A stretch of DNA of 64,000 nt, taken from contig JACQYS010000022.1 of assembly GCA_016208105.1 (NCBI GenBank), positions 124,001 through 188,000 on the forward strand. The letters run 5' to 3'. Made by a program: the position numbers and the translations under genes. Of the stretch, positions 1 to 64,000 are shown one piece after another; the stretch's first letter is position 1, and each line of letters opens with the position of its first letter. The stretch comes from Desulfovibrio sp. GTDB lineage: Bacteria; Desulfobacterota; Desulfovibrionia; Desulfovibrionales; Desulfovibrionaceae. The notes under the pieces were generated by a model. It did no database searches. It was not told the DNA's origin and saw nothing but the letters and a program-made list of their open reading frames with translations.

Positions 1-294
1 GACGTGATACAGCCTGAGGACCTGCCCAAGAAGATCTGGGAGGGAGCCGGGCAGACATGCCCTCAGCCGGAGGTTCAGTACACCAGACCTCCTGGCTTTG
101 TGTGGCCCGCAGTGTCCGATCTGAAAGACCGCGGGATAGGGCTCAAGGAATTTTTGGACGAGATCGAGGAGCGCTTGCTCACGGAGGCCCTGGGCATGGC
201 CGACGGCGTGAAGAATCAGGCCGCCGAGATACTGGGAATCAAGCGCACGACGCTTATCGAAAAGCTCAAAAAGAAGAACATGCTTGGAGCGTAA
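1..294 (+). CDS. Sigma-54 dependent transcriptional activator, C-terminal end (partial)
   Basis: The gene enters from the left edge, so only the last 97 codons are present. The visible part is the linker after the AAA+ domain and a C-terminal Fis-type helix-turn-helix. The recognition region reads LLTEALGMADGVKNQAAEIL followed by GIKRTTLIEKLKKKN, the usual ending of NtrC/FlrC-like enhancer-binding proteins, which activate RNA polymerase carrying sigma-54. The following TPR gene lies 46 bp downstream on the same strand. A strong -24/-12 promoter in front of flgF (20304) makes a flagellar role attractive, but the defining N-terminal domains are outside the window, so the signal input and targets cannot be read. 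Confidence 0.88.
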   Translation, partial: DVIQPEDLPKKIWEGAGQTCPQPEVQYTRPPGFVWPAVSDLKDRGIGLKEFLDEIEERLLTEALGMADGVKNQAAEILGIKRTTLIEKLKKKNMLGA

Positions 295-340
295 GGCCAG
301 CGCAGTGTGGCCTAGCACGTTTCTTGCTTCACATGGCGCC

Positions 341-3300
341 GTGAAGGTGCGCCCACCCGCCAAGACAGCTTGGCTCCTCTGCCTGTGCATTCTGCTCGCT
401 TCCCTGACCGAGGTCAGGGCCCAGAGCTATTCCCTCAGTACGGATTCCTCAGCCGACCTTTTGACCATCACTTTCCCCAAGAACGCTCCCGCTCCCGTGG
501 TTCTGCGCACCGGGGCCAAGCGAGTGGAAGTGCTGTTCCCTGCGGGCACCAAGCTCAAAGGGGTTTCCGGCGGAAGCGTAAAGGGGCGCCACGTCTCCAA
601 CCTGAGCGTTGCCGACAACGTGCTGGTGGTGGAAACAGAGGGCGACACCTTCGGCTTTGTCGCCTCGCCGAAAGGAGATAAATCTTACCAGCTCCAGCTT
701 TTCTACGATCCTGCCGGTTCGCGCTGGAAACCGCAGACCCCGGACGATGCGAAGGCGCCTGAGCAGCCGCAGCCGGACAGCGCCAAGCAGGCCGCACAAC
801 CGCCTACGGCTCCATCCGGCGACGCGGGCCAGGCGAAACCTGATCAGACGGCCCGGCCTGGCGGCGGCGTGGTCGGCAAAATCGATTTTCCCGGCTCCCA
901 GCCCGCTCCGTCGGTGTCCCCGCAGCCCGCCAGCACCGGCCCCGCCGCGCAGGGGAGCCAGCCTGCCGCTCCGGCGGGCGCTCAGACTTCCACGCAAGTG
1001 CCTCAAGCTCAACCCGGACAGACGGCTCCGGCGGATAAACCGGCCCCGCAGACGAAACCGCAATCATCCGGACAGGGGGTAAGCGGAACCATAGCGCGGC
1101 CAGGGCCACAGGCCCAGCCGGGTCAACCCGCGGCACAATCCGCCCCTGTTGCGCAACCTGGCCAAAGTCCTGCGCCTAAGACAGATGCTCAGCCCCAAGC
1201 GGTTGCGGTGCAACAGCCGTCCGCTCCTGCCGCTCAGTCCCCTCCGGTCACGGCTGAACCGCCGCAGACCGGGCAGCCTCCGCGCGGTGAGGTTCGCGGC
1301 GCGATCTCCATGCAGCAGGCCCTTCAGGAAAGCCCCAACGTTCCGCCGCAACCTGGCGCTGCCAAGCCGCCCGCCGGCGCCGTTTCCGGCCAGATTGCTC
1401 AGCCCGCGCCACAGCCTGAGAAAACCTCTCCGCCTCCGGTCGCGCAGGAACAGGCGGCACAAACGCCAGCGCCAGGGCCCCAAGCTCCTCCCCAGGCCGA
1501 GCAGCCGGAACCCTTCCCTCCTGTGGAAGAGGCGAAGCAGCCCGAAAAAACGCAGGGAGACACGCTGGAGGATAAAACCTACATCGTCTCCGGCCAGCAA
1601 TCCCTTGCCCATGGCGACTACGACAAGGCCCTTATCGTGGCCAAGACGCTTCTGGCCAAGCCCGAGCTGAGCAAGGATCTGCGTGAAGAGGCTTTGTACC
1701 TCCAGGCGGAGGCTGTGTTTCATTTAAACAAGGACAAAATGCCCGAGTTGTTTTTGGAGACGAGCGACATTCTCCAGCAGGCGCTCAATTTCAACACCTC
1801 GTCCATGAAGCTTCCCAGGGCGCTCATCAAGCTCGGTTACATCAATCTGCGCCAGGGCAATCTTCCCGAAGCCAGGGCGTACTTCAACCTGATGCGCACC
1901 AAATACCCCATGGACGAGGAAATACCGCTCATCGACGTGTATTGGGGCGAGTATTATCTCGATCTGGCCAAGCAGGGCGACCCCAAGGGCAACTATGAGC
2001 GGGCCTCGCAGTCGTTTCGCGAAGTGCTCCAGAAGCACCCGGAGAGCCGGTTCGCGCGCGACGCGGCACTTGGGCTTTCCAAAGCCCAGTTCGAACTGCA
2101 GCAGTATGCTGAAGCCAGTAAAATCATTGAATATGTCGACAAGCGCTGGCCCCGCTATTACATTGAAAACCCCACCATGCGCCGCGTGGCAGCGGACATC
2201 GCCTACAAGCTAGGCGAGTTCGACAAGGCCAAGGACGACTACCTCTGGTTCTACAACCTCGTGCCCGGAGATTCCTCCAACGACCTGGTGCTGGCCAGGC
2301 TTGGCGACGTGAGCATGAGGCTCGGCAAGAAGGACCCGGCCCGCGAATTCTACGACATGGCCATCCGGATGTACCCCGGCAAGGAGGGGGCGCTGATGGC
2401 CATGATGCGTCTTGCCGAGCAGGGCATCCACGACGCGCCGACCCTTCAGGAGATGTTCAAGGCCTTCGCCGACCCGAAAGACATAAAGCCCGACAAGATC
2501 TACGAGATAATAGTCAACGAATACCCCAAGAGCATCCTGGCCCCTCTGGCGCTTCTTAAGCTGGCCATGTGGAAGATGTACAAGGAGGAGTATCCGGAAA
2601 CATTGGACCTGGTGGGGCGTTTTACCAAGTCCTATCCCGGCGATGTTCTGGAGAACCAGGCCATCGAGGTGGGGGTCCATGCCTTCGGCAAGATGATAGG
2701 CACCCTGCTTGAGGAGATGAATTACAAACGGATTCAGGAACTCTGGCAGGCCTATCCCTATCTGGTGAAGCGAGCCGACGTGTTGAGCGACCGCGAACGC
2801 CTGGGCGTGGCACTGGCGCTCTACTATCAGGGCGCGCCCAGGGAGGCCCTGGCCATGGCCGAGCCGTACCTGGACATGGGGCCCACCCCGGACGCCCAGA
2901 AGGCCCTGGCCCTTATGTTCACCATCTACCGCGAGAATCAGGACTGGCAGTCCATAATTAACGCCTTGCGCAAGGTTTCCTCCTGGAAGCTGGCGGACAA
3001 CCCCCGCCGCGCCCTGGAATTCGCCCAGGCCATGGCCTTGGAGCATACGGGTGAGCATGCGCGTTCGCGTCTTCTCTGGGCCAAGCTGGCTGCGGACAAC
3101 CAGCTCGATCCGGCCAAACGGGCCTACGCCGTCTACTACCAGGCGCGCACCGCCTACGACCGCAAGGACTTCGACAAGGCCCTCATGTGGGCCATGGATT
3201 CCCGCCTCCTCTTCAAGGAGGCGGCCAAGGACGACGGCAAGGCCAGGGACGCCCTGCTGCTCATGATCGAAGCCAACCAGGCCGCCGGACGTTACCGGGA

Positions 3301-3541
3301 GGCCCTGGCCCTGTGCGACGAGTACGAAGGCGAAGCCCCGGAGAACAGCGCGGAATGGGCGTCCAACCGTCTGCGCATGGCCAATCTCAACCGCATGCTC
3401 GGCAACATGGACCTGTGGCGCAAGATCCTGGTGGACATGCGTGACAGCCTTGGAGACTCGCTCTACGGTAAACTGGCTTCCACCGAGCTTGCCACCAAGG
3501 GTATTGAAGAGCGGGCCGGGAAGCTGACCAGCCCGAAGTGA
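341..3541 (+). CDS. Large secreted tetratricopeptide-repeat protein
   Basis: About 1066 residues. The GTG at 341 is preferred because it is followed directly by a signal peptide (basic start, hydrophobic WLLCLCILLASL, cleavage after VRA near residue 27); a TTG start further up at 284 would bury this signal. Residues about 28-120 form a beta-rich AMIN-like segment. Residues about 125-405 are a low-complexity Pro/Gln/Ala linker that carries four copies of a short G-x-V-x-G-x-I motif. From about residue 420 to the end the protein is alpha-helical with repeated TPR-type helices (for example EARAYFNLMRTKYP and RASQSFREVLQKHP). It is probably a periplasmic scaffold. Its function is not known; position beside a sigma-54 activator is the only context. 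Confidence 0.85.
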   Translation: MKVRPPAKTAWLLCLCILLASLTEVRAQSYSLSTDSSADLLTITFPKNAPAPVVLRTGAKRVEVLFPAGTKLKGVSGGSVKGRHVSNLSVADNVLVVETEGDTFGFVASPKGDKSYQLQLFYDPAGSRWKPQTPDDAKAPEQPQPDSAKQAAQPPTAPSGDAGQAKPDQTARPGGGVVGKIDFPGSQPAPSVSPQPASTGPAAQGSQPAAPAGAQTSTQVPQAQPGQTAPADKPAPQTKPQSSGQGVSGTIARPGPQAQPGQPAAQSAPVAQPGQSPAPKTDAQPQAVAVQQPSAPAAQSPPVTAEPPQTGQPPRGEVRGAISMQQALQESPNVPPQPGAAKPPAGAVSGQIAQPAPQPEKTSPPPVAQEQAAQTPAPGPQAPPQAEQPEPFPPVEEAKQPEKTQGDTLEDKTYIVSGQQSLAHGDYDKALIVAKTLLAKPELSKDLREEALYLQAEAVFHLNKDKMPELFLETSDILQQALNFNTSSMKLPRALIKLGYINLRQGNLPEARAYFNLMRTKYPMDEEIPLIDVYWGEYYLDLAKQGDPKGNYERASQSFREVLQKHPESRFARDAALGLSKAQFELQQYAEASKIIEYVDKRWPRYYIENPTMRRVAADIAYKLGEFDKAKDDYLWFYNLVPGDSSNDLVLARLGDVSMRLGKKDPAREFYDMAIRMYPGKEGALMAMMRLAEQGIHDAPTLQEMFKAFADPKDIKPDKIYEIIVNEYPKSILAPLALLKLAMWKMYKEEYPETLDLVGRFTKSYPGDVLENQAIEVGVHAFGKMIGTLLEEMNYKRIQELWQAYPYLVKRADVLSDRERLGVALALYYQGAPREALAMAEPYLDMGPTPDAQKALALMFTIYRENQDWQSIINALRKVSSWKLADNPRRALEFAQAMALEHTGEHARSRLLWAKLAADNQLDPAKRAYAVYYQARTAYDRKDFDKALMWAMDSRLLFKEAAKDDGKARDALLLMIEANQAAGRYREALALCDEYEGEAPENSAEWASNRLRMANLNRMLGNMDLWRKILVDMRDSLGDSLYGKLASTELATKGIEERAGKLTSPK

Positions 3542-3618
3542 TTCGCCTTGCCACCCCTCAAGAGGCGGTTTATTTCATGTCATGTGCGTAAAAGCCGTTG
3601 TCTGAGGAGGGTGCACCC

Positions 3619-4431
3619 ATGATCCGCCAAGCTGTTGTCGCCGGCCAGTTCTACCCCAGTTCCGCTTCCGCCCTGGAAAAAGAAGTCCGTCGCTGTCTTT
3701 CCCGTGCCCCGGCTGTCCGGACCGAACCGACGATTTTGGCCATGGCCCCCCATGCCGGGTACGTCTATTCCGGGGAGGTGGCGGGCATCACCCTGGGTCA
3801 GGCCAACCTCACCGACACCATCCTGCTGCTTGGACCCAACCATACAGGAATGGGGACTCCTTTGTCCGTCTGGAACAGGGGACAGTGGCTCACGCCCATG
3901 GGCGCCATGGACATTGATGAGGCCCTGGCGGACGCCCTCATCGCCGCGGATTCCCGGCTCACGGCCGACAGGGCGGCCCATGTCCAGGAGCATTCCCTGG
4001 AGGTCATGCTGCCGTTCCTGTGTGCCATCAAGGGCGGCGGCTTCAAGGGCGTGCCTGTGGCTGTGGCTGAGCACAAGCTGTCGGAGCTTTCCGGGGTGGC
4101 AAAAAACATTTCCAAGGTGCTCGCATCCTGGCCCGGTCCGGTCTCCATGGTGGTCAGTTCGGACATGAGCCACTACGTCTCCCATGAGCGAGCCAAGGAG
4201 CTCGATTCCATGGCCTTGAGCCCCGTGCTGGAGCTTGATCCGGTGGGACTCTATTCCACGGTGCGGGAGGCGGGCATCAGCATGTGCGGTGTGCTGCCCA
4301 TGACCTTGGGGCTTCTTATCGCCCTGGAAATGGGAGCGAAAAAGGCCGAGCTGGCCGCGTACGCCACGTCAGGCGACGCGTCAGGGGATTATTCCAAGGT
4401 GGTCGGCTACGCGGGCGTGCTGGTCAGCTGA
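3619..4431 (+). CDS. MEMO1 family protein, AmmeMemoRadiSam system protein B
   Basis: 270 residues with the MEMO/AmmB fold signature: an early APHAGYVYSGEVAG block, then LLLGPNHTGMG, an EHSLEVMLPFL block, SSDMSHYV, and a late AYATSGDASGDYS. These are the conserved stretches containing the His, Asp and Cys residues of the family, which is structurally related to extradiol dioxygenases. The start at 3619 is chosen because GAGGAGG lies about eight bases upstream; an upstream ATG-less extension to 3598 has no such signal. In other genomes the gene often sits with AMMECR1 and a radical-SAM gene; neither is visible here. The reaction is not established for this protein. Confidence 0.9.
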   Translation: MIRQAVVAGQFYPSSASALEKEVRRCLSRAPAVRTEPTILAMAPHAGYVYSGEVAGITLGQANLTDTILLLGPNHTGMGTPLSVWNRGQWLTPMGAMDIDEALADALIAADSRLTADRAAHVQEHSLEVMLPFLCAIKGGGFKGVPVAVAEHKLSELSGVAKNISKVLASWPGPVSMVVSSDMSHYVSHERAKELDSMALSPVLELDPVGLYSTVREAGISMCGVLPMTLGLLIALEMGAKKAELAAYATSGDASGDYSKVVGYAGVLVS

Positions 4432-4472
4432 CACCGGCTTACGGCAAGGAGCTCTTGAAGAAAGGGCATGGA

Positions 4473-4514
4473 GTTTTGGCGTCTCAGCCCGCTAAGCGGT
4501 GCAGACGTCAAAAC
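4473..4514. repeat. Nested inverted repeat between the AmmB-like and TVP38-like genes
   Basis: A 12-bp arm at 4473-4484 (GTTTTGGCGTCT) pairs with 4503-4514 (AGACGTCAAAAC) with one G-T wobble. The 18-base loop contains a second short stem, CCGCT/GCGG. There is no T-run after it on either strand, so it is not a classical terminator. It lies in the 181-bp gap between two + strand genes. Confidence 0.6.
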
Positions 4515-4612
4515 GTCACCATGGCTGGGTTAGCGGATATCGATGAGCAGATGGTCTGGCTGTCTGGCGTTCACGCGCATACAGCCGGGTTTCTCACCTT
4601 GCAAAACAAGAA

Positions 4613-5311
4613 ATGCGCACGGCACGGATGACAACGCGAAAAACGGGATTGGCCTTAAGCCTCGTGCTGTTCGCCCTGGTGGCCGCCTTTGCCGCGTGGA
4701 CAGCCCACGCCGATGCGATCCTTTCCTTGGTCAGGTTCTGGGCCGGGTATTACAAGGGGTTCGTGTTGGCCAACCCCGCGACGTGTTGGCTGGGAATCCT
4801 GGCTGTTGGGGCCGTTATAATCAATTGCCCTGTTCCCGTGGCCGCCCTGGTCAAGGTGCTGGCAGGGTTTTTCTTCGGGGTTCAGGCCGGGATGGCGCTG
4901 AACGTCTTCGTATCGGTGCTGGGCGGACTGCTGGGCTTCATGGCCACCAGGCATCTTTTCCATCGGCCGCTGTATTCGCGTTTCAGCCACCAGCTGGCCA
5001 GGGTCAACCTGGATATAGCCCGCAACGGGTTCTGGTACGTTCTTTCCGCCAGGCTCCTCATGGTCACCCCATTTTTTCTGGTGAACGTGCTGTCCGGACT
5101 TTCCTGCATCCGCAAACGGAAGTTCCTGCTGGGCACATTCCTGGGCGTTATTCCGAGCTCCGCCATCTATGCGGTTTCCGGCAGCCACCTGGAAAGCATC
5201 AGAACAGCCTCCGATATGGCCAGCCCCCAATTCGCCTTCATCCTGGCGCTTCTGGCAGCAGTGTCTGTCGTTCCCGCCTTGATCAGGCGCAAAAAACGCA
5301 AGCCCGCCTAG
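4613..5311 (+). CDS. TVP38/TMEM64 family membrane protein (VTT / SNARE-associated domain)
   Basis: 232 residues, strongly hydrophobic with about five to six membrane segments. It begins with a short basic N-terminus and a first helix (LALSLVLFALVAAFAAW). The central region FFFGVQAGMALNVFVSVLGG and the following glycine-rich helix match the VTT domain of TVP38/DedA-related proteins, and the chain ends in a basic cluster RRKKRK. Bacterial members are inner-membrane proteins linked to lipid carrier flipping in some DedA relatives, but no specific substrate can be assigned. A second ATG at 4628 is possible; neither start has a strong ribosome-binding site. Confidence 0.82.
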   Translation: MRTARMTTRKTGLALSLVLFALVAAFAAWTAHADAILSLVRFWAGYYKGFVLANPATCWLGILAVGAVIINCPVPVAALVKVLAGFFFGVQAGMALNVFVSVLGGLLGFMATRHLFHRPLYSRFSHQLARVNLDIARNGFWYVLSARLLMVTPFFLVNVLSGLSCIRKRKFLLGTFLGVIPSSAIYAVSGSHLESIRTASDMASPQFAFILALLAAVSVVPALIRRKKRKPA

Positions 5312-5371
5312 CCTTTTTTATCCTGGGATGGTAAGCGATTCCCAACTAGAACCATTTTCCGGGAGGTAGCG

Positions 5372-6004
5372 ATGCGGTGCATCCTCAGAGGTCTTGTGGC
5401 CCTCGTGGCGCTCATTCTTGTTTCCAACATCGCCCAGGCCCAGTTCGGAATCATCCAGCAAGGGCTTGACGCAACCAAGGGCAAGAAGTCCGACGCCCAC
5501 AACGTGGCTGACGAGAAAACCGCGGGGAAGGGCTATGCCACCGCCCAGACCTTCACCAATGCGGAACGCAACTTCACCTACACCGTGCCTGCCGGGTGGC
5601 GGCTGGAAAGCGGCTCTCCCACGGGCAACAACCCGGTGTTCATGAAGCCGGGCACCACATGGAGCTTCCAGCTTCACTTTACGGCAATGAACGCGGACTT
5701 CCCGGCCGGATCGTCCGTGGCGGCCTCGCTCAAACAGTCCCAGGGTGAAGTGAAGACCGGAAGGCTCATCGATGCCAAACGGCGGGATATCGGCGACTAC
5801 AAGAAAAAATGCGGGGCGATAGGCTGGGAGATCACGGAAAGCCCCACCGGTGGCGGTGGCTCACATCAGAGGATCATCTGGCAGGGCTACGACGGGCAGA
5901 ATTATTACTACAATTTCAACACGACGGCCCATCCGGATCAGTTCGAGGCCGCCAAGGCCGAACTGCGCTCCATTCAAGACTCCATCAAGTTCTGCACCAA
6001 GTAG
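5372..6004 (+). CDS. Secreted protein of unknown function
   Basis: 210 residues with a clear signal peptide (hydrophobic LVALVALILVSNIA, cleavage after AQA before QFG) and a good ribosome-binding site GGGAGG ahead of the ATG. The mature part has an Asp/Lys-rich start, then a beta-rich region with a conserved-looking FTYTVPAGW motif and a terminal helix EAAKAELRSIQDSIKF ending FCTK. Two cysteines, one central and one close to the C-terminus, could pair in the periplasm. I do not recognise the family. It is followed by an inverted repeat (6047) shared with the convergent SDR gene. Confidence 0.75.
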   Translation: MRCILRGLVALVALILVSNIAQAQFGIIQQGLDATKGKKSDAHNVADEKTAGKGYATAQTFTNAERNFTYTVPAGWRLESGSPTGNNPVFMKPGTTWSFQLHFTAMNADFPAGSSVAASLKQSQGEVKTGRLIDAKRRDIGDYKKKCGAIGWEITESPTGGGGSHQRIIWQGYDGQNYYYNFNTTAHPDQFEAAKAELRSIQDSIKFCTK

Positions 6005-6046
6005 GGATGTAAAGGTCGAAGCACCACTGGAGATGTATCAGAATAT

Positions 6047-6078
6047 GAGCCCCCTCGCGGTATCACCGGAGGGGGCTC
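6047..6078. terminator. Inverted repeat between convergent genes, probable terminator
   Basis: The arms GAGCCCCCT (6047-6055) and AGGGGGCTC (6070-6078) are perfectly complementary with a 14-base loop. It lies between the end of the secreted-protein gene (+) and the end of the SDR gene (-). The T-run is poor on both sides (CTTATT on the + strand), so termination efficiency is uncertain. Confidence 0.55.
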
Positions 6079-6097
6079 CTTATTGAAGTCTGGAATC

Positions 6098-6853
6098 CTA
6101 GAGCGCTATGCTGTCGCGGATGTCGAACGTTTTTCCCGAAAGCCCGTCCCACTCGCCTGCGAGCAGGCGCATCAGTCCCATGGCTGAAGTCTCTGGCCTT
6201 ATCAGTTCGCCTCGTTCCTTCCAGGGACGGAAAAGGTTCCTGAGGGCCTCTCCGCCTCCGCCCACGGCGTTGCGGGCCTGCTCCTGCATGCGGGTGTCCA
6301 CAATCCCCGGGCGGTAGACGAACGTGGTGAGCCAGGGAGCTTCCGCGGCCAGCTGCCTGCACAGGTGCTCCTCGGCGGCCTTGGCCGAGCAGTACAGGGA
6401 AATGCCTGGCTGGGCCACCGAAGCCGCTTTGGAGCCGATGAACACCGCCAAACCCCTTCCCGCAGAGCGCAAAGCTGGAACGCAGTGCCTCGTCAGCTGC
6501 CAGGCGGCCTTGACGTTGGAGGAGAAGACCTCGTCGAAGCCGTGCTCCTCCATTTCCCAAAGCAAGGGGCCTGGCCTGAGCATTCCGGCGCAGTGTATGA
6601 ACCCCGTGAAGTCTCCGAGGGAATGCGCGGCCTCCATGAGCGACTTCACGGTGGAGGCCTTGGATGCGTCTCCTGCTACCGACACCACCCTGGCCCCGAC
6701 CATGTCGCAGGCATGCCATGCCTCGTCCAAGGCTTCCGGACCGCGCGCGTTTATAACCAGCTTGGCCCCCAGAACTGCCAAGGCTTCCGCCAAGGCGCGG
6801 CCGAGTCCCATGGACGCGCCGGTTACGATCAGGGTCTTGTCCTTGAGCAGCAT
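6098..6853 (-). CDS. Short-chain dehydrogenase/reductase (SDR) family oxidoreductase
   Basis: 251 residues, the normal length of a classical SDR. The nucleotide-binding motif TGASMGLG is at residues 11-18, the NAG-like element is IHCAG (about 86-90), and the catalytic set is Ser141, Tyr154 and Lys158 (YCSAK). The R37 region following the second strand (INARG) suggests NADP preference. The C-terminal part after residue 180 (RNLFRPWKERGEL) is the substrate region and does not point to a particular substrate. It is downstream of pnp on the same strand, but the strong pnp terminator (7005-7031) separates them, so it probably has its own promoter. Confidence 0.88.
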   Translation of the reverse strand: MLLKDKTLIVTGASMGLGRALAEALAVLGAKLVINARGPEALDEAWHACDMVGARVVSVAGDASKASTVKSLMEAAHSLGDFTGFIHCAGMLRPGPLLWEMEEHGFDEVFSSNVKAAWQLTRHCVPALRSAGRGLAVFIGSKAASVAQPGISLYCSAKAAEEHLCRQLAAEAPWLTTFVYRPGIVDTRMQEQARNAVGGGGEALRNLFRPWKERGELIRPETSAMGLMRLLAGEWDGLSGKTFDIRDSIAL

Positions 6854-7004
6854 GTTCGCTTCTCCGATGTGGCTGTAAGGCTGAGTACGTTTGCCGCGGG
6901 ATTGGCCCTCGCAAGGCCATCATCCATCAGGGGCATGCCGTCTGGCAAAGCTGTTAAACAGAAACGATGTACATGAGGGGGGGCAAGAATGCCACCCTTG
7001 CGCC

Positions 7005-7031
7005 AATAAAAAAGGGGGCCGAAGCCCCCTT
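7005..7031 (-). terminator. Intrinsic terminator of pnp
   Basis: On the minus strand AAGGGGGC and GCCCCCTT form a perfect 8-bp stem with a TTCG tetraloop, followed directly by TTTTATTGG (six T in a row including the stem end). It starts 15 bp after the pnp stop codon. Confidence 0.92.
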
Positions 7032-7045
7032 GTTGTCGATTCGCT

Positions 7046-9283
7046 CTACCTGCGTCCGCCTCGATCGCCGCCGCGTCCACCGCGATCGCAGCTGCCGCCG
7101 CGGCGGTCGCCGCCGGGACGGTCGCCGCGCGGGCGGGAGGGGGCCGCGAAGTCGTTCAGGTCGATGGTCTCGCCCTGTTCCTCAAGGAGCACGGCCTTGC
7201 GCGAAAGCCGGATGCGTCCGTTGGGCTCCACCGCGATGACCTTCACTTCCAGGTCCTGCCCCATGGCCACCACGTCGCCCACGTTCTCCACGCGGTTAAT
7301 ATCCAGCTGGGAAACGTGGACCAGGCCTTCCAGTCCGGGCAGGATTTCCACCACCGCGCCGCAGTCGATGATCTTCTTGACCTTGCCCTGGTAGTTGCGG
7401 CCCAGGTCCGCCTTCTGGTCGTAGAAGAGGACCATCTCCTTGGCGCGCTCCATGGCCTCCTGGGTGGGGGCGAAGATGGAGATCTTGCCGGAGTCGTCGA
7501 TGTCGATGGAAGCGCCCGTGGAGGCGGTGATGGCCTTGATGGTCTTGCCTCCGGGTCCGATCACTTCGCGGATCTTCTCGGGGTTTATCTCCACCACGGT
7601 GAGCTGTGGCGCGTACGGCGACAATTCGGTGCGCGGCGCGGCCAGGGTGGAGTTCATCTTGTCCAGGATGCCAAGGCGGGCGTCGCGGGCCTGGTGCAGG
7701 GCGCGGCGCATGACCTCCTGAGGGATGCCAGTGATCTTGATGTCCATCTGGATGCCGGTGATGCCCTCGGCGCTGCCGGCAACCTTGAAGTCCATGTCGC
7801 CCATGGCGTCTTCGTCACCCAGGATGTCGGTGAGAACCAGATAGTCATCGCCTTCCTTGATGAGGCCCATGGCGATGCCGGCCACCGGAGCCTTGATGGG
7901 CGCGCCAGCGTCCATCAGGGCCAGGGAGGCGCCGCAGACCGAAGCCATGGAGGACGAACCGTTGGACTCCATCACCTCGGACACCACGCGCAGGGTGAAG
8001 GGGAATTCACCGGGCTCGGGCAGAACAGGCAGGATGGAGCGTTCGGCCAGGGCGCCGTGGCCGATGTCGCGCCGTGATGGGCCGCGCACGGGCTTTACTT
8101 CGCCCACGCAGTAGGGGGGGAAGTTGTAGTGGAGCATGAAGCGCTTGGACGTCTCGCCGGCCAGGGTCTCGATGCGCTGCTCGTCGCCGGTGGAGCCCAG
8201 GGTGGCCACGCACAGGGCCTTGGTCTCGCCGCGGGCGAACAGGCAGGAGCCGTGGGTGCGCGGCAGCACTGCCACCTGGATGTCGATGGGGCGCACGGTC
8301 TTGGTGTCGCGGGTGTCGATGCGCGTGCCGGTTTCCCGGATGTAGGCGCGCATGGTCTTTTTTTCCAGGGCTTCGAAGATCTCGGCGGCCTTGGCCGGGA
8401 CGGTGGCGTCGTCGGGGAAGGTGGCCTTGGCGGCTTCCACGGCCTTGACCTTCAAAGCCTTGCGGGCGTCGCGGCGGGCCATCTTTTCCACGATGCACAG
8501 GGCGCCCTTGATCTCAGCCTCCACGGTGGCCTGCACCAGCTCTTTCAGCTCGGCGTTCTCCACCGGCGGGGTGAAGACGCTCTTTGGCTTGCCGGCCTTC
8601 TCGCGCAGTTCGTCCTGCAGCTCGAAAAGGGGCTGGACCTGCTTGTGGCCCCAGTCCAGGGCGTCGGCGAGAAGGTCCTCGGAAATGAAGTTGCCCCCGC
8701 CTTCGACCATGACCACGGCGTCGCGCGTGGCGGCGAAGGTCAGGTTGAGGGAGGATTCGTCCTTCAAGGCGGTGATGGGAGGGTTCAGCACGAACTGCCC
8801 GTCGATGTAGCCGATGCGGGCGCCGGCGATGGGGCCCATGAAGGGGACGCTGGAGATGTGGAGGGCCGCTGAGGCACCGGTCATGGCCAGGATGTCGGGA
8901 TCATTGTAGCCGTCCGAGGAGAGCACGGTGGCGATGATCTGCACCTCGTCGCGGTATCCCTTGGGAAACAGCGGACGGTGGGGGCGGTCGATCAAACGGC
9001 AGGTGAGCACTTCGCGCTCGGAGGGGCGGCCGATTTCGCGGCGGAAGTAGGAGCCGGGAATGCGGCCGGCCGCGTAGGACATCTCCCGGTATTCGACAGT
9101 GAGGGGAAAGAAGCCCTTGTCGAATTCCAGGGCCTGCGAGCACACGGTGACCAGCACCACGGTGCCGCCGCTCTGTATCCAGACCGCTCCGTCGGCCTGA
9201 TTGGCCAGACGTCCGGTTTCCATAATGATTGCATTCTGTCCGACCGTGCGTTCGATCCGGACTGCTTTGTCGAGAAGACCCAT
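7046..9283 (-). CDS. pnp: Polyribonucleotide nucleotidyltransferase (PNPase)
   Basis: 745 residues. It carries two RNase PH-like domains (residues about 10-230 and 310-545), the second with the FPPYCVGE, RRDIGHGALAER and MDFKVAGS elements of the active site. A KH domain follows (IREVIGPGGKTIKAI) and then an S1 domain (YQGKVKKIIDCGAVVEILPGLEGLVHVSQL). The last about 30 residues are a Gly/Arg/Asp-rich tail (GGDRRGG, DRGGRGGDRGGRR), an RGG-like RNA-binding extension. It degrades RNA phosphorolytically in 3'-5' direction. It follows rpsO across a 199-bp gap containing the rpsO terminator and leader hairpins, the classic order rpsO-pnp, where PNPase often controls its own leader. The start has GAGG about eight bases ahead. 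Confidence 0.98.
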   Translation of the reverse strand: MGLLDKAVRIERTVGQNAIIMETGRLANQADGAVWIQSGGTVVLVTVCSQALEFDKGFFPLTVEYREMSYAAGRIPGSYFRREIGRPSEREVLTCRLIDRPHRPLFPKGYRDEVQIIATVLSSDGYNDPDILAMTGASAALHISSVPFMGPIAGARIGYIDGQFVLNPPITALKDESSLNLTFAATRDAVVMVEGGGNFISEDLLADALDWGHKQVQPLFELQDELREKAGKPKSVFTPPVENAELKELVQATVEAEIKGALCIVEKMARRDARKALKVKAVEAAKATFPDDATVPAKAAEIFEALEKKTMRAYIRETGTRIDTRDTKTVRPIDIQVAVLPRTHGSCLFARGETKALCVATLGSTGDEQRIETLAGETSKRFMLHYNFPPYCVGEVKPVRGPSRRDIGHGALAERSILPVLPEPGEFPFTLRVVSEVMESNGSSSMASVCGASLALMDAGAPIKAPVAGIAMGLIKEGDDYLVLTDILGDEDAMGDMDFKVAGSAEGITGIQMDIKITGIPQEVMRRALHQARDARLGILDKMNSTLAAPRTELSPYAPQLTVVEINPEKIREVIGPGGKTIKAITASTGASIDIDDSGKISIFAPTQEAMERAKEMVLFYDQKADLGRNYQGKVKKIIDCGAVVEILPGLEGLVHVSQLDINRVENVGDVVAMGQDLEVKVIAVEPNGRIRLSRKAVLLEEQGETIDLNDFAAPSRPRGDRPGGDRRGGSCDRGGRGGDRGGRR

Positions 9284-9435
9284 GAAATAACCTCTTTGTT
9301 TGTGTTTACGGGGGGCCTTCCCGGAACGTGATGAGCGCGCAAGGGGCCGGGAACTTCTGCTCCCGGGCGCTGGCGCGCGGATAACGTTCGGGGTCGGCCA
9401 GTCGGCCAGCTTCGCGCGTTAAGCGCGGCTTACCT

Positions 9436-9473
9436 AACAAAACCGGCCGGTCCGGACAATCCGAACCGGCCGG
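9436..9473 (-). terminator. Intrinsic terminator after rpsO
   Basis: On the minus strand CCGGCCGG (9473-9466) pairs with CCGGCCGG (9450-9443), and an inner CGG/CCG pair extends the stem. TTTTGTT follows. It begins 9 bp after the rpsO stop, so pnp (start 9283) must rely on read-through or on its own promoter in 9284-9435. That leader also contains a GCCGGGA/TCCCGGGC hairpin near 9345-9368. Confidence 0.88.
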
Positions 9474-9482
9474 AAGGGCATG

Positions 9483-9752
9483 TTACTTGCGGATGCCGAG
9501 CCGCGAAATCAGCGCGCGATAGCGGCTGACGTCCTTGTTCTTCAAGTAGTTGAGCAGCTTGCGGCGCTGGCCGACAAGTTTCAACAGGCCCGTGCGGGAA
9601 TGGAAATCCTTGGCGTGGGCTTTGAAGTGTTCAGTCAGATAGGTGATGCGATTGGTCAAAAGCGCCACCTGCACCTCGGGGGAACCAGTGTCTCCCTCGT
9701 GCGTCTTGTAGTCCTCGATGACTTTCAGCTTGTCATCAGCTGTCATTACCAC
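9483..9752 (-). CDS. rpsO: 30S ribosomal protein S15
   Basis: 89 residues, the normal S15 length. The conserved region [20 protein letters not shown] and the C-terminal [14 protein letters not shown], which contact 16S rRNA helices in the platform, are intact. The GTG at 9752 (MVMTADDK) is chosen because GGAGG at 9761-9765 is at the ideal eight-base spacing; the ATG two codons later would be 14 bases away. It lies between truB and pnp as in many proteobacteria. Confidence 0.98.
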
Positions 9753-9767
9753 AGCGGTACCCTCCGT

Positions 9768-10733
9768 TTAGTCTTGTTGGGGCACAATTGCCGTGGGCGT
9801 TTCCCCGGCGGGGTTCAGGCCGCGAAGAATCGCCCAGCGCCATGTGCCATCCCGGTCCTGGGGTTCGGCCAGGGCCACGGGCCAGCCAGCCTCGTCCGCG
9901 AGCAATACCCGCGAATGAGGGCCGGGAAGGTCCGAAACCGCGAGCATCTTGCCATCCTTCACCATTTTGGCCTGGGCCTGGTTCAGAACCAGCTTCGGCA
10001 GGTGGGGCAGGGCGCTCGCGAGCGGAACAACCCGTTCGGCCAGCCGTTCGGGCTTTTCCAGAAGCGCGTCCAAGGAGACGGCCTGGCGAAGCTCGAAGGG
10101 ATGGCTGCACTCCCGGGTGAGTTCGGTCAGGTGGGCTCCGCACCCAAGTCGCGTCCCCAGGCTGTGGACCAGGGAGCGAACGTAGGCGCCGGGGCTCACT
10201 TTCACCCGGAAATTCACATGCGGAAGGTCCATTGAGGTCACTTCCGCTTCAAAAACCGTTACCGGCTTGACGATGACCGGCACCTCTTCGCCCTTGCGGG
10301 CCTTCTTGTAAAGAGGTTGGCCGTTCACCTTCACCGCCGAGTAGGGCGGTATCTCCTGGGTGGTCATATCCGTCCAGGAGAGAACCGCCTCGCGAACCGC
10401 CTCGGGAGCCAGGTGCTCCCACGGGGCCTCGGCCGTCACCGTGCCTTCGGCGTCGAAGGTGTCGGTGTTCTGGCCCAGGCGCAGGCGGCCCGTGTAAATC
10501 TTTTGGCCTTCGGTCACGTACGAGGCGATCTTGGTCCCCTCGCCCAGAAGCACCACCAGCACCCCGGTGGCCATGGGGTCCAGGGTTCCGGCGTGGCCGA
10601 TCTTCTTCTGCCCGAGCTGGCGCTTGACGATCTCCAGGCAGCGCGCCGAGGTGGGGCCTTTGGGCTTGTCGAGCACCAGCACCCCGTGCATCTGGGGCGG
10701 GCGGGACGCCGGATCAGAAATCGTCTGAGTCAC
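9768..10733 (-). CDS. truB: tRNA pseudouridine(55) synthase TruB
   Basis: About 321 residues from a GTG at 10733; a TTG at 10763 would add ten residues without a ribosome-binding site. The conserved entry HGVLVLDKPKGPTS is followed by the catalytic block HAGTLDPMATGVL, whose Asp is the nucleophile, then PPYSAVKVNGQPLYKKAR and GAYVRSLVHSLG. The C-terminal part (VLLADEAGWPVALAE) fits the PUA-like domain. It makes pseudouridine 55 in the T-loop of tRNAs. It is between nrnA and rpsO in the translation operon. Confidence 0.96.
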   Translation of the reverse strand: MTQTISDPASRPPQMHGVLVLDKPKGPTSARCLEIVKRQLGQKKIGHAGTLDPMATGVLVVLLGEGTKIASYVTEGQKIYTGRLRLGQNTDTFDAEGTVTAEAPWEHLAPEAVREAVLSWTDMTTQEIPPYSAVKVNGQPLYKKARKGEEVPVIVKPVTVFEAEVTSMDLPHVNFRVKVSPGAYVRSLVHSLGTRLGCGAHLTELTRECSHPFELRQAVSLDALLEKPERLAERVVPLASALPHLPKLVLNQAQAKMVKDGKMLAVSDLPGPHSRVLLADEAGWPVALAEPQDRDGTWRWAILRGLNPAGETPTAIVPQQD

Positions 10734-10812
10734 AAAATACCTTAAGTCCCGGCTCGCGCGCAATACTCGTCAATTCGAACACACTGCAAAGAAGCGGCCA
10801 AACAGGGCGCCG

Positions 10813-11787
10813 TCACGCGCCGCTTTCCTCGAGCACCTTGCCCAAGGCTTCGATGAGCCTGGGTTCAACCTCGTCAAACGATCCCTGAATGTTGGCTCCG
10901 GCCGCGCACCTGTGCCCGCCTCCGCCAAAAGCGGCAGCCACGGGCTGGATGTTCACCTCTGAGACCGAGCGCAAGGAAAGCTTGAGTGCCCCGGCTCCAT
11001 CCTCGCGTAGCGACTGGGCCATCTTGCAGCCCTTGATACGCAGGACGAAGTTCGTAAGCCCCTCGCAGTCGGCACTTGTGGCCCCAAGCCGGGAAAGCTG
11101 CTCGCTCGTTATGCGAATCACACCCAGCTGTCCATCAAAATAGAGCGCCAGCGAACCGAGAATTTCCGACCAGAGCCTGAACCGGGCCAATGACCACTGG
11201 TTCTGGATGAGCTCATTTATCTTGGCCGTGTCGAGACCCTGACGGATTATGCGCGCGGCCAGTTCCATGCATCTGGGGCTGGTGTTGTCGAAGGCGAAGT
11301 TTCCGGTGTCGGTCACCATGCCCAGGTACACGGCTTCGCCCAAAGGACCATCGAGCTCGAAACCGGCTTCCAGGGCCATGACGCCCACCATCTCCGCCGT
11401 GGAGGACCGGTCCATCTCCACCCAGTTGTGGGCTCCCCATTTGGGGTTGCCGATATGATGGTCGATGACCATGGTGGGATGGGCCGACATGGCGTCCTGA
11501 AGGATCTTTCCTCCCCGTCGTTCGTCTCCGCAATCGAGAGCGATGATCCAGTCGAAACCGTCCGCGGGCAGTTCCGTGAGAATGGGCGAGGGCAGCTGAA
11601 GCCAGGAGAAATGGGCGGGAAGGCCGGAAATATTGTAGAGAACGGCCTGTTTGCCCAGGGCCGTGAGCAGATGCCCCATGGCTGCCATGGCCCCGATGGC
11701 GTCGCCGTCCGGACTGGCGTGGGAGGTCACCAGGAAGCGCGACCCGGCCTTGATGGCCTTTAAAAGGTCATGCATGCGGGTGCCCAT
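10813..11787 (-). CDS. nrnA: DHH/DHHA1 phosphoesterase, NrnA-like oligoribonuclease / pAp phosphatase
   Basis: 324 residues. The metal-binding motifs are SHASPDGDAIG (Asp27, Asp29), LDCGD (about 85-89) and the DHH triplet at 109-111 (VIDHH), followed by YLGMVTDTGNF. The C-terminal DHHA1 domain ends with AFGGGGHRCAAGA. NrnA-type enzymes degrade nanoRNA (2-5 nt) and dephosphorylate pAp; this is known for the family and not shown for this protein. The gene overlaps the 3' end of rbfA by 20 bp, so the two are translationally coupled, consistent with a role in RNA turnover alongside pnp. Confidence 0.93.
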   Translation of the reverse strand: MGTRMHDLLKAIKAGSRFLVTSHASPDGDAIGAMAAMGHLLTALGKQAVLYNISGLPAHFSWLQLPSPILTELPADGFDWIIALDCGDERRGGKILQDAMSAHPTMVIDHHIGNPKWGAHNWVEMDRSSTAEMVGVMALEAGFELDGPLGEAVYLGMVTDTGNFAFDNTSPRCMELAARIIRQGLDTAKINELIQNQWSLARFRLWSEILGSLALYFDGQLGVIRITSEQLSRLGATSADCEGLTNFVLRIKGCKMAQSLREDGAGALKLSLRSVSEVNIQPVAAAFGGGGHRCAAGANIQGSFDEVEPRLIEALGKVLEESGA

Positions 11788-12109
11788 AGACCATGGTTTC
11801 CAAAAAGTCGTCGTGTTCGAAGCGAAGGTCGGGCACGAACTTCATCTTGACCCTGCGCCCCAGGTTGGAGCGAAGGAACCCCTTGGCCTTGTACAGGGCA
11901 TCCTTGACGGCCTTGATGCGTTCTGCGTCGCCCTGCATGGTGAAAAGCACCGTGGCCACGGAGATGTCGGCGTTAAGGCGCACGCCGCTTATGGTCACCA
12001 GCTCCAGGCGCGGGTCCTGAATCTCTTCGGAGAGCATGAGGGCCAGTTCGCGCATGATTTGGTCGGCCATGCGGATGGAGCGGCGGGAAGGGCCTTCTTT
12101 GGTCGTCAT
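11768..12109 (-). CDS. rbfA: 30S ribosome-binding factor RbfA
   Basis: 113 residues from the ATG at 12109, which has AGGA ten bases upstream; an upstream extension to 12166 lacks family similarity. The conserved parts are RMADQIMRELALMLSEEIQDPRL near the start (written here in two pieces: RMADQIMREL and ALMLSEEIQDPRL), the TISGVRLNADISVATV strand and the RRVKMKFVPDLRFEHD block. RbfA binds the 5' end of 16S rRNA during 30S maturation. A putative promoter and a dispersed repeat copy lie directly upstream (12149-12228). Confidence 0.94.
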   Translation of the reverse strand: MTTKEGPSRRSIRMADQIMRELALMLSEEIQDPRLELVTISGVRLNADISVATVLFTMQGDAERIKAVKDALYKAKGFLRSNLGRRVKMKFVPDLRFEHDDFLETMVYGHPHA

Positions 12110-12148
12110 TGTATGTCCTGTCTCATGGCGCTGGAGGTCTGGTTGGGA

Positions 12149-12190
12149 GAGGCCTCCGGCGGCCAAAGGGCTTAAGCCCTTTGGAATCCC
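12149..12190 (+). repeat. Dispersed palindromic repeat, copy R1
   Basis: A 42-bp element with a conserved flank GAGGCCTCCGGCGG, a palindromic core CCAAAGGG-CTTAAG-CCCTTTGG and a GAATCCC end. Related copies are at 40514, 41748, 45447 and 48697. It lies between rbfA and the YlxP gene, both on the minus strand, and would fall in the rbfA leader if the promoter at 12200-12228 is used. Confidence 0.85.
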
Positions 12191-12199
12191 AATTTAATA

Positions 12200-12228
12200 T
12201 GTATATATGTAACAGGCGACTGAGTCGA
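12200..12228 (-). promoter_or_regulatory. Putative sigma-70 promoter for rbfA
   Basis: On the minus strand TCGACT (12228-12223) and TATACA (12205-12200) are separated by 17 bases. Each box matches the consensus at four of six positions. The region is locally AT-rich, unlike its surroundings. Start of transcription would be near 12193. Confidence 0.35.
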
Positions 12229-12245
12229 GGTTTCGAGCGGGTGTG

Positions 12246-12533
12246 TCACTGCCCGATGAGCTCAATGTCGTCATATATAAGTTCCGCTTCGTCGGCGGCA
12301 ACCACCATGTTCAAGGCTTTTTGCAAAAGCCCCTGGGCGTGCTTGCCGTCCGGGCTCACCGTCACGGCGGCGAGAACCAGGGTGTCGTGGCTGTCGTGGC
12401 TGGCTATCTCGCTCACGGCCACGTTGAACTTGTTGCGCAGCTTGGCTTTTAACCGCTGGGCCACGGAGCGCTTGCCCTTGAGGGAGTCGTTTCCGTGCAG
12501 GCGAAATTCCAGGGTGAGCACGCCGATGATCAT
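12246..12533 (-). CDS. DUF503 / YlxP-like protein
   Basis: About 95 residues from the ATG at 12533 (a GTG three codons upstream is equally possible; neither has a clear ribosome-binding site). The family signature is at the start, MIIGVLTLEFRLHGNDSLKG followed by KRSVAQRLKAKLRNKFNVAV, and the protein ends with a short acidic strand. YlxP/DUF503 proteins are commonly encoded in nusA-infB-rbfA operons, and this one sits between infB and rbfA. Family members are linked to ribosome or RNA processes, but no reaction is established. The gene begins after the infB terminator. Confidence 0.85.
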   Translation of the reverse strand: MIIGVLTLEFRLHGNDSLKGKRSVAQRLKAKLRNKFNVAVSEIASHDSHDTLVLAAVTVSPDGKHAQGLLQKALNMVVAADEAELIYDDIELIGQ

Positions 12534-12561
12534 GAGGGTCACCCGGGCGCGGGGGTGCGCA

Positions 12562-12614
12562 GCAAAAAATTAAGGCCCCCGGGGCTCCCGCGCATTGCGG
12601 AAACCCCGGAGGCC
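12562..12614 (-). terminator. Intrinsic terminator after infB
   Basis: On the minus strand GGCCTCCGGGG (12614-12604) pairs with CCCCGGGGGCC (12584-12574) with one mismatch, then TTAATTTTTTG. It begins immediately after the infB stop codon and separates infB from the YlxP gene. Confidence 0.8.
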
Positions 12615-12622
12615 AAGCTGTA

Positions 12623-15529
12623 TTAGTCCAGGGTGTCCTGTTCTTCCACGGTCTCGAAGGCCTCGATCACGTCGCCGACCTTCACGTCGTTGAAGTGCTC
12701 CAGGCCCATGCCGCACTCGTAGCCCTTTGTGACTTCCTTGACGTCGTCCTTGAAACGCTTGAGGCTGGCGAGCTTGCCGGTATAGACAACCACGCCGTCG
12801 CGCAGCAAGCGGATCTGGGCGTTGCGGGTGATCTTGCCGTCCAGGACGCCGCAACCGGCCACCAGGCCGATCTTGGGCACGCTGAAGGTCTGGCGCACCT
12901 CGGCCTGGCCCAGGTACTGCTCCTTGAAGACAGGGGCGAGCATGCCGGACATGGCCGCCTTGATCTCGTCCACCAGCTTGTAGATGATGTCGTAGAACCT
13001 TAAGTCCACGTTCTCGCGTTCGGCGGTTTCCTTGACCTTCACGGACGGGCGGACGTTGAAGCCGATGACGATGGCCCCGGAGGCGGCGGCTAAGAGGACG
13101 TCGGATTCCGTGATGGCGCCGGCGCCGGCGTGGATCATGCGTATCTTGACCTTCTCGCCGGAGAGCTTGTTCAAGGCTTCGGCAATGGCCTCCTGGGAAC
13201 CCTGCACGTCGGCCTTGAGCACCAGCTTGAGTTCCTGGGCCTCGGCCTCGCCGCGCGAAGCCAGGAAGGTCTCCAGGGTGAGCTTGGTGGCCTTGCCAAG
13301 ATCGCGCTCGCGCTGTTTGGTCAGGCGCGTCATCGCGATGCGGCGGGCGACCTTCTCGTCCTCGACGCAGCTGAATGTCTCGCCCGCTTCCGGAACGCCT
13401 TCGAAACCCTGCACCTCGACGGGCATGGCCGGTCCGGCTTCCTTGATCTTTCGGCCCTGGTCGTCGAACAAGGCCCGCACACGCCCCGAGAACAGGCCGC
13501 ACACGAAGGCGTCGCCCTGGTTCAGGGTGCCTTCCTCGATGAGCACGGTGGCCACCGGGCCACGGCCCTTGTCCAGCTTGGCCTCGATGATGTGGCCCTT
13601 GGCGCGCTTGTCCGGGTTGGACTTGAGATCGAGCACCTCGGCCTGCAAAAGGATCATCTCCAGGAGTTCATCCAGGCCGACGCGCTGCTTGGCGGATACG
13701 TTGGCGAAGATGGTCTCTCCGCCCCATTCCTCGGGCACGAGCCCGAGATCGGCCAGTTCGCGTTTCACGCGGTCGGGTTCGGCTCCCGGCTTGTCGATCT
13801 TGTTGACAGCCACAACCATGGGCACGCCGGCTGCTTTGGAGTGGTTGATGGCTTCGCGGGTCTGGTCCATGACGCCGTCGTCTGCGGCCACAACCAGGAC
13901 CACGATGTCCGTCACCTTGGAGCCGCGGGCGCGCATGGCGGTGAAGGCTTCGTGGCCCGGAGTGTCCAGGAAGACCACGTTTCCGCGCGGGGTGGTGACG
14001 TGGTAGGCGCCGATGTGCTGGGTGATGCCGCCAGCCTCGCCCATGACCACGTTGGTGGAACGGATGGCGTCCAAAAGCGACGTCTTGCCATGGTCGACGT
14101 GGCCCATGATGGTGACCACGGGCGGCCTGGGCTTCAAAGATTCCGGAGAGTCCGCTGCTTCGACGTCGATGAACTGCTCTTCGTCAAAGCCGACCTTCTC
14201 CACCTCGTAGCCGAACTCAGCGGCCACGAGCACTGCGGTTTCGTAATCCAGGGACTGGTTGATGGTGGCCATCATGCCCATGGACAAGAGAACCTTCATC
14301 AGATCCTGGGCCTTGAGTCCCATCTGACGGGCCATCTCGGAGACGCGGATGGCGTCCTCCATGCGGATTTTGCGCTTGATGGCCTTCTGGGGCTGGGACT
14401 GGGCCTGGGCCGCCATGATCTGGGCAACCTGATCGCCGCCCTTCTTCTTCTTGGGGTGCTTGCCACCGCGTCCGGTGCGGTCCTGAATGTCGCCCATGCG
14501 CCTCTTGGCGCCGCCGCGGCCGCGGTCGCCGTCGTCCGCGGGAGCCTGGCCGCCGAATTCAACCACACGCTTGTCCTTGCGGCGCTTGCGGTCGTCCGAC
14601 TCCGGAACAGGGGCAGGCTGGGGGCGATCAAAGCCACCGGGTCCGCCGGGGCGTGGGCCGCCGGGACCAGCCGGGCGCGGTCCGCCGGGTCCGCCTGGAC
14701 GCTGTCCGCCGGGTCCGCCGGGGCGCGGTCCGCCGGGACCAGCCGGGCGCGGTCCGCCGGGGCTGGCCGGACGCTGCTGCACAGGGCGGGGCGGTTCGGC
14801 GGTGCGGGGGTCGGGCATGGAAATGATGCGCACCTGCGGCCCGATGGGAACCTCGCGCTTGGGCTTCTTGACCTTCTTCTCCGGTTCCGCGCCTTCAGCG
14901 GGGGCCGGGGCTTCGGCATCAACCGGAGCCTGGGCATCGTCAGACGCGGCGAGTGATTCGTCTTCGTGGACGTGAGCCTCGTGGACAGGCTCGTCCGCGA
15001 TAGGTTCCTCGGGCGCGGCGTGCTCGGCGGATGATTCTTCCTCGTGCCCGGCCTGCTCGGCAGGAGCAAACTCGTGCTCGTGGACCACGGGAAGGTCTTC
15101 GGCTTCGGGCAGGGCCTCCGCTTCGGCTTCGGGCTCGGGCTGGGAAATGATTCTGGCCGGAGGCGTTTGGATGGCGCGCCGGCGGGGCTTGGCCTGGGGG
15201 GCCTGCTCCAAAGCCGGAGAGGCCTCTTCCTCAACCTCGGGGGTGGAGGTGGAAGGAGGCTGCGGGGCTTCGGCCTGAGGCTCCTGCTCTGCATGGGGCG
15301 CGCTTGCGCGGCGGCGGCGGACAACCACTCCCGGCTGGGACTGGCTCTGCACAACTTCGGACTTGGCGAGGCCAGTCTTCATTTTGGAGCGCACCAGTGC
15401 GACCTGGTCGTCCTCCAGTGTGGCCATGTCGCTGGACACACGAATGTCCAGCTCTCTCAGCGCCTGGTAGATGTCCTTGTTGCTGACCCTCAGCTCCTTA
15501 GCGAGGTCTCGGACTCTAAGCTTCGTCAC
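12623..15529 (-). CDS. infB: Translation initiation factor IF-2
   Basis: 968 residues, long for the family because of an extended N-terminal half. Residues 1-50 form the IF2_N domain ([20 protein letters not shown]). Residues about 70-345 are low-complexity: Glu/Ala/Pro-rich, then a Gly/Pro/Arg tract. A second IF2_N region ([20 protein letters not shown]) precedes the G domain with [14 protein letters not shown] (G1), DTPGHEAF (G3) and NKIDKP (G4). The C-terminal half has the beta-barrel and fMet-tRNA binding domains. It places initiator tRNA on the 30S subunit. The GTG start at 15529 overlaps the end of ylxR by 14 bp, so translation is coupled. Confidence 0.98.
14633..14780 (-). repeat. Tandem short repeats inside infB (Gly/Pro/Arg tract)
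   Basis: Imperfect units of about 24 bp encode repeats of GGPRPAGP / GGPRPGGP between the N-terminal region and the G domain of IF-2. The copies differ at few positions (for example GGQRPGGP), so length variation between strains by slippage is likely. Confidence 0.75.
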
Positions 15530-15764
15530 GTCTGCCTTCCCCCTTGCCTTTCCTCACGGCGGCGGCGCGTTTTGGGAATTTGGCCATACAGGCCTCCCCC
15601 GCGCAACAATAGTAGCCCCTTCCGGGCAGGTCAAACGCCTTGTCAGGCGTCCATTCCCCCCGCCACACGTGGCGGGTCAATTCATGTTTGGGAAACCGTT
15701 TGCGACAGACTATGCAGCTGCGCACCGGCCCCTTGAAGTCGTTATTCTCCGGCTTTCCCGTCAT
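15516..15764 (-). CDS. ylxR: YlxR / DUF448 family RNA-binding protein
   Basis: 82 residues from the ATG at 15764, inside the 3' end of nusA. It has the family pattern [17 protein letters not shown] (two Cys in CxxC), a GRGYYCCAG segment near the middle with two more cysteines, and a basic C-terminus. YlxR is a small nucleic-acid binding protein nearly always encoded between nusA and infB, as here. In-frame codons continue upstream to 15845 but overlap the well-conserved end of NusA and look non-coding. There is no strong ribosome-binding site, so coupling to nusA translation is likely. Confidence 0.88.
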
Positions 15765-17082
15765 CCGGGGCCGAAGCCTCATCCTCGGTCGCCTGGGCGG
15801 CCGCGCCATCCTCGCCCTCGGAGGTCGAATCGGACTCTTCCTCAACGGGCTTGGCGGGCAGCAGCAGCCGGATGGCGGAACGCAGGTGCTCTCGTTTCGT
15901 GGGAGTCATGCCTTCGATGCGGTCCAGCTCTTCGTCGGACGCCTCGGCCAGCATGGCCACGGTGTCGAACCCGGCGGACAGGAAGTTCTCCATGTTCATT
16001 TCGGCCACGCTGGCCAGCTGGTCCATGCCCGCGCGGGCGGCATTGAGCTCCGAGTAGCGGGAATCAGTGAAGATATCGATCTTCCAGCCGAGAAGCTTGG
16101 CCGCCAGCTTGACGTTCTGGCCCTTGCGGCCGATGGCCAGGGTGAGCTGGTCGTCGGGCACCACCACTTCCAGGGTCTTCTCGTCCTCGTCCACCATGAT
16201 GCGGGTGATGCGCGCGGGCGAGAGGGCGTTGGCCGCGTAAGTGGCGATTTCCGGATGCCAGACCACGATGTCGATGCGCTCGCCGTGCAGTTCCTGCACG
16301 ATGTTCTGGATGCGCGAGCCGCGAACGCCGACGCACGCGCCCACCGGATCCACGTCGCGGTCCTTGGAGGACACGGCCACCTTGGCCCGGGAGCCCGGGT
16401 CGCGGGCCACGCCCAGGATGCGCACCGTCTGGTCGGACACCTCGGGCACCTCGCGCTTGAACAGGGCGGCCATGTAGTCCGGGTGGGTGCGGGAAATGAT
16501 GATCTGGGGTCCGCGCCCGCTGGGCAGAACCTCGATGATGTAGGCCTGGACGCGGTCGCCGCGCTTGTAGCGCTCGCGCGGGATCTGCTCCTCTTTGGGG
16601 AGCATGGCCTCGGTGCGCCCGAGGTTTATTATCCAGCCGCCACGGTCGCGCCGCTGCACGATGCCGGAAACGATCTCGCCCTTGCGGTCCTTGTATTCCT
16701 CGTAGATGATTTCCTGCTCAGCGTCGCGCATGCGCTGGATGATCACCTGCTTGGCGGACTGGGCGGCGATGCGCCCAAGATCCTCGACCTTGAGCTTGAA
16801 TCCCAGCTCGTCGTCCATCTGCACGTTGGGGTCGACCTTTTGAGCATCTTCCAGGGTGATTTCGGACAGCGGGTCCTCAACTTCGTCCACCACGATCTTG
16901 AACTGGAAGACTTCGATCTCGCCGGCTTCGTCGTTGTAGCTGACCTCGATGTCCATGTGCTCGCCGAACTTGCGGGCGACCGAGGAGCGCACGGCCTCCT
17001 CTAGGGTGTCGATGAGCAAATCGCGGTCGATGCCGCGGTCTTTGCTGATTTGGTCAATAGCCTTGCGAAGCTCCATGCCCAT
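15742..17082 (-). CDS. nusA: Transcription termination/antitermination protein NusA
   Basis: 446 residues. The N-terminal RNA-polymerase binding domain (about 1-130) is followed by an S1 domain (KGEIVSGIVQRRDRGGWIIN), KH1 (RTHPDYMAALFKREVPEV) and KH2 (QLTLAIGRKGQNVKLAAKL), then a short helix-hairpin-helix-like domain (SAGFDTVAMLAEASDEEL) and an acidic Ser/Glu/Ala tail. NusA modulates pausing, termination and antitermination. Upstream GGAGGA gives a well-placed start. An intrinsic terminator sits just before rimP at the head of this operon, so NusA may influence its own expression (inference). Confidence 0.98.
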   Translation of the reverse strand: MGMELRKAIDQISKDRGIDRDLLIDTLEEAVRSSVARKFGEHMDIEVSYNDEAGEIEVFQFKIVVDEVEDPLSEITLEDAQKVDPNVQMDDELGFKLKVEDLGRIAAQSAKQVIIQRMRDAEQEIIYEEYKDRKGEIVSGIVQRRDRGGWIINLGRTEAMLPKEEQIPRERYKRGDRVQAYIIEVLPSGRGPQIIISRTHPDYMAALFKREVPEVSDQTVRILGVARDPGSRAKVAVSSKDRDVDPVGACVGVRGSRIQNIVQELHGERIDIVVWHPEIATYAANALSPARITRIMVDEDEKTLEVVVPDDQLTLAIGRKGQNVKLAAKLLGWKIDIFTDSRYSELNAARAGMDQLASVAEMNMENFLSAGFDTVAMLAEASDEELDRIEGMTPTKREHLRSAIRLLLPAKPVEEESDSTSEGEDGAAAQATEDEASAPDDGKAGE

Positions 17083-17112
17083 GAGGGTCCTCCGGATAGA
17101 GCCTTGCGCGCT

Positions 17113-17655
17113 TTAAGCGCGGGAGGCGTCTTTATCTGCCTTGATGGTCTTTTTGCCCTTGGTCTTGGCCTTGGCCTCCTCGGGCGTCTCAAACACGTAG
17201 ACAAGCTTGGCCTTGGCCACATGGTTCCACGGAAAACTGACGGGAACTCCTTCGCATACGAGCGAAAGTGTCTCGCCGTCCAGGGACGCGAAGGTCCCCT
17301 TGAAACGCTTCCGGCCGTCCAGGGGGTCGGCCAGAGTGACGTCCAGCTCCTGGCCCACGTAGGGGGCGAGCTGGGAAAGCTCGAAAAATTTCCGGTCAAG
17401 GCCGGGCGAGGAGACTTCCAGCTGGAAGGCTCCATGGATGACATCTTCCATGTCCAGGGCCAAGCTGAGTTGCCGGCTCACGCTGGCACAGTGCTCGACA
17501 TCCACGCCGTCCGGACCGTCTATGAATATTCGCACAACGGGGCGGCCCGCTCCGCTGGCGATCTCCATTCCCCATAGAAAAAGGCCGAGGCCTTCCACGT
17601 AGGGAGAGACCAATTCCTTAATCCTGGAGAGCACTTTTACGTTGTCCTGGGTCAT
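17113..17655 (-). CDS. rimP: Ribosome maturation factor RimP
   Basis: 180 residues. It has the two-domain RimP pattern: VSPYVEGLGLFLWGMEI, RIFIDGPDGVDVEHCASVSR and the LEVSSPGLDRKFFE block, then an SH3-like C-terminal domain and a Lys-rich tail. It acts in 30S assembly. The ATG at 17655 has no ribosome-binding site and sits three bases after the T-run of an intrinsic terminator; a GTG at 17634 with AGGA ten bases upstream is an alternative start that would lie wholly downstream of the terminator. First gene of the rimP-nusA-infB group. Confidence 0.93.
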   Translation of the reverse strand: MTQDNVKVLSRIKELVSPYVEGLGLFLWGMEIASGAGRPVVRIFIDGPDGVDVEHCASVSRQLSLALDMEDVIHGAFQLEVSSPGLDRKFFELSQLAPYVGQELDVTLADPLDGRKRFKGTFASLDGETLSLVCEGVPVSFPWNHVAKAKLVYVFETPEEAKAKTKGKKTIKADKDASRA

Positions 17656-17658
17656 ACC

Positions 17659-17690
17659 AAAAAAAAAGTGGACCGAACCGATTGGCCCAC
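17659..17690 (-). terminator. Intrinsic terminator/attenuator between tRNA-Gly and rimP
   Basis: On the minus strand GTGGGCC (17690-17684) pairs with GGTCCAC (17674-17668) including one G-T pair, with a nine-base loop, followed by nine T residues (17667-17659). The T-run ends three bases before the rimP ATG. It terminates the tRNA transcript; read-through would be needed to transcribe rimP-nusA-infB from the same promoter. Confidence 0.82.
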
Positions 17691-17735
17691 CCCTGTAATC
17701 ACCGAAGCATTGGCCTCAGCGTCATGAGGATTTTT

Positions 17736-17811
17736 TGGAGCGGGCGACGAGATTCGAACTCGCGACACCAAGCTTGGGAAGCTTGTACTCTACCAACTGA
17801 GCTACACCCGC
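17736..17811 (-). tRNA. tRNA-Gly (anticodon CCC)
   Basis: A 76-nt minus-strand cloverleaf. The acceptor arms GCGGGTG and CGCCCGC pair, the D arm reads TAGCTCAGTTGGTAGAG, the anticodon stem CAAGC/GCTTG encloses the loop TTCCCAA with anticodon CCC (reads GGG), and the T arm has GAGTTCGAATCTC. CCA is encoded. It stands at the head of the rimP-nusA-infB operon, the position held by the initiator tRNA gene metY in E. coli. Confidence 0.97.
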
Positions 17812-17825
17812 TCGCAAAGTACGTC

Positions 17826-17853
17826 ATATTATGCGTATCCGGGGCCGTGTCAA
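17826..17853 (-). promoter_or_regulatory. Putative sigma-70 promoter for tRNA-Gly
   Basis: On the minus strand a perfect TTGACA (17853-17848) is 16 bases from TAATAT (17831-17826). Transcription would start about 8 bases before the mature tRNA end. Confidence 0.65.
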
Positions 17854-17911
17854 GTGTTTTGCGTGTTTTCCGGGCTTGCGCCCAGGCCTCAGCCTTTGGT
17901 AGCTTGGCTGG

Positions 17912-20293
17912 ATGCGCAAGCAAATCATGCTCCTGGAACGAAACACCTCTTCCCAGAGAGATACCGGGGATTTCTGTCTGGCCGCGTTTCTCATGGTGGC
18001 TCTGGGGGCGGCCTTGCGGTTTTACAACCTGGGCGAGCCTTCCATGTGGGCCGATGAAATGCTCGTGGCGCTCAATGCGTCCAAGGAACCTGCCTACATA
18101 TTCAGCCTGTCTCAAAATGTCGAAGTTCATCCCCCGTACTTCTACTTCCTCTATAAGCTTCTCTTTCATCTTGGTTCATCGGACTTTTGGCTCAGGCTCC
18201 CTTCGGCCGTCTTCGGAACGGCGACGCTCTATTTCGTCTGGAGGGCGGGGGAGCGCCACCTGGAAAGCCGCTTCGCCGCCCTGGCCGCCCTTGGGATGCT
18301 GGCCGCGCACCCCCTGCACATATGGATTTCCCGCCAGGTCCGTCCCTACGCCCTGATAGCGCTCTGCTTCATCCTGGCAGCGGGCTACCTGCTCAGATAT
18401 CTGGAGGAGGGCGATTCCCGCCAGGCCAGGCGCAACCTGCTGGCCTGCCTTCCCATGGTGTTAAGCCACTATGTGGGGCTGTTGGCTTTGGGGACGCAGT
18501 GGGTGGTGGCTGCCGTTGCAGCGCTTTTCCGGGGTGTTCCCTCCCTGGGCTCCGTGGTGGGGTATGGTTGCGGGGCCGTGCTGTGCGCTCTGCCTTCGGC
18601 GTATTTTTTTTGGGAAGCCAAGTTCAACAGGCATGAAGCCTCCATCGAGGCAGGCAAGGGAATTGTCCCGGCGTTGGAAAAAGTGCTTTCCTCGCTTCAG
18701 GGCGTGCTCTCCTTCGGCGCAGACGTCCCGTACGCCTGGGCGGCAATGGCTGGGCTCATGCTCGCTGGAACGCTTTCGCTTCTCTTCAGGCGAGCCTCGG
18801 GTTCTGCACTCATCGCACTCTTCGTGCTTCCCCCGGTCGCCCTGGTGCTGGCCCAGTACGCCAGCCACATGTATGCCGTTCATCTGAGCTTTCTTCTGCC
18901 TGTGGCGGTCTTGCTGGCGGGGGCGGGATTGGAGGGGCTCGCGCCCAGGGCGCTTTGCCGTCCTTGGTTTGCGCTGGTGCTGTGCCTGTGCCTGTCCGGA
19001 ACCTTCGTCAGCCTCAAATCCAAGGACTATTACGAGGCAAAGGGAGTGGTGGCCGCCTGGTGGCACATGGGCTTCTATAAGGATATAGCCCAGATGTTGC
19101 GGCAGTTTTTCACCCCGGCGGACATGATCGCTTTCCACGACCCGGCCCTGTTCGAATCCGTCAACTGGTACGCCTCGCGCCAGGGACCGGGTGTGCCGGC
19201 CAGCCAGCGGCTTAAGCCCGAAGCCCAGACGGTCATGGCTGTCTTCGTTACCAACCATGAGCATTTCGGCCATGCTTTCAAGAATGAATCAGAGTTCAGG
19301 ACGCTTTTCGGACAATCAGCGGTGGTGGCCCACCGTGACAACATGAACCTCTATCAAACCGCGATTGCCAGAAATCCGGACATGGTGTTCGACGGCAAGC
19401 ACGTCTTCGCCGACCTGACCGCGCGCCCCACGGACGTGTATTCCAGGGCGTGGTCGCTTACCGACCTTGGCCTTTTGCCCTATTTCGGATGCTCGCTGTT
19501 TCCCTCCTCCTCTGGCCAGCCCGGCGAAGTGGTCTACAGGATAACCAGAGCCGGCGAGCACTCTCCCATGCGGTTTGACCTCCTGGCGGATTTCGAACTG
19601 GAGGCTCCCGGGAATCTCATACGGATCGAATACAAGTTCGACCAGAGCTCCTGGACCACGGCCCTGGAAGAGAAGAGGCAAAGCAAGGGCACCTGCCGCC
19701 TGATTCGCTTCAACCGGGAAGAGCCGTTCGAGCATTTGTGGCTTCGGGCGGTCCTGGTGGCCGGGGAAAAGGTGGCGACTTCCGAGTGGGGAGCGCGGAC
19801 GCAGGTCCGTTTGAACAGGCTGATGCTCTTTTCGGAACAGGACGGAGCAAGCTTCGGCAGCCGGACTGTACCCTTGAGGGAGTCCGGTCTGGGCTCGCTG
19901 GAGGTGCTGCCGGGAGACGTCTTCATGCGCTGGGGCCTGGGCGAGGTCACCGCGCTGGCCTTTGACCAGGAAGAGGAGAAACCCCTGGTGTTGAGCTACC
20001 GGTTCGTGAGCCGCGTGGCCGGACAAGGCGTCGAAGTGCTGCGGGACGGCCAGCGCCTCGCCCTGTACCAGAATCTGGAGCCTGGGCAGGAGGTGGCGGA
20101 AGTGATGGAGCTTGCCCCCAAGTCCGGCCCCGGCCTCCTGGAGTTCCGCCCTGCGACCTGGAACCACAAGGATGCCTCCTCGACCTTCGCCCCGGATGAT
20201 CCCCGCCAGTTGAGCGTGATGTTCTTTGATCTTTCCCTTGAGTCCCAGGACCATTCCGGTCCTCCGCCTCCGCCCCAGGTGCTTCCGAAGTAG
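17912..20293 (+). CDS. GT39/PMT-like membrane glycosyltransferase
   Basis: 793 residues. The N-terminal about 370 residues contain many membrane helices. The first extracytoplasmic loop holds the acidic pair Asp48-Glu49 (MWADEM) expected for the catalytic site of ArnT/PMT-type transferases, followed by the HPPYFYFLYK motif typical of the family. The C-terminal about 420 residues form a large soluble, probably periplasmic region rich in beta strands with no motif I recognise. Such enzymes move a sugar from a polyprenyl-phosphate donor. It ends 10 bp before the sigma-54 promoter of the flagellar operon; whether it glycosylates flagellar or envelope targets is speculation. Confidence 0.82.
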   Translation: MRKQIMLLERNTSSQRDTGDFCLAAFLMVALGAALRFYNLGEPSMWADEMLVALNASKEPAYIFSLSQNVEVHPPYFYFLYKLLFHLGSSDFWLRLPSAVFGTATLYFVWRAGERHLESRFAALAALGMLAAHPLHIWISRQVRPYALIALCFILAAGYLLRYLEEGDSRQARRNLLACLPMVLSHYVGLLALGTQWVVAAVAALFRGVPSLGSVVGYGCGAVLCALPSAYFFWEAKFNRHEASIEAGKGIVPALEKVLSSLQGVLSFGADVPYAWAAMAGLMLAGTLSLLFRRASGSALIALFVLPPVALVLAQYASHMYAVHLSFLLPVAVLLAGAGLEGLAPRALCRPWFALVLCLCLSGTFVSLKSKDYYEAKGVVAAWWHMGFYKDIAQMLRQFFTPADMIAFHDPALFESVNWYASRQGPGVPASQRLKPEAQTVMAVFVTNHEHFGHAFKNESEFRTLFGQSAVVAHRDNMNLYQTAIARNPDMVFDGKHVFADLTARPTDVYSRAWSLTDLGLLPYFGCSLFPSSSGQPGEVVYRITRAGEHSPMRFDLLADFELEAPGNLIRIEYKFDQSSWTTALEEKRQSKGTCRLIRFNREEPFEHLWLRAVLVAGEKVATSEWGARTQVRLNRLMLFSEQDGASFGSRTVPLRESGLGSLEVLPGDVFMRWGLGEVTALAFDQEEEKPLVLSYRFVSRVAGQGVEVLRDGQRLALYQNLEPGQEVAEVMELAPKSGPGLLEFRPATWNHKDASSTFAPDDPRQLSVMFFDLSLESQDHSGPPPPPQVLPK

Positions 20294-20303
20294 TTCTTCC
20301 GCT

Positions 20304-20318
20304 TGGCACGCTTCCTGC
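20304..20318 (+). promoter_or_regulatory. Sigma-54 (-24/-12) promoter of the flagellar operon
   Basis: TGGCACG-CTTC-CTGC: the GG and GC doublets are exactly 12 bases apart and the -24 element is a perfect match. Predicted start is near 20330, which leaves a 17-base leader containing the GAGGAGG ribosome-binding site of flgF (ATG 20347). Confidence 0.85.
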
Positions 20319-20346
20319 TCATTTGCTGGGCGAGGAGGTGTCCGCC

Positions 20347-21132
20347 ATGCAACAAAGCTCAATCAGCGCGCTGTTCGGGGCGTTAAGCAACGAAACGCGT
20401 CTTAATCTCATAGCCAATAATTTGGCGAACGCGAACACAGCCGGGTACAAGGCCGACAAGGTCTCGTTCCAGGACGTGTTCCAGCGCATGGCCACCGACT
20501 ACAACCCGGATGCGCGAAACGACCTGCAACAGAAGCAGCTTTTGCCCAGGCCCATTGTGGTGGCCAAGCCCCGCCTGGCTGAACAGACCGTGGACATGAC
20601 CCAGGGCAGCCTGGAGAACACGGGCAACACCTTCGACGTGGCCATCAGCGGGCCAGGGTTCTTTCGAATCCAGACCCCGGAAGGCCAGTTCCTGACCAGA
20701 AACGGTCAATTCTACCGCAACAACCAGGGGCTTCTGGTCACCAACCAGGGCTACCCGGTGCTCGGCCAGTCGGGCAACGTCACCATTCCGGACGGCCAGG
20801 TGGTGTCCATCACCCCGGACGGCCAGGTGGTTGTGGACAGCCAGATCGTGGGCACCATCGACGTGGTGGACGTGGCCGACCCCAAAACGCTTTCAAAGGT
20901 GGGCCAGAGCTTCTTCACCGGCTTGAACGGCGCCCAGGCCGTCACCCGTCCGGTTGACGGCACCAGAACCTCTCTCAACCAGGGCTACATAGAAAAACCC
21001 AACGTGCAAGTGGTGACGGAGATGGTGGGAATGATCGAAGCCCACCGCTCCTTCGAGGCATACACCAAAATCATCACCAGTACCCAGGATATGGACAGGG
21101 ACGCCACCACCAAGGTCGGCGAAACCCGTTAG
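20347..21132 (+). CDS. flgF: Flagellar basal-body rod protein, FlgF type
   Basis: 261 residues from the ATG at 20347, directly behind GAGGAGG. The N-terminal rod signature is LNLIANNLANANTAGYKAD, the middle has ISGPGFFRIQTPEGQFLTRNG, and the C-terminal flagellar helix is EMVGMIEAHRSFEAYTKIIT. It is one of two paralogous rod proteins in tandem (with FlgG). FlgF forms part of the proximal rod in the periplasm. It is first in the operon behind the sigma-54 promoter. Confidence 0.95.
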   Translation: MQQSSISALFGALSNETRLNLIANNLANANTAGYKADKVSFQDVFQRMATDYNPDARNDLQQKQLLPRPIVVAKPRLAEQTVDMTQGSLENTGNTFDVAISGPGFFRIQTPEGQFLTRNGQFYRNNQGLLVTNQGYPVLGQSGNVTIPDGQVVSITPDGQVVVDSQIVGTIDVVDVADPKTLSKVGQSFFTGLNGAQAVTRPVDGTRTSLNQGYIEKPNVQVVTEMVGMIEAHRSFEAYTKIITSTQDMDRDATTKVGETR

Positions 21133-21149
21133 GAAGGAGGATACTCCGT

Positions 21150-21935
21150 ATGATGCGTTCGCTCTATTCGGCAACCACCGGCATGGTGGCCATGCAGCTT
21201 CAGATAGACACGATGTCCAACAACTTGGCCAACGTGAACACCCTGGGCTTCAAGAAGAGCCGGGCCGAGTTCGAGGACCTGATGTACCAGACCTTGAACG
21301 TGGCCGGCACCCAGAACGAAGGCGGCTCGCGCCTGCCCACCGGCATCCAGGTGGGCATGGGCGTGAAGCCCACCACGGTGCACAAGTTCTTCCAGCAGGG
21401 CGATTTCCAGAACACCGGAAACCAGCTGGATCTGGCCATCTCCGGCCAGGGGTTCTTCCGTCTCCAGGATCCGGCGGGCAACGACGTGTACACCCGGGCC
21501 GGGGCCTTCAAGCTCAATCAGGACGGCACCGTGGTCAATGCCAACGGGTACACACTGCAACCGACCTTCACCATACCGTCCCAGGCCACCAACGTCGTGG
21601 TGACGGAACGCGGGGTGATAAACGCCACGGATTCCAGCGGCAACGTTTTGGCCACAACCACCATTCCGCTCTACACGTTCATCAACCCGGCCGGCCTCAC
21701 CGCCCAGGGGCGCAACGTGTACAAAACCACGGATGCTTCCGGCGCGGCCCAGGAACTCACTCCCGGCGACCAGAACGCCGGTACGCTGGTCCAGGGCTTT
21801 CTGGAGATGTCCAACGTCTCCATGGTCGATGAAATGGTGGGGCTCATCGTGGGCCAGAGGGCCTACGAGGCCAACTCCAAGACCATCGCCACCTCGGACG
21901 CCATGCTTCAAACCGCCGCGAACCTCAAACGGTAA
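21150..21935 (+). CDS. flgG: Flagellar basal-body rod protein FlgG (distal rod)
   Basis: 261 residues, typical for FlgG. It begins MMRSLYSATTGMVAMQLQID, has the rod motif MSNNLANVNTLGFKKSRAEF and a DLAISGQGFFRLQDPAGN core, and ends with EMVGLIVGQRAYEANSKTIA. It builds the distal rod through the P and L rings. It follows flgF by 17 bp with an AAGGAGG site upstream. Confidence 0.97.
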   Translation: MMRSLYSATTGMVAMQLQIDTMSNNLANVNTLGFKKSRAEFEDLMYQTLNVAGTQNEGGSRLPTGIQVGMGVKPTTVHKFFQQGDFQNTGNQLDLAISGQGFFRLQDPAGNDVYTRAGAFKLNQDGTVVNANGYTLQPTFTIPSQATNVVVTERGVINATDSSGNVLATTTIPLYTFINPAGLTAQGRNVYKTTDASGAAQELTPGDQNAGTLVQGFLEMSNVSMVDEMVGLIVGQRAYEANSKTIATSDAMLQTAANLKR

Positions 21936-21950
21936 CGCCAGGAGTTGAAA

Positions 21951-22955
21951 ATGTCTCAGCATACGCTTTGGGTTCGCCGGGTGGGCGTGTTTCTCACGGC
22001 GATAGCGGCATCTGCGGCCGTGTTCGCGGTCAGCGCCGCTTTGGGGGCCGGAGTTATGGACTGGAAGCTCAAGGTCGCCCCGGCTGTCGCGGTGACCGGC
22101 GACCGGGTCATGCTGGGCGACATCGCCGAACCAATAGGCAAGATAGACCCCGAATCCTGGCGCATATTGGCCTCGACTCCTCTGTGGCCCTTCCCCGGGC
22201 GCGAAGGACAGATCACCCTGACGCGCAAGAAGATCCTTGAAGATCTGGACCGGCTTTTCCCCAACGCCGAGGGCAATTTTCACGTGCCCGAGCAGGTGGT
22301 GATCAGAAAGGGCGGAGGCAAGCCAGTAGCCACCAACGACGTGGAACGCATGATCGTCGACTTTCTGACAACCAACATGACCGGCCAGGACGGGGAGATC
22401 GAGGTCAAGGAAATTTCCCTGCCCGGCCAGCTCTTCATCGACAACGAGCTGGAGCGGATGAGCGTTGAGGGCGTGGGCAACATGGTGCCTGGCCGGGTGA
22501 ACCTGCGCCTGACCGTGTCCACCCCCGACGGGCGGGTGCTCAGGCAAATCGCCGCCAACGCCTTCGTGAACGTCTGGAAGGTTATTCCCGTGGCCTCGCG
22601 CCCGCTCAACATGCGCGAAGGTGCCCTGGGCTCGGACAAGGTAACCTTTGAACGGCGTAATCTCGCCTTTGTGCGGGGAACCCCGTGGAACACCAACGAC
22701 CCCGTTCCCATGCGGGTCAAGGGATCCATCAACCAGGGAACGCCGCTTACTACGGAAACCCTGGAGCCCATGCCCGCCATTCTCAAGGGCGAGCAGATCA
22801 CCTGCCTGTGGCGCGGGGTCAATGTTCAGCTGGTCATGCCCGTGACCGCCATTACCGACGGAGCCAAGGGCGGGGCGATAACGGTACGCAATGTGCAAAG
22901 CGGCAAGGAACTGGCCGCCATTGTCCAGGACTCCAAGACTGTCCTGGCCAAGTAG
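21951..22955 (+). CDS. flgA: Flagellar P-ring assembly chaperone FlgA
   Basis: 334 residues from the ATG at 21951, which has CAGGAG seven bases upstream. A signal peptide (VGVFLTAIAASAAVFAVSAAL) is followed by an N-terminal FlgA region and a C-terminal SAF domain (VIPVASRPLNMREGALGSDK, then VRGTPWNTNDPVPMR). FlgA is the periplasmic chaperone for the P-ring protein FlgI, encoded two genes downstream. It is longer than the E. coli protein by over 100 residues, mainly in the N-terminal half. Confidence 0.93.
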   Translation: MSQHTLWVRRVGVFLTAIAASAAVFAVSAALGAGVMDWKLKVAPAVAVTGDRVMLGDIAEPIGKIDPESWRILASTPLWPFPGREGQITLTRKKILEDLDRLFPNAEGNFHVPEQVVIRKGGGKPVATNDVERMIVDFLTTNMTGQDGEIEVKEISLPGQLFIDNELERMSVEGVGNMVPGRVNLRLTVSTPDGRVLRQIAANAFVNVWKVIPVASRPLNMREGALGSDKVTFERRNLAFVRGTPWNTNDPVPMRVKGSINQGTPLTTETLEPMPAILKGEQITCLWRGVNVQLVMPVTAITDGAKGGAITVRNVQSGKELAAIVQDSKTVLAK

Positions 22956-22971
22956 GGGAGGAGGGCACACC

Positions 22972-23736
22972 ATGAACAAGAAAACGGTATTGACCTGGGC
23001 CGCATGCGCTCTGGCCGTTGCGGGCACAGCCTGCGCGCCTCCGGCGCAGAAGCAGCCGAGCCCCATGTCCTCGCTCACCCCGCCGGTGATGCAGGCGCCG
23101 TCCCCTTCCGTGAACCCGGGGTCGCTCTATTCGCAGGCCGCACAGCCCAATTATCTCTATGAGGACAACCGGGCCAGGCGCATCGGCGACATCGTCATGG
23201 TCAACGTGGTGGAGAAGTCCAACGCCAAAAACAAGTCCAAGACCAAGTCCAATGGCAAGAACACCATGGACATGAACGTGAACAACTATTTCAACCAGCA
23301 TTCCATGACCCCCATCCCGGGCAACAGCCTCCTCAAGGGAGCCACCGGGCTAGACCTGGCCGGGGCCGTTGGCATGCAGGGCTACGTGGGTACCGGAACC
23401 CCCATCGTGAACACCAGCAGGAACAACCAGTTCGACTCGGACGGCGAAACGAGCCGCGAGTCCACTGTCACCTACACCATCGGGTGCAGAGTGGTGAACA
23501 TCCTGCCCGGCGGAGTGATGCAGGTGGAGGGCGCCCGCCAGGTGCGCGTCAACGACGACACGCAGATCATGGTGGTGCGCGGGCTTCTGCGCCCCATGGA
23601 CGTGGGCCCGGACAACACGGTGTCCTCCACGTCTTTGGCTGAAGCGCAGGTGGACATGTTCGGCACCGGCGTGCTGGCCGACCGGCAAAAACCCGGCTGG
23701 CTCTCTAGAATCTTAGACAATATGTGGCCTTTCTAG
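22972..23736 (+). CDS. flgH: Flagellar L-ring protein FlgH
   Basis: 254 residues from the ATG at 22972 with GGGGAGGAGGG upstream. A lipoprotein-type signal ends in AGTAC; the -3 residue is Gly and so is not ideal for a lipobox, but the following CAPPAQ is typical of a lipidated N-terminus. Conserved parts are [20 protein letters not shown] and the ending [18 protein letters not shown]. It forms the outer-membrane L ring. Its 3' end is followed by flgI with a 41-bp gap. Confidence 0.95.
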
Positions 23737-23777
23737 TCCTCTCGGGGGAGGGGACGACAGTTCCAGGAGCTACCAAT

Positions 23778-24890
23778 ATGCTCAAGCAACGGATACACAT
23801 TGTACTGCTGACGGCCTTGATCCTGGCCGGGCTGACCTCTGGGGAGGGGTGGGCGGCCAGGATCAAGGACGTGGCCTCCTTCTCGGGCGTGCGCACCAAC
23901 CAGCTGGTGGGCTACGGCCTGGTGGTCGGTCTCGGCGGCACAGGCGACAAGCGCGGTTCGGATTTCACCATCCAGTCCATCTGGAACATGCTCGACAAGA
24001 TGGGCGTGCGCGTTGACAAGAAGACCCTGCGGCCGGCCAACGTGGCCGCGGTCATGGTCACCTGCCAGATGCCCGCCACCGCCAGGCCCGGCACCAAGCT
24101 GGACGTGACGGTGTCGTCGCTTGGCGACGCGTCGAGCCTTTTGGGCGGCGTGCTTCTCATGACTCCCATGAAGGGCGTGGACGGCGAAATCTACGGCCTG
24201 GCCCAAGGGCCGGTGGCCGTGGGCGGCTTTTCAGCCTCCGGCGCGGCGGCTTCGGCCACCAAGAACGTCACCACGGTGGCCACCATACCCGGCGGAGCCA
24301 ACGTGGAGCGCTCGGTTCCTTTCGATTTCAACGGGCAGCGTGATCTGACCATCAACCTGGGCTACGCGGACTTCACCACGTCCCAGGCCATAGCCAAGAA
24401 GATCAACCAGGCCATGGGCGGCGGTTTCGCACGCGCCACCGACGCCTCCACCATCAAGCTGGAGATTCCGGAGCAGCACCGGGGCAACATGGTCCCCCTC
24501 ATGGCCACCCTCGAGAACCTTGAAGTCACTCCGGACAACAAGGCGCGCGTGGTGGTGGACGAGAAGACTGGCACCGTGGTGGTCGGACTCAATGTGAAGC
24601 TCACCCGCTCCGCCGTGACCCACGGCAACCTCCAGATCACAATTCAGGAATCCGCCGAGGTCTCCCAGCCGCTACCGTTCGCGCCCATCGGCGCCCAGAC
24701 GGTGGTTGTACCGGAGACGGCCATCTCCGCCACCGAGGAAAACCGCAAGCTGCGAATGGTGGAAGGCGCCACGCTGCAGGAACTTGTGGAAGGCCTGAAC
24801 GTATTGAAGGCCACGCCCCGCGACCTGATAAGCATTTTGAAGACCCTTCGCTCAGCCGGAGCCCTGCACGCCGATCTCGAGGTCATCTAA
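23778..24890 (+). CDS. flgI: Flagellar P-ring protein FlgI
   Basis: 370 residues from the ATG at 23778, behind CAGGAG. A signal peptide ([20 protein letters not shown]) precedes [19 protein letters not shown] and [14 protein letters not shown], the hallmark of FlgI. Conserved blocks [13 protein letters not shown]-like ([18 protein letters not shown]) and [13 protein letters not shown]-type follow. It polymerises around the rod at the peptidoglycan layer with FlgA as chaperone. Sequence upstream of 23778 in the same frame overlaps flgH and is not needed. Confidence 0.97.
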
Positions 24891-24891
24891 C

Positions 24892-26148
24892 ATGAGCCTG
24901 GGACCGGACAGCGCTGCCCAAGTCTCCCTGGCCGCGGACGCCCGCAAGGCGTCTGCGGCGCAGGCCTTGGCCGCTCGCGTAGCTCCGGGCCAGAACCCCC
25001 AGAATACCCAGAGCCCAAAGATCCCTGAAAAGGCTTTCGGAAAGATTCTCGATTCGCTCACGCCCGAAAAGGCCGAGGCGGCCGGGGCCAGCCCGGAAGT
25101 GGTGAAGACCCTGACGGGGCAGGCCATGAACAAACGCCTAAGCCCGGGACCGAGCGAGGAGAAAAAGGCCAGGGACGCCTGCGAGGGTTTCGAAGCCGTA
25201 TTCATCGGCCAGATGATCAAGGAAATGCGCAAGACCGTCCCCAAGGACGGCATGCTCCACGGCAAGCACGAGGACGAATACGTCTCCATGTTCGATGAGG
25301 AGCTGTCCAAAACCCTGACCAAGCAGGGCGGAATTGGCCTTGCTGATTTCATGCAGCGCCAGCTCGCTCTTGGCGCTTCCTCGAAAAAACAGCAGGCCTC
25401 ACCGGAATCGCAAGCGGGCCTCAGGCGAACGGCTTCGGAATCGGTGGTCACCGCTCCCGTGAACAAGGTGCAGGCGAACGGATTGCGGGGCAGATTGTTC
25501 AATCAGCTGCGTCCCTCGGGGCTTTCCGGCGGGCAAAGCGTGGTCCTGGCCGCTGACGCCGTCCGCCCGGGCACCCCCCCTGGTCCGTACGCTCCAGTGT
25601 CTGCCGCACCCAAGCAAACATCCCCCGGATCACTTCAGGGCACGCCCTCGCAGCATATGGGTCTTCCCGGCGCCCAATACCTAAAGGGTGCGGACGTCCA
25701 GCTTGCCGCTACCGGAGTAGGCGCGGTCGCGCCGGTTGAGGGCGAACTCACCTCCGAATTCGGCTGGCGCAAGGACCCCTTCACCGGGCAGCGCGCCTGG
25801 CACAACGGCGTGGACATCGCCGCGGCCGAGGGTACTCCGGTCAAATCCTGGCGGGACGGCAACGTTGTTTTCTCCGGAAAGATGCACGGATACGGCAATC
25901 TGGTGGTGGTGGAGCACGCGGACGGGGTCAAGAGTTTTTACGGCCACAACAAGGCCAATTCCGTTGCCGTGGGCCAGGCTGTGAAGGCTGGTCAGGTAAT
26001 TGCACAAGTGGGTCAGACGGGCAGAGCCACAGGCCCCCATCTGCATTTCGAGGTGAGGGTGAACGACTCGGCGGTGAACCCGTCAAAGCTCGGCGGCTCA
26101 ATGCTGGCAGCCGCTCCGGAACCCGAAAGGATGATACCGGATCTCTAA
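24892..26148 (+). CDS. flgJ: FlgJ-type rod-binding protein fused to an M23 (LytM) peptidase domain
   Basis: 418 residues. Residues about 90-165 are the FlgJ rod-binding domain (ACEGFEAVFIGQMIKEMRKT, DEYVSMFDEELSKTLTKQGG). A Pro/Ser/Gln-rich linker follows, and residues about 280-400 are an M23 metallopeptidase: His304-x3-Asp308 (HNGVD) and the HLH at 383-385 are the zinc-binding residues, all intact. In enterobacterial FlgJ the hydrolase part is a glucosaminidase; here it is replaced by a predicted peptide cross-link cutter. It would open the wall for rod passage. No signal peptide is visible, consistent with export by the flagellar system. It begins one base after flgI. Confidence 0.93.
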   Translation: MSLGPDSAAQVSLAADARKASAAQALAARVAPGQNPQNTQSPKIPEKAFGKILDSLTPEKAEAAGASPEVVKTLTGQAMNKRLSPGPSEEKKARDACEGFEAVFIGQMIKEMRKTVPKDGMLHGKHEDEYVSMFDEELSKTLTKQGGIGLADFMQRQLALGASSKKQQASPESQAGLRRTASESVVTAPVNKVQANGLRGRLFNQLRPSGLSGGQSVVLAADAVRPGTPPGPYAPVSAAPKQTSPGSLQGTPSQHMGLPGAQYLKGADVQLAATGVGAVAPVEGELTSEFGWRKDPFTGQRAWHNGVDIAAAEGTPVKSWRDGNVVFSGKMHGYGNLVVVEHADGVKSFYGHNKANSVAVGQAVKAGQVIAQVGQTGRATGPHLHFEVRVNDSAVNPSKLGGSMLAAAPEPERMIPDL

Positions 26149-26160
26149 AGGGAGTTCGCC

Positions 26161-26634
26161 ATGACCCAGCGCATCCTGGAAAATCTTTCCCGGCAGTATC
26201 AGGCCCTCAAAGTCCTGCAGTTCCTCCAGGAGGAAGAGTTTGCCCACCTGAAGGAGTTCAGGCCTCAATCCGTGGGTGCGGTGGAATTTTCCATCCAGGA
26301 GCTCATGCGCCAGCTTCTCGTTGAACGCAAAGATGCCCGCCGCATGATGCTCGCGGTTGATCCTTCCGCGAAGCGGCTCCAGGACCTGGCTCCCTTCTTC
26401 GGGGACAAGTGGGCCGACGCGAAGAGCTTTCTCGAAAAGATCGACGCTCTCGAACAGGGCTGCGCCAAGCAGGCCGAGAAGAGCTACTCCCTGGCCCTGG
26501 CCCTCTTTGATCAGTCCAGCGGCTACGTGGACTTCTTCACCCAGACGCTCATGCCGCAAAAAACCTCCTACGGTCCCCGGGGCGTCTTCGGCAAATCCAA
26601 GCCCGCTCCGGCAATGCTGAGGGGGGCCCTGTAA
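26161..26634 (+). CDS. flgN: FlgN-type export chaperone for hook-associated proteins
   Basis: 157 residues, almost entirely alpha-helical and charged, beginning MTQRILENLSRQYQALKVLQ. The FlgN-like pattern of an early amphipathic helix plus LMRQLLVERKDARRMML is present. It has GGGAG ahead of the ATG and stops directly before the flgK start. FlgN binds FlgK and FlgL in the cytoplasm and delivers them to the export gate; those are the next two genes. Similarity across this family is weak, so the assignment leans on position. Confidence 0.8.
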   Translation: MTQRILENLSRQYQALKVLQFLQEEEFAHLKEFRPQSVGAVEFSIQELMRQLLVERKDARRMMLAVDPSAKRLQDLAPFFGDKWADAKSFLEKIDALEQGCAKQAEKSYSLALALFDQSSGYVDFFTQTLMPQKTSYGPRGVFGKSKPAPAMLRGAL

Positions 26635-28758
26635 ATGGCCGGCATCACGTCCCTTCTCAATATCGGCCAGAAGGCGCTGTTCGCCTCGCAGGTCGGTATT
26701 GAAGTCACCGGCCAGAACATAGCCAACGTCAATACCGAGGGCTATTCCAGGCAAAGGGTGATCTTCGAGGACTCTCTCTATGTCGATTCCCAGCCCGGCC
26801 AGATGGGAACGGGCGTCGATGCCGCGTCGATTATCCGGATGTTCGACAAGTTCATAGAGAGTTCCTACAACACCAAAGCCTCTTCCGCGGAACGCTACAA
26901 CTCGCTCTACCAGATGATGCGCTCTGTGGAGTCCACATTCAACGACGCCAGCGGAAGCGGCGTAGCCAAAGCGCTCAGCAAGTTCTTCACCGACTGGCAG
27001 AACCTGAGCCTGGACCCCGGCAGCTACCCGCAGCGCCAGAACGTCCTGTCCGACACCCAGTCCCTCATGTCCATCCTGGCTCAGGCCGATTCGGACCTGA
27101 ACACCATCTGGCAGCAGGCCAACAACTACATTGCTCAGGACGTGAATTCCCTGAACAGCCTGCTTAAGGACATCACGGACATCAACAAGCAGATCGTCAT
27201 CCACGACAACCCCCCGGGCAACAACGCCAACGGCCTCTACGACGAGCGGGCCCGGAAAATCCGCGCCCTGGCTCAGCTCATCGACGTGAACGTGGTGGAC
27301 AACGGCGGCGGAAACATGACGATCATGGACAGGGCCGGGCATACCCTGCTTGACGGCGTGAATTATTTCGAGCTCAAGCTCGAGAGCAACAAGGTGATCA
27401 AACAGCTGGTCACGGGCTCGAGCTTTGACGGCAACGTCTATTTCGGCGGCACCGACAACTTCGAATATACCGTCAAGGTGACCCAGGACGGCGACGTCTC
27501 TTCGGGCTCCTCCGCGGCGCAGTTCCAGGTGTCCTTGGATGGCGGAGTCACCTGGCTCAGGAGCGACTCGGGAGCCATCAAGACCTTCTACGCGCGCCCG
27601 GAAAGCCTCTCGGTGAACGCCGGGAACTTGAACATTTATTTCGGCCAGAATTCCAACTCGACCATAACGCCCACCGGAATGCTCCAGGCGGGCGACAAGT
27701 TCACCATCGTGCCCAAGTCCGGGTTGTTCTGGTACACGTCCGCGGCCACGCCCATCAACGTGACCCCGCAGATATACATGAACGGCGAGGACAACATGAC
27801 CCGGGTAACCGGGGGCAGCCTGGCCGGAAATTTCCAGCTCAGGGACTACAACATCGGGCGCTACAGGGAACGCCTCGACGCGATGGTCAAGACCCTCATC
27901 TGGGAGACCAACCGCATCCACAGCCAAGGTTCGGGGACCAAGATGTTCACCGACGTGACCGGCACCTACCAGGTCAGGTCGGCCGATGTGGCCCTGGGGT
28001 CCGACTCCTCGAACCTGACCTTCGCCTCCAAGCTCACTTCGGGCGCGTCCATGATGTACGTGTACGATTCCTCGACCGGGCAGCTGGTATCCAACAGCTT
28101 CCTGGATTTCGACTCGACCCAGGGCGGACTCCAGCTCTTCAACCCGCACCTGCACACCCTCTCGGACGTGGCCGGAGCCGTGAACAACACCTTCGGCAAC
28201 TTTCTTACCGCCACCGTGGTCAACAACGAGCTGCAGATAAACGCCAAGGCCGGGTATACGTTCGGATTCGGCACCGATGCCACGGGGCTGTGGGCGGCGC
28301 TTGGAATAAACACCTTCTTCGCTGGCGACACCGCCCGCACCATGATCATAAACCCCAAGTGCGGAGCGGACTCCGGATTCGTCAACGCGGGTCACATAAA
28401 CGGAGCGGCCGAGTCGAACCAGGGCGACAACATCACTGCGCTCAACATCGCCGCGCTTCGCACCAAGGCCGTGACCATAGGCACGTCCATAGACGCCCCC
28501 ACCACCCAGTCCATCCAGGCATACTACGCCAGTCTGGTGGGCGTTGTGGGAGCGGACACCGAAAGCGCCCAGTTCAACTATTCCTATGAAAGCTCGTTGG
28601 CCAATGATCTCAAAAACCGCCAACTGGAAGTATCCGGCGTGAACCTGGATGAAGAAATGTCCAACCTGGTAAAGTTTCAGCACTCTTACCAGGCTGCCGC
28701 AAAAATGATCTCCGCGGCCGACCAGATGTGGCAGACCGTGCTGGGACTCAAACAATAA
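26635..28758 (+). CDS. flgK: Flagellar hook-associated protein 1, FlgK
   Basis: 707 residues, over 150 longer than E. coli FlgK. The N-terminal signature is NIGQKALFASQVGIEVTGQN followed by IANVNTEGYSRQRV, and the C-terminal one is SGVNLDEEMSNLVKFQHSYQ with AAAKMISAADQMWQT. The extra length is in the exposed central part. It includes a segment near residues 280-375 with an Asp-box motif SLDGGVTW (Ser300-Trp307) that resembles two segments in FlgL. FlgK forms the first junction zone between hook and filament. Confidence 0.96.
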   Translation: MAGITSLLNIGQKALFASQVGIEVTGQNIANVNTEGYSRQRVIFEDSLYVDSQPGQMGTGVDAASIIRMFDKFIESSYNTKASSAERYNSLYQMMRSVESTFNDASGSGVAKALSKFFTDWQNLSLDPGSYPQRQNVLSDTQSLMSILAQADSDLNTIWQQANNYIAQDVNSLNSLLKDITDINKQIVIHDNPPGNNANGLYDERARKIRALAQLIDVNVVDNGGGNMTIMDRAGHTLLDGVNYFELKLESNKVIKQLVTGSSFDGNVYFGGTDNFEYTVKVTQDGDVSSGSSAAQFQVSLDGGVTWLRSDSGAIKTFYARPESLSVNAGNLNIYFGQNSNSTITPTGMLQAGDKFTIVPKSGLFWYTSAATPINVTPQIYMNGEDNMTRVTGGSLAGNFQLRDYNIGRYRERLDAMVKTLIWETNRIHSQGSGTKMFTDVTGTYQVRSADVALGSDSSNLTFASKLTSGASMMYVYDSSTGQLVSNSFLDFDSTQGGLQLFNPHLHTLSDVAGAVNNTFGNFLTATVVNNELQINAKAGYTFGFGTDATGLWAALGINTFFAGDTARTMIINPKCGADSGFVNAGHINGAAESNQGDNITALNIAALRTKAVTIGTSIDAPTTQSIQAYYASLVGVVGADTESAQFNYSYESSLANDLKNRQLEVSGVNLDEEMSNLVKFQHSYQAAAKMISAADQMWQTVLGLKQ

Positions 28759-28768
28759 GGAGGGCGTC

Positions 28769-30319
28769 ATGGCTATGCGCGTCGCCCAACAGATGATCTA
28801 CTCATCCAGCCTGGGCTACATGAACACCTCCCTGAGCCAGCTCATGGAGTCCAATCTGCAGGCCGCCAGCCAGAAGAAGGTCAACAGGCCTTCCGACGAC
28901 CCCGTGGGCATGAGCCGCATATTGAGCTACCGGGACAACCTGAACGCCATCGACCAGTACAAGACCAACATTTCCATGGCCGAAGGGTGGCTCAACCTGG
29001 CCGACAGCACCCTGATCCAGATGAATACGGTCGTCACCCGGGTCAAGGAATTGGCGGAGCAGGCCGCGACCGGCACCCTTTCAGCCGACAACAGGTCCGA
29101 AATAGCCTCCGAGGTCAGGCAGCTGTTCAGTCAGCTTGTGGGAATGGCCAATACCCAGTTTGACGGAAAGGCCATTTTCGCCGGGCACAAGACGGACACC
29201 AATCCCTTTACCGAAGCCCTCTGGCTGACCACGAACCAGCAGGGTGTGGTCTCCAACGCCGGGTTCAAGATCAATGGCTTCAACCAGACCACGACCCTGG
29301 TTCAATTCACGACTTCCGGCCTGCTCTCCAACGGTTCTCCGTTCCGCTATTCAACTGACGGCGGCTCCACCTGGACCCAGGGAACCGTGGTGGATCCGGG
29401 AGCTCCGGAGAGGCTCCAGCTGTCGCTCGGAGGAGTGAGCCTGGAACTCGACAGGAACACGAGCGTCGTTGCCACCAGCGCCACCAACACCAACGACACC
29501 AACGGAACATGGATGTGGATAAGGCCCACCGCCCAATACACGGGAGACGACGAGGACACGATCACCGTCGATCCCCTGCAGGGCATGGGGTCCACCGTGA
29601 CCGGTTCGGCCATGGGGTCTTTCAACAGCAACGTCATAGTGCGCGTGGACCAGACCACCACCCTGGCATCCAGGGTGACCTACTCGTACAGTCTGGACGG
29701 AGGGGCGACCTGGAAGGTGTCCAACTCGTCCACTCCGGACAATACCGCCAGCTCGGCCAGCCTGAACCTTCCCGGCGGCGTTTTGACCCTGCATTCAAAT
29801 GGCGGGAACCAACTCACGGCCGGGAGCATGTTCGTTGTCCGCCCGCGCAAGGGCATAATAAATTACGACATTTCGCCAACGGAACGCATCGCGGTAAACG
29901 GCATAGGCAAGAACATCTTCGGCGGCGTCTACCAGGACCCGGCGAGCAACTCCGCCAGGCCAGTGGTCATAGCGGGGTACTCCAACGCCACGAACCTCTT
30001 TGAAACCGTGGGCAAGCTGGTGGGCTATCTGGAGACCAACAACCAGTCGGGAGTGCAGCAGGCCCTGGCGGATCTCAGATCATCAAGCCAGACGGTTCTC
30101 AATTACGCGGCGGACGTGGGTGCGCGCGAGAACAGGCTGGTGGTGGCCACAGGCGTGCTCACCAATCTCTACGACAACCAGACCGAGCAGCTTTCGAACA
30201 TCGAAGACGTGGACATCTCCGCGCTGATGACCAAACTCGCCCAGCAGCAGCTTGCATATCAGTCGGTACTTAAATCCACTTCGATGATCATGAACTTGAG
30301 CTTGATGAACTATCTCTAG
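28769..30319 (+). CDS. flgL: Flagellar hook-associated protein 3, FlgL
   Basis: 516 residues, well above the usual about 320. The flagellin-like N-terminus (NLQAASQKKVNRPSDDPVGM, NISMAEGWLNLADSTL) and C-terminus (VGARENRLVVATGVLTNLYD, ALMTKLAQQQLAYQSVLKST) are conserved. The insertion holds two related modules, with Asp-box motifs STDGGSTW (from Ser195) and SLDGGATW (from Ser308). FlgL is the second junction protein. GGAGG precedes the ATG. csrA follows after 71 bp. Confidence 0.95.
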   Translation: MAMRVAQQMIYSSSLGYMNTSLSQLMESNLQAASQKKVNRPSDDPVGMSRILSYRDNLNAIDQYKTNISMAEGWLNLADSTLIQMNTVVTRVKELAEQAATGTLSADNRSEIASEVRQLFSQLVGMANTQFDGKAIFAGHKTDTNPFTEALWLTTNQQGVVSNAGFKINGFNQTTTLVQFTTSGLLSNGSPFRYSTDGGSTWTQGTVVDPGAPERLQLSLGGVSLELDRNTSVVATSATNTNDTNGTWMWIRPTAQYTGDDEDTITVDPLQGMGSTVTGSAMGSFNSNVIVRVDQTTTLASRVTYSYSLDGGATWKVSNSSTPDNTASSASLNLPGGVLTLHSNGGNQLTAGSMFVVRPRKGIINYDISPTERIAVNGIGKNIFGGVYQDPASNSARPVVIAGYSNATNLFETVGKLVGYLETNNQSGVQQALADLRSSSQTVLNYAADVGARENRLVVATGVLTNLYDNQTEQLSNIEDVDISALMTKLAQQQLAYQSVLKSTSMIMNLSLMNYL

Positions 30320-30332
30320 AGTAAGGCATTCG

Positions 30333-30361
30333 TTGACAAGCATCGGTACGCGCTCTAGGGT
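30333..30361 (+). promoter_or_regulatory. Putative sigma-70 promoter and leader of csrA-fliW
   Basis: A perfect TTGACA (30333-30338) is followed after 17 bases by TAGGGT (30356-30361). The -10 match is poor (three of six). GGTAC...GTACC (30346-30363) forms a small inverted repeat around it. The leader to the ATG at 30391 holds GGAAGGA and GGGA, possible CsrA-binding motifs overlapping the ribosome-binding site. Confidence 0.4.
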
Positions 30362-30390
30362 ACCCGACATCGGAAGGATACGAGGCGGGA

Positions 30391-30630
30391 ATGCTTATAC
30401 TGACACGTCGTCCTGGGGAATCCATCCACCTGGGTGACAAAATAAAAATTACCGTTCTTGGTGTGCAGGGAAAGCAGATCAAGATTGGCCTGGATGTGCC
30501 TCAGGAAATGCCTGTGTATAGAGAAGAAGTATACCTGCGTGTGCTCGAACAGAACCGCATGGCACTTGAAGCGGATCAACAAGACGTTCTCGCGGCGGCG
30601 GCATTATGGCAAAAAAGCAAGAACGAGTGA
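30391..30630 (+). CDS. csrA: Carbon storage regulator CsrA
   Basis: 79 residues, including the full CsrA fold: [20 protein letters not shown], then [20 protein letters not shown] and [10 protein letters not shown]. The key RNA-contact residues Leu4, Arg6/7 and the distal Arg in YREE are present. The C-terminal about 25 residues (alpha-helical, Gln/Ala-rich) are longer than in E. coli. CsrA represses translation by binding GGA in leaders. The gene overlaps fliW by 25 bp, which matches the FliW-CsrA partner switch that couples flagellin export to its translation. Confidence 0.97.
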
Positions 30631-31061
30631 TCCAGAGCCGAATAGGCAAGCTGATCATCCCTGCCGAGCGGATACTGCATTTCCCCCGGGGGATCATTGG
30701 TTTTGAGAGCGAGCGTGAATTCACCTTGGTGAAGATCAAGGAAGATTCGCCCTTTCTCATACTGCAGAGCATGAACGATCCTCGCCTGGGACTCATGGTG
30801 GTAGACCCCTACAGCTTCATCCAGGACTACGATGTGGTGGTGGGTGATGCCGAGCGCAAGCTCCTGCGCATCGAGAACATACGCCAGGTCATGGTGCTGG
30901 TCACCGTCACCATCCCTCCAGGCAGGCCAGAAGACACCACCCTCAACCTCACCGGACCTGTGGTAATCAACATGCAGGCCCGCATCGGCCTCCAGGTTCC
31001 CCAGACGGACGCCAAATACCTGACCCATTTCAAGCCTGGAGAGTTGTTGGAAAATAAATAG
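30606..31061 (+). CDS. fliW: Flagellar assembly factor FliW, CsrA antagonist
   Basis: 151 residues. Conserved pieces are [40 protein letters not shown] and [20 protein letters not shown] with [13 protein letters not shown]. FliW binds CsrA allosterically and is released by cytoplasmic flagellin. The start lies inside csrA (25-bp overlap), so the two are co-translated. A strong terminator follows at 31091. Confidence 0.97.
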
Positions 31062-31090
31062 CGAAAGCTGTTTTGCTGCTCTGGAATGTG

Positions 31091-31122
31091 AAACCGGGCG
31101 CCCGATGGCGCCCGGTTTTTTT
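31091..31122 (+). terminator. Intrinsic terminator of the flagellar/csrA-fliW operon
   Basis: AAACCGGGCGCC (31091-31102) and GGCGCCCGGTTT (31107-31118) form a perfect 12-bp stem with loop CGAT, followed by TTTT. It starts 30 bp after fliW. Confidence 0.95.
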
Positions 31123-31224
31123 GTTCAGATCGCTCTGTACGGGAAGGGCCGAAACGTATCAGGTCCGAACCTTCAATGCTTTGACGCGCAAGAGGCGCGG
31201 CGGAGGGCCGGTCTTGCGCCGGGA

Positions 31225-32109
31225 CTAGAACACCACGGTCTTGTTGCCGTCGATGATTATGCGGTCCTCCAGGTGGGCCTTCACCGCGCGGGCCAGCACC
31301 TGTCGCTCCAGGTCCCTGCCCAGGTCTTTCAAGTCTTCCACTCCGTGCCTGTGGGACACGTGGGCGACGTCCTGGGCGATTATCGGGCCAGCGTCGAGTT
31401 CTTCCGTGACGTAATGGGCGGTGGCCCCGATGATCTTCACCCCTCGGTCGAATGCCTGATGGTAGGGCGCAGATCCGACAAAGGCTGGCAGGAAGGAGTG
31501 GTGGATGTTTATGACAGGACCTGGTGCCTGAGATATGAAATCAGCCGAGAGTATTTGCATGTAGCGAGCCAGCACAACTGCGTCGGCATGTCCGGCCAAG
31601 TGCTCGAGGATGGCGTTTTCCGCGCCTTGTTTGCCTTCAGTATCCCGTGGCACCGGGACGTGGTGAAACGGCACCCCGAACCGCTCAACTTCATGACGAA
31701 GGTCGGGGTGATTGCTGATAACCATGGACAGCGAGCATGGGAGCTCCCCACGGGAAACACGCCAGAGAAGCTCCATCAGGCAGTGCTCGTGGCGCGACAC
31801 CATGATCGCCAGTTTCTTTGGGGGCCAGGCGTAGTAGATGCCCCAGCGCATCTCGAAAGGCTTTGCCACAACCCTGTCAAAGGCGGACATGAGAGCCTCA
31901 CGGCCCAGGTCAAGGTTGGGGGTCTGGAATTCAAGGCGCATGAACAGCGTTCCGCCTTCGGGGTCGGTGGAATGCTGGTCGAGCTGGGTGATGTTGGCGC
32001 CGTGGGTGAAAATGAACTGGCTCACAGCTGCAACGATGCCGGGTCGGTCCGGGCAAGTAATGAGCAGTCTGGCTGTTGTGCGAAGGGACGGGGTGGAATC
32101 GGTTCTCAT
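31225..32109 (-). CDS. purU: Formyltetrahydrofolate deformylase PurU
   Basis: 294 residues. The N-terminal ACT domain ([20 protein letters not shown]) is followed by a formyltransferase-type domain with [10 protein letters not shown], the catalytic [11 protein letters not shown] (Asn, His) and [13 protein letters not shown] (Asp). PurU hydrolyses 10-formyl-THF to formate and THF. It stands alone on the minus strand between the flagellar operon and flgM. In a sulfate reducer it could balance one-carbon pools or supply formate; that is inference. Confidence 0.96.
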
Positions 32110-32234
32110 CCGGAAAAACTATCGGAAAGGAGCGGGGAAATCCACTTGTGGTGCGGGGGGAGCGTGATGGGTGCGGTGCTTGGCCGGGACGGCCGGTTGA
32201 ACCACCCCGGGACGGTCGTCCTGGGTGTTGAGGC

Positions 32235-32293
32235 GAAAAAAAACAGGCATGAAAGCTCGCCAAGCGAGGATAATTAATCCAAGCTTGGCGAGC
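32235..32293 (-). terminator. Probable terminator of the flgM transcript
   Basis: An 11-bp perfect inverted repeat, GCTCGCCAAGC (32255-32265) with GCTTGGCGAGC (32283-32293), has an AT-rich 17-base loop. On the minus strand it is followed after 14 bases by a run of eight T. It lies 46 bp after the flgM stop. Confidence 0.6.
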
Positions 32294-32339
32294 GAGAGTG
32301 CCTTTTCATGGTTGGCCGCCTCCCGGACGGCAAATTGTT

Positions 32340-32660
32340 CTAGCGCAGGAAGTCGAGTTCGCCTTCGACCATTTTTTCGGCGATACGCCGTGAATCCAGG
32401 TTGTACGTGCCCGCCTGAACCTGATTCTTAAGCGCCTCGACCCTGTCAACCCGGACGTCTGGGCTCTCCGCCGCCACCTTGGCGGCTTCGGCCACCAGTT
32501 TGGAGTCGGAGGAAACAGACACCCTGTCTCCAGTGGCGGCTTGGCTCTTGGCTTTTGCCTTGGCTTTGTCAGCCTTGGCGGTCGCTTCGGAACCTTCGCC
32601 CTTGTCCACCTTGGACTGTGCGTACGGGTTTGCTCCTCCCAAAATCTTTTTGATGTCCAT
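32340..32660 (-). CDS. flgM: Anti-sigma-28 factor FlgM
   Basis: 106 residues from the ATG at 32660 (GGAGGGG upstream). The start MDIKKILGGANPYAQ is typical of deltaproteobacterial FlgM. A Lys/Ala-rich disordered part follows, then the conserved region DRVSVSSDSKLVAEAAKVAA, VRVDRVEALKNQVQAGTYN and the C-terminal helix RRIAEKMVEGELDFL that binds the flagellar sigma factor. It is held in the cytoplasm until hook completion and then exported. It is second in a two-gene unit behind a sigma-28-like promoter (33222). Confidence 0.93.
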   Translation of the reverse strand: MDIKKILGGANPYAQSKVDKGEGSEATAKADKAKAKAKSQAATGDRVSVSSDSKLVAEAAKVAAESPDVRVDRVEALKNQVQAGTYNLDSRRIAEKMVEGELDFLR

Positions 32661-32773
32661 GATCCCCTCCCCGACGGCTTCTGCCGCCGAGATGCCTCGC
32701 AAGACTCCGTTTCCGGTAAGGGCCCTCTCCCCAGATGGCCTGACTTGCTGGCACTCTTGCGGGCTTTAGCCCG

Positions 32774-33193
32774 CTAAAGCATCGTTTCGTCGACCTTTTC
32801 GAGTGCGATGTGCCAGAGCTTCTCCAACACCTTCGCCCGCTCGGCGCCGGTCACTTCGACCGCGTTTTTTTCACCCGGGACCCGAAAGATCTGCAAGTCC
32901 TGTTCCTCGGGAGGGTAGGCGAAAAGGAACTTCGTGCGAAACGCGGTTTCCAACTCTCGAAGTATTTCCTCCACGACTGGATTGTCGGAACCTGTGACGA
33001 TCAGACTCTCGACAATTTCAGCAGCCACTTTGTGCACCAGTTCGCGGCGCTTGGCTTCGCGGGAGATTTCGATCTGGTCCTCCGCCCCGGCCGCCCGAAG
33101 CGAACGCCTGTATCGTGCCAGCCGTCTGGCCGTCGTAACCTGCCGCCCGTAGGTGCGAAGCATGTTTCGGAGCAGGGCGGGGTTCGCAGCCAT
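32774..33193 (-). CDS. Conserved hypothetical protein encoded upstream of flgM
   Basis: 139 residues, basic and helical at the N-terminus (NMLRTYGRQVTTARRLARYR), with no signal peptide or membrane segment. The middle segment DQIEISREAKRRELVHKVAA resembles the DxVxxSxxAK start of the FlgM conserved domain. The second half contains FLFAYPPEEQDLQIF and a helical end. GAGGAG precedes the ATG. It shares a promoter with flgM (114-bp gap, with a GCGGGCT/AGCCCGC hairpin at 32759-32774 overlapping its stop). A role in flagellar regulation is likely by context only. Confidence 0.75.
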   Translation of the reverse strand: MAANPALLRNMLRTYGRQVTTARRLARYRRSLRAAGAEDQIEISREAKRRELVHKVAAEIVESLIVTGSDNPVVEEILRELETAFRTKFLFAYPPEEQDLQIFRVPGEKNAVEVTGAERAKVLEKLWHIALEKVDETML

Positions 33194-33221
33194 TCTCGAT
33201 TCTCCTCGCTCGTCACGTACT

Positions 33222-33249
33222 CTATCGGTCAGTAACAGTGAAGTCTTTA
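33222..33249 (-). promoter_or_regulatory. Putative sigma-28 (FliA) promoter for the flgM unit
   Basis: On the minus strand TAAA(GACT) at 33249-33246 and ACCGATAG at 33229-33222 are separated by 16 bases, close to the TAAA-N15-GCCGATAA consensus. The -10 matches at six of eight positions. It lies 28 bp before the start codon at 33193. Confidence 0.65.
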
Positions 33250-33338
33250 GGGTGGCTTTTAAAAAAAGCCATATCCATTTTTGCCAGTAATGCCGGATAC
33301 GTCTTGAAGCCAGGTCCGCTTTGCTCTAGACACGCGCT

Positions 33339-34202
33339 ATGCAACCAGCGGTGCGCGATGTTCTCGTGGTGGTCAAGGCCGGGGACGAAAAGGCCCGGGC
33401 AATGGCTCAGCAACTTCTCTCCTGGCTTTCCGGCCTCGGGTCCTCGGGACGCGTGGTGGAAAACCGCACGGACCAGGAAGGGTGTTTCGACGCGTTCTGC
33501 CTGGTGGGAACCCTGCCCAGGCCGCAGCTCGCCGTTGTTCTGGGCGGCGATGGAACCATGATCAGCGTGGCCCGCAAGCTGGCCGGCGAGTCGGTGCCGC
33601 TTCTGGGAATCAATCAGGGCCGGCTGGGTTTTCTGACCCAGCTCACTGCCGAGGACTGGCAGGAGCCGCTGAAACAGGTGATAGTGAAGGGTTTCTCCGT
33701 TGGCCAGCTCATCATGCTCGCCTGCGAAGTGGCCCGCGACGGCAGGCAGGTTTTTTCCAGCGGCGCGGTGAACGACGTGGTTGTGCGCGGGTCCATGGCC
33801 CGGCTCATCAAGGTCGGCGTCGTATTCGGCGGAGAAAAGCTGGGCGGCTTCCGGGCCGACGGCATGGTGGTGGCCACGCCCACGGGCGCAACCGCCTATT
33901 CCATGAGCGCGGGCGGGCCGCTGGTCCACCCGGATCTTCGGGTGCTCACCCTTACCCCCATCTGTCCGTTCCTGTGCGACTTCAGGCCAATGGTTCTCCC
34001 CACCGACCGTCCGCTTGACCTTGGAGTGGAGGAGGCCACCGCGGATGTCGTGCTCACCTGCGACGGGCAGTCCACCTTCCCCCTGAAGCCAGGCGACTGG
34101 ATAAGGGTGCGCCAGGCCCCGCATTCGCTCAAGCTCGTGGCCGTGGGCAGGCATACCTATTTCAACAAGCTTTTGGATAAGGGATTCATCAGGGAACGTT
34201 GA
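33339..34202 (+). CDS. nadK: NAD kinase
   Basis: 287 residues. The phosphate-binding motif GGDGT is at residues 69-73, followed by LLGINQGRLGFLTQL and the AVNDVVVRG and GFRADGMVVATPTGATAYSM blocks (the latter as GFRADGMVV and ATPTGATAYSM) that hold NAD. It phosphorylates NAD to NADP using ATP or polyphosphate. The ATG at 33339 has no obvious ribosome-binding site; a GTG five codons in is possible. It is divergent from the flgM unit. Confidence 0.97.
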   Translation: MQPAVRDVLVVVKAGDEKARAMAQQLLSWLSGLGSSGRVVENRTDQEGCFDAFCLVGTLPRPQLAVVLGGDGTMISVARKLAGESVPLLGINQGRLGFLTQLTAEDWQEPLKQVIVKGFSVGQLIMLACEVARDGRQVFSSGAVNDVVVRGSMARLIKVGVVFGGEKLGGFRADGMVVATPTGATAYSMSAGGPLVHPDLRVLTLTPICPFLCDFRPMVLPTDRPLDLGVEEATADVVLTCDGQSTFPLKPGDWIRVRQAPHSLKLVAVGRHTYFNKLLDKGFIRER

Positions 34203-34297
34203 TGCGCTGTGGAAGGAAAACGGAATACTTACGCTAAGCGCGGGTATAACCCTCCATATCGTTTGACTTCTTACAGGATTGACCCCATCAGAGAACG

Positions 34298-36058
34298 ATG
34301 AGCCCGGTCAGCTTTCCCTCCATCGGTTCCCCCTCGGAACTGCGCTACGGCAAAGACCCTCTCCTCGATGCCTGGATTCTCCATTTCATGAGCGAGAACC
34401 ACATCGAATACAGCATCGACCCCCTGCGCAACGCTTCACCTGAGCAGATGCGCTTCATGGTGGCTCTTGGGCCGGACCAGATCTATGTGCCCTGTTCCGA
34501 CGTCATGCTGGGACACCTGCTGGAAAAGAATCAGGAACCGGCCCTCATGGACGCCTACGCCAAGGTCTGGCGCATGGTGCTGGAGCTTATAGAAAACCAC
34601 TGCCCGGGCCAGTACGAAAAGATGATGATCCTCGCGCTGTGCGACCACAAATACCGCCAGGCGGTGAACGCGCCGGTGCTCATTCCGTCCAGGCTCTTAA
34701 AGCGCCTGACGTCGGTCTTTTTGGCCCAGGCCGGCCAGGACGACCCGTACCGGGCCCGCAAGCGCGTCATGAACCGCCGGGCCAGGCAGTTCATGGATAC
34801 GCCGGCCATGAACGCCGCCCTGAACACCTGTCCGGGCATGTCCGCCAACTGCGCGACAATCCGGGACATGCGCTTCGAGCTGGACATGCTGGAGATTTCT
34901 CGCCTCCTGTGCCTTTCGGTCTGGAGCAAGGTCTGGAAAGACGACCAGGGGTTCCCCCAGCCCGAGGAAATCGAACGGGAGGTCTTAAACTGCGGCCCGT
35001 TCGACGCGTTCCGCTTAGCCCTGGACCCGGGCAAGCCCAAGTCCATGAAGATTCTCTACCTCCCGGACACGGCGGGAGGGATGCTCTTCGATCTTCTGGT
35101 GGTGCGTTCGCTGCTGCGCATGGGGCACAGGGTGATCATGGCGCTCAAGGAAGGCTTTTTCTTCGACTGCCCCACGGTATGGGACGCGGACGAGGACCCG
35201 ATCCTGGCGCAGTATTTTTCCATGTTCGGGGCGCGCATCCTGGGCGACAACCGGGTGGGCAAGAATCAGCTCCTCCAGGCCATCAAGGAGAACCCCTTCC
35301 TGGTGATCTCCGACGGGACCAGGGAACGGCTCAACCTGTACAAGACCAGCATCACCTTTGCGCGGGCTTGGAAGGAGTCGGACCTGATCATCGCCAAGGG
35401 CGAGCTCAACCATCGCCGCCTCATGATGACCAAGACCGAGTTCACCCGGGACGTCATCAGCGTACACCGGGACCAGGAAGGAACGCTGCGCATCGAGTTC
35501 AAGCCGAAGCCCTCCAAGCTTCGCACCTTCACCGAACCCGAGATCACGGCCAAGGCCGAGGCCATCATCACCCGCATGCGTTCCGAAAAGTCGGCGGGCA
35601 AGTCCATCATGTTCTATTCGGCCATTGTGGGCTCCATTCCCCATGAAACCGAGACAGCCATCACCATCCTGCACACCTTCGTCAAACACCTGAGGGCCAA
35701 GCTCGCCGGGACCTACATCATCAATCCGGCGGAGCACTTCGAGGAAGGCATGGACGCCGACGACCTGATGTTCATGTGGGAGAAGGTGCAGCGCTCGGGG
35801 CTCATCAACGTGTGGCGATTTCAGTCCACCCAGGACATCGAGCAGGCCTTCGAGCTCATGGGGCGCAGCATCCCTCCGGTCTGGGCCGGAAAGGACGCCA
35901 CTTTCTCCACAGGCTGCACCAAGGAAATGCAGATCGCCCTGGACATGCAGCGCTCCCACCCGGAAATGCAGGTCATCGGGCCAGACCCGGAGAAGTTCTT
36001 CCGCCGCCGCGAGTACGGGGTAGGGAAGTTCTTCGACGCGGCCATAGCGGCGCGGTAG
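34298..36058 (+). CDS. Divergent DUF89 / ARMT1-like domain protein
   Basis: 586 residues. The middle has a DUF89-like core: ILYLPDTAGGMLFDLLVVRS corresponds to the metal-binding DNAGE segment (Asp kept, Asn and Glu changed to Thr and Gly), and SDLIIAKGELNHRRLM corresponds to the KGQxN motif. DUF89 members are metal-dependent damage-control phosphatases. The N-terminal 240 residues (helical, Cys-containing: ALNTCPGMSANCATI) and C-terminal 170 residues (MFYSAIVGSIPHETETA, FMWEKVQRSGL) are not familiar. The changed motif leaves the catalytic state open. It lies alone between nadK and the ModE-like gene. Confidence 0.65.
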   Translation: MSPVSFPSIGSPSELRYGKDPLLDAWILHFMSENHIEYSIDPLRNASPEQMRFMVALGPDQIYVPCSDVMLGHLLEKNQEPALMDAYAKVWRMVLELIENHCPGQYEKMMILALCDHKYRQAVNAPVLIPSRLLKRLTSVFLAQAGQDDPYRARKRVMNRRARQFMDTPAMNAALNTCPGMSANCATIRDMRFELDMLEISRLLCLSVWSKVWKDDQGFPQPEEIEREVLNCGPFDAFRLALDPGKPKSMKILYLPDTAGGMLFDLLVVRSLLRMGHRVIMALKEGFFFDCPTVWDADEDPILAQYFSMFGARILGDNRVGKNQLLQAIKENPFLVISDGTRERLNLYKTSITFARAWKESDLIIAKGELNHRRLMMTKTEFTRDVISVHRDQEGTLRIEFKPKPSKLRTFTEPEITAKAEAIITRMRSEKSAGKSIMFYSAIVGSIPHETETAITILHTFVKHLRAKLAGTYIINPAEHFEEGMDADDLMFMWEKVQRSGLINVWRFQSTQDIEQAFELMGRSIPPVWAGKDATFSTGCTKEMQIALDMQRSHPEMQVIGPDPEKFFRRREYGVGKFFDAAIAAR

Positions 36059-36209
36059 AATTCTCTTCACCCGGTCTTCGTGAAACTAGGCGTGTCAGCA
36101 TGAGTCTATACGCCCAAGATTCCGGGAGGTTTTTCCCGGGAGGGTTTGATACAATTTGGCCGGATTGGAAAACAAATCTCAGAAACGGTCTACGCCAGGA
36201 GATGGTCAA

Positions 36210-36650
36210 TTGAAGGGAGCCAATGGTTCCTTTGGGGAAACCCCGCCTCCCGTTGTGCGCCTGAGGCTATGGCTGGAAACGGAGGACGGCATGTTCTTCG
36301 GTACGGGCCGGGGCATGCTCCTCGAGGCCGTGGACCGTTTCGGCTCGCTCAAGAAGGCCGCCGAGCATCTGGGCATGTCCTACCGGGCGGCCTGGGGCAA
36401 GATAAAGAGAACGGAAAAGGTGTTAGGCGTCGTGCTCATCGAGCAGGCCGGGAGCAGAAATGGAGGACACAGGCTCACGCCTGGCGGACGGCTTCTCATG
36501 GACAAGTTCCGCGAGTGGTATGAGGCGGTGGAGAACTCCGCTGTGGACAAGGCCCGGGAACTCTTCCCCTGGGCCTGCCTAAGTTTCAAAGAGGCGCGCA
36601 AGATGAAGCGTGGGTTGGCCAGGGACGCGGGCGACGCCGACGAGAGTTGA
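36210..36650 (+). CDS. ModE N-terminal-like (LysR-type HTH) transcriptional regulator
   Basis: 146 residues from the TTG at 36210, which has AGGAGA seven bases upstream. The winged HTH is clear: GRGMLLEAVDRFGSLKKAAE, HLGMSYRAAWGKIKRTEKVL, then GGHRLTPGGRLLMDKFREWY. It has only the DNA-binding domain of ModE with a short helical tail and no molybdate-binding (MOP) domain, so effector binding is not evident. Such stand-alone proteins often regulate molybdate/tungstate or metal genes; none are adjacent, so the target is unknown. Confidence 0.85.
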   Translation: MKGANGSFGETPPPVVRLRLWLETEDGMFFGTGRGMLLEAVDRFGSLKKAAEHLGMSYRAAWGKIKRTEKVLGVVLIEQAGSRNGGHRLTPGGRLLMDKFREWYEAVENSAVDKARELFPWACLSFKEARKMKRGLARDAGDADES

Positions 36651-36769
36651 TCCCTGGCAGGAGTGCGTTGTGGCGGTTCGTCGGGAGATCGCCGATACCA
36701 AGTCCATCCTTTCGTTAATTCTAATCAGCGTCCCTTGCGCACATGAAATAATCCCCGTGCCCAGGGAAA

Positions 36770-37444
36770 TCACAATTCCAGCTTATAGAGGCTGACGCCC
36801 TCGCCATAGACCTCCATCCCGGGGCCGTAGCGGTACTCCCTGACGAGGGTAAAACCCAGGGTGGAAAAAAGCCTTTCCGCACGCGTGTTGCCCAGGTCGC
36901 AATAAAGCTCCACGGCTTTCGCGCCTGCGGCCCGCAGGTCCTGTTCCACCCTGGCCATGAGGCCTCTGGCCACGCCACCCGCCCGGTTCTCCCTGCGCAC
37001 GCCGAGAAATTCCACAAGCCATGTTCCAGGCGTTGCCGGTTCGGTCACCGCTGGCAGGGCATCCACGAAGACGCGTTGCCGGCTCAAGATGTTCTCGACC
37101 TGTTCGGGATTTATCCCGATGCCGGGTGCAAGATCGCGCAGTGCCTGGGGGGAGAACGGATAATCCGGTGTGGAGATGTCTTCGCGCACCGTGACCGTGC
37201 CGGAACACACGCCGTCCACCAGGGCCACATAGGTGTTGTCTATGCGGCCCCAGGGCTGGGCCGGGTGCATGGCCAGGCCAGCCAGCAGCTTGAGCAGGGC
37301 CGCTTCAGGCAAGCCGGTGAGGTGATCCAGGAAACCTCGCTTGTGGTGGGAACGGGAGGCCAGAAGGATCATGTCCGCCAGGCATCTGGCGTATCCTGGC
37401 CCGGCCCGGTACACGGAGAGGGGTTCGGTATTGTCTACGGGCAT
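36770..37444 (-). CDS. GNAT family N-acetyltransferase
   Basis: 224 residues. The C-terminal half carries the acetyl-CoA binding motif (FLGVRRENRAGGVARGLMAR, with the R/Q-x-x-G-x-A/G loop) and the motif B helix NTRAERLFSTLGFTLVREYR. The N-terminal part (DMILLASRSHHKRGFLDHL) is less typical. The substrate cannot be predicted. It is convergent with the ModE-like gene and follows a lipoprotein gene after about 100 bp containing a long palindrome (37501). Confidence 0.8.
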   Translation of the reverse strand: MPVDNTEPLSVYRAGPGYARCLADMILLASRSHHKRGFLDHLTGLPEAALLKLLAGLAMHPAQPWGRIDNTYVALVDGVCSGTVTVREDISTPDYPFSPQALRDLAPGIGINPEQVENILSRQRVFVDALPAVTEPATPGTWLVEFLGVRRENRAGGVARGLMARVEQDLRAAGAKAVELYCDLGNTRAERLFSTLGFTLVREYRYGPGMEVYGEGVSLYKLEL

Positions 37445-37500
37445 GAAGAAAGTCTACCACGCTGGGTGGATAGGGGCAATCGCTTGGACACCGGGCGCTC

Positions 37501-37535
37501 GCGCCTCCCTTCCAGACGGTCTGGAAGGGAGGTCG
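37501..37535. repeat. Long perfect palindrome
   Basis: CCTCCCTTCCAGAC (37504-37517) and GTCTGGAAGGGAGG (37519-37532) are complementary, with GCG/CGC flanks. It lies 15 bp after the lipoprotein stop codon on the minus strand. There is no T-run on either side. Confidence 0.8.
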
Positions 37536-37546
37536 CCTGCTGGCTG

Positions 37547-37867
37547 CTAGCGGCTTTTACACTGGTTCAATGCGTTGTTGCAGTTGGCGATGCACACAGC
37601 GCGCTGGTTGGCGTCGCGCATGGTGTTGCAGACGCCCGCGCAGTTCTGCCAGTTCATGTTGCAGTTGGCTTCGACGCGTCTGCGCTGTTGGTCGTAATTC
37701 TGCTGGTTAGGGCCGTAATACGTTCCGCCGTGGCGTTGTTGGTAGGTGGGATGGTAATAGCCTTGGCCGGTGTCGTAATAGCCGTCGTCGTAATAGCCGC
37801 CCCGTCCGCTCTCCACGCATCCGGCCAGCAGCGAGAGGCTAAGCAGAAGAAATATGGTTGCTCGCAT
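37547..37867 (-). CDS. Small cysteine- and tyrosine-rich lipoprotein
   Basis: 106 residues from the ATG at 37867 (AGGAGG nearby). The signal peptide MRATIFLLLSLSLLAGC ends in a canonical lipobox LAGC. The next part is Gly/Tyr-rich (RGGYYDDGYYDTGQGYYHP), then an Asn/Gln/Arg segment. The C-terminal 45 residues hold six cysteines in a CNMNWQNCAGVCNTMR ... VCIANCNNALNQC pattern, likely disulfide-bonded helices. Unknown function, probably an outer-membrane or periplasm-facing lipoprotein. Confidence 0.82.
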   Translation of the reverse strand: MRATIFLLLSLSLLAGCVESGRGGYYDDGYYDTGQGYYHPTYQQRHGGTYYGPNQQNYDQQRRRVEANCNMNWQNCAGVCNTMRDANQRAVCIANCNNALNQCKSR

Positions 37868-38004
37868 GGTGTCCTCCTGGGATATGCCAAGTAACAAACA
37901 CCATGAACTTGCGGTCAAGTCAATGCCGCGTTCCCATTGACCCTGTAAGCCCTGGGCTGTAAGACCAAGGCCCGCAAGCACACATCTCCCAGGAGCCTCC
38001 CGAT

Positions 38005-39435
38005 ATGGCGCAGTATGAGGCGGTGATAGGCCTTGAGGTCCACGCCCAACTTCTGACCAAAAGCAAGATTTTCTGCAGCTGTTCCACCGAGTTCGGCGCG
38101 GACCCCAACGAGAACGTCTGCCCCGTGTGTTCAGGCATGCCCGGCGTGTTGCCGGTGCTGAACGCCAGGGCCGTGGAATATGCGGCCAAGATGGGCATGG
38201 CCGTGGACTGCGTGGTGAATCCGGTTTCGGTGTTCGCCCGCAAGAACTATTTCTATCCCGATCTGCCCAAGGGCTACCAGATCTCCCAGTACGAGCTCCC
38301 CATCTGCGAGCATGGCCGCGTGGACATCCTGGTGGACGGCCAGGCCAAGACCATCGGCGTCACGCGCATCCACATGGAGGAGGACGCTGGCAAGAACATC
38401 CACTCCGCCACGGACAACGTGAGCTACGTGGACCTAAACCGCGCCTGCGTCCCGCTTATCGAAATCGTGTCCGAGCCGGACATGCGTTCCTCCGACGAGG
38501 CCGTGGCCTATCTTAAGGAGCTACGCTCCATCCTGGTGTATCTGGGCATCTGCGACGGCAACATGGAGGAAGGGTCGTTCCGCTGCGACGCCAACGTCTC
38601 CATCAGGCCCGTGGGGCAGGAAGCATTCGGCACCCGCACCGAGATAAAAAACGTCAACTCCTTCCGCCACGTGCGCCAGGCCATCGAATACGAAATCCAG
38701 CGCCAGAAGGACTGCCTGGAGGACGGCGAGGCCATTGTCCAGGAAACCAGGCTCTACAATCCGGACAAGAACATCACGGCCAGCATGCGCGGCAAGGAAG
38801 AGGCCCACGACTACCGCTACTTCCCGGACCCGGATCTGGTGCCCATAAAGCTCGATCCCGCACAGATAGCGGACTGGCGCTCCGTCCTGCCTGAGCTGCC
38901 CCGCGCCAAGCGCGAGCGCTTCATGAAGGATTTCGGCCTCTCCGTGCAGGACGCCGATGTCCTTACCGCCGAGCGCGACGTGGCCGAGTACTTCGAGGCC
39001 GCAGTGGCCGCTGGCGGCGATGCGAAAAAGTGCGCCAACTGGATCATGAGCGAGCTCATGCGTGAGATGGCCGAGGCCAAGCTTTCGGCCACCCAGGTGA
39101 AGCTTACGCCTTCGGATCTGGCCAAGCTGGTGGCCATCATCGATTCCGGGCTCATTTCCGGCAAAATCGCCAAGCAGATTTTCCCTGAACTCTTCGCCCA
39201 GGGCGGCGACCCCGAAGCCCTGGTGAAGGCCAAGGGGCTGGTGCAGATTTCGGATACTTCGGCCCTGGAGGCCGCCATCGACCAGGTGCTGGCCGCCAAC
39301 CCCGCCGAGGTTGAAGCCTTCAAGGGCGGAAAGACCAAGCTCATGGGCTTTTTTGTGGGCCAGATAATGAAGGCGACCAAGGGCCAGGCCAACCCGGGCC
39401 TGGTCAACGAACTTTTAGTGAAAAAACTCAGCTAG
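38005..39435 (+). CDS. gatB: Asp-tRNA(Asn)/Glu-tRNA(Gln) amidotransferase subunit B
   Basis: 476 residues, standard length. It begins [20 protein letters not shown], has the zinc-type cysteines [12 protein letters not shown] and [15 protein letters not shown], and the central [31 protein letters not shown] and [20 protein letters not shown] motifs. The C-terminal YqeY-type domain is intact. GatB transfers ammonia from GatA to the mischarged tRNA. gatA and gatC are not in the window. AGGAG precedes the ATG; mtnA follows after 8 bp. Confidence 0.97.
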
Positions 39436-39443
39436 GACACACC

Positions 39444-40487
39444 ATGACCGACCATATTCAGTTCTCCCAAGACCAAAATGCCCTGATGCTTCTCGACCAG
39501 CGCATCCTTCCCGGACGCGAGGAGTACTTCCTCTGCAAGAACACCTTGGACACCATCTACGCCCTCCAGACCATGGTGGTGCGCGGAGCGCCGGCCATCG
39601 GCGTCACCGCCGCCTACGGCTGCTACCTGGCATCGCGCGAAGTTGAACCTTCCGACGCCCAGTGGAAGGCCCGTCTGGAAAAGCTCTTAAAGGAGCTGGA
39701 GGAAGCCCGTCCCACGGCGGTCAACCTGCGTTGGGCCGTGGAGCTCATGCGCAGCGCCTGGCAGGCCGAGCAGGGCTTGAGCCTGGAAGGCCTTCAGGCC
39801 AAGTGGCTGGCCATGGCCAAGGAGATCCACGCCCAGGACATCGAGATCAACAAGGCCATGGGCCGCTTCGGCGCGGAACTCATCGCCGACGGCGACACGG
39901 TGATGACCCACTGCAACGCCGGGGCCCTGGCCACGGCCGGGCACGGCACGGCCCTTGGCGTTATCCGCGGGGCCTGGGAGCAGGGCAAGAAGATCCAGGT
40001 AATCGCCAACGAGACCAGGCCCTTTCTCCAGGGTGCCCGCCTGACGGCCTACGAGCTGCACAAGGACGGCATCCCGGTGAAGGTGGCCTGCGACAATGCC
40101 TGCGCGCTTCTCATGCAGCGCGGCATGGTGCAGAAGGTGGTCGTGGGCGCGGACCGCATCGCGGCCAACGGCGACGCCGCCAACAAGATCGGCACCTTCG
40201 GCGTGGCCATCCTGGCCAAGCATTTCGGCGTGCCGTTCTACGTGGCCGCCCCGGCCAGCACCTTCGACCTGAACACCCCCACGGGCGCGGGCATCCCCAT
40301 CGAGGACCGCACCCCGCGCGAAGTGACCCACGTGGGCGAACACCAGATCACTCCCGAGGGCGTTGGCGTGTTCAACTACGCCTTCGACGTCACCCCTTCC
40401 GAGCTCATCGCCGGGATAGTTACCGAGCGCGGTGTCATCCGCGCCCCGTACGTGGAGAACATCGCCAAGATCATCGGCGGCAAATAG
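39444..40487 (+). CDS. mtnA: S-methyl-5-thioribose-1-phosphate isomerase
   Basis: 347 residues of the eIF-2B-like isomerase family. Motifs are [35 protein letters not shown] (catalytic Cys in HCNAG) and [20 protein letters not shown] with the catalytic Asp, then [12 protein letters not shown]. It converts methylthioribose-1-phosphate to the ribulose form in methionine salvage. It is 8 bp downstream of gatB. A dispersed repeat copy (R2) lies 26 bp after the stop. Confidence 0.95.
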
Positions 40488-40513
40488 GCGAGGCGTGCGG
40501 GCTTTGGGATTTT

Positions 40514-40567
40514 GAGGCCTCTGGCGGCCAAAAGGCTTGCGCCCTTTGGAATCCCGTTCGGCTTCGC
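40514..40567 (+). repeat. Dispersed palindromic repeat, copy R2
   Basis: GAGGCCTCTGGCGG, core CCAAAAGG-CTTGCG-CCCTTTGG, GAATCCC, then GTTCGGCTTCGC. It is downstream of mtnA and upstream of the thi cluster. It has the same strand orientation as R1 and R3. Confidence 0.85.
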
Positions 40568-40590
40568 ATCATGCAGCCATAAGTAGCTTA

Positions 40591-40672
40591 CAGGGAGTGA
40601 GGTTTTGCAGCCGAGGGCGACGGATCGTCTTCAGATCGATCCGAGCCCTCGGGGGCAGGGCCTCACTCCCTG
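40591..40672. repeat. 82-nt nested palindromic element
   Basis: There are three nested stems: CAGGGAGTGAGG/CCTCACTCCCTG (12 bp, 40591-40602 with 40661-40672), CCGAGGGC/GCCCTCGG (8 bp) and CGGATCG/CGATCCG (7 bp), with small internal loops. It lies 82 bp before thiS and upstream of the putative promoter at 40702. No TPP-riboswitch motifs are seen in it. It is flanked by CTTA and ATAA. Confidence 0.8.
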
Positions 40673-40701
40673 ATAACCATACTCAATATCTTTCCCCACT
40701 C

Positions 40702-40729
40702 TTTACGCCGCTGCCAGCAGTGGTACACT
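40702..40729 (+). promoter_or_regulatory. Putative sigma-70 promoter for thiSGHFE
   Basis: TTTACG (40702-40707), 16 bases, TACACT (40724-40729), about 25 bp before the thiS start. Each box has four of six consensus bases. Confidence 0.35.
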
Positions 40730-40753
40730 CTTCCCCACCGGGAGAATCCAAAC

Positions 40754-40954
40754 ATGAAAGTGGTCATAAACGGCAAGGACGCGCAGCTTGAAGACGGTGA
40801 AAGCCTGGAAGGCTGCCTCGCCTCCAAGGGCTTCGACGCAAAGGCCGTGGTCGTTGAACTCAATGAATCCATCGTCCCCAAGGACATCTGGCCAACCATC
40901 GCCTTGAAGGAAGGCGACCGGCTTGAGGTGGTGTCCTTTGTGGGAGGGGGCTGA
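40754..40954 (+). CDS. thiS: Sulfur carrier protein ThiS
   Basis: 66 residues, a ubiquitin-like fold of the usual size, starting [20 protein letters not shown] and ending SFVGGG. The terminal Gly-Gly is required for adenylation and thiocarboxylate formation; here three Gly precede the stop. It delivers sulfur to ThiG. GGGAGA precedes the ATG. thiG begins one base after its stop codon. Confidence 0.95.
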
Positions 40955-40955
40955 T

Positions 40956-41735
40956 ATGACTCACGCGTCAGACACGCTTCTCATCGGCGGCCGCATGCTT
41001 TCGAGCCGCCTGTTTCTTGGCTCCGGCAAGTACTCGTCCAATTCCCTCATCCCGCCCATCGTGAACGCCAGCGGCGCGCAGGTGATCACCGTGGCCGTGC
41101 GCCGGGTGGACCCTGAGGCAGGCCAGGAGAACATCCTCACCCACATCCCCAAGTCCTGCATTCTCATGCCCAACACTTCCGGGGCCAGAAACGCCCAGGA
41201 AGCGGTGCGCATCGCACGCCTGGCCAGGGCGGCCGGCTGCGGCGACTGGATAAAGATCGAGGTGATAAGCGACAACCGCTACCTGCTGCCCGACAACCAG
41301 GAGACCATAGAAGCCACCCGCATACTGGCCGCAGAAGGGTTCACCGTTCTGCCCTATATGAGCCCGGACCTCATGGCAGCCAAGCGCATGGCCGAGGCGG
41401 GCGCGGCGGCAATAATGCCGCTTGGCGCGCCCATCGGGACTAATCGCGGCTTTCGCACCAAGGAACTCGTTCGCATCATGATCGAGGAAATAAGCCTCCC
41501 CGTTATCGTCGATGCCGGCATCGGCAGGCCTTCCGAGGCCTGCGAGTGCATGGAGATGGGCGCGGCGGCCGTGCTGGTGAACACCGCGGTGGCCTCGGCC
41601 GCGGACCCGGTGGCCATGGCCAGGGCCTTCGGCCAGGCTGTGGCCGCTGGCCGGACAGCGTTTTTGGCCGGGCCCGGAGCGGTGGAGGAGACGGCCAAGG
41701 CGTCGTCGCCGCTGACGGGCTTTCTGCACGAGTAA
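40956..41735 (+). CDS. thiG: Thiazole synthase ThiG
   Basis: 259 residues from the ATG at 40956, behind GGGAGGGGG. It has [11 protein letters not shown], the Schiff-base lysine in [27 protein letters not shown]-type ([15 protein letters not shown]) and the phosphate-binding [13 protein letters not shown] and [20 protein letters not shown] blocks. It assembles thiazole phosphate from deoxyxylulose phosphate, dehydroglycine and ThiS thiocarboxylate. A dispersed repeat (R3) starts 12 bp after the stop. Confidence 0.97.
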
Positions 41736-41747
41736 GAGAAGAGTAAA

Positions 41748-41804
41748 GAGGCTTCCGGCGGCCAAAGGGACTGCGTCCCTTTGGAATCCCGTTTCGCTTC
41801 GCAG
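41748..41804 (+). repeat. Dispersed palindromic repeat, copy R3
   Basis: GAGGCTTCCGGCGG, core CCAAAGGG-ACTGCGT-CCCTTTGG, GAATCCC, then GTTTCGCTTCGC. It lies inside the thi operon between thiG and thiH. Confidence 0.85.
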
Positions 41805-41879
41805 GAAGCGCGGCGCCGTGTGGCCCTAGCGCTACAGAGCTTTGACCCGGTAACTTAACCGCGAAGCATAATGCCGGGT

Positions 41880-41936
41880 CCAGGGGGAGGCACTCCCCCT
41901 GGCGGGAGAGTCCAGAGAGGGCGGCGCCCTCTCTGG
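41880..41936. repeat. Two adjacent perfect hairpins upstream of thiH
   Basis: CCAGGGGGA/TCCCCCTGG (41880-41888 with 41894-41902) and CCAGAGAGGGC/GCCCTCTCTGG (41912-41922 with 41926-41936). The second ends 18 bp before the thiH ATG. The first resembles the palindrome at 48510-48530. Confidence 0.85.
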
Positions 41937-41954
41937 CCAAAAGAGCACCATATC

Positions 41955-43058
41955 ATGACGTTTCACGACGAACTGCGCCGCTACGACGGCCTCGATTTCG
42001 ACAGGTTCTTCTCGCAGGTGGCCGATGCGGACATAGCCCGCATCATCGCCAAGAACAGGCTTTCCCCCATGGACTACCTGGCGCTTCTTTCCCCCCGCGC
42101 CGCGTCCCACCTGGAAGCAATCGCCACGCGCGCCCACGAATTGACCGTCCGGCACTTCGGACGGGCGGTTGTGCTTTTCACGCCGCTTTATCTGGCGAAC
42201 TTCTGCACCAACCAGTGCGTCTACTGCGGGTTCAACACCAAGAACGAGTTGGAGCGCCGCAAGCTCACCGTGGAGGAGGTGGAGGCCGAAGCGCAGGAGA
42301 TCGCCAAGAGCGGGCTCAAGCACATCCTCATTCTCACCGGCGAGGACCGCAAGGTCACCCCGGTCAGCTACATGGTGGAGTGCGTGCAGGCGCTCAAGAA
42401 GTACTTCACCAGCATTTCCATCGAGGTCTATCCCCTCACCAGGGAAGAGTACGGCGAGCTTGCCGAGGCGGGCGTGGACGGCATGACCATGTTCCAGGAA
42501 GTCTACGACGAGCCTGCCTACCTGGAGCTGCACCCCAAGGGGCCCAAGCGCAACTATCTCAGGCGCCTGGAAGCTCCGGAAAGGGCAGCGGCGGCCGGAA
42601 TCCGTCAGATAACCACCGGGGCGCTCCTGGGCCTGCACGACTGGCGCCGGGAGGCCTTCTTCACCGGCGTGCACACGGACTTTTTGCAGCGCACCTATCC
42701 CGACATCGAAGTGGCCATCTCCCCGCCGCGCATGCGGCCGCACCTGGGCGGGTTCCCCCCCAAGGAGATCGTCTCGGACGCGGATCTGGTGCAGTACATT
42801 CTGGCTTTCAGGTTGTTCATGCCCCGGGCCGGGGTGACGGTCTCCACCCGGGAGAACGCCAAATTGCGCGAGAATCTGCTCAGTCTTGGTGTGACAAAGA
42901 TGAGCGCAGGCGTGTGCACCCAGGTTGGCGGCCGGGCTTCGGGCCAGGACGATCCGGGCCAGTTCGAGATTTCCGACGGCCGCAGCGTGGCCGAGATGGC
43001 CGAGATGCTCTATTCCAAGGGGTATCAGCCAGTGTACAAGGATTGGCAGTACCTGTAG
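41955..43058 (+). CDS. thiH: 2-iminoacetate synthase ThiH (radical SAM tyrosine lyase)
   Basis: 367 residues from the ATG at 41955. The radical SAM cluster motif is Cys84-x3-Cys88-x2-Cys91 (CTNQCVYC), and the family blocks [47 protein letters not shown] and [10 protein letters not shown] are present. It splits tyrosine into p-cresol and dehydroglycine for ThiG and is the anaerobic alternative to the oxidase ThiO. No strong ribosome-binding site is seen; the start is set by family length. The 220-bp gap before it is filled with repeats, unusual inside an operon. Confidence 0.96.
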
Positions 43059-43068
43059 ACTGAGAACC

Positions 43069-43683
43069 ATGAATCCGTTTGAAACCGGGCTGTGCCGCTA
43101 TCTGGGGCCGGAAGAGCTTGAACGAATCCGCGCAACCCGCGTGGGCATCGCCGGAGCCGGGGGCCTGGGCTCCAACTGCGCCTGGATGCTTGTGCGTTCG
43201 GGCTTCACGGACTTCATCATCGTGGACAACGATGTCGTTGAGCCGAGCAACTTAAACCGCCAGTTCTTCTTCGCCCGCCAGGCGGGCATGCCCAAAGTTA
43301 AGGCCCTTGCCGAGAACTTGCTCGCCATCAATCCCGACGTTACAGTAAATTCCATAGACGGCCTGGTCTCCCAGGAAAGCGTAGGCAGCCTGTTCGCGGA
43401 CCGCGACGTGGTGATCGAGGCCTTCGACCAACCCCAGGCCAAACGCATGATAGTGGAGGCCTACCTGGGCACGGGAAAATTCCTGGTGGCCGCCTCCGGC
43501 CTGGCCGGCTGCGGCGATGCGGACCGCATCAAGACGCATAAGATGAAGGACAATTTCTACGTCGTGGGCGATCTGGTCACCCAGGTGTCGCCCGAGTGCC
43601 CGCCCCTGTCGCCGTGCGTCACTGTGGCCGCGGCCAAGCAGGCCGATCTGGTGCTTGAATTCGCGCTGCGGAGGCAACCGTGA
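43069..43683 (+). CDS. thiF: Sulfur carrier adenylyltransferase, short ThiF type
   Basis: 204 residues from the ATG at 43069. It has the ATP-binding GIAGAGGLGSNCAWMLVRSG, the IVDNDVVEPSNLNRQ motif and GDLVTQVSPECPPLSPCV near the end. It is shorter than E. coli ThiF (about 250) and matches the compact ThiF family found in clostridia and deltaproteobacteria. It adenylates the ThiS C-terminus. Lack of the full second CxxC zinc pair is a feature of this short form. Its stop overlaps the GTG of thiE. Confidence 0.92.
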   Translation: MNPFETGLCRYLGPEELERIRATRVGIAGAGGLGSNCAWMLVRSGFTDFIIVDNDVVEPSNLNRQFFFARQAGMPKVKALAENLLAINPDVTVNSIDGLVSQESVGSLFADRDVVIEAFDQPQAKRMIVEAYLGTGKFLVAASGLAGCGDADRIKTHKMKDNFYVVGDLVTQVSPECPPLSPCVTVAAAKQADLVLEFALRRQP

Positions 43684-44324
43684 AGCAGGTCATGAAGAAT
43701 TTCCTGGCAGGCGGCATCTACGCCATCCTCTCCGAGGAACACTCCCTGGGCCGCTCCAACCTGGACGTGGCGGAAGAGCTTCTGCTGGCCGGGGTGAAGG
43801 TGGTCCAGTACCGGGAGAAGGACAAAAAAGCCGGGGCCATGTACGACGAGTGCCTTGTTCTTCGGGACATGACCCGCCAGGCCGGGGCCACGTTCATCAT
43901 AAACGACCATATTGACCTGGCCCTCCTGACGGAGGCCGACGGCGTGCACATCGGCCAGGAGGACCTGCCTCCGGCGGCTGTGCGCAAGCTCATAGGCCCA
44001 GGCAGAATCATCGGGCTCTCCACCCACGGCCCGGGCCAGGCCCGCGCGGCCCAGACCTCCGGGCTGGTGGACTACATCGGTGTGGGGCCCATCTTCGCCA
44101 CCAAGACCAAGAAGGACGTGTGCGACCCGGTGGGCTTCGAATACCTGGACTACGTGGTGGAGCACGTTCCCATGCCGTTCGTGGCCATCGGGGGCATCAA
44201 GGAAGGCAATCTGGCCGAGGTGCGAGGGCGCGGGGCCAGGATGGCGTGTCTGGTTACGGAAATAGTCGGAGCCGGGGACATAGCGGGCAAGGTCCGCTCG
44301 CTCCAGGCCATCATGAAAGGCTAG
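43680..44324 (+). CDS. thiE: Thiamine-phosphate synthase ThiE
   Basis: 214 residues, TIM-barrel, from a GTG at 43680 with GGAGG five bases upstream; it overlaps the thiF stop codon by three bases, so is coupled. Motifs are VVQYREKDKKAGAMYDECLV, INDHIDLALLTEADGVHIGQ with EDLPPAAVRKLIG, GLSTHGPGQA, YIGVGPIFATKTKKD and FVAIGGIKEGNL. It joins HMP pyrophosphate and thiazole phosphate. Last gene of the cluster. Confidence 0.96.
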   Translation: MKQVMKNFLAGGIYAILSEEHSLGRSNLDVAEELLLAGVKVVQYREKDKKAGAMYDECLVLRDMTRQAGATFIINDHIDLALLTEADGVHIGQEDLPPAAVRKLIGPGRIIGLSTHGPGQARAAQTSGLVDYIGVGPIFATKTKKDVCDPVGFEYLDYVVEHVPMPFVAIGGIKEGNLAEVRGRGARMACLVTEIVGAGDIAGKVRSLQAIMKG

Positions 44325-44461
44325 CTGCCTGCCCAAAAACTCCCGCTGGCGGCGTTGCCGCGACTGCGACGGTCGGCTTTAGAGCGGGCTGCTAATTCGG
44401 CTCGAGAGGTATCAACGCAACAAACGCCGGACACCTGCCCGGCAGTCACCTGGAGGAAGTC

Positions 44462-44812
44462 GTGGAGCTCAAGCAGTATTCATCCATAGAAGCGACGCAT
44501 TTCAACAACGAGGTGGCCAAGGGCGTGGCCGGGCGCGTGCTCATCGGCAAGGCCGACGGCGCGCCGAACTTCTGCATGCGCCTTTTCGAGATCGCCCCGG
44601 GCGGTCACACCCCCAAACATACCCACGCCTGGGAGCACGAGATGTTCTACCATTCGGGCCAGGGCGAGGTGTACGGCAACGGGAAATGGAACCCGGTCGG
44701 CCCCGGCAGCGTGGTGTACGTGAAGTCGGGTGAGGAGCACCAGATCAAGAATACCGGCAACGTTCCCCTGGTGGTGGTGTGCCTGGTGCCTTCTGGCGCA
44801 CCCGAACTGTAA
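44462..44812 (+). CDS. Small cupin-domain protein
   Basis: 116 residues, a single cupin barrel with GTG start behind GGAGGAAG. The metal motif 1 is GGHTPKHTHAWEHEMFYHSG (His, His, Glu ligands) and motif 2 is PGSVVYVKSGEEHQIKNTG (His). These small cupins bind a divalent metal; reactions vary and none can be named. It lies 13 bp before the cysteine hydrolase gene, so a shared transcript is likely. Confidence 0.88.
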   Translation: MELKQYSSIEATHFNNEVAKGVAGRVLIGKADGAPNFCMRLFEIAPGGHTPKHTHAWEHEMFYHSGQGEVYGNGKWNPVGPGSVVYVKSGEEHQIKNTGNVPLVVVCLVPSGAPEL

Positions 44813-44824
44813 GCGGATCATCAC

Positions 44825-45376
44825 ATGAACACGGCACTTATCGTTATCGACATCCAGAAGGACTATTTCCCGGGCGGGGCCATGGAACTCTCCGGTTCCG
44901 AGGCAGCCGCGGCCAAGGCCGGCCGGGCCCTGGGCTGGTTTCGGGAAAAGGGCTGGCCCGTTATTCACGTGCAGCATCTGTCCGTACGCCAGGGGGCGGG
45001 CTTCTTCATCCCCGGCACCCCCGGAGTGGAGTTCCACCCCTTCGTGGCCCCGCTTGAGGGCGAAACCGTTATCCAGAAGCATTTCCCCAATTCCTTCCGG
45101 GGTACCGGGCTGCAGGACAAGCTGGACGAGGCCAACGTGAAGCGGCTGGTGATAGCCGGCATGATGAGCCACATGTGCGTGGACGCCACCACCCGGGCCG
45201 CCTTCGACCTGGGCTACCAGTGCGTGGTCCTGGCCGACGCCTGCGCCACCCGCGAGCTTGAGTTCGGGCACGTCAAGGTGCCTGCCGCGCACGTGCACGC
45301 CTCGTTCATGGCAGCCTTGGGGGCCGTGTACGCCGAGGTAACCGGAGTGAAGGACATGGCGGGATCTTTGGTGTAA
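44825..45376 (+). CDS. Isochorismatase/nicotinamidase-like cysteine hydrolase
   Basis: 183 residues. The catalytic triad is Asp9 (LIVIDIQKDYFPGG), a central Lys (VIQKHFPNSFRGTGL) and the Cys in GMMSHMCVDATTRAAFDLGY. These hydrolases cleave amides or vinyl ethers through a cysteine; nicotinamidase and N-carbamoyl hydrolases are examples. The zinc-binding Asp-x-His of nicotinamidase is not evident, so I do not assign that activity. It is paired with the cupin gene. Confidence 0.88.
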   Translation: MNTALIVIDIQKDYFPGGAMELSGSEAAAAKAGRALGWFREKGWPVIHVQHLSVRQGAGFFIPGTPGVEFHPFVAPLEGETVIQKHFPNSFRGTGLQDKLDEANVKRLVIAGMMSHMCVDATTRAAFDLGYQCVVLADACATRELEFGHVKVPAAHVHASFMAALGAVYAEVTGVKDMAGSLV

Positions 45377-45446
45377 GACCCCAGTTGGTTGACCCGCACA
45401 GGCAATTGATGCAAAGAACCCGTCCCCGGCGGACGCCCCTCTCAAG

Positions 45447-45484
45447 GGGATTCAAAAGGCGATCCCTTTTGCCGCCGGAGGCCT
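45447..45484 (-). repeat. Dispersed palindromic repeat, copy R4 (inverted)
   Basis: Read on + it is GGGATTC, core CAAAAGG-CGAT-CCCTTTTG, then CCGCCGGAGGCCT: the reverse complement of the family, with compensating changes in the two arms. It lies between the cysteine hydrolase gene and der. Confidence 0.8.
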
Positions 45485-45504
45485 AACCCGGGACACACTC
45501 CACC

Positions 45505-47001
45505 ATGCCAGCCACCGTAGCCATCATCGGGCGCCCCAATGTGGGCAAGTCCACCCTGTTCAACCGGCTCCTGCACAAGCGCAAAGCCATCACCCACGAC
45601 CTTCCCGGCGTCACCCGGGACAGGTTGGAAGGCCATGCCGTGCTGGCCGGTGTACCCGTCGTCCTGATCGACACTGGCGGCATGACCCTGGACGATCCGC
45701 AGGGTCTGGAGCTCGATGTTCTCGAACAGGCGCGGCGCGCCGTGGAGGCCGCCCATCTGGTCCTTTTTGTGGTGGATGGCCGCGAAGGCCTGACCAGCGA
45801 GGACGAGCGCGTGGCCAAGCTTTTGCGCCAGTCCGGGAAGCCGGTGCTGGTGGCGGTGAACAAGGTGGACGGAGGCGAAAAGGAAGGGCTCTACACGGCG
45901 GACTTCCACTCCCTGGGCCTCGACCAGACCCCGGTCTCGGCCGAGCACGGCTTCGGCATGCGCACCATGGTGGACGAGATCGTATCCCGCCTGCCGGAGG
46001 TGGACGAACCCGAGGTCAAGCTGGCCACGGAGCTGACCTTCTCCATGCTGGGCCGCCCCAACGCGGGCAAGAGCTCCATAATTAACGCCCTGGTGGGAGA
46101 CGAGCGCCTGATCGTCAGCGAACAGGCCGGGACCACCCGCGACGCCATTGACGTGCATTTCGAGAAGGACGGCAAGCACTACATCTTCGTGGACACTGCC
46201 GGAGTCCGGCGCAAGACCAGGATCGAGGACCAGCTCGAGCGCATATCAAGCCTTACCGCCCTGGGCAGCGGCAAGCGCTCCGACGTGACCATCCTGGTGA
46301 TCGACGGTCCGGGCGGCCTGGCCATGCAGGACAAGCGCCTCATCGCCTACCTGGACAAGGAGAAGGTTCCCTTCCTCATCGCCATCAACAAGACGGACCT
46401 GGTGGATGCCAAGGGGCTTGCCGCACTCAAGCAGGAGATGAGCCAGGAACTTCGCATCTGCCCGCACGTGCCGGTGCTCTTCGTCTCGGCAGCCACCCGC
46501 AAGGGGTTGCGGGACGTGCTGCCCACGGCCCAGGTTATCCGCAACGAATGCCATATCCGGGTGGGCACCGGCGAATTGAACAGGCTCCTGCGCGAGGCCC
46601 TGGAGCGCCACCAGCCGCCGCTGGTGAAGGGCAAGCGGCCCAAGTTCTACTATCTCACCCAGACCGCCACGGTCCCGGCCACCTTCGTTTTCTTCGTCAA
46701 CGACCCAGAGCGCATCAAGGCCAGTTACGCCAGATTCCTGGAGAACCAACTGCGCAAGCTTTTCGGCATACGCCATGCGCCCGTGAAGCTTCTGTTCAGG
46801 GGAAGCCGCCAGAAGGCCGAGGACGGCTCGCTCATCACCAGGGCCAAGCCGCCCACGCCCAGGCCTGGGAAAGGGAAGTCGTATCAGGAGAAGGCCAGGG
46901 AATCGAAGGAGAGTCAGTTCAGGTCGGGTTCGCCCAAGGCGAGTGGTACGAAGCGGAAACCGTCGAAATCGAGCCCGTCGAAGTCGAGCCGGAAAGGCTA
47001 G
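45505..47001 (+). CDS. der: Ribosome biogenesis GTPase Der (EngA)
   Basis: 498 residues with two G domains in tandem. G1 motifs are IGRPNVGKSTLFNRL (near residue 8) and LGRPNAGKSSIINALVG (near residue 179); G3 motifs are DTGG and DTAGV; G4 motifs are NKVDG and NKTDL. The C-terminal KH-like domain (PKFYYLTQTATVPATFVFFV) is followed by a 60-residue Lys/Ser/Pro-rich tail (KRKPSKSSPSKSSRKG) that is longer than usual and likely disordered and RNA-contacting. Der acts in 50S assembly. Confidence 0.97.
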   Translation: MPATVAIIGRPNVGKSTLFNRLLHKRKAITHDLPGVTRDRLEGHAVLAGVPVVLIDTGGMTLDDPQGLELDVLEQARRAVEAAHLVLFVVDGREGLTSEDERVAKLLRQSGKPVLVAVNKVDGGEKEGLYTADFHSLGLDQTPVSAEHGFGMRTMVDEIVSRLPEVDEPEVKLATELTFSMLGRPNAGKSSIINALVGDERLIVSEQAGTTRDAIDVHFEKDGKHYIFVDTAGVRRKTRIEDQLERISSLTALGSGKRSDVTILVIDGPGGLAMQDKRLIAYLDKEKVPFLIAINKTDLVDAKGLAALKQEMSQELRICPHVPVLFVSAATRKGLRDVLPTAQVIRNECHIRVGTGELNRLLREALERHQPPLVKGKRPKFYYLTQTATVPATFVFFVNDPERIKASYARFLENQLRKLFGIRHAPVKLLFRGSRQKAEDGSLITRAKPPTPRPGKGKSYQEKARESKESQFRSGSPKASGTKRKPSKSSPSKSSRKG

Positions 47002-47030
47002 AGCACGTTTTACGTGCGGTGAAGATTGAA

Positions 47031-47062
47031 GGCCCGGCGTGATGTCATGTCACTGCCGGGCC
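47031..47062. terminator. Bidirectional terminator-like hairpin between der and the MFS gene
   Basis: GGCCCGGC (47031-47038) pairs with GCCGGGCC (47055-47062), and an inner GTGA/TCAC extends it. It overlaps the end of the convergent MFS gene (stop at 47050). T-runs are absent. A smaller hairpin, GCACGT/ACGTGC, follows der at 47003-47017. Confidence 0.6.
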
Positions 47063-48411
47063 GTTCGCATTGATACCACGGCTCCGGCCAGCGAAACCAC
47101 CCCGAAAAGCAGGAAGCACGCTCCCAGGGCGCTTACGATCTCCGGTCCGGCCTGGGCGGCTTGCGCCCCCACTCCGTAGACCGCCAGCACCACCCCGGTA
47201 AGCGACAGCGATAGGCACATGCCAAGCCCCCGCATGGTGGCCAAAAGCCCCGAGGCCAGCCCCATGTGCGGGGGGTCGATGCTTCGCATGATGGCATTGA
47301 TGTTGGGGGAGACGAACAGAGCGAACCCGAACCCGACTACGGCCAGCAGACCGGCCACCCAGGCCGGGCCGACCGCAAGCCCGTGCAGCGAAAAGGCGAT
47401 CAGGCCACCCCCCAGAAGAACCAGACCGACAGCGCTCACCTTTTCCGGCATGAACCTGTCGGACAGCCGACCGGCCAGGGGGGACACCAGGGTGAGAACA
47501 GCGGGCTGCACCAGCAGCAGCGCCCCCGCATCCTTTGCCGGCAACCCCATCACGTTCTGCAAGAGAAGGCTCGCCAGAAAGCCCATGGAAAAACCGGCAG
47601 TGAAGCCCAGTGTCGAAGTGAGGTTGGCCAGGGTGAATGCCCTGTTGCCCCGAAGATAAGCCAGATCCACCAGCGGGTGCTCCTGGCGCAGTTCCACCCG
47701 GCGAAACCAGGCGAACAGGGCCAGGGAGAGAAGAATCAGAACGGCTCCGGACCAGGAAGGGACCTGGGAAATGCCCAGTATGAGAGCCAGGATCGCCGGG
47801 AGGTAGAGCGCTATACCGCGCACATCCACTGGGGTGGATGTGCGGGTTTCCCGCTGCGAAAACCCCTTGTGAATAAGAATCATGGCCGCGATTCCGGCTA
47901 CCGCTGAAGCGAAGAAGATCACCCGCCAGGACAGCCAGGAGGTGAGCGCCCCGCCCGCCAGCGGCCCAAGGGCAAGCCCCGCGTAGATGAAGGTGACGTT
48001 CACGCCCAGGGCGCGGCCAGTGCGTTCAGGCGGCACGATGGAGACCAGGATGGCCGCGCTGACACCGAAGGTCATGGCGTCTCCCACGCCCTGTAAGGCC
48101 CGAGCGGCCAGCAGGAACCACTTGCCTTGGGCGAGCGCGGCCATAAGCGAGCTTGCAGCGAACAGCAGGCTCCCGGCCATGAACACGTTCTTGCGGCCGA
48201 CCTTGTCCGAGAGGCGGCTGAAGGGCAGGTTGCAGCCCGTGGAAAAAAGCAGGTGGGCCATCATCACCAGCACCATGTCCTGGGCCGTGAAGCTGAACTC
48301 GTGGCCGATGGTGGGGATAGCCACGGAAAGGGCGCCATAGAGAAACGGGGTCAGAAAGGATGCCAGCCCCACGGCTGCCTGCGCGGCAAAGGATCGGCGT
48401 GCGGCATCCAT
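47050..48411 (-). CDS. MFS transporter, DHA2-like multidrug efflux type
   Basis: 453 residues from the ATG at 48411 (AGGAGA upstream), with about 14 predicted membrane helices. The A-loop motif SRLSDKVGRKNVFMAGSLLF between TM2 and TM3 and the TM5 motif GVNVTFIYAGLALGPLAGG (motif C of drug/H+ antiporters) are clear. A second SDRFMPEK loop marks the half repeat. It likely exports small molecules using the proton gradient; substrate unknown. It is transcribed toward der and shares the palindrome-rich region 48412-48753 with metG. Confidence 0.9.
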   Translation of the reverse strand: MDAARRSFAAQAAVGLASFLTPFLYGALSVAIPTIGHEFSFTAQDMVLVMMAHLLFSTGCNLPFSRLSDKVGRKNVFMAGSLLFAASSLMAALAQGKWFLLAARALQGVGDAMTFGVSAAILVSIVPPERTGRALGVNVTFIYAGLALGPLAGGALTSWLSWRVIFFASAVAGIAAMILIHKGFSQRETRTSTPVDVRGIALYLPAILALILGISQVPSWSGAVLILLSLALFAWFRRVELRQEHPLVDLAYLRGNRAFTLANLTSTLGFTAGFSMGFLASLLLQNVMGLPAKDAGALLLVQPAVLTLVSPLAGRLSDRFMPEKVSAVGLVLLGGGLIAFSLHGLAVGPAWVAGLLAVVGFGFALFVSPNINAIMRSIDPPHMGLASGLLATMRGLGMCLSLSLTGVVLAVYGVGAQAAQAGPEIVSALGACFLLFGVVSLAGAVVSMRTARQ

Positions 48412-48465
48412 GAGGTGTCTCCTGCTGGAGGTGAGGAGCTGTTTCGTGTTCGTGGGTGGAGTTAG

Positions 48466-48530
48466 CAAGGGCTCAGCCCTTGACCCGGCAGGGCTCCGCC
48501 CTGCACCCGCCAGGGGGATGATCCCCCTGG
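48466..48530. repeat. Three tandem perfect hairpins
   Basis: CAAGGGCT/AGCCCTTG (48466-48482), GCAGGGC/GCCCTGC (48488-48504) and CCAGGGGGAT/ATCCCCCTGG (48510-48530) follow each other with 5-base spacers. They lie upstream of the MFS gene in the 342-bp gap to metG. No gene is seen in the gap. Confidence 0.88.
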
Positions 48531-48590
48531 ACCCTCAGTGGGGTCTACGAGGGCCGGGCGTTGCTGCTGCGCTGGGCGGCAGTACGAATG

Positions 48591-48649
48591 CCGCGAGAAT
48601 CGCGCAAAGCCGCGATCCTCGCGGCGCACGCCACGGCACTTCGTGCCGT
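48591..48649. repeat. Two further hairpins in the MFS-metG gap
   Basis: CCGCGAGAATCGCG (48591-48604) pairs with CGCGATCCTCGCGG (48611-48624) with one mismatch, and ACGGCAC/GTGCCGT (48633-48639 with 48643-48649) has a TTC loop, followed by AATTTAAC. Confidence 0.8.
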
Positions 48650-48696
48650 AATTTAACAATACTCCAGTACATGCATCGATCGACGCGAAGCCGCTG

Positions 48697-48736
48697 GGGA
48701 TTCCAAAGGGACGAAGTCCCTTTGGCCGCCGGAGGC
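48697..48736 (-). repeat. Dispersed palindromic repeat, copy R5 (inverted)
   Basis: Read on +: GGGATTC, core CCAAAGGG-ACGAAGT-CCCTTTGG, CCGCCGGAGGC, preceded by the inverted GCGAAGCCG tail seen in R2 and R3. It begins 17 bp after the metG stop codon; relative to metG it has the same orientation as R2 and R3 have to their upstream genes. Confidence 0.85.
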
Positions 48737-48753
48737 ATATTCTCTTGTCTTCT

Positions 48754-50700
48754 CTACGAGACGGCGCTCCCGGGCTTCACCTGCGCAGACGGGGCCAGCA
48801 GTTCCAGGCCGCCTTCGCGCTTCACGGCCAGGATCATGCCTTGCGACTCCACGCCGCGCAGCTTGCGGGGCTTCAAGTTGGCCACGACCACCACCTGCCT
48901 GCCCACCAGATCCTCGGGCTTCCAGAACTCGGCGATGCCCGCCACCACCTGGCGCGGCTCGGCGTCGCCCGAGTCGAGCTTCACCAAGAGGAGCTTGTCG
49001 GCCTTGGGCACGGGCTCGGCGGAGATAACCGTTGCTACCCGCAGTTCGATCTTCTGGAAATCCTCGAAGTCGATGGGGTCCTTGGGGCCTTGGGGCGCGG
49101 CCTGGGCGGGTGTAGCCTTGGCTTTGGCGTCCTGCTTGGCCTTGGGTGCGGCTTCGGCCTGTACAGGTGGCTCGGCGCGGGGGAACAGGTTGGAGGCCTT
49201 GGCCACTTCGGTGCCTGCGGAGAGCTGTCCCCAGCATTCGGCTTCCATGGGGAGGTTGAGCGAAGCCGGGGCGTCGGTCACGCCGAGCTGGGCCAGCATG
49301 GCCGAGGCCGCCTCGGGCATCACCGGCCAGAGATGCACGGCCACTTTGCGCATGCATTCGAGCACGCTGTACATGACTGTGGCCAGCCGGGACCCGTTGT
49401 TCTCCTTGTGGAGGCTCCAGGGGGCCTGGGTGTCTATGTACTTATTGAGCCCGCGCACCAGCTCCCACAGTGCTTCCAGTGCCTTGGCGGTCTGGAAGCG
49501 TTCGAAGAGGCGCTGGTAGTTCAGGCAGGCGTCCTTGGCCATGAGCATGAGTTCCTCTTCGTCGGGGCCGCCAAGGCCTGCCTGGGGGATGCTCCCGCCG
49601 AAATACTTGTGGGTCATGGCCAGGGTGCGGCTGAAGAGGTTGCCCAGGTCGTTGGCCAGGTCGGAGTTGAAACGGCCGCACAGGGCCTCCTCGGAGAAGG
49701 AGGAGTCGTAGCCGAAGGTCATCTCCCGCATCAGGAAGTAGCGGAAGCCCGACAGGCCGTATTTCTCCACCAGGGAGAGCGGCTCCACCACGTTGCCCAG
49801 GGACTTGGACATCTTGGTGTCCTTCACCAGCCAGTAGCCGTGGACGTTCAGGTGCTGGAAAGGCTCCAACCCCATGGCCTTGAGCATGGTGGGCCAGAAC
49901 ACCGCGTGGGGCTTTAAAATGTCCTTGGCGATGAGGTGGTTGGCCGCGGGCCAGAATTTGGCCATCATGTCGCCTGCTGGCCAGTCCAGGGCGCTTAAGT
50001 AGTTGAGTAGGGCGTCGAACCAGACATAGGCCACGTAGTCGGTGTCGAAGGGCAGCTCCACGCCCCAGTCCAGGCGGGTCTTCGGCCGGGAGATGCACAG
50101 GTCCTCGAGCGCTCCCGATTCGAGCAGGGCAACCACCTCGTTGCGGTACTGCTCGGGGCGGATGAAGTCGGGATTGGCCTTGATGTGGTCCAGGAGCCAG
50201 TCCTGGTATTTGTTCATCCTGAAGAAGTAGTTCTTCTCGGCGATGTATTCGGGCTTTGTTTTGTGGTCCGGGCACAGGCCGTCCACCAGCTCCTTTTCAG
50301 TGTAGAACCGCTCGCACCCGAAGCAGTAGTGCCCGCCGTATTCGCCGAAGTAGATGTCCCCGGAGTCGTAGACCTGCTGCAGGGCTTTCTGCACCAGGCG
50401 TTTGTGCTCCGGGTTCGTGGTGCGGATAAACTGCGAGTATTCCACCCCGAGGTGCGGCCAGAGGTCCTTGAAGATGCCGCTTATTTCGTCGCAGTAGAGC
50501 TGGGGGGACTTGCCTGCCGCCTGGGCCGCCTTGACGATCTTGTCGCCGTGCTCGTCCGTGCCGGTGAGAAAGTGGACCTGGCGTCCCATGAGCCGGTTGA
50601 ACCGGGCCATGCAGTCCGCAAGGATGGTTGTATGGGCATGCCCCAGGTGCGGGCGCGCGTTGACGTAATAGATCGGCGTGGTGATGTAGAAGCGTTCCAC
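48754..50700 (-). CDS. metG: Methionyl-tRNA synthetase
   Basis: 648 residues. The class I motif is HLGH at residues 18-21 (TPIYYVNARPHLGHAHT) and the KMSKS loop is in DTKMSKSLGNVVE. A zinc-knuckle-like region GGHYCFGCERFYTEKEL with CPDH is present. The last about 110 residues are the tRNA-binding dimerisation domain (EDFQKIELRVATVISAEPV and PRKLRGVESQGMILAV), separated by a Lys/Ala/Pro linker. A GTG start at 50700 has GGAG eight bases upstream, within the end of the ricT-like gene two bases away, so the two are coupled. Confidence 0.98.
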   Translation of the reverse strand: MERFYITTPIYYVNARPHLGHAHTTILADCMARFNRLMGRQVHFLTGTDEHGDKIVKAAQAAGKSPQLYCDEISGIFKDLWPHLGVEYSQFIRTTNPEHKRLVQKALQQVYDSGDIYFGEYGGHYCFGCERFYTEKELVDGLCPDHKTKPEYIAEKNYFFRMNKYQDWLLDHIKANPDFIRPEQYRNEVVALLESGALEDLCISRPKTRLDWGVELPFDTDYVAYVWFDALLNYLSALDWPAGDMMAKFWPAANHLIAKDILKPHAVFWPTMLKAMGLEPFQHLNVHGYWLVKDTKMSKSLGNVVEPLSLVEKYGLSGFRYFLMREMTFGYDSSFSEEALCGRFNSDLANDLGNLFSRTLAMTHKYFGGSIPQAGLGGPDEEELMLMAKDACLNYQRLFERFQTAKALEALWELVRGLNKYIDTQAPWSLHKENNGSRLATVMYSVLECMRKVAVHLWPVMPEAASAMLAQLGVTDAPASLNLPMEAECWGQLSAGTEVAKASNLFPRAEPPVQAEAAPKAKQDAKAKATPAQAAPQGPKDPIDFEDFQKIELRVATVISAEPVPKADKLLLVKLDSGDAEPRQVVAGIAEFWKPEDLVGRQVVVVANLKPRKLRGVESQGMILAVKREGGLELLAPSAQVKPGSAVS

Positions 50701-50702
50701 GG

Positions 50703-51785
50703 CTATTCTCCGGAATCGTTCGTTGGTGCCGGGCCGCCCTCGGGACGCCTTGGCTTGGGCTTGCGTTTGCGTTTGCGCTTTGTGCGGGCCTGCTGCGCGT
50801 TTTCTGGCTGGCCTTCGGCCACAACCTCTCCATCATCGCCATCAGTGGACAGCGCCTCTTCGGGTGAAGCGGCTTGGGGCGATTCCTGCGCAGGCGCGGG
50901 CTGCTGTGTGGGGGCTTGCCTGTGCTGCTGGGGCGGGCGCTGCATGGGCGGCTGTTGCGGCGTGATGTAGGGGGTCCAGGTTTCCCCGGCGATGGCGCGC
51001 CACTCGTCCAGGGTCATTTCCTTTTCCTCACCGTGTTCGGTGTAGACGGAAAGGGCCTCCCGGAAGAGGTTGGAACGCAGTATCTTCATGGGCCCCTGGC
51101 TGGTCTGGTACTTCTTGCCGATCTTGGGGCAGCGCCGCTGGAACTCCTCGTAGGTGCCCTGCTCATAGGCCAGGCAGCAGAGCAGCCTGCCGCACATTCC
51201 GGAAATCTTCGAAGGGTTCAAAAAGAGGTTCTGTTCCTTGGCCATCTTGATGGTCACAGGCTGGAACTTGCGGATGAACCTGGCGCAGCAGCACATCTGC
51301 CCGCAGTTGCCGATGGCGCCGATCATCTGGGTTTCGTGGCGCACGCCTATCTGGCGCAGCTCGATGCGGGTGCGGTACGCCTTGACCAGGTCCTTCACCA
51401 GCTCCCTGAAGTCGATGCGCCCCGGGGCCGTGAAGAAGAAGATCATCTTGGAGCGGTCCTGGAGAATCTCCACATCCACGAGCTTCATGTCCAGGTTGCG
51501 CTCGCCTATGCACTGGCGGCAGTGGCGGATGGCTTCGCGGGCCAGGTCGCGGTTTTCGGAATGCTGGACCATGTCTTCGTCGTCCGCGGTGCGGAATATG
51601 GGCTTTAGTTCGCCATGCTCGCTGTCCGCGGGTAAAGAATCCTGGACGCTGGCCACGCGGGCCATGGCCGTGCCTTGTTCGGTCTTGACCAGCACGTACT
51701 CACCGACCTGCACATCAAACGATGCTGAGTCGTAGTAGTAGATTTGGCCGTTATCCCGGAACCTCAGTCCCAGAGTGGTGCTCAT
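50703..51785 (-). CDS. ricT: PSP1-domain protein, RicT/YaaT-like
   Basis: 360 residues from the ATG at 51785. The N-terminal 270 residues are the PSP1 domain: GEYVLVKTEQGTAMARV, MIFFFTAPGRIDFRELVKDL, then the cysteine-rich GNCGQMCCCARFIRKFQPVT and SGMCGRLLCCLAYEQGTYEE, which binds Fe-S clusters in RicT of B. subtilis. The C-terminal 90 residues are Pro/Gln/Glu-rich and end in a basic KRKRKRKPKPRRPEG tail. RicT works in RNA-processing/phosphorelay complexes in Bacillus; here the partner genes are not visible. It is upstream of metG and coupled to it. Confidence 0.9.
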   Translation of the reverse strand: MSTTLGLRFRDNGQIYYYDSASFDVQVGEYVLVKTEQGTAMARVASVQDSLPADSEHGELKPIFRTADDEDMVQHSENRDLAREAIRHCRQCIGERNLDMKLVDVEILQDRSKMIFFFTAPGRIDFRELVKDLVKAYRTRIELRQIGVRHETQMIGAIGNCGQMCCCARFIRKFQPVTIKMAKEQNLFLNPSKISGMCGRLLCCLAYEQGTYEEFQRRCPKIGKKYQTSQGPMKILRSNLFREALSVYTEHGEEKEMTLDEWRAIAGETWTPYITPQQPPMQRPPQQHRQAPTQQPAPAQESPQAASPEEALSTDGDDGEVVAEGQPENAQQARTKRKRKRKPKPRRPEGGPAPTNDSGE

Positions 51786-52158
51786 GGTCGTATCCAGATC
51801 GCCGCATTGGGGCGGTTGAAGATGTGATGAACAAGTTACAATAGCGTAAGCGGGCGCGAACTTCAAATACCCGCTTCGTAAGCGGGATGCTTGCCGAGCC
51901 GGATGTGGCTCCAGGCATGCCTGGGGAGTGTTCCCAGGCGAGGAGCCGGGAATCTGGCGCAGTTATCAAGGCAGAGGCATCTCTAAACCCTGAAAACAGC
52001 GGGGACCAAAGATAAATCAACGGTGTTTCAAGGTGTTGGGAATGAAATGACCAGAATTGTGGCAGTGCATGGAAAAAATCGACGTCATTTGTTGACAACC
52101 CCCATTCGAAGGCGTAAATCCCGCTTCCGCGCTGACGGGAAACCCGGAAGCGAAGAGT
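51786..52158. other. Non-coding gap between the ricT-like gene and tRNA-Lys
   Basis: No gene is seen in these 373 bp. It holds a CCCGCTT/AAGCGGG hairpin (about 51880-51896), a CCAGGCATGCCTGG palindrome (about 51912-51925), the tRNA promoter at 52092-52120, and a CGCTTCCG/CGGAAGCG hairpin (52122-52129 with 52147-52154) just before the tRNA. Confidence 0.6.
52092..52120 (+). promoter_or_regulatory. Putative sigma-70 promoter of tRNA-Lys
   Basis: A perfect TTGACA (52092-52097), 17 bases, then TAAATC (52115-52120), followed by a GC-rich discriminator. The tRNA begins 38 bp further on. Confidence 0.65.
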
Positions 52159-52234
<76 letters not shown>

Positions 52235-52242
52235 GCGATTTC

Positions 52243-52284
52243 AAGGGGTTACGGTTTGAACCGTAACCCCTTTGTCGTTTCTTT
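52243..52284 (+). terminator. Intrinsic terminator of tRNA-Lys
   Basis: AAGGGGTTACGGTT (52243-52256) and AACCGTAACCCCTT (52259-52272) form a perfect 14-bp inverted repeat, followed by TGTCGTTTCTTTC. Confidence 0.88.
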
Positions 52285-52850
52285 CGTTCATTTGTCTCTC
52301 TGCACCGTGCGCTATGCAGGGTGCAGAGAGACAAGCTTGGCAATAGTATACTCTTTCAGAAATCCCCCGTGTGATCCGGAAGAAGGAATAAAACCATTGG
52401 AAATAGAGCGGTCTATTTTATTTCGCTTTTGCATGTATCTGTCTGTGTTATATGGTGTCTAAAGTGTGAAATTATGATGTTTTATGCAAATAAACGTTTT
52501 TCCCAGTCTACAGCGTGAAGTATTGTATATAATAACTCACATTGTATGTGCAGAGTGTATAGTGGGCCTGCTAGTTGGTATTGTTCAAAAAGTGGGGTTT
52601 CCCTCCCTTGTTGCTTTTTACAAAATCAAAGATTCATAGTAAATTCTGAAAAAGTATAAAGCCAGAGATATGCATATAAGAGAAATACCAGCAGGGCATA
52701 GTCACTTGTTTATCTCCATTCCATTAACAAAGTGCTGGATGTTGCGGGAAACTGAGCGGTTGCCGTTTGGAAGTCCGAATCAGTCCACGGTGCGCCGTGA
52801 AAAAAGCGTATGCCCTGTGGTCGCTTCGTCAACATGGAGGTCTTGAGGCA
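52285..52850. other. AT-rich non-coding stretch between tRNA-Lys and a chemoreceptor gene
   Basis: About 570 bp, much richer in A+T than the rest of the window, with no convincing gene. It contains the 15-bp inverted repeat at 52292-52334 and several TATAAT-like segments (for example near 52530 and 52655). The position directly after a tRNA gene and the base bias suggest an acquired segment, but I see no repeat of the tRNA 3' end downstream and no integrase. Confidence 0.6.
52292..52334. repeat. 15-bp perfect inverted repeat after tRNA-Lys
   Basis: TTGTCTCTCTGCACC (52292-52306) pairs with GGTGCAGAGAGACAA (52320-52334), 13-base loop. It is 20 bp after the tRNA terminator stem. No T-run follows. 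Confidence 0.85.
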
Positions 52851-54947
52851 GTGAAGAATCAAAAAATTGCTGTAAAGATTGTTGGAAGCGTCTGTATTCT
52901 TTTGACTCTGGTTTGTTCAGGAATTGGAGTGATGTCCTACCTGACAGCATATTCTGCCATAGAGAAGCGTGTGCAAGACGCTCTGCCGACAATGGCTGAA
53001 GATGCGGCAAAGTATATCAGGGCGACTCTTGATCTCTATGTTTTGGGGATTGAAGGAGTAGCCGGGCGTGCTATGGTGAGAAGCATGGAGTGGGACAAGC
53101 AGGAAGCCGCTTTGAAGGAAGAGATAAAACGGCAGGGCTTTCTCGACATGGGGATTGCCACGCCGGATGGTAAAACAAAGTATACTGATGGGTCCAGCGC
53201 TGACCTGGGTGATCGCGATTATTTCAAAGCTGCGGCATCCGGAAAGACAATGATGTCGGATGTGATCATTAGCCGCGTGACGAACAAACCCGTGATGATC
53301 CTCGCCACGCCCATAAAGGATGGAGCAAAGGTCATAGGAGTTGTCATTGGGAGACTGGACGGTGCATTGCTTTCAAGCATTACGGATAAAGTGAGATATG
53401 GAAAAAGTGGATATTCATATATAATTAATGAAAAAGGGGCGCTGATCGCTCATGATAAACGTGAGTTTGTCTACGAGGCGCGCAATTTCCTTGAAGAAGG
53501 GAAAACAAAACCTGAGTTCAAGCTGCTTTCGGAAATGATGCAGCGAATGGTGAAGGGTGAGAAAGGCTTTGATGACTATACATTCATGGGGTCCGAGAGA
53601 TATTTCGGATTCGCGCCAGTTCCAGGGACACGTTGGTCAATCGCAGTCGGGGCAATAAAGAACGATGTTCTTTCCGACGTTCTTGAGATGCGAATGAAAT
53701 TTATCACGGTGTCATTATGCTTCTTACTCTTTGGCGCTATAGTATCTTATCTTTTAGCCCGGTCTATAGCAAATCCTGTAAAGAAACTGATGGCGGCTGC
53801 GATAGCGGTTTCCCAAGGTGATCTGTCCGCAAGCTCCGGTCTTGATCAAAAAGATGAGATCGGTATCCTGGACGGAGCATTGAAGACCATGGTGTCCACT
53901 CTTGTGGCTAAAATGAGCGAAGCAGAAGAGCAGACCGCTCTTGCGCAGCAGGAATCTGAGAAAGCGCATCAAGCTACTCTGGAAGCTCAAGACGCAAAAG
54001 AAAAGGCTGAGCGTGCCAAGGCAGAAGGAATGCTCCATGCCGCGCATCAGCTCGAAAGTGTCGTTGAGATCGTCACGTCCGCTTCTGAAGAACTGTCGGC
54101 GCAGATTGACGAATCGAGCAGAGGCTCTGAGGCCCAGGCACATCGTGTCGATGAAACCGCCACTGCCATGGAGGAGATGAACGCCACTGTTCTCGAGGTG
54201 GCCAAGAGCGCATCTCATGCCGCCCAAACAGCGGACCAGGCCAAAGCCAAGGCTGAAGAAGGTTCGAAAATCGTCGATCTGGTTGTGAAAGGAATCGGCG
54301 ACGTGCAGCGTCAGGCACAGGGAATGAAGACAGACATGGATTCTCTGGGAAAACAGGCCGAAGGCATTGGCCAGATCATGAATGTCATCACCGATATTGC
54401 CGACCAAACCAACCTGCTGGCTTTAAACGCGGCTATCGAGGCGGCCCGTGCTGGCGAGGCCGGGCGGGGGTTTGCGGTTGTTGCCGACGAGGTGCGCAAG
54501 CTTGCTGAGAAGACAATGACCGCTACCAAGGAAGTCGGGGACGCCATCAGGGGCATTCAAGAGGGAACGAGGAAAAACAGTGAGAACGTGGATCGCTCCG
54601 GCCGGACAATTGAGGAGGCCACGTCCCTCGCCAACAGGTCCGGAGATGCCCTGAAAGAGATTGTCTCTCTGGTGGAAACAACTTCGGACCAGGTCCGCTC
54701 CATTGCCACCGCTTCGGAACAGCAGTCCTCGGCGAGTGAAGAGATCAACCACAGCATCGAGGACGTAAGCCGGATCTCTTCGGAAACCTCCGATGCCATG
54801 CGCCAGTCAGCCCAGGCAGTCGGGGAATTGGCCAGCCAGGCGCAGGTGTTGAAGAATTTGATCGATCAGATGAAAGACGAAGGTGGTGCGGGCTCTGGAT
54901 CGACGTCCGCCAACGCCAGGAAAGCTCTTGCGGGCGCGAGGACGTAA
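52851..54947 (+). CDS. Methyl-accepting chemotaxis protein with periplasmic Cache sensor
   Basis: 698 residues from the GTG at 52851, with GGAGG nine bases upstream. TM1 is about residues 7-30, a double-Cache type periplasmic domain spans about 35-285 ([47 protein letters not shown]-type and [13 protein letters not shown]), TM2 is about 290-312, then HAMP. The cytoplasmic part ends with the conserved hairpin tip [20 protein letters not shown] and [20 protein letters not shown]. The 5' half is AT-richer than the signalling half. The ligand is unknown. No CheW-binding pentapeptide (WxxF/W) is seen at the C-terminus. Confidence 0.95.
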
Positions 54948-55138
54948 AGGGTCAAAGCTTAAGCCCCGGCACGGGAGAATCCACACCGGTGGTCTCCTGG
55001 GAGGCAGCCGAAGATATACCGAGGCAGTATTGCCCTCACCCGGCTGCTCCCCATGATAGGAGAGGGCAGCTCCGTTTCAATGGAAGCGGAAACAGGCCAT
55101 CAACCGGGCGGTGTGCTGTTGAAATCGCGTTGGCCGTA

Positions 55139-55675
55139 TTATTCCGCAGCGGCTCCAAGGAATATCCCGGCCACCTTGCCGTCTTTTATCTCAAAAATCA
55201 GTCCATCGAAAATTGATCCGGCCACGAATCGTTTCCCCTTGCTTGTAGCGCCGTCGCGGTCCCTGTAGCGCCCATAGGCGTCAAGAACCTCTTTCTCAGC
55301 GCTCCCTATGCGAACCCCCTTGCTGGTCTGAAGCGTGCTCGGGGATGTGATTGTGATGTCGGCAACCTGTTTCGCGCCCCCACGCTTGTTTGCACTCATC
55401 TTGAGAACGATTCCGCACCCGGGATATTTCCACGTCTGGACATAGTCTCCGGTGGCGCCCTCGTATTGCTCTTTGAGCTTGTTTGGAGCGCAGGAGACGA
55501 GTTTCTGAAGTTCATTTTCAGGCAGGCCCAGCCGTAACTCCCCGATACGCTCTTTGCCTGTGTCGAACTGATCGGCGATGTTGGCCTTCTGGGCATGGGC
55601 GGCATGTGACCAGAGAAGGGGACAGAAGGTGAGGGCCACAAGGATCAATAGAGGTGGGAAAACGTTTCGAATCAT
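55139..55675 (-). CDS. Secreted protein of unknown function with two BLIP/SmpA-like repeats
   Basis: 178 residues from the ATG at 55675 (GGAGG upstream). A signal peptide (VFPPLLILVALTFCPLLWSH, cleavage after AHA) is followed by two similar units, IGELRLGLPENELQKLVSCA and GVRIGSAEKEVLDAYGRYRD, each of the G-x-x-x-x-E-V/L type seen in SmpA/BLIP-like folds. Two cysteines (SCAPNK and PGCGIV) may form a disulfide. It is convergent with the chemoreceptor gene; the 191-bp gap contains a TGCCCT/AGGGCA hairpin near 55030-55068. Confidence 0.72.
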   Translation of the reverse strand: MIRNVFPPLLILVALTFCPLLWSHAAHAQKANIADQFDTGKERIGELRLGLPENELQKLVSCAPNKLKEQYEGATGDYVQTWKYPGCGIVLKMSANKRGGAKQVADITITSPSTLQTSKGVRIGSAEKEVLDAYGRYRDRDGATSKGKRFVAGSIFDGLIFEIKDGKVAGIFLGAAAE

Positions 55676-55808
55676 CTGTTTCCTCCAGTCATGTCGCTTA
55701 TTCGAATAGCCAATCCGGCCGGTCCTGTGAAGCGCAATGGGGAAAGCATAGCCGTTTGAACGCAGTGCAAAGACAAACCAATGGATGCTTCGAAAAAGCA
55801 TAGAGGAA

Positions 55809-55886
55809 GCCCCGGGCGGATTAACCGCCCGGGGCACACGTGAGGATCCCCCGGCGAGGATAGGTGGGGGGGGCAGTCCTCGCCGG
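55809..55886 (-). terminator. Two hairpins downstream of the NifU-like gene, probable terminator region
   Basis: GCCCCGGGCGG/CCGCCCGGGGC (55809-55819 with 55825-55835, loop ATTAA) is a perfect 11-bp stem, and CCGGCGAGGA/TCCTCGCCGG (55851-55860 with 55877-55886) is a second. On the minus strand TTCCTC follows the first, then TTTTT about 12 bases on. The region lies at the end of the coo-linked genes. Confidence 0.6.
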
Positions 55887-55943
55887 AGGCTTGGACAGCA
55901 GTGATGGGCTCTTAGTCCTTGTCCTTATACCCTCGGGAAGCGT

Positions 55944-56945
55944 TTACGCCGCCGCTTTTTCCCAGTTGCGCAACGCGATTTTCAATGCGCCAACAGTGAA
56001 ATAGTCGCAGTCGAGCTTGGGGATCACCCTGGGAAGGTGCTTGTGCAGATCCTCGTTGGTGAGGGGGTAGCACTCGTACACGGATTTCCCGGTGATCATG
56101 GCCGCGAGTGTGGCCAGGCATTCCTTGCTGTAGTCGCAGCCTTCGGCGATGCCGCCGGCTTCCGCGATCACGTCGTCCACGATGCGCAGTTCGACGCGAA
56201 TGGAATTCTTGCAGACCGAGCAGCTGTGCAGGCCCACGGCGTTGGCTCCCTCGATCCTGTTGATGTAGGGCTCTCTGCTGGTGACGCACGGCGGAGCGGC
56301 TGCCGATTCGACGACTGAGGCCACTGCGGGAGCTTTCGCAGGCGCGGGCTTCTGGGGCTCTTGGCGCGTTTTGGGTTTGGCCGTGGCAGCGATTTCGATA
56401 CCGAGTTCCCGGCGCACTTCTTCAAGGTCGATGACCCTGGGGTCGATGAGGCTGAACCCGCAACTGCCGCCCCAGTCCTGTTCGTCGGCAAAGGCGCCGT
56501 CGTAGCGGACGTCGTCTAGGATGAGAAAGTCCTGGGTGCCAAGGATGCGGTCCCAGCGGTGGACGAAGAAGTCGAACTTCTCCGGCTCGAAACGCTCGAT
56601 GTTGGTCCACTTCCAGGTCATGTTGCAGAATTCGTCGTCGTAACCCAGAAGGGCCAGATACCGGGCCTTGCTCTCGAGAAAATGGCGGCGGCGCAGAAAA
56701 ACGGCGGATTCTGGAATGACCGAGGTGTCGAACGGAATTCTATTGTCGTCCAGGCTCACCTGGATCATGCAGTCGTCGTCGAACTTCATGCCGCAGGTGC
56801 TGGTGTTGCCGTTGCGCCACCAGTGGATGTACTTCTGGGCGTAGAACTTGCGCCCCAGCGCCTGAATGCGCTGCACTGTCTTTTGCGACACGGGGTGCAG
56901 GGCCAGGTCGCAACGTTGTCCTGATATTTTTAATGTAAGGTCCAT
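55944..56945 (-). CDS. Unrecognised protein with an IscU/NifU-like C-terminal region, next to cooF
   Basis: 333 residues from the ATG at 56945 (GAGGAGG upstream). Residues about 1-190 are a globular part rich in Trp, Phe and Asp (HWWRNGNTSTCGMKFDDDCM, FVHRWDRILGTQDFLILDDV) that I do not recognise. An Ala/Pro/Lys linker follows. Residues about 225-333 contain HSCSVCKNSIRVELRIVDD, IAEAGGIAEGCDYSKECLAT and LAAMITGKSVYECYPLTNED, which has the strand order and cysteine pattern of the IscU/NifU scaffold fold. It lies 112 bp after cooF on the same strand, so a role in supplying or sensing Fe-S clusters for the hydrogenase is possible. This is inference. Confidence 0.6.
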   Translation of the reverse strand: MDLTLKISGQRCDLALHPVSQKTVQRIQALGRKFYAQKYIHWWRNGNTSTCGMKFDDDCMIQVSLDDNRIPFDTSVIPESAVFLRRRHFLESKARYLALLGYDDEFCNMTWKWTNIERFEPEKFDFFVHRWDRILGTQDFLILDDVRYDGAFADEQDWGGSCGFSLIDPRVIDLEEVRRELGIEIAATAKPKTRQEPQKPAPAKAPAVASVVESAAAPPCVTSREPYINRIEGANAVGLHSCSVCKNSIRVELRIVDDVIAEAGGIAEGCDYSKECLATLAAMITGKSVYECYPLTNEDLHKHLPRVIPKLDCDYFTVGALKIALRNWEKAAA

Positions 56946-57057
56946 TGGTGTTCCTCCTCGACAAAGGGACTCGGGAGTGCCAGCTCGTTTTCTGAACGAG
57001 GGGCGGCTGGTTCCCGGGTTAGGCGACAAAGGCAGCCTGAGTTGTACCGCGCCGTTT

Positions 57058-57666
57058 TCAGCTTGCGGCCGGAACGTCGCCGTCGGTATCGTTTATGACC
57101 AGGGTCTCGTTTATTATCACGCTCACCTGGGCCAGTTGGGCCACGCTGGCCTTGGCCATGGCCTGGCGGTAGGAGCCGAGCTCCACGTACTGCAGGGCCT
57201 GCTTGGGACAGGCTTCCACGCACGCGCAGACTTCCTTGCCGGTATCGGCCCGCCATGCCTGGCACATGTCGCACTTCTTGGCCGAACCGCTGTTGGTCCT
57301 GCCGGTGAAGGCTGTCTCGCCCTCAACGCCGACCTCGATGGCACCGAAGGGACAGGCCATCACGCACATCTTGCAGCCGACGCACAGGGTTTCGCTCACG
57401 CTCACCAGCCCGTCGAGTTGTTGGATGGCGCCGAATGGGCAGGCGTGGGCGCAGGGGGCGTCTTCGCAGTGGCGGCATTGAATGGGGTAGCGAACGTTAT
57501 CCACCTTCACCACTTTGATGCGGGAAATGGTGGGCAGGCCGCGCTTCTTGGCCTCCTTGAAGGGGAGGTTGATGTGAGCGCTCACGCAGGCGATTTCGCA
57601 CTTCTTGCAACCGATGCACTTCTCAGGATTGGCGAGAACAATCGGATTTTCATACGCACTGGGCAT
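57058..57666 (-). CDS. cooF: Coo hydrogenase-associated polyferredoxin CooF
   Basis: 202 residues from the ATG at 57666 (GGAG nine bases upstream). Four [4Fe-4S] motifs are visible: Cys17/20/23/27 (CIGCKKCEIAC), Cys64/67/72/76 (CRHCEDAPCAHAC), Cys95/98/101/105 (CVGCKMCVMAC) and Cys132/135 with 147-153. It resembles the CooF/HycB electron-transfer subunits. CooF passes electrons from CO dehydrogenase to the hydrogenase in Rhodospirillum; no CO dehydrogenase gene is in this window. The start lies 17 bp inside hypA. Confidence 0.93.
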   Translation of the reverse strand: MPSAYENPIVLANPEKCIGCKKCEIACVSAHINLPFKEAKKRGLPTISRIKVVKVDNVRYPIQCRHCEDAPCAHACPFGAIQQLDGLVSVSETLCVGCKMCVMACPFGAIEVGVEGETAFTGRTNSGSAKKCDMCQAWRADTGKEVCACVEACPKQALQYVELGSYRQAMAKASVAQLAQVSVIINETLVINDTDGDVPAAS

Positions 57667-58027
57667 GATCGTAACTCCGAGTTGGTTGTTCGACTTCAAT
57701 GCTTTTAACGTAGAGCTCGCGACCGGTTGCGAGCGTCACAGACGATTTCTGGCAGCTCGGGCAGCGCAGGAACCGCCCGTCCTTCAAGGCTGGTTCGCCG
57801 CACATGTCGCAATTGCCTGTTGCTGCGATTTTCTCGATCACCAGCTTGGCTCCGTCAGCCACGGTGCCCAGGGCGATCATTTCGAAGCAGGCCTCCAGGG
57901 TGGAGTGTTCCACCCCGCAGTATTCCCCGATGCACAAGTCCACCCTGCGAACAGCTCCGGTATGCGCTTCGCGGGCTTTGTCCCGCACGATGCCGATAAT
58001 GCTCATGGCGAGGGAAGATTCGTGCAT
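57650..58027 (-). CDS. hypA: Hydrogenase nickel chaperone HypA
   Basis: 125 residues from the ATG at 58027. The N-terminal MHESSLAMSI supplies His2, the nickel ligand, and the zinc site is Cys73/76 (CDMCG) with Cys89/92 (CPSC). HypA hands nickel to the large-subunit precursor with HypB. It is encoded between cooH and cooF, behind an intrinsic terminator (58130-58163), so it and cooF may be expressed separately from the structural genes. The in-frame extension up to 58180 runs into that hairpin and is not coding. Confidence 0.95.
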   Translation of the reverse strand: MHESSLAMSIIGIVRDKAREAHTGAVRRVDLCIGEYCGVEHSTLEACFEMIALGTVADGAKLVIEKIAATGNCDMCGEPALKDGRFLRCPSCQKSSVTLATGRELYVKSIEVEQPTRSYDHAQCV

Positions 58028-58129
58028 GGTGATTGCCTCGAGTACCTTCGTCGTTGCGTACAACGTGAAGGCACTCAACCATTCCTCGCGGCTTCTGACT
58101 GTCAGCAAGGCGACAAAAGTTAAAAAAAT

Positions 58130-58163
58130 CACAAAAAAGAAAGCCGCCCCTGGGGCGGCTTTC
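58130..58163 (-). terminator. Intrinsic terminator between cooH and hypA
   Basis: On the minus strand GAAAGCCGCC (58163-58154) pairs with GGCGGCTTTC (58148-58139), loop of five, followed by TTTTTTGTGATTTTTTTAAC. It begins 27 bp after the cooH stop and lies inside the hydrogenase gene cluster. Confidence 0.9.
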
Positions 58164-58189
58164 AGCGGGATTGAGTTCAAAAAAGATGC

Positions 58190-59275
58190 TTAGCGTTCAG
58201 TACAAGAGATGCACGGGTCGATGCTGTTGACGATAAGCGGTATGTCCGCCACCTGGCATCCGGCCATCATCACCTGCAGGGCCTCCCAGTTCATGTAGGT
58301 GGGCACCCGCCACTTCAGGCGCTGGGGGGTGTCCGAACCGTCGGAACGCAGATAATAGATCAGTTCGCCGCGCGGCGCCTCGGTGCGGGCAACGGATTCT
58401 CCGGCAGGTACGGCCACGAAGCCTTCGGACTTCACGGGACCCTCGGGCATCTGGTCCAGGCACTGCTCGACGATGCTTATTGACTCAACCGCTTCGCGGA
58501 GCCTGAGAAGCGCTCTGGAGTGGACGTCTCCAGCCGTGTCCGACTGCACCTCGAAGCGCAGTTCGTCGTAGGCGGCGTAGGGAGCCTTGCGGCGCAGATC
58601 GTAGGCCACGCCTGAAGCCCGGGCCACCGGACCCACAACGGCGTGGAGCTTAGCCTCCTGCTCGGAAAGCAGGCCAATGCCCCGGGTGCGGGTGCGGATC
58701 AGCGGGTCGCGCTCGAACACTCCGTAGAGTTCGGCCAGTTGGGGCTTCAAGGCTTCAAGCTGGCCGCGCAGGAACCGGGCGATGTCCGCGTCTATGTCCG
58801 TGCGCGTGCCGCCGATGGTGCACTGGCCCAGGTTCATGCGGTTTCCGTACACGCCTTCCTTGGCGTCCTGCATGAGTTCGCGGACTTCCATGGCATGCAT
58901 GAACAGGGAGTCGAATCCCGTTAGATGAGCCATGATGCCCACGTTGAACAGATGGGAGGCGATGCGTTTTACCTCGTCGGCAATCACGCGCAGGTACTGG
59001 GCGCGCATGGGCACTTCGATCCCGGCCAGGTTCTCAACGGCCATGCAGAAGGTGGCCGGGTGGCTGTTGGAACACAGCGAGCAGACACGCTCGGTGAGAG
59101 TGATGTTTTGGAAGTAGTTGCGGTGCATGGCCAGGGCTTCCATGCCACGGTGGACATGGCCCGCGGCGAGCTCCACGCCTTGAACCGTTTCGCCCTCGAC
59201 CTTGATGTCGAAGTACATGGGCTCTTCCAGGGCCACATGCAGCGGGCCGATCGGCAGGGTATATGTCTCGGACAT
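58190..59275 (-). CDS. cooH: Energy-conserving [NiFe] hydrogenase large subunit CooH
   Basis: 361 residues from the ATG at 59275, which overlaps the cooU stop. The Ni-Fe ligands are Cys65 and Cys68 (ERVCSLCSNSH) and Cys355 and Cys358 in the ending DPCISCTER. The chain stops three residues after the last cysteine cluster, so there is no C-terminal extension to remove. NuoD-like blocks (RVIADEVKRIASHLFNVG, TRTDIDADIARFLR) are present. It catalyses proton reduction or H2 oxidation at the membrane complex with CooL. Confidence 0.96.
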   Translation of the reverse strand: MSETYTLPIGPLHVALEEPMYFDIKVEGETVQGVELAAGHVHRGMEALAMHRNYFQNITLTERVCSLCSNSHPATFCMAVENLAGIEVPMRAQYLRVIADEVKRIASHLFNVGIMAHLTGFDSLFMHAMEVRELMQDAKEGVYGNRMNLGQCTIGGTRTDIDADIARFLRGQLEALKPQLAELYGVFERDPLIRTRTRGIGLLSEQEAKLHAVVGPVARASGVAYDLRRKAPYAAYDELRFEVQSDTAGDVHSRALLRLREAVESISIVEQCLDQMPEGPVKSEGFVAVPAGESVARTEAPRGELIYYLRSDGSDTPQRLKWRVPTYMNWEALQVMMAGCQVADIPLIVNSIDPCISCTER

Positions 59276-59826
59276 CAGTTTTTCGCTCCCTTGGTCCACT
59301 CGGGCATCTGTTTGCCGGCGAAGACCTTTTCCCAGAGGGTGCTGGTGGAGGCGCCGTTCATCATGGTGGAGAGCGGCACCATCCTGTCCAGGATGTCGCC
59401 GTCGAGTGTCGCGTCGATGAACAGGCGTTTGGGGTTGGGGTGGCCTTCCACCTGGATGCCGTAGAGTTCCGTGAATTCGCGCTCGTTCCAATCCGCGTTC
59501 TTGAACCACGGAGTGATGGAAGGAACCATGGGCGGTTCGTTGTCCACACAGGTGGTAACGGTGAGCACCACGCCGTCCAGGTCGAAGTGGTAGGCGATCT
59601 CGCGGCCCTCGATGCGGGCGAATTTGTCGTTGCGATAGGCGGTGACGGTCATGAGCCGCGCTCCGGCCGATGCCAAGAGCGGGGCCAAGCGGGCCAGACT
59701 CTGCGGTTCGCAGAGCTTGACCCAGCCGAACGCGTTTTTATTGGAATCGGACGACCAGTAGACCGATCCGGCCCCCAGGATCTTGCCCACGGCATTGTCC
59801 AGGGCCTGTTTGGCAAGTTCGTTCAT
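59275..59826 (-). CDS. cooU: Coo hydrogenase subunit CooU (NuoC/30-kDa-like)
   Basis: 183 residues. It matches the NuoC-type subunit: YHFDLDGVVLTVTTCVDNEP, ITPWFKNADWNEREFTELYG and IQVEGHPNPKRLFIDATLDG correspond to the conserved acidic/aromatic block before the PxxxR motif. It links the large subunit to the rest of the soluble arm. It overlaps cooX by four bases (ATGA) and cooH by one base, with GGGAGAAG upstream. Confidence 0.9.
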   Translation of the reverse strand: MNELAKQALDNAVGKILGAGSVYWSSDSNKNAFGWVKLCEPQSLARLAPLLASAGARLMTVTAYRNDKFARIEGREIAYHFDLDGVVLTVTTCVDNEPPMVPSITPWFKNADWNEREFTELYGIQVEGHPNPKRLFIDATLDGDILDRMVPLSTMMNGASTSTLWEKVFAGKQMPEWTKGAKN

Positions 59827-60350
59827 TGCTTCTCCCTAAACTGAGACAAGTTGGTGTCGCTGGCGTGCTTGACCAGGCTTTCGCGCTTGCACTTGGGGCA
59901 GAGCAGGAACTGGTCGGGCGCGCGCCCACCAAGCTTCTCGACGATGACGTTCGGCCTGGGCTGGATGCGGGCCCCGCACTGGGCGCACTCGCCGAAGGGC
60001 ACGAAGCTATCCTCGCTGAAGGTATATTTGTCCTCGCCCAGGTGGGAGAGGTGCCAGTTGTCGCTCATGGTAAGAGCCCCGGTGGGGCAATAGTGGGCGC
60101 ACATGCCGCAATACACGCAGGAGTTGTGCCACAGCATGAACTGCATGCCGGACCCGTCCTCTGCGGCGCGCAGCTGAATGGCCCCGGCCGCGCACACGTG
60201 CCGGCAGATGCCGCACAGGATGCACTTCTCGGAATCGTGGACAGCTGCACCACGGAACCGCGCCGGGGTCTTGGCCGGAGCGAAGGGGAAGGGGTCGGTG
60301 GAGGGCCCCTGCAGCAGGTTGCGAACCATGATTTTTAGAAACGGCAGCAT
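59823..60350 (-). CDS. cooX: Coo hydrogenase ferredoxin-like subunit CooX
   Basis: 175 residues from the ATG at 60350 (GGAGG upstream; overlaps the end of cooL by 16 bp). Two [4Fe-4S] motifs are seen: Cys43/46/49/53 (CILCGICRHVC) and Cys78/81/84/88 (CVYCGMCAHYC), as in NuoI. The C-terminus adds two CxxC pairs, Cys122/125 and Cys151/154, spaced like a zinc ribbon. It would take electrons from CooF and pass them to CooL. The longer in-frame stretch upstream overlaps cooL and is not coding. Confidence 0.93.
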   Translation of the reverse strand: MLPFLKIMVRNLLQGPSTDPFPFAPAKTPARFRGAAVHDSEKCILCGICRHVCAAGAIQLRAAEDGSGMQFMLWHNSCVYCGMCAHYCPTGALTMSDNWHLSHLGEDKYTFSEDSFVPFGECAQCGARIQPRPNVIVEKLGGRAPDQFLLCPKCKRESLVKHASDTNLSQFREKQ

Positions 60351-60790
60351 GTGTCTTCCTCCAATCTTTTCCGCCACACGTCCAAGGCCTTGACCACGCC
60401 TTCGATGATGGCCTGGGGCCTGGGCGGACAGCCGGGAACGATGACGTCCAGCGGGATGTACTGGTCCACGGGCTCCTCCAGGGAGTACCCTTCGCGGAAA
60501 CAGCCTCCGGAGGCGGGGCAAGCCCCCACGCCGATGGTGACCTTGGGATGGGGGATCTCGTTGAAGACGCGCAACACCTTCTCGCGCACCCGCAGGTTCA
60601 GCGGCCCGGAAATCAGCACCAGGTCGGCATGCCTGGGGCTGCCGCAGTATTTGCACCCGATGCGCTCCACGTCGTAGCGCGGAATGAGTGCCGTGGTGGC
60701 CATCTCAACGTCGCATCCGTTGCAGGACCCGGCGTTGAGCCTGTAAATCCAGGGGGATCGCGGAACAAGCTTCTGAATCAGTTTGAGCAT
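60335..60790 (-). CDS. cooL: Coo hydrogenase small subunit CooL (NuoB-like)
   Basis: 151 residues. The proximal [4Fe-4S] ligands follow the NuoB/hydrogenase small subunit pattern: Cys23 and Cys26 (GSCNGCDVE), Cys91 (VGACPASGGC) and Cys121 (VPGCPPRPQ). GAGG lies near the ATG. It carries the cluster next to the Ni-Fe site of CooH. No twin-arginine or other signal is present, consistent with a cytoplasm-facing membrane complex. Confidence 0.95.
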   Translation of the reverse strand: MLKLIQKLVPRSPWIYRLNAGSCNGCDVEMATTALIPRYDVERIGCKYCGSPRHADLVLISGPLNLRVREKVLRVFNEIPHPKVTIGVGACPASGGCFREGYSLEEPVDQYIPLDVIVPGCPPRPQAIIEGVVKALDVWRKRLEEDTCCRF

Positions 60791-60800
60791 TGTGTCCTCA

Positions 60801-61760
60801 TTAGCGAAGGATGGTGGCCAACCCGAGGCTCACGAGGGCCATGGGCGTGGTGTACTTGAAGAAGAAGGCGAAGCCCTGGTCCAGGCGCAGGCGTCCGGTG
60901 GCGGCCCTGAAGCAGGTGACGGAGACCAGGAGCAGGACCAGGCATTTGAACACGTGCCAGGCCAGGTTCACCAGGACGCTGCCGCCCAGAGGATTGGGCC
61001 ACAGAAGGGCCACGGCCAGTTCCAGCACCACCACCAGCTTCACGGCGCTCATGAGGTGGAAGGTGGCCAGAAGCGGTCCCGAGTATTCGAGCAGGGGGCC
61101 TTCGATGACTTCCGGCTCGGCCTCGGGGATGTCGAACAGGCCGCTGCCCATGGTTCCGGGGATGAAGATGATGAGCGCCAGGGCGGCGGGGATCATCACC
61201 GGGTCCAAGAGCATGGGGCCATGCAGGAACTGGTAGGCCATGATGGCGTCCAACGAGAAGAGCGATCCTCCGGCGCCGCCCACCCGCACGGCCACGGCCA
61301 GGAAGGTGGCGATGAGCGGCATCTCGTAGGCGAACATGAGGGCCATTTCCCGCGAGAAGCCCAGGGCGCCGTACGGCGAGCTGGACGAGCAACCGGCCAG
61401 CATGAGGGCCATGGCCGGTATGGGCAGCAGGTAGAGAAGCACCAGGATGTCGCCAAGGCCCGTGACCCCGGACCAGACCCCGCCCACGGGCATGATCGCG
61501 GCCGTTACAAGCACTCCGGCCAGGCCGAGCACGGGGGCCATGCGGAAAGCCAGTTCGTTGGCCGTCTTGGGAATGAGCGTCTCCTTGATGGAGAGCTTCA
61601 GGATGTCGAGCAAGGGCTGAATGAGCGTTGGGCCGACGCGGCGCTGCAGACGGGCCAGAACCTTGCGGTCCACGCCCTTCAAGAAGAGCCCCAGGGCCAG
61701 GGCAAAGGCGCCGCCCGGGAAGATAAGAACCGCGAAGGTCGCTTCCAGAATATTAGACAT
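60801..61760 (-). CDS. cooK: Coo hydrogenase membrane subunit CooK (NuoH-like)
   Basis: 319 residues from the ATG at 61760, behind GGAGGACGTC. About eight membrane helices. It has the NuoH-type loop RRVGPTLIQPLLDILKLSIK followed by ETLIPK, then FSREMALMFAYEMPLIAT and DIPEAEPEVIEGPLLEYSG, the conserved Glu-rich cytoplasmic loop at the base of the proton channel. It anchors the hydrogenase and takes part in ion translocation. It overlaps the end of cooM by eight bases. Confidence 0.94.
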   Translation of the reverse strand: MSNILEATFAVLIFPGGAFALALGLFLKGVDRKVLARLQRRVGPTLIQPLLDILKLSIKETLIPKTANELAFRMAPVLGLAGVLVTAAIMPVGGVWSGVTGLGDILVLLYLLPIPAMALMLAGCSSSSPYGALGFSREMALMFAYEMPLIATFLAVAVRVGGAGGSLFSLDAIMAYQFLHGPMLLDPVMIPAALALIIFIPGTMGSGLFDIPEAEPEVIEGPLLEYSGPLLATFHLMSAVKLVVVLELAVALLWPNPLGGSVLVNLAWHVFKCLVLLLVSVTCFRAATGRLRLDQGFAFFFKYTTPMALVSLGLATILR

Positions 61761-64000
61761 GACGTCCTCCAAGGCGCTTGAGCGAGAAGTGGCCCTTGGA
61801 CATGCGGGCCAGAAGCTTGAGCGGCGCGGCGTAGAGGTCGCCCGCCCCCACATGGGTGAAGCGGGGATCCACGCTGGTCTCTCCGCAGGTGTGGATGGCC
61901 GTGCGGCGCACCGTGCGGGTGAGGCGCGAAACCCCCATCCAGATGCCGCCCACGGTCAAAATGATCATGAAGCTCAGAAGCGTCATGTCGAGGGCTCCGT
62001 ACCCGGAAACAATCCCGGAGAGCCCCACCTGGGGCGCCACGATGCCGAGGCTCTGCTCTATTCCAGCCAAGGGAATAAGCGCCAAGCCCGGGAAGATGCC
62101 CGTTACGAGGCACAGGCAGGAGAGAACCACGATGGGAACGCGCATGACGGGGCCCACTTCGGCGGCTTTTTCAGCTGCGGGCGAGAGTTGTCCGAAGAAG
62201 GCCCCGTGCATGAACTTGAGGAAGTATGCCAGGGTGATCACGCTTGAGAGAATGGCCACTATGGCCAGTATCAGCTCGCCCTGCTCGATAAGGGCGTAGT
62301 AGATGATGAGCTTGGAGTTGAACCCGTTGAACGGGGGCATGCCCGCAGCCGAGAACAGGGCGGCGCAGAAGCACAGCATGGTCACGGGCATCTTCTTGCC
62401 CAATCCGCCCAGCTCTTCCAGGTTGTGGGCATGGGTGGCGAACATCAGCGCCCCGGCGCAGAGGAAGGCAAGGTTTTTGAAGAGCATGTGGTTGAAAAGG
62501 TGCAGGAGGCCGCCGGTGACGCCAAGCGAAGTGCCCAGGCACACGCCCAGCACGATGTACCCCAGCTGGCTTACCGTGGAGTAGATGAGCATCTCCTTGA
62601 TGCCGGTCTGCACCAATGCCTGAATGCCGGCGTACAGGATGGTGATGCCGCCGATCCAGGCGCCCACGTACATGGCCGCCTCAAGAGCCTGGGCGGATTC
62701 GCCGCTCACACCCTGGGCCCACACGAAGCGGGCCAGCACCAGGCCAAACGGCGCGCTTTTTAAGAGCATGGCAGAGATGTAGCCGCTCACGGGCGTGGGG
62801 GCCGTGGCCGGGTGCATCTGCCAGTCGATGCGGATGGGAAGCATGGCCGCCTTCATGAGCATGCCGATGCCCATCAGGCACATGCCGGGCATCCAGCTGG
62901 CGGCGGGCAGGGTGGTGACGGCCCTGGTCACCGCGTCGAAGCTGAACCCGCCGGCGGCGTGGCCCATGCTGAGCACTCCCAGGAACAGGAGCGAGGCACC
63001 GGCGATGTTGAAGAGGAAGTACTTTGTTCCTTCCTTGAGCGCGGCCGGGTTTTCCTCGTGGATGATGGCAAAAAACAGCGGCCAGCTGCTCATGATCTCC
63101 CAGTAGCAGAAGAAGGGGATGAGCGAGCTGACCGACGCCATGCCCACAAGGCCGGCGATCATGGTCAAGAATACCGCGAAGAAGCGCCATGCGGTGTGGC
63201 TGTGGGACATGTAGCCCGTGGAGTAGGCCACGTTGCACGTGCCCAGGGCCAGCACCAGCAGGGCGAAGGTCCACTGCAGGCTGCCCCAGCTTCCTGCGGA
63301 GAAGAGCAGGGCCAGCAAAGCCAGAACGAGGCTCGCGGTGGCCGCTGTCCCGGCCTTCTTAAGGTCGGCCCGGAACCAGATGGCGGCCCCGGCGCCCAAA
63401 AGCGGCAGGAGCACCGGCAAGGGCCAGTTGATGGAGATGTCCGGCAGGGTTGCGGCACCGGCCGGGATGAGGGCCGTGGCGGCCGGGATGACCAAGGCTG
63501 TCCACTGGGCCGGAAACAGGCCGCTCACCACGGCCACGGCGGCCAGTAAGCCGATGCCCAGGCGCATGGTCAGCGGCAGTTCGGCAACCTCAGCGCCCTC
63601 GTATTTGGAGAAGAACAGAACCTTGATGAGACGCCCGTAGTAGACGCATCCCACCAGGCTGCCGATCAGGATGAGCGCCGCCACCCATGTCTGGCCGGCA
63701 TCCACGGCCGCCTGGAGCATGAGGAACTTGCTGAAGAACCCGCCCATAGGGGGCAGGCCCATGATGGAAACCAGGCCGATGGCCATGCACGCGCCGGTGA
63801 AGGGCATTGCCTTGCCGATGCCGTTAAGGCCCGTGATCCGCTGGGTCCCGGCGCGAAGGATGAACCCTCCGGCGGCCAGGAACAACAGGTCCTTCATTAC
63901 CGCATGGTTCACCACATGGGAGAGCGAACCAACCGTGGCCGCCCAGGTGCCGATGGAGAGAACCAGGCCGATCTCGCCGATCTGGGCCAGGGTGGAATAG
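61753..64000 (-). CDS. cooM: Coo hydrogenase ion-pump subunit CooM (NuoL/M-like fusion), partial
   Basis: At least 748 residues; the reading frame is open to the right edge, so the 5' end is outside the window. Two antiporter-like (Mrp/NuoL/M) modules are present in tandem. The first is cut by the window edge and ends near 63,300 (YSTLAQIGEIGL at the edge, IGLVSIMGLPPMGGFFSKFL). The second starts near 63,260 (IPFFCYWEIMSSWPLFFAII, MLLKSAPFGLVLARFVW, IYSTVSQLGYIVLG, SAAGMPPFNGFNSKL). Conserved Lys/Glu/His residues of the channel are kept. Such a double module matches the large CooM of Rhodospirillum and Desulfovibrio. It would couple electron flow to proton or sodium pumping. Confidence 0.93.
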   Translation of the reverse strand, partial: YSTLAQIGEIGLVLSIGTWAATVGSLSHVVNHAVMKDLLFLAAGGFILRAGTQRITGLNGIGKAMPFTGACMAIGLVSIMGLPPMGGFFSKFLMLQAAVDAGQTWVAALILIGSLVGCVYYGRLIKVLFFSKYEGAEVAELPLTMRLGIGLLAAVAVVSGLFPAQWTALVIPAATALIPAGAATLPDISINWPLPVLLPLLGAGAAIWFRADLKKAGTAATASLVLALLALLFSAGSWGSLQWTFALLVLALGTCNVAYSTGYMSHSHTAWRFFAVFLTMIAGLVGMASVSSLIPFFCYWEIMSSWPLFFAIIHEENPAALKEGTKYFLFNIAGASLLFLGVLSMGHAAGGFSFDAVTRAVTTLPAASWMPGMCLMGIGMLMKAAMLPIRIDWQMHPATAPTPVSGYISAMLLKSAPFGLVLARFVWAQGVSGESAQALEAAMYVGAWIGGITILYAGIQALVQTGIKEMLIYSTVSQLGYIVLGVCLGTSLGVTGGLLHLFNHMLFKNLAFLCAGALMFATHAHNLEELGGLGKKMPVTMLCFCAALFSAAGMPPFNGFNSKLIIYYALIEQGELILAIVAILSSVITLAYFLKFMHGAFFGQLSPAAEKAAEVGPVMRVPIVVLSCLCLVTGIFPGLALIPLAGIEQSLGIVAPQVGLSGIVSGYGALDMTLLSFMIILTVGGIWMGVSRLTRTVRRTAIHTCGETSVDPRFTHVGAGDLYAAPLKLLARMSKGHFSLKRLGGRHV

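Follow-up and report, generated by a model that had tools for sequence, protein, structure and literature searches.

The rimP-leader, named in 2010 as the most ubiquitous attenuator, is described in the available excerpt of Naville and Gautheret (2010, PMC2965389) as a sequence-conserved intrinsic terminator with a GGGc(...)gCCC stem that lies 4-130 nt from the start codon and thus sometimes extends into the ribosome-binding site. According to the same excerpt, the motif was unseen at other terminators, NusA is the best candidate regulator, and work in E. coli cited there speaks for NusA feedback. In E. coli, metY and the terminators t1 and t2 precede rimP-nusA-infB, metY encodes a minor tRNA that is dispensable for growth, and NusA is said to regulate its own operon (available excerpt of PMC6511841). 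In B. subtilis, NusA autoregulates by stimulating intrinsic termination in the leader of its own gene (available excerpt of PMC12288461, citing Mondal 2016).

The window, by which we mean the whole stretch of 64,000 nucleotides of Desulfovibrio sp. DNA that was analyzed, carries on its minus strand, in this order, a promoter-like site, tRNA-Gly(CCC), an 80-nt leader, rimP and the nusA operon. The genus is Fundidesulfovibrio (Desulfovibrionaceae, Thermodesulfobacteriota); the single named relative identified is F. agrisoli, whose RimP is 72% identical. The features are listed below in window positions.

17826..17853, minus strand: sigma-70-like promoter TTGACA-16-TAATAT, 14 nt upstream of the tRNA
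17736..17811, minus strand: tRNA-Gly(CCC) with encoded CCA (Rfam tRNA model, 66.5 bits)
17692..17729, minus strand: upstream leader hairpin with a CCU/AGG + UGACG/CG-a-UUA base and a variable tip (six-leader alignment)
17668..17690, minus strand: terminator hairpin GUGGGCC-AAUCGGUUC-GGUCCAC of the rimP-leader type (folding; once per genome in the genus)
17659..17667, minus strand: T9 tract, the terminator end (T9 in 6/6 aligned leaders of the genus)
17113..17655, minus strand: rimP, with its ATG at 17655 and no Shine-Dalgarno match (RimP family models)
15742..17082, minus strand: nusA (TIGR01953, 414 bits, above cut-off)
15516..15845, minus strand: ylxR/rnpM-like gene, a listed open reading frame of uncertain start (NF047356, 34 bits, below cut-off)
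12623..15529, minus strand: infB (TIGR00487, 855 bits, above cut-off)
12246-12542, minus strand: open reading frame of 98 amino acids in the infB-rbfA interval (no NCBIfam match)
11768..12166, minus strand: rbfA (TIGR00082, 76 bits, above cut-off)

The promoter, the tRNA-Gly(CCC), the nine-T hairpin and the ATG of rimP had all been reported in a first-pass annotation, and each was found where it had been placed, on the minus strand. The genes that follow rimP are nusA, the ylxR/rnpM-like gene, infB, the 98-amino acid reading frame, rbfA, an nrnA-like gene and truB, and nusA thus lies 3' of the rimP terminator within the same gene cluster, as in a leader of the B. subtilis type. The whole arrangement is common to 7/7 Fundidesulfovibrio genomes examined. 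A divergent reading frame of 793 amino acids on the plus strand (17912-20293), with a weak, below-cut-off match to TIGR03663 (Agl23-like), has its upstream region in common with the tRNA promoter.

The locus resembles the rimP-leader in having an intrinsic terminator in the rimP 5' UTR with a G-rich 5' arm and a C-rich 3' arm; the stem reads GGGCC..GGUCC and is followed by a U-run, with one G-U pair replacing a G-C pair. In contrast to the rimP-leader, the terminator here is preceded by another hairpin and by tRNA-Gly(CCC), and the gap to the ATG is 3 nt. No mention of a tRNA was found in the available excerpt of PMC2965389, and the word Desulfovibrio is absent from its text. The Rfam family RF01770 likewise describes a rimP leader but had no match at the present locus, either at its threshold of 47 bits or at an E value of 10; the tRNA alone passed in the window stretch, and nothing beyond tRNAs passed at nine other rimP loci. 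The comparison with metY that the first-pass annotation had drawn is apt: in the E. coli K-12 sequence, too, the tRNA gene (metY) is followed by terminators and then by rimP, and in both operons a tRNA gene at the head lies between promoter and terminator. The tRNA is the initiator tRNA-Met in E. coli and tRNA-Gly(CCC) here, and the E. coli operon alone has RNase III sites, two terminators and a further promoter, P2, downstream of metY, as far as the available excerpt describes it. Autoregulation of nusA in B. subtilis has, by the excerpt available, been demonstrated experimentally, whereas at the present locus the action of NusA is presumed. The operon here has a tRNA at its head; we know of no such tRNA in the B. 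subtilis nusA leader.

The terminator hairpin with its T-run folds at -12.3 kcal/mol (z -3.2), and the T-run ends 3 nt before the rimP ATG. A general terminator scan allowing loops of 3-8 nt did not list this hairpin, whose loop is 9 nt, and its occurrence was followed with a purpose-written scanner. The family sample comprised 130 genomes, taken from the best matches listed among at least 275 with a RimP match, and 131 loci, two of which (L003 and L031) belong to the same genome and are counted once wherever 130 is the denominator; genus g18 is represented in it by 2 of 76. At a score of 14, a terminator was found upstream of rimP in 131/131 family loci, compared with 4, 2 and 3 of 131 in shuffled sequences, 0/129 in the region 700-1015 nt upstream and 1/131 on the opposite strand. 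At a score of 9 the same controls rose to 11-14, 2 and 9, respectively, and at a score of 17 the terminator was retained in 118/131 loci with all controls at zero. At two loci (L112 and L120) the top-scoring hairpin is a different one and the rimP-type terminator ranks second. Every sampled family genome (130/130) carries a terminator whose 5' arm reads G(U/C)G(G/A), a count that ignores kinship. The phylum sample drew on 106 matched genomes, of which 90 were used (the other 16 being 12 from other families and 4 from the own family), and its counts use the 84 of 90 loci with at least 500 nt upstream. The terminator was found at 77/84 of these other-family loci, at 73/84 with the G(U/C)G(G/A) arm, and no terminator was found at the remaining 7, 5 of which carry the tRNA. 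Loci without a terminator by the scan include three of family f19 (L195, L222, L238) and three of f32 (L193, L206, L209), and tRNA-Gly(CCC) is present at 5/6 of these loci.

Within the genus, the terminator sequence is confined to rimP. The pattern GGTGGRCC-N3-12-GGTCCACTTTT has one match per genome, at rimP, in 7/7 Fundidesulfovibrio genomes, and the motif is therefore absent from their other terminators, as described for the rimP-leader. Across 287 family genomes it has 60 matches in 60 genomes, 56 of them directly upstream of a listed rimP and the other 4 in genomes without a listed rimP place (G152, G157, G160, G168), and the reversed pattern has no match in the same 287 genomes; this test of single use covers the GGUGG(G/A)CC form only. 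The G(U/C)GG arm is present in 77/90 other-family loci, and in the 77 other-family loci scored for compensating stem changes the variable pair is U-A in 43, C-G in 18 and U-G in 16. Among 102 family loci with G(U/C)GG in their best stem, the U faces U or C in 32 and the C faces C or U in 4. Because the U of GUGG is kept in these 32 loci although it faces U or C, the counts, which ignore kinship, suggest that the 5' arm is recognized beyond its role in pairing.

The tRNA is an optional partner of this terminator. A tRNA-Gly(CCC) lies within 600 nt upstream of rimP in 81/130 family genomes, at 5/5 rimP loci from other families of the order, and at 46/84 loci of the phylum sample, representing 23/45 families; it was always Gly(CCC) in the phylum sample, and no other tRNA was detected within the 600 nt in the 130 family genomes. 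In the draft genome, where 44 tRNAs were found, the rimP-linked tRNA-Gly has the sole CCC anticodon, the other glycine tRNAs being Gly(GCC) twice and Gly(UCC) once. The terminator is retained at 49/49 family loci without a detected tRNA and at 36/38 tRNA-less loci of the phylum sample, which speaks for a role in attenuating the operon and against one in merely ending the tRNA transcript. One of the 49 (L076) has an assembly gap, a run of N, inside a tRNA that is possibly intact. In a remnant test 6 of the 49, L076 among them, exceeded all 200 simple shuffles and 43 did not. The tRNA of L014 is obviously wrecked, with a remnant score of 58 compared with 36.5 for the best of 200 shuffles, whereas L019, L046, L022 and L012 exceed all shuffles by a small margin, the match in L022 at the odd distance of 273 nt. 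Most of the 49 loci thus have no recognizable tRNA wreck. Four genomes, G142, G100, G033 and G059 (L261, L263, L264, L265), have a second tRNA-Gly(CCC) clustered with Gly(GCC) and Cys tRNA genes, and in G142 and G033 the rimP-linked tRNA is missing. It is as if the clustered gene were a GCC copy with a changed anticodon that freed the rimP-linked gene to decay. In G211, G200 and G229 the best tRNA matches are Gly(GCC), and G211 and G200 each have one further, weaker match over the full length.

The sole promoter-like site found in the genus lies upstream of the tRNA. TTGACA-16-TAATAT has 1 match in positions 17000-18600 versus 0.5 expected by chance, and both hexamers and the 16-nt spacer are identical in 7/7 Fundidesulfovibrio genomes; family-wide, promoter scoring upstream of the tRNA was no better than in shuffles, with the genus alone excepted. 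The 80 nt from the tRNA to the ATG contain no promoter-like site, the best scores in the genus being 3-7 of 12, and a promoter of its own for rimP was rejected, as none scored within this gap.

The leader between tRNA and rimP is structured. In six leaders of the genus the upstream hairpin directly abuts the terminator and its base is nearly invariant, and at its tip 3 pairs are doubly changed and 2 fail to pair in one or two of the sequences. Antitermination by pairing of AGGCCU after the tRNA with GGGCCU of the terminator was considered and rejected; the two look complementary in several genera, but AGGCCU is variable among g33 leaders and missing from those of Fundidesulfovibrio. GGUUC occurs between the tRNA end and the U-tract in 46/81 tRNA-bearing family leaders (shuffle mean 10.9, maximum 20, kinship ignored), and in Fundidesulfovibrio it is positioned in the terminator loop. 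Leaders without the tRNA often carry ACAUCCUG about 30 nt upstream of a GGGUGGCC terminator arm, as seen in L040, L050, L061 and others of g23 and also in L104, L108 and L125, and ACAUCCUG may be a second conserved element.

The ATG of rimP follows the T-run by 3 nt in 7/7 Fundidesulfovibrio genomes, whereas at least 11 nt separate the two in the sampled loci of 33 other genera, with start codons assigned mechanically. The absence of a ribosome-binding site at this ATG, as claimed before, was borne out, with no Shine-Dalgarno match in 7/7 genomes of the genus. The mechanical test was also negative at 54/123 other family loci, and the missing Shine-Dalgarno sequence is therefore not special by itself; the special feature of the start in this genus is the 3-nt gap alone. 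U-rich tracts are sites for ribosomal protein S1. From the conservation of the start, translation of rimP probably begins at the ATG with no Shine-Dalgarno sequence and with the U-tract just upstream.

The first-pass annotation had also proposed that rimP might start at the GTG at 17634. A start there, or at the TTG of codon 15, would make the terminator-adjacent ATG irrelevant; AGGA is found about 10 nt upstream of the GTG, and the RimP family models match from about residues 5-14 onward. However, among 6 species compared at the rimP start, the GTG is replaced by GAA, GAA and AAA in 3 (L005, L006 and L007) and the TTG is missing in 1, and the ATG is present in 7/7 genomes of the genus, which makes such a start very unlikely. 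The hairpin could also be a mere 3'-end terminator of the tRNA gene, with rimP transcribed from another promoter. Terminators downstream of tRNA genes are ordinary, and this hairpin is strong and carries nine T. We consider this distinctly unlikely, as the hairpin is kept at all 49 sampled family loci lacking a detected tRNA, within the genus its sequence occurs nowhere but at rimP, and the remaining 80 nt have no promoter-like site and are occupied by conserved hairpins.

A switch made of RNA alone, in which the upstream hairpin and the terminator compete by way of two registers, AUCCU/GGGGU in the nascent RNA and CCU/AGG as soon as the terminator has formed, and a ligand or the ribosome decides, would fit the shifted AUCCU/GGGGU register adopted in 6/6 genus leaders when the nascent RNA is folded up to the 5' arm of the terminator. 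The three doubly changed pairs at the hairpin tip would fit as well, as would genus g37, where 12/23 leader pairs are doubly changed with both hairpins counted. The two hairpins, however, overlap by only about 3 bases and coexist in the fold of the full leader, and covariation contributes little within the genus (-1.14 kcal/mol). Doubly changed pairs number two in g23 and none in g33, g24, g39 and g4 (g13, g36 and g17, with too few different leaders, were left out of this folding), and the available excerpt of PMC2965389 reports that an antiterminator was not seen for the general rimP-leader. A switch of this kind is therefore rather unlikely.

We consider it highly probable that the hairpin is a transcription attenuator of the rimP-leader type heading a tRNA-Gly(CCC)-rimP-nusA-infB transcription unit. 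The anatomy, its conservation, the rimP-only terminator sequence, its retention without the tRNA and the lack of a promoter-like site after the tRNA in this genus are direct observations. The proposal of the first-pass annotation that the hairpin is an attenuator and that rimP-nusA-infB is transcribed by read-through gains indirect support, because no promoter-like site lies between the tRNA and the ATG and the terminator is kept at the tRNA-less loci. We infer termination, partial read-through and an action of NusA at the rimP leader. RNA polymerase would start at the single promoter upstream of the tRNA, transcribe the tRNA first and then reach the dedicated terminator three bases upstream of rimP. 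Most transcripts would probably stop there and yield the tRNA, and the fraction reading through would be the rimP-nusA-infB mRNA, with the terminator setting the share of mRNA. NusA, encoded in the operon, would most likely increase termination at this site and thereby limit its own synthesis, and by analogy with the known systems such feedback on the rimP operon is plausible. The T9 hairpin could be so strong that nearly all transcripts end, in which case antitermination or an unseen promoter would be needed. The 7 other-family loci at which no terminator was found, 5 of them bearing the tRNA, also count against the attenuator, as does the family-wide promoter scoring upstream of the tRNA. 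In B. subtilis, NusA dependence is reportedly tied to weak terminators. The rimP terminator is strong, unlike those NusA-dependent terminators, and this difference speaks against the NusA step.

Searches of the open-licence literature found no tRNA-Gly-headed rimP arrangement, no rimP-leader in sulfate reducers, and no leader of Desulfovibrio or Geobacter or tRNA-mRNA nusA unit of this kind; PMC8060035 contains none of the terms looked for. The kind of attenuator is already known from the rimP-leader, from B. subtilis NusA autoregulation and from E. coli metY-rimP, and what looks new is its pairing with one tRNA across much of the phylum. Within that literature, and as far as it was searched, the tRNA-Gly(CCC) head, the structured upstream hairpin and, in Fundidesulfovibrio only, the 3-nt gap from T-run to start are new.

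In a sulfate reducer, a tRNA gene and a built-in stop signal thus precede genes whose products are core factors of transcription and translation. The loci in which the tRNA is intact, wrecked or absent form a natural series with the terminator constant, indicating that the terminator serves the operon. The conservation of the 5' arm opens to direct testing the old question of what NusA recognizes in the leader of its own gene. Tentatively, the tRNA-Gly(CCC)-headed attenuator of the nusA operon may be a phylum-wide device whose conserved GGUGG arm is read by a protein, NusA being the likeliest candidate, that sets the ratio of tRNA to mRNA, with the U-tract in Fundidesulfovibrio doubling as a ribosome landing site for rimP free of a Shine-Dalgarno sequence. 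If this is true, a single element in Fundidesulfovibrio would gate both the transcription and the translation of rimP.
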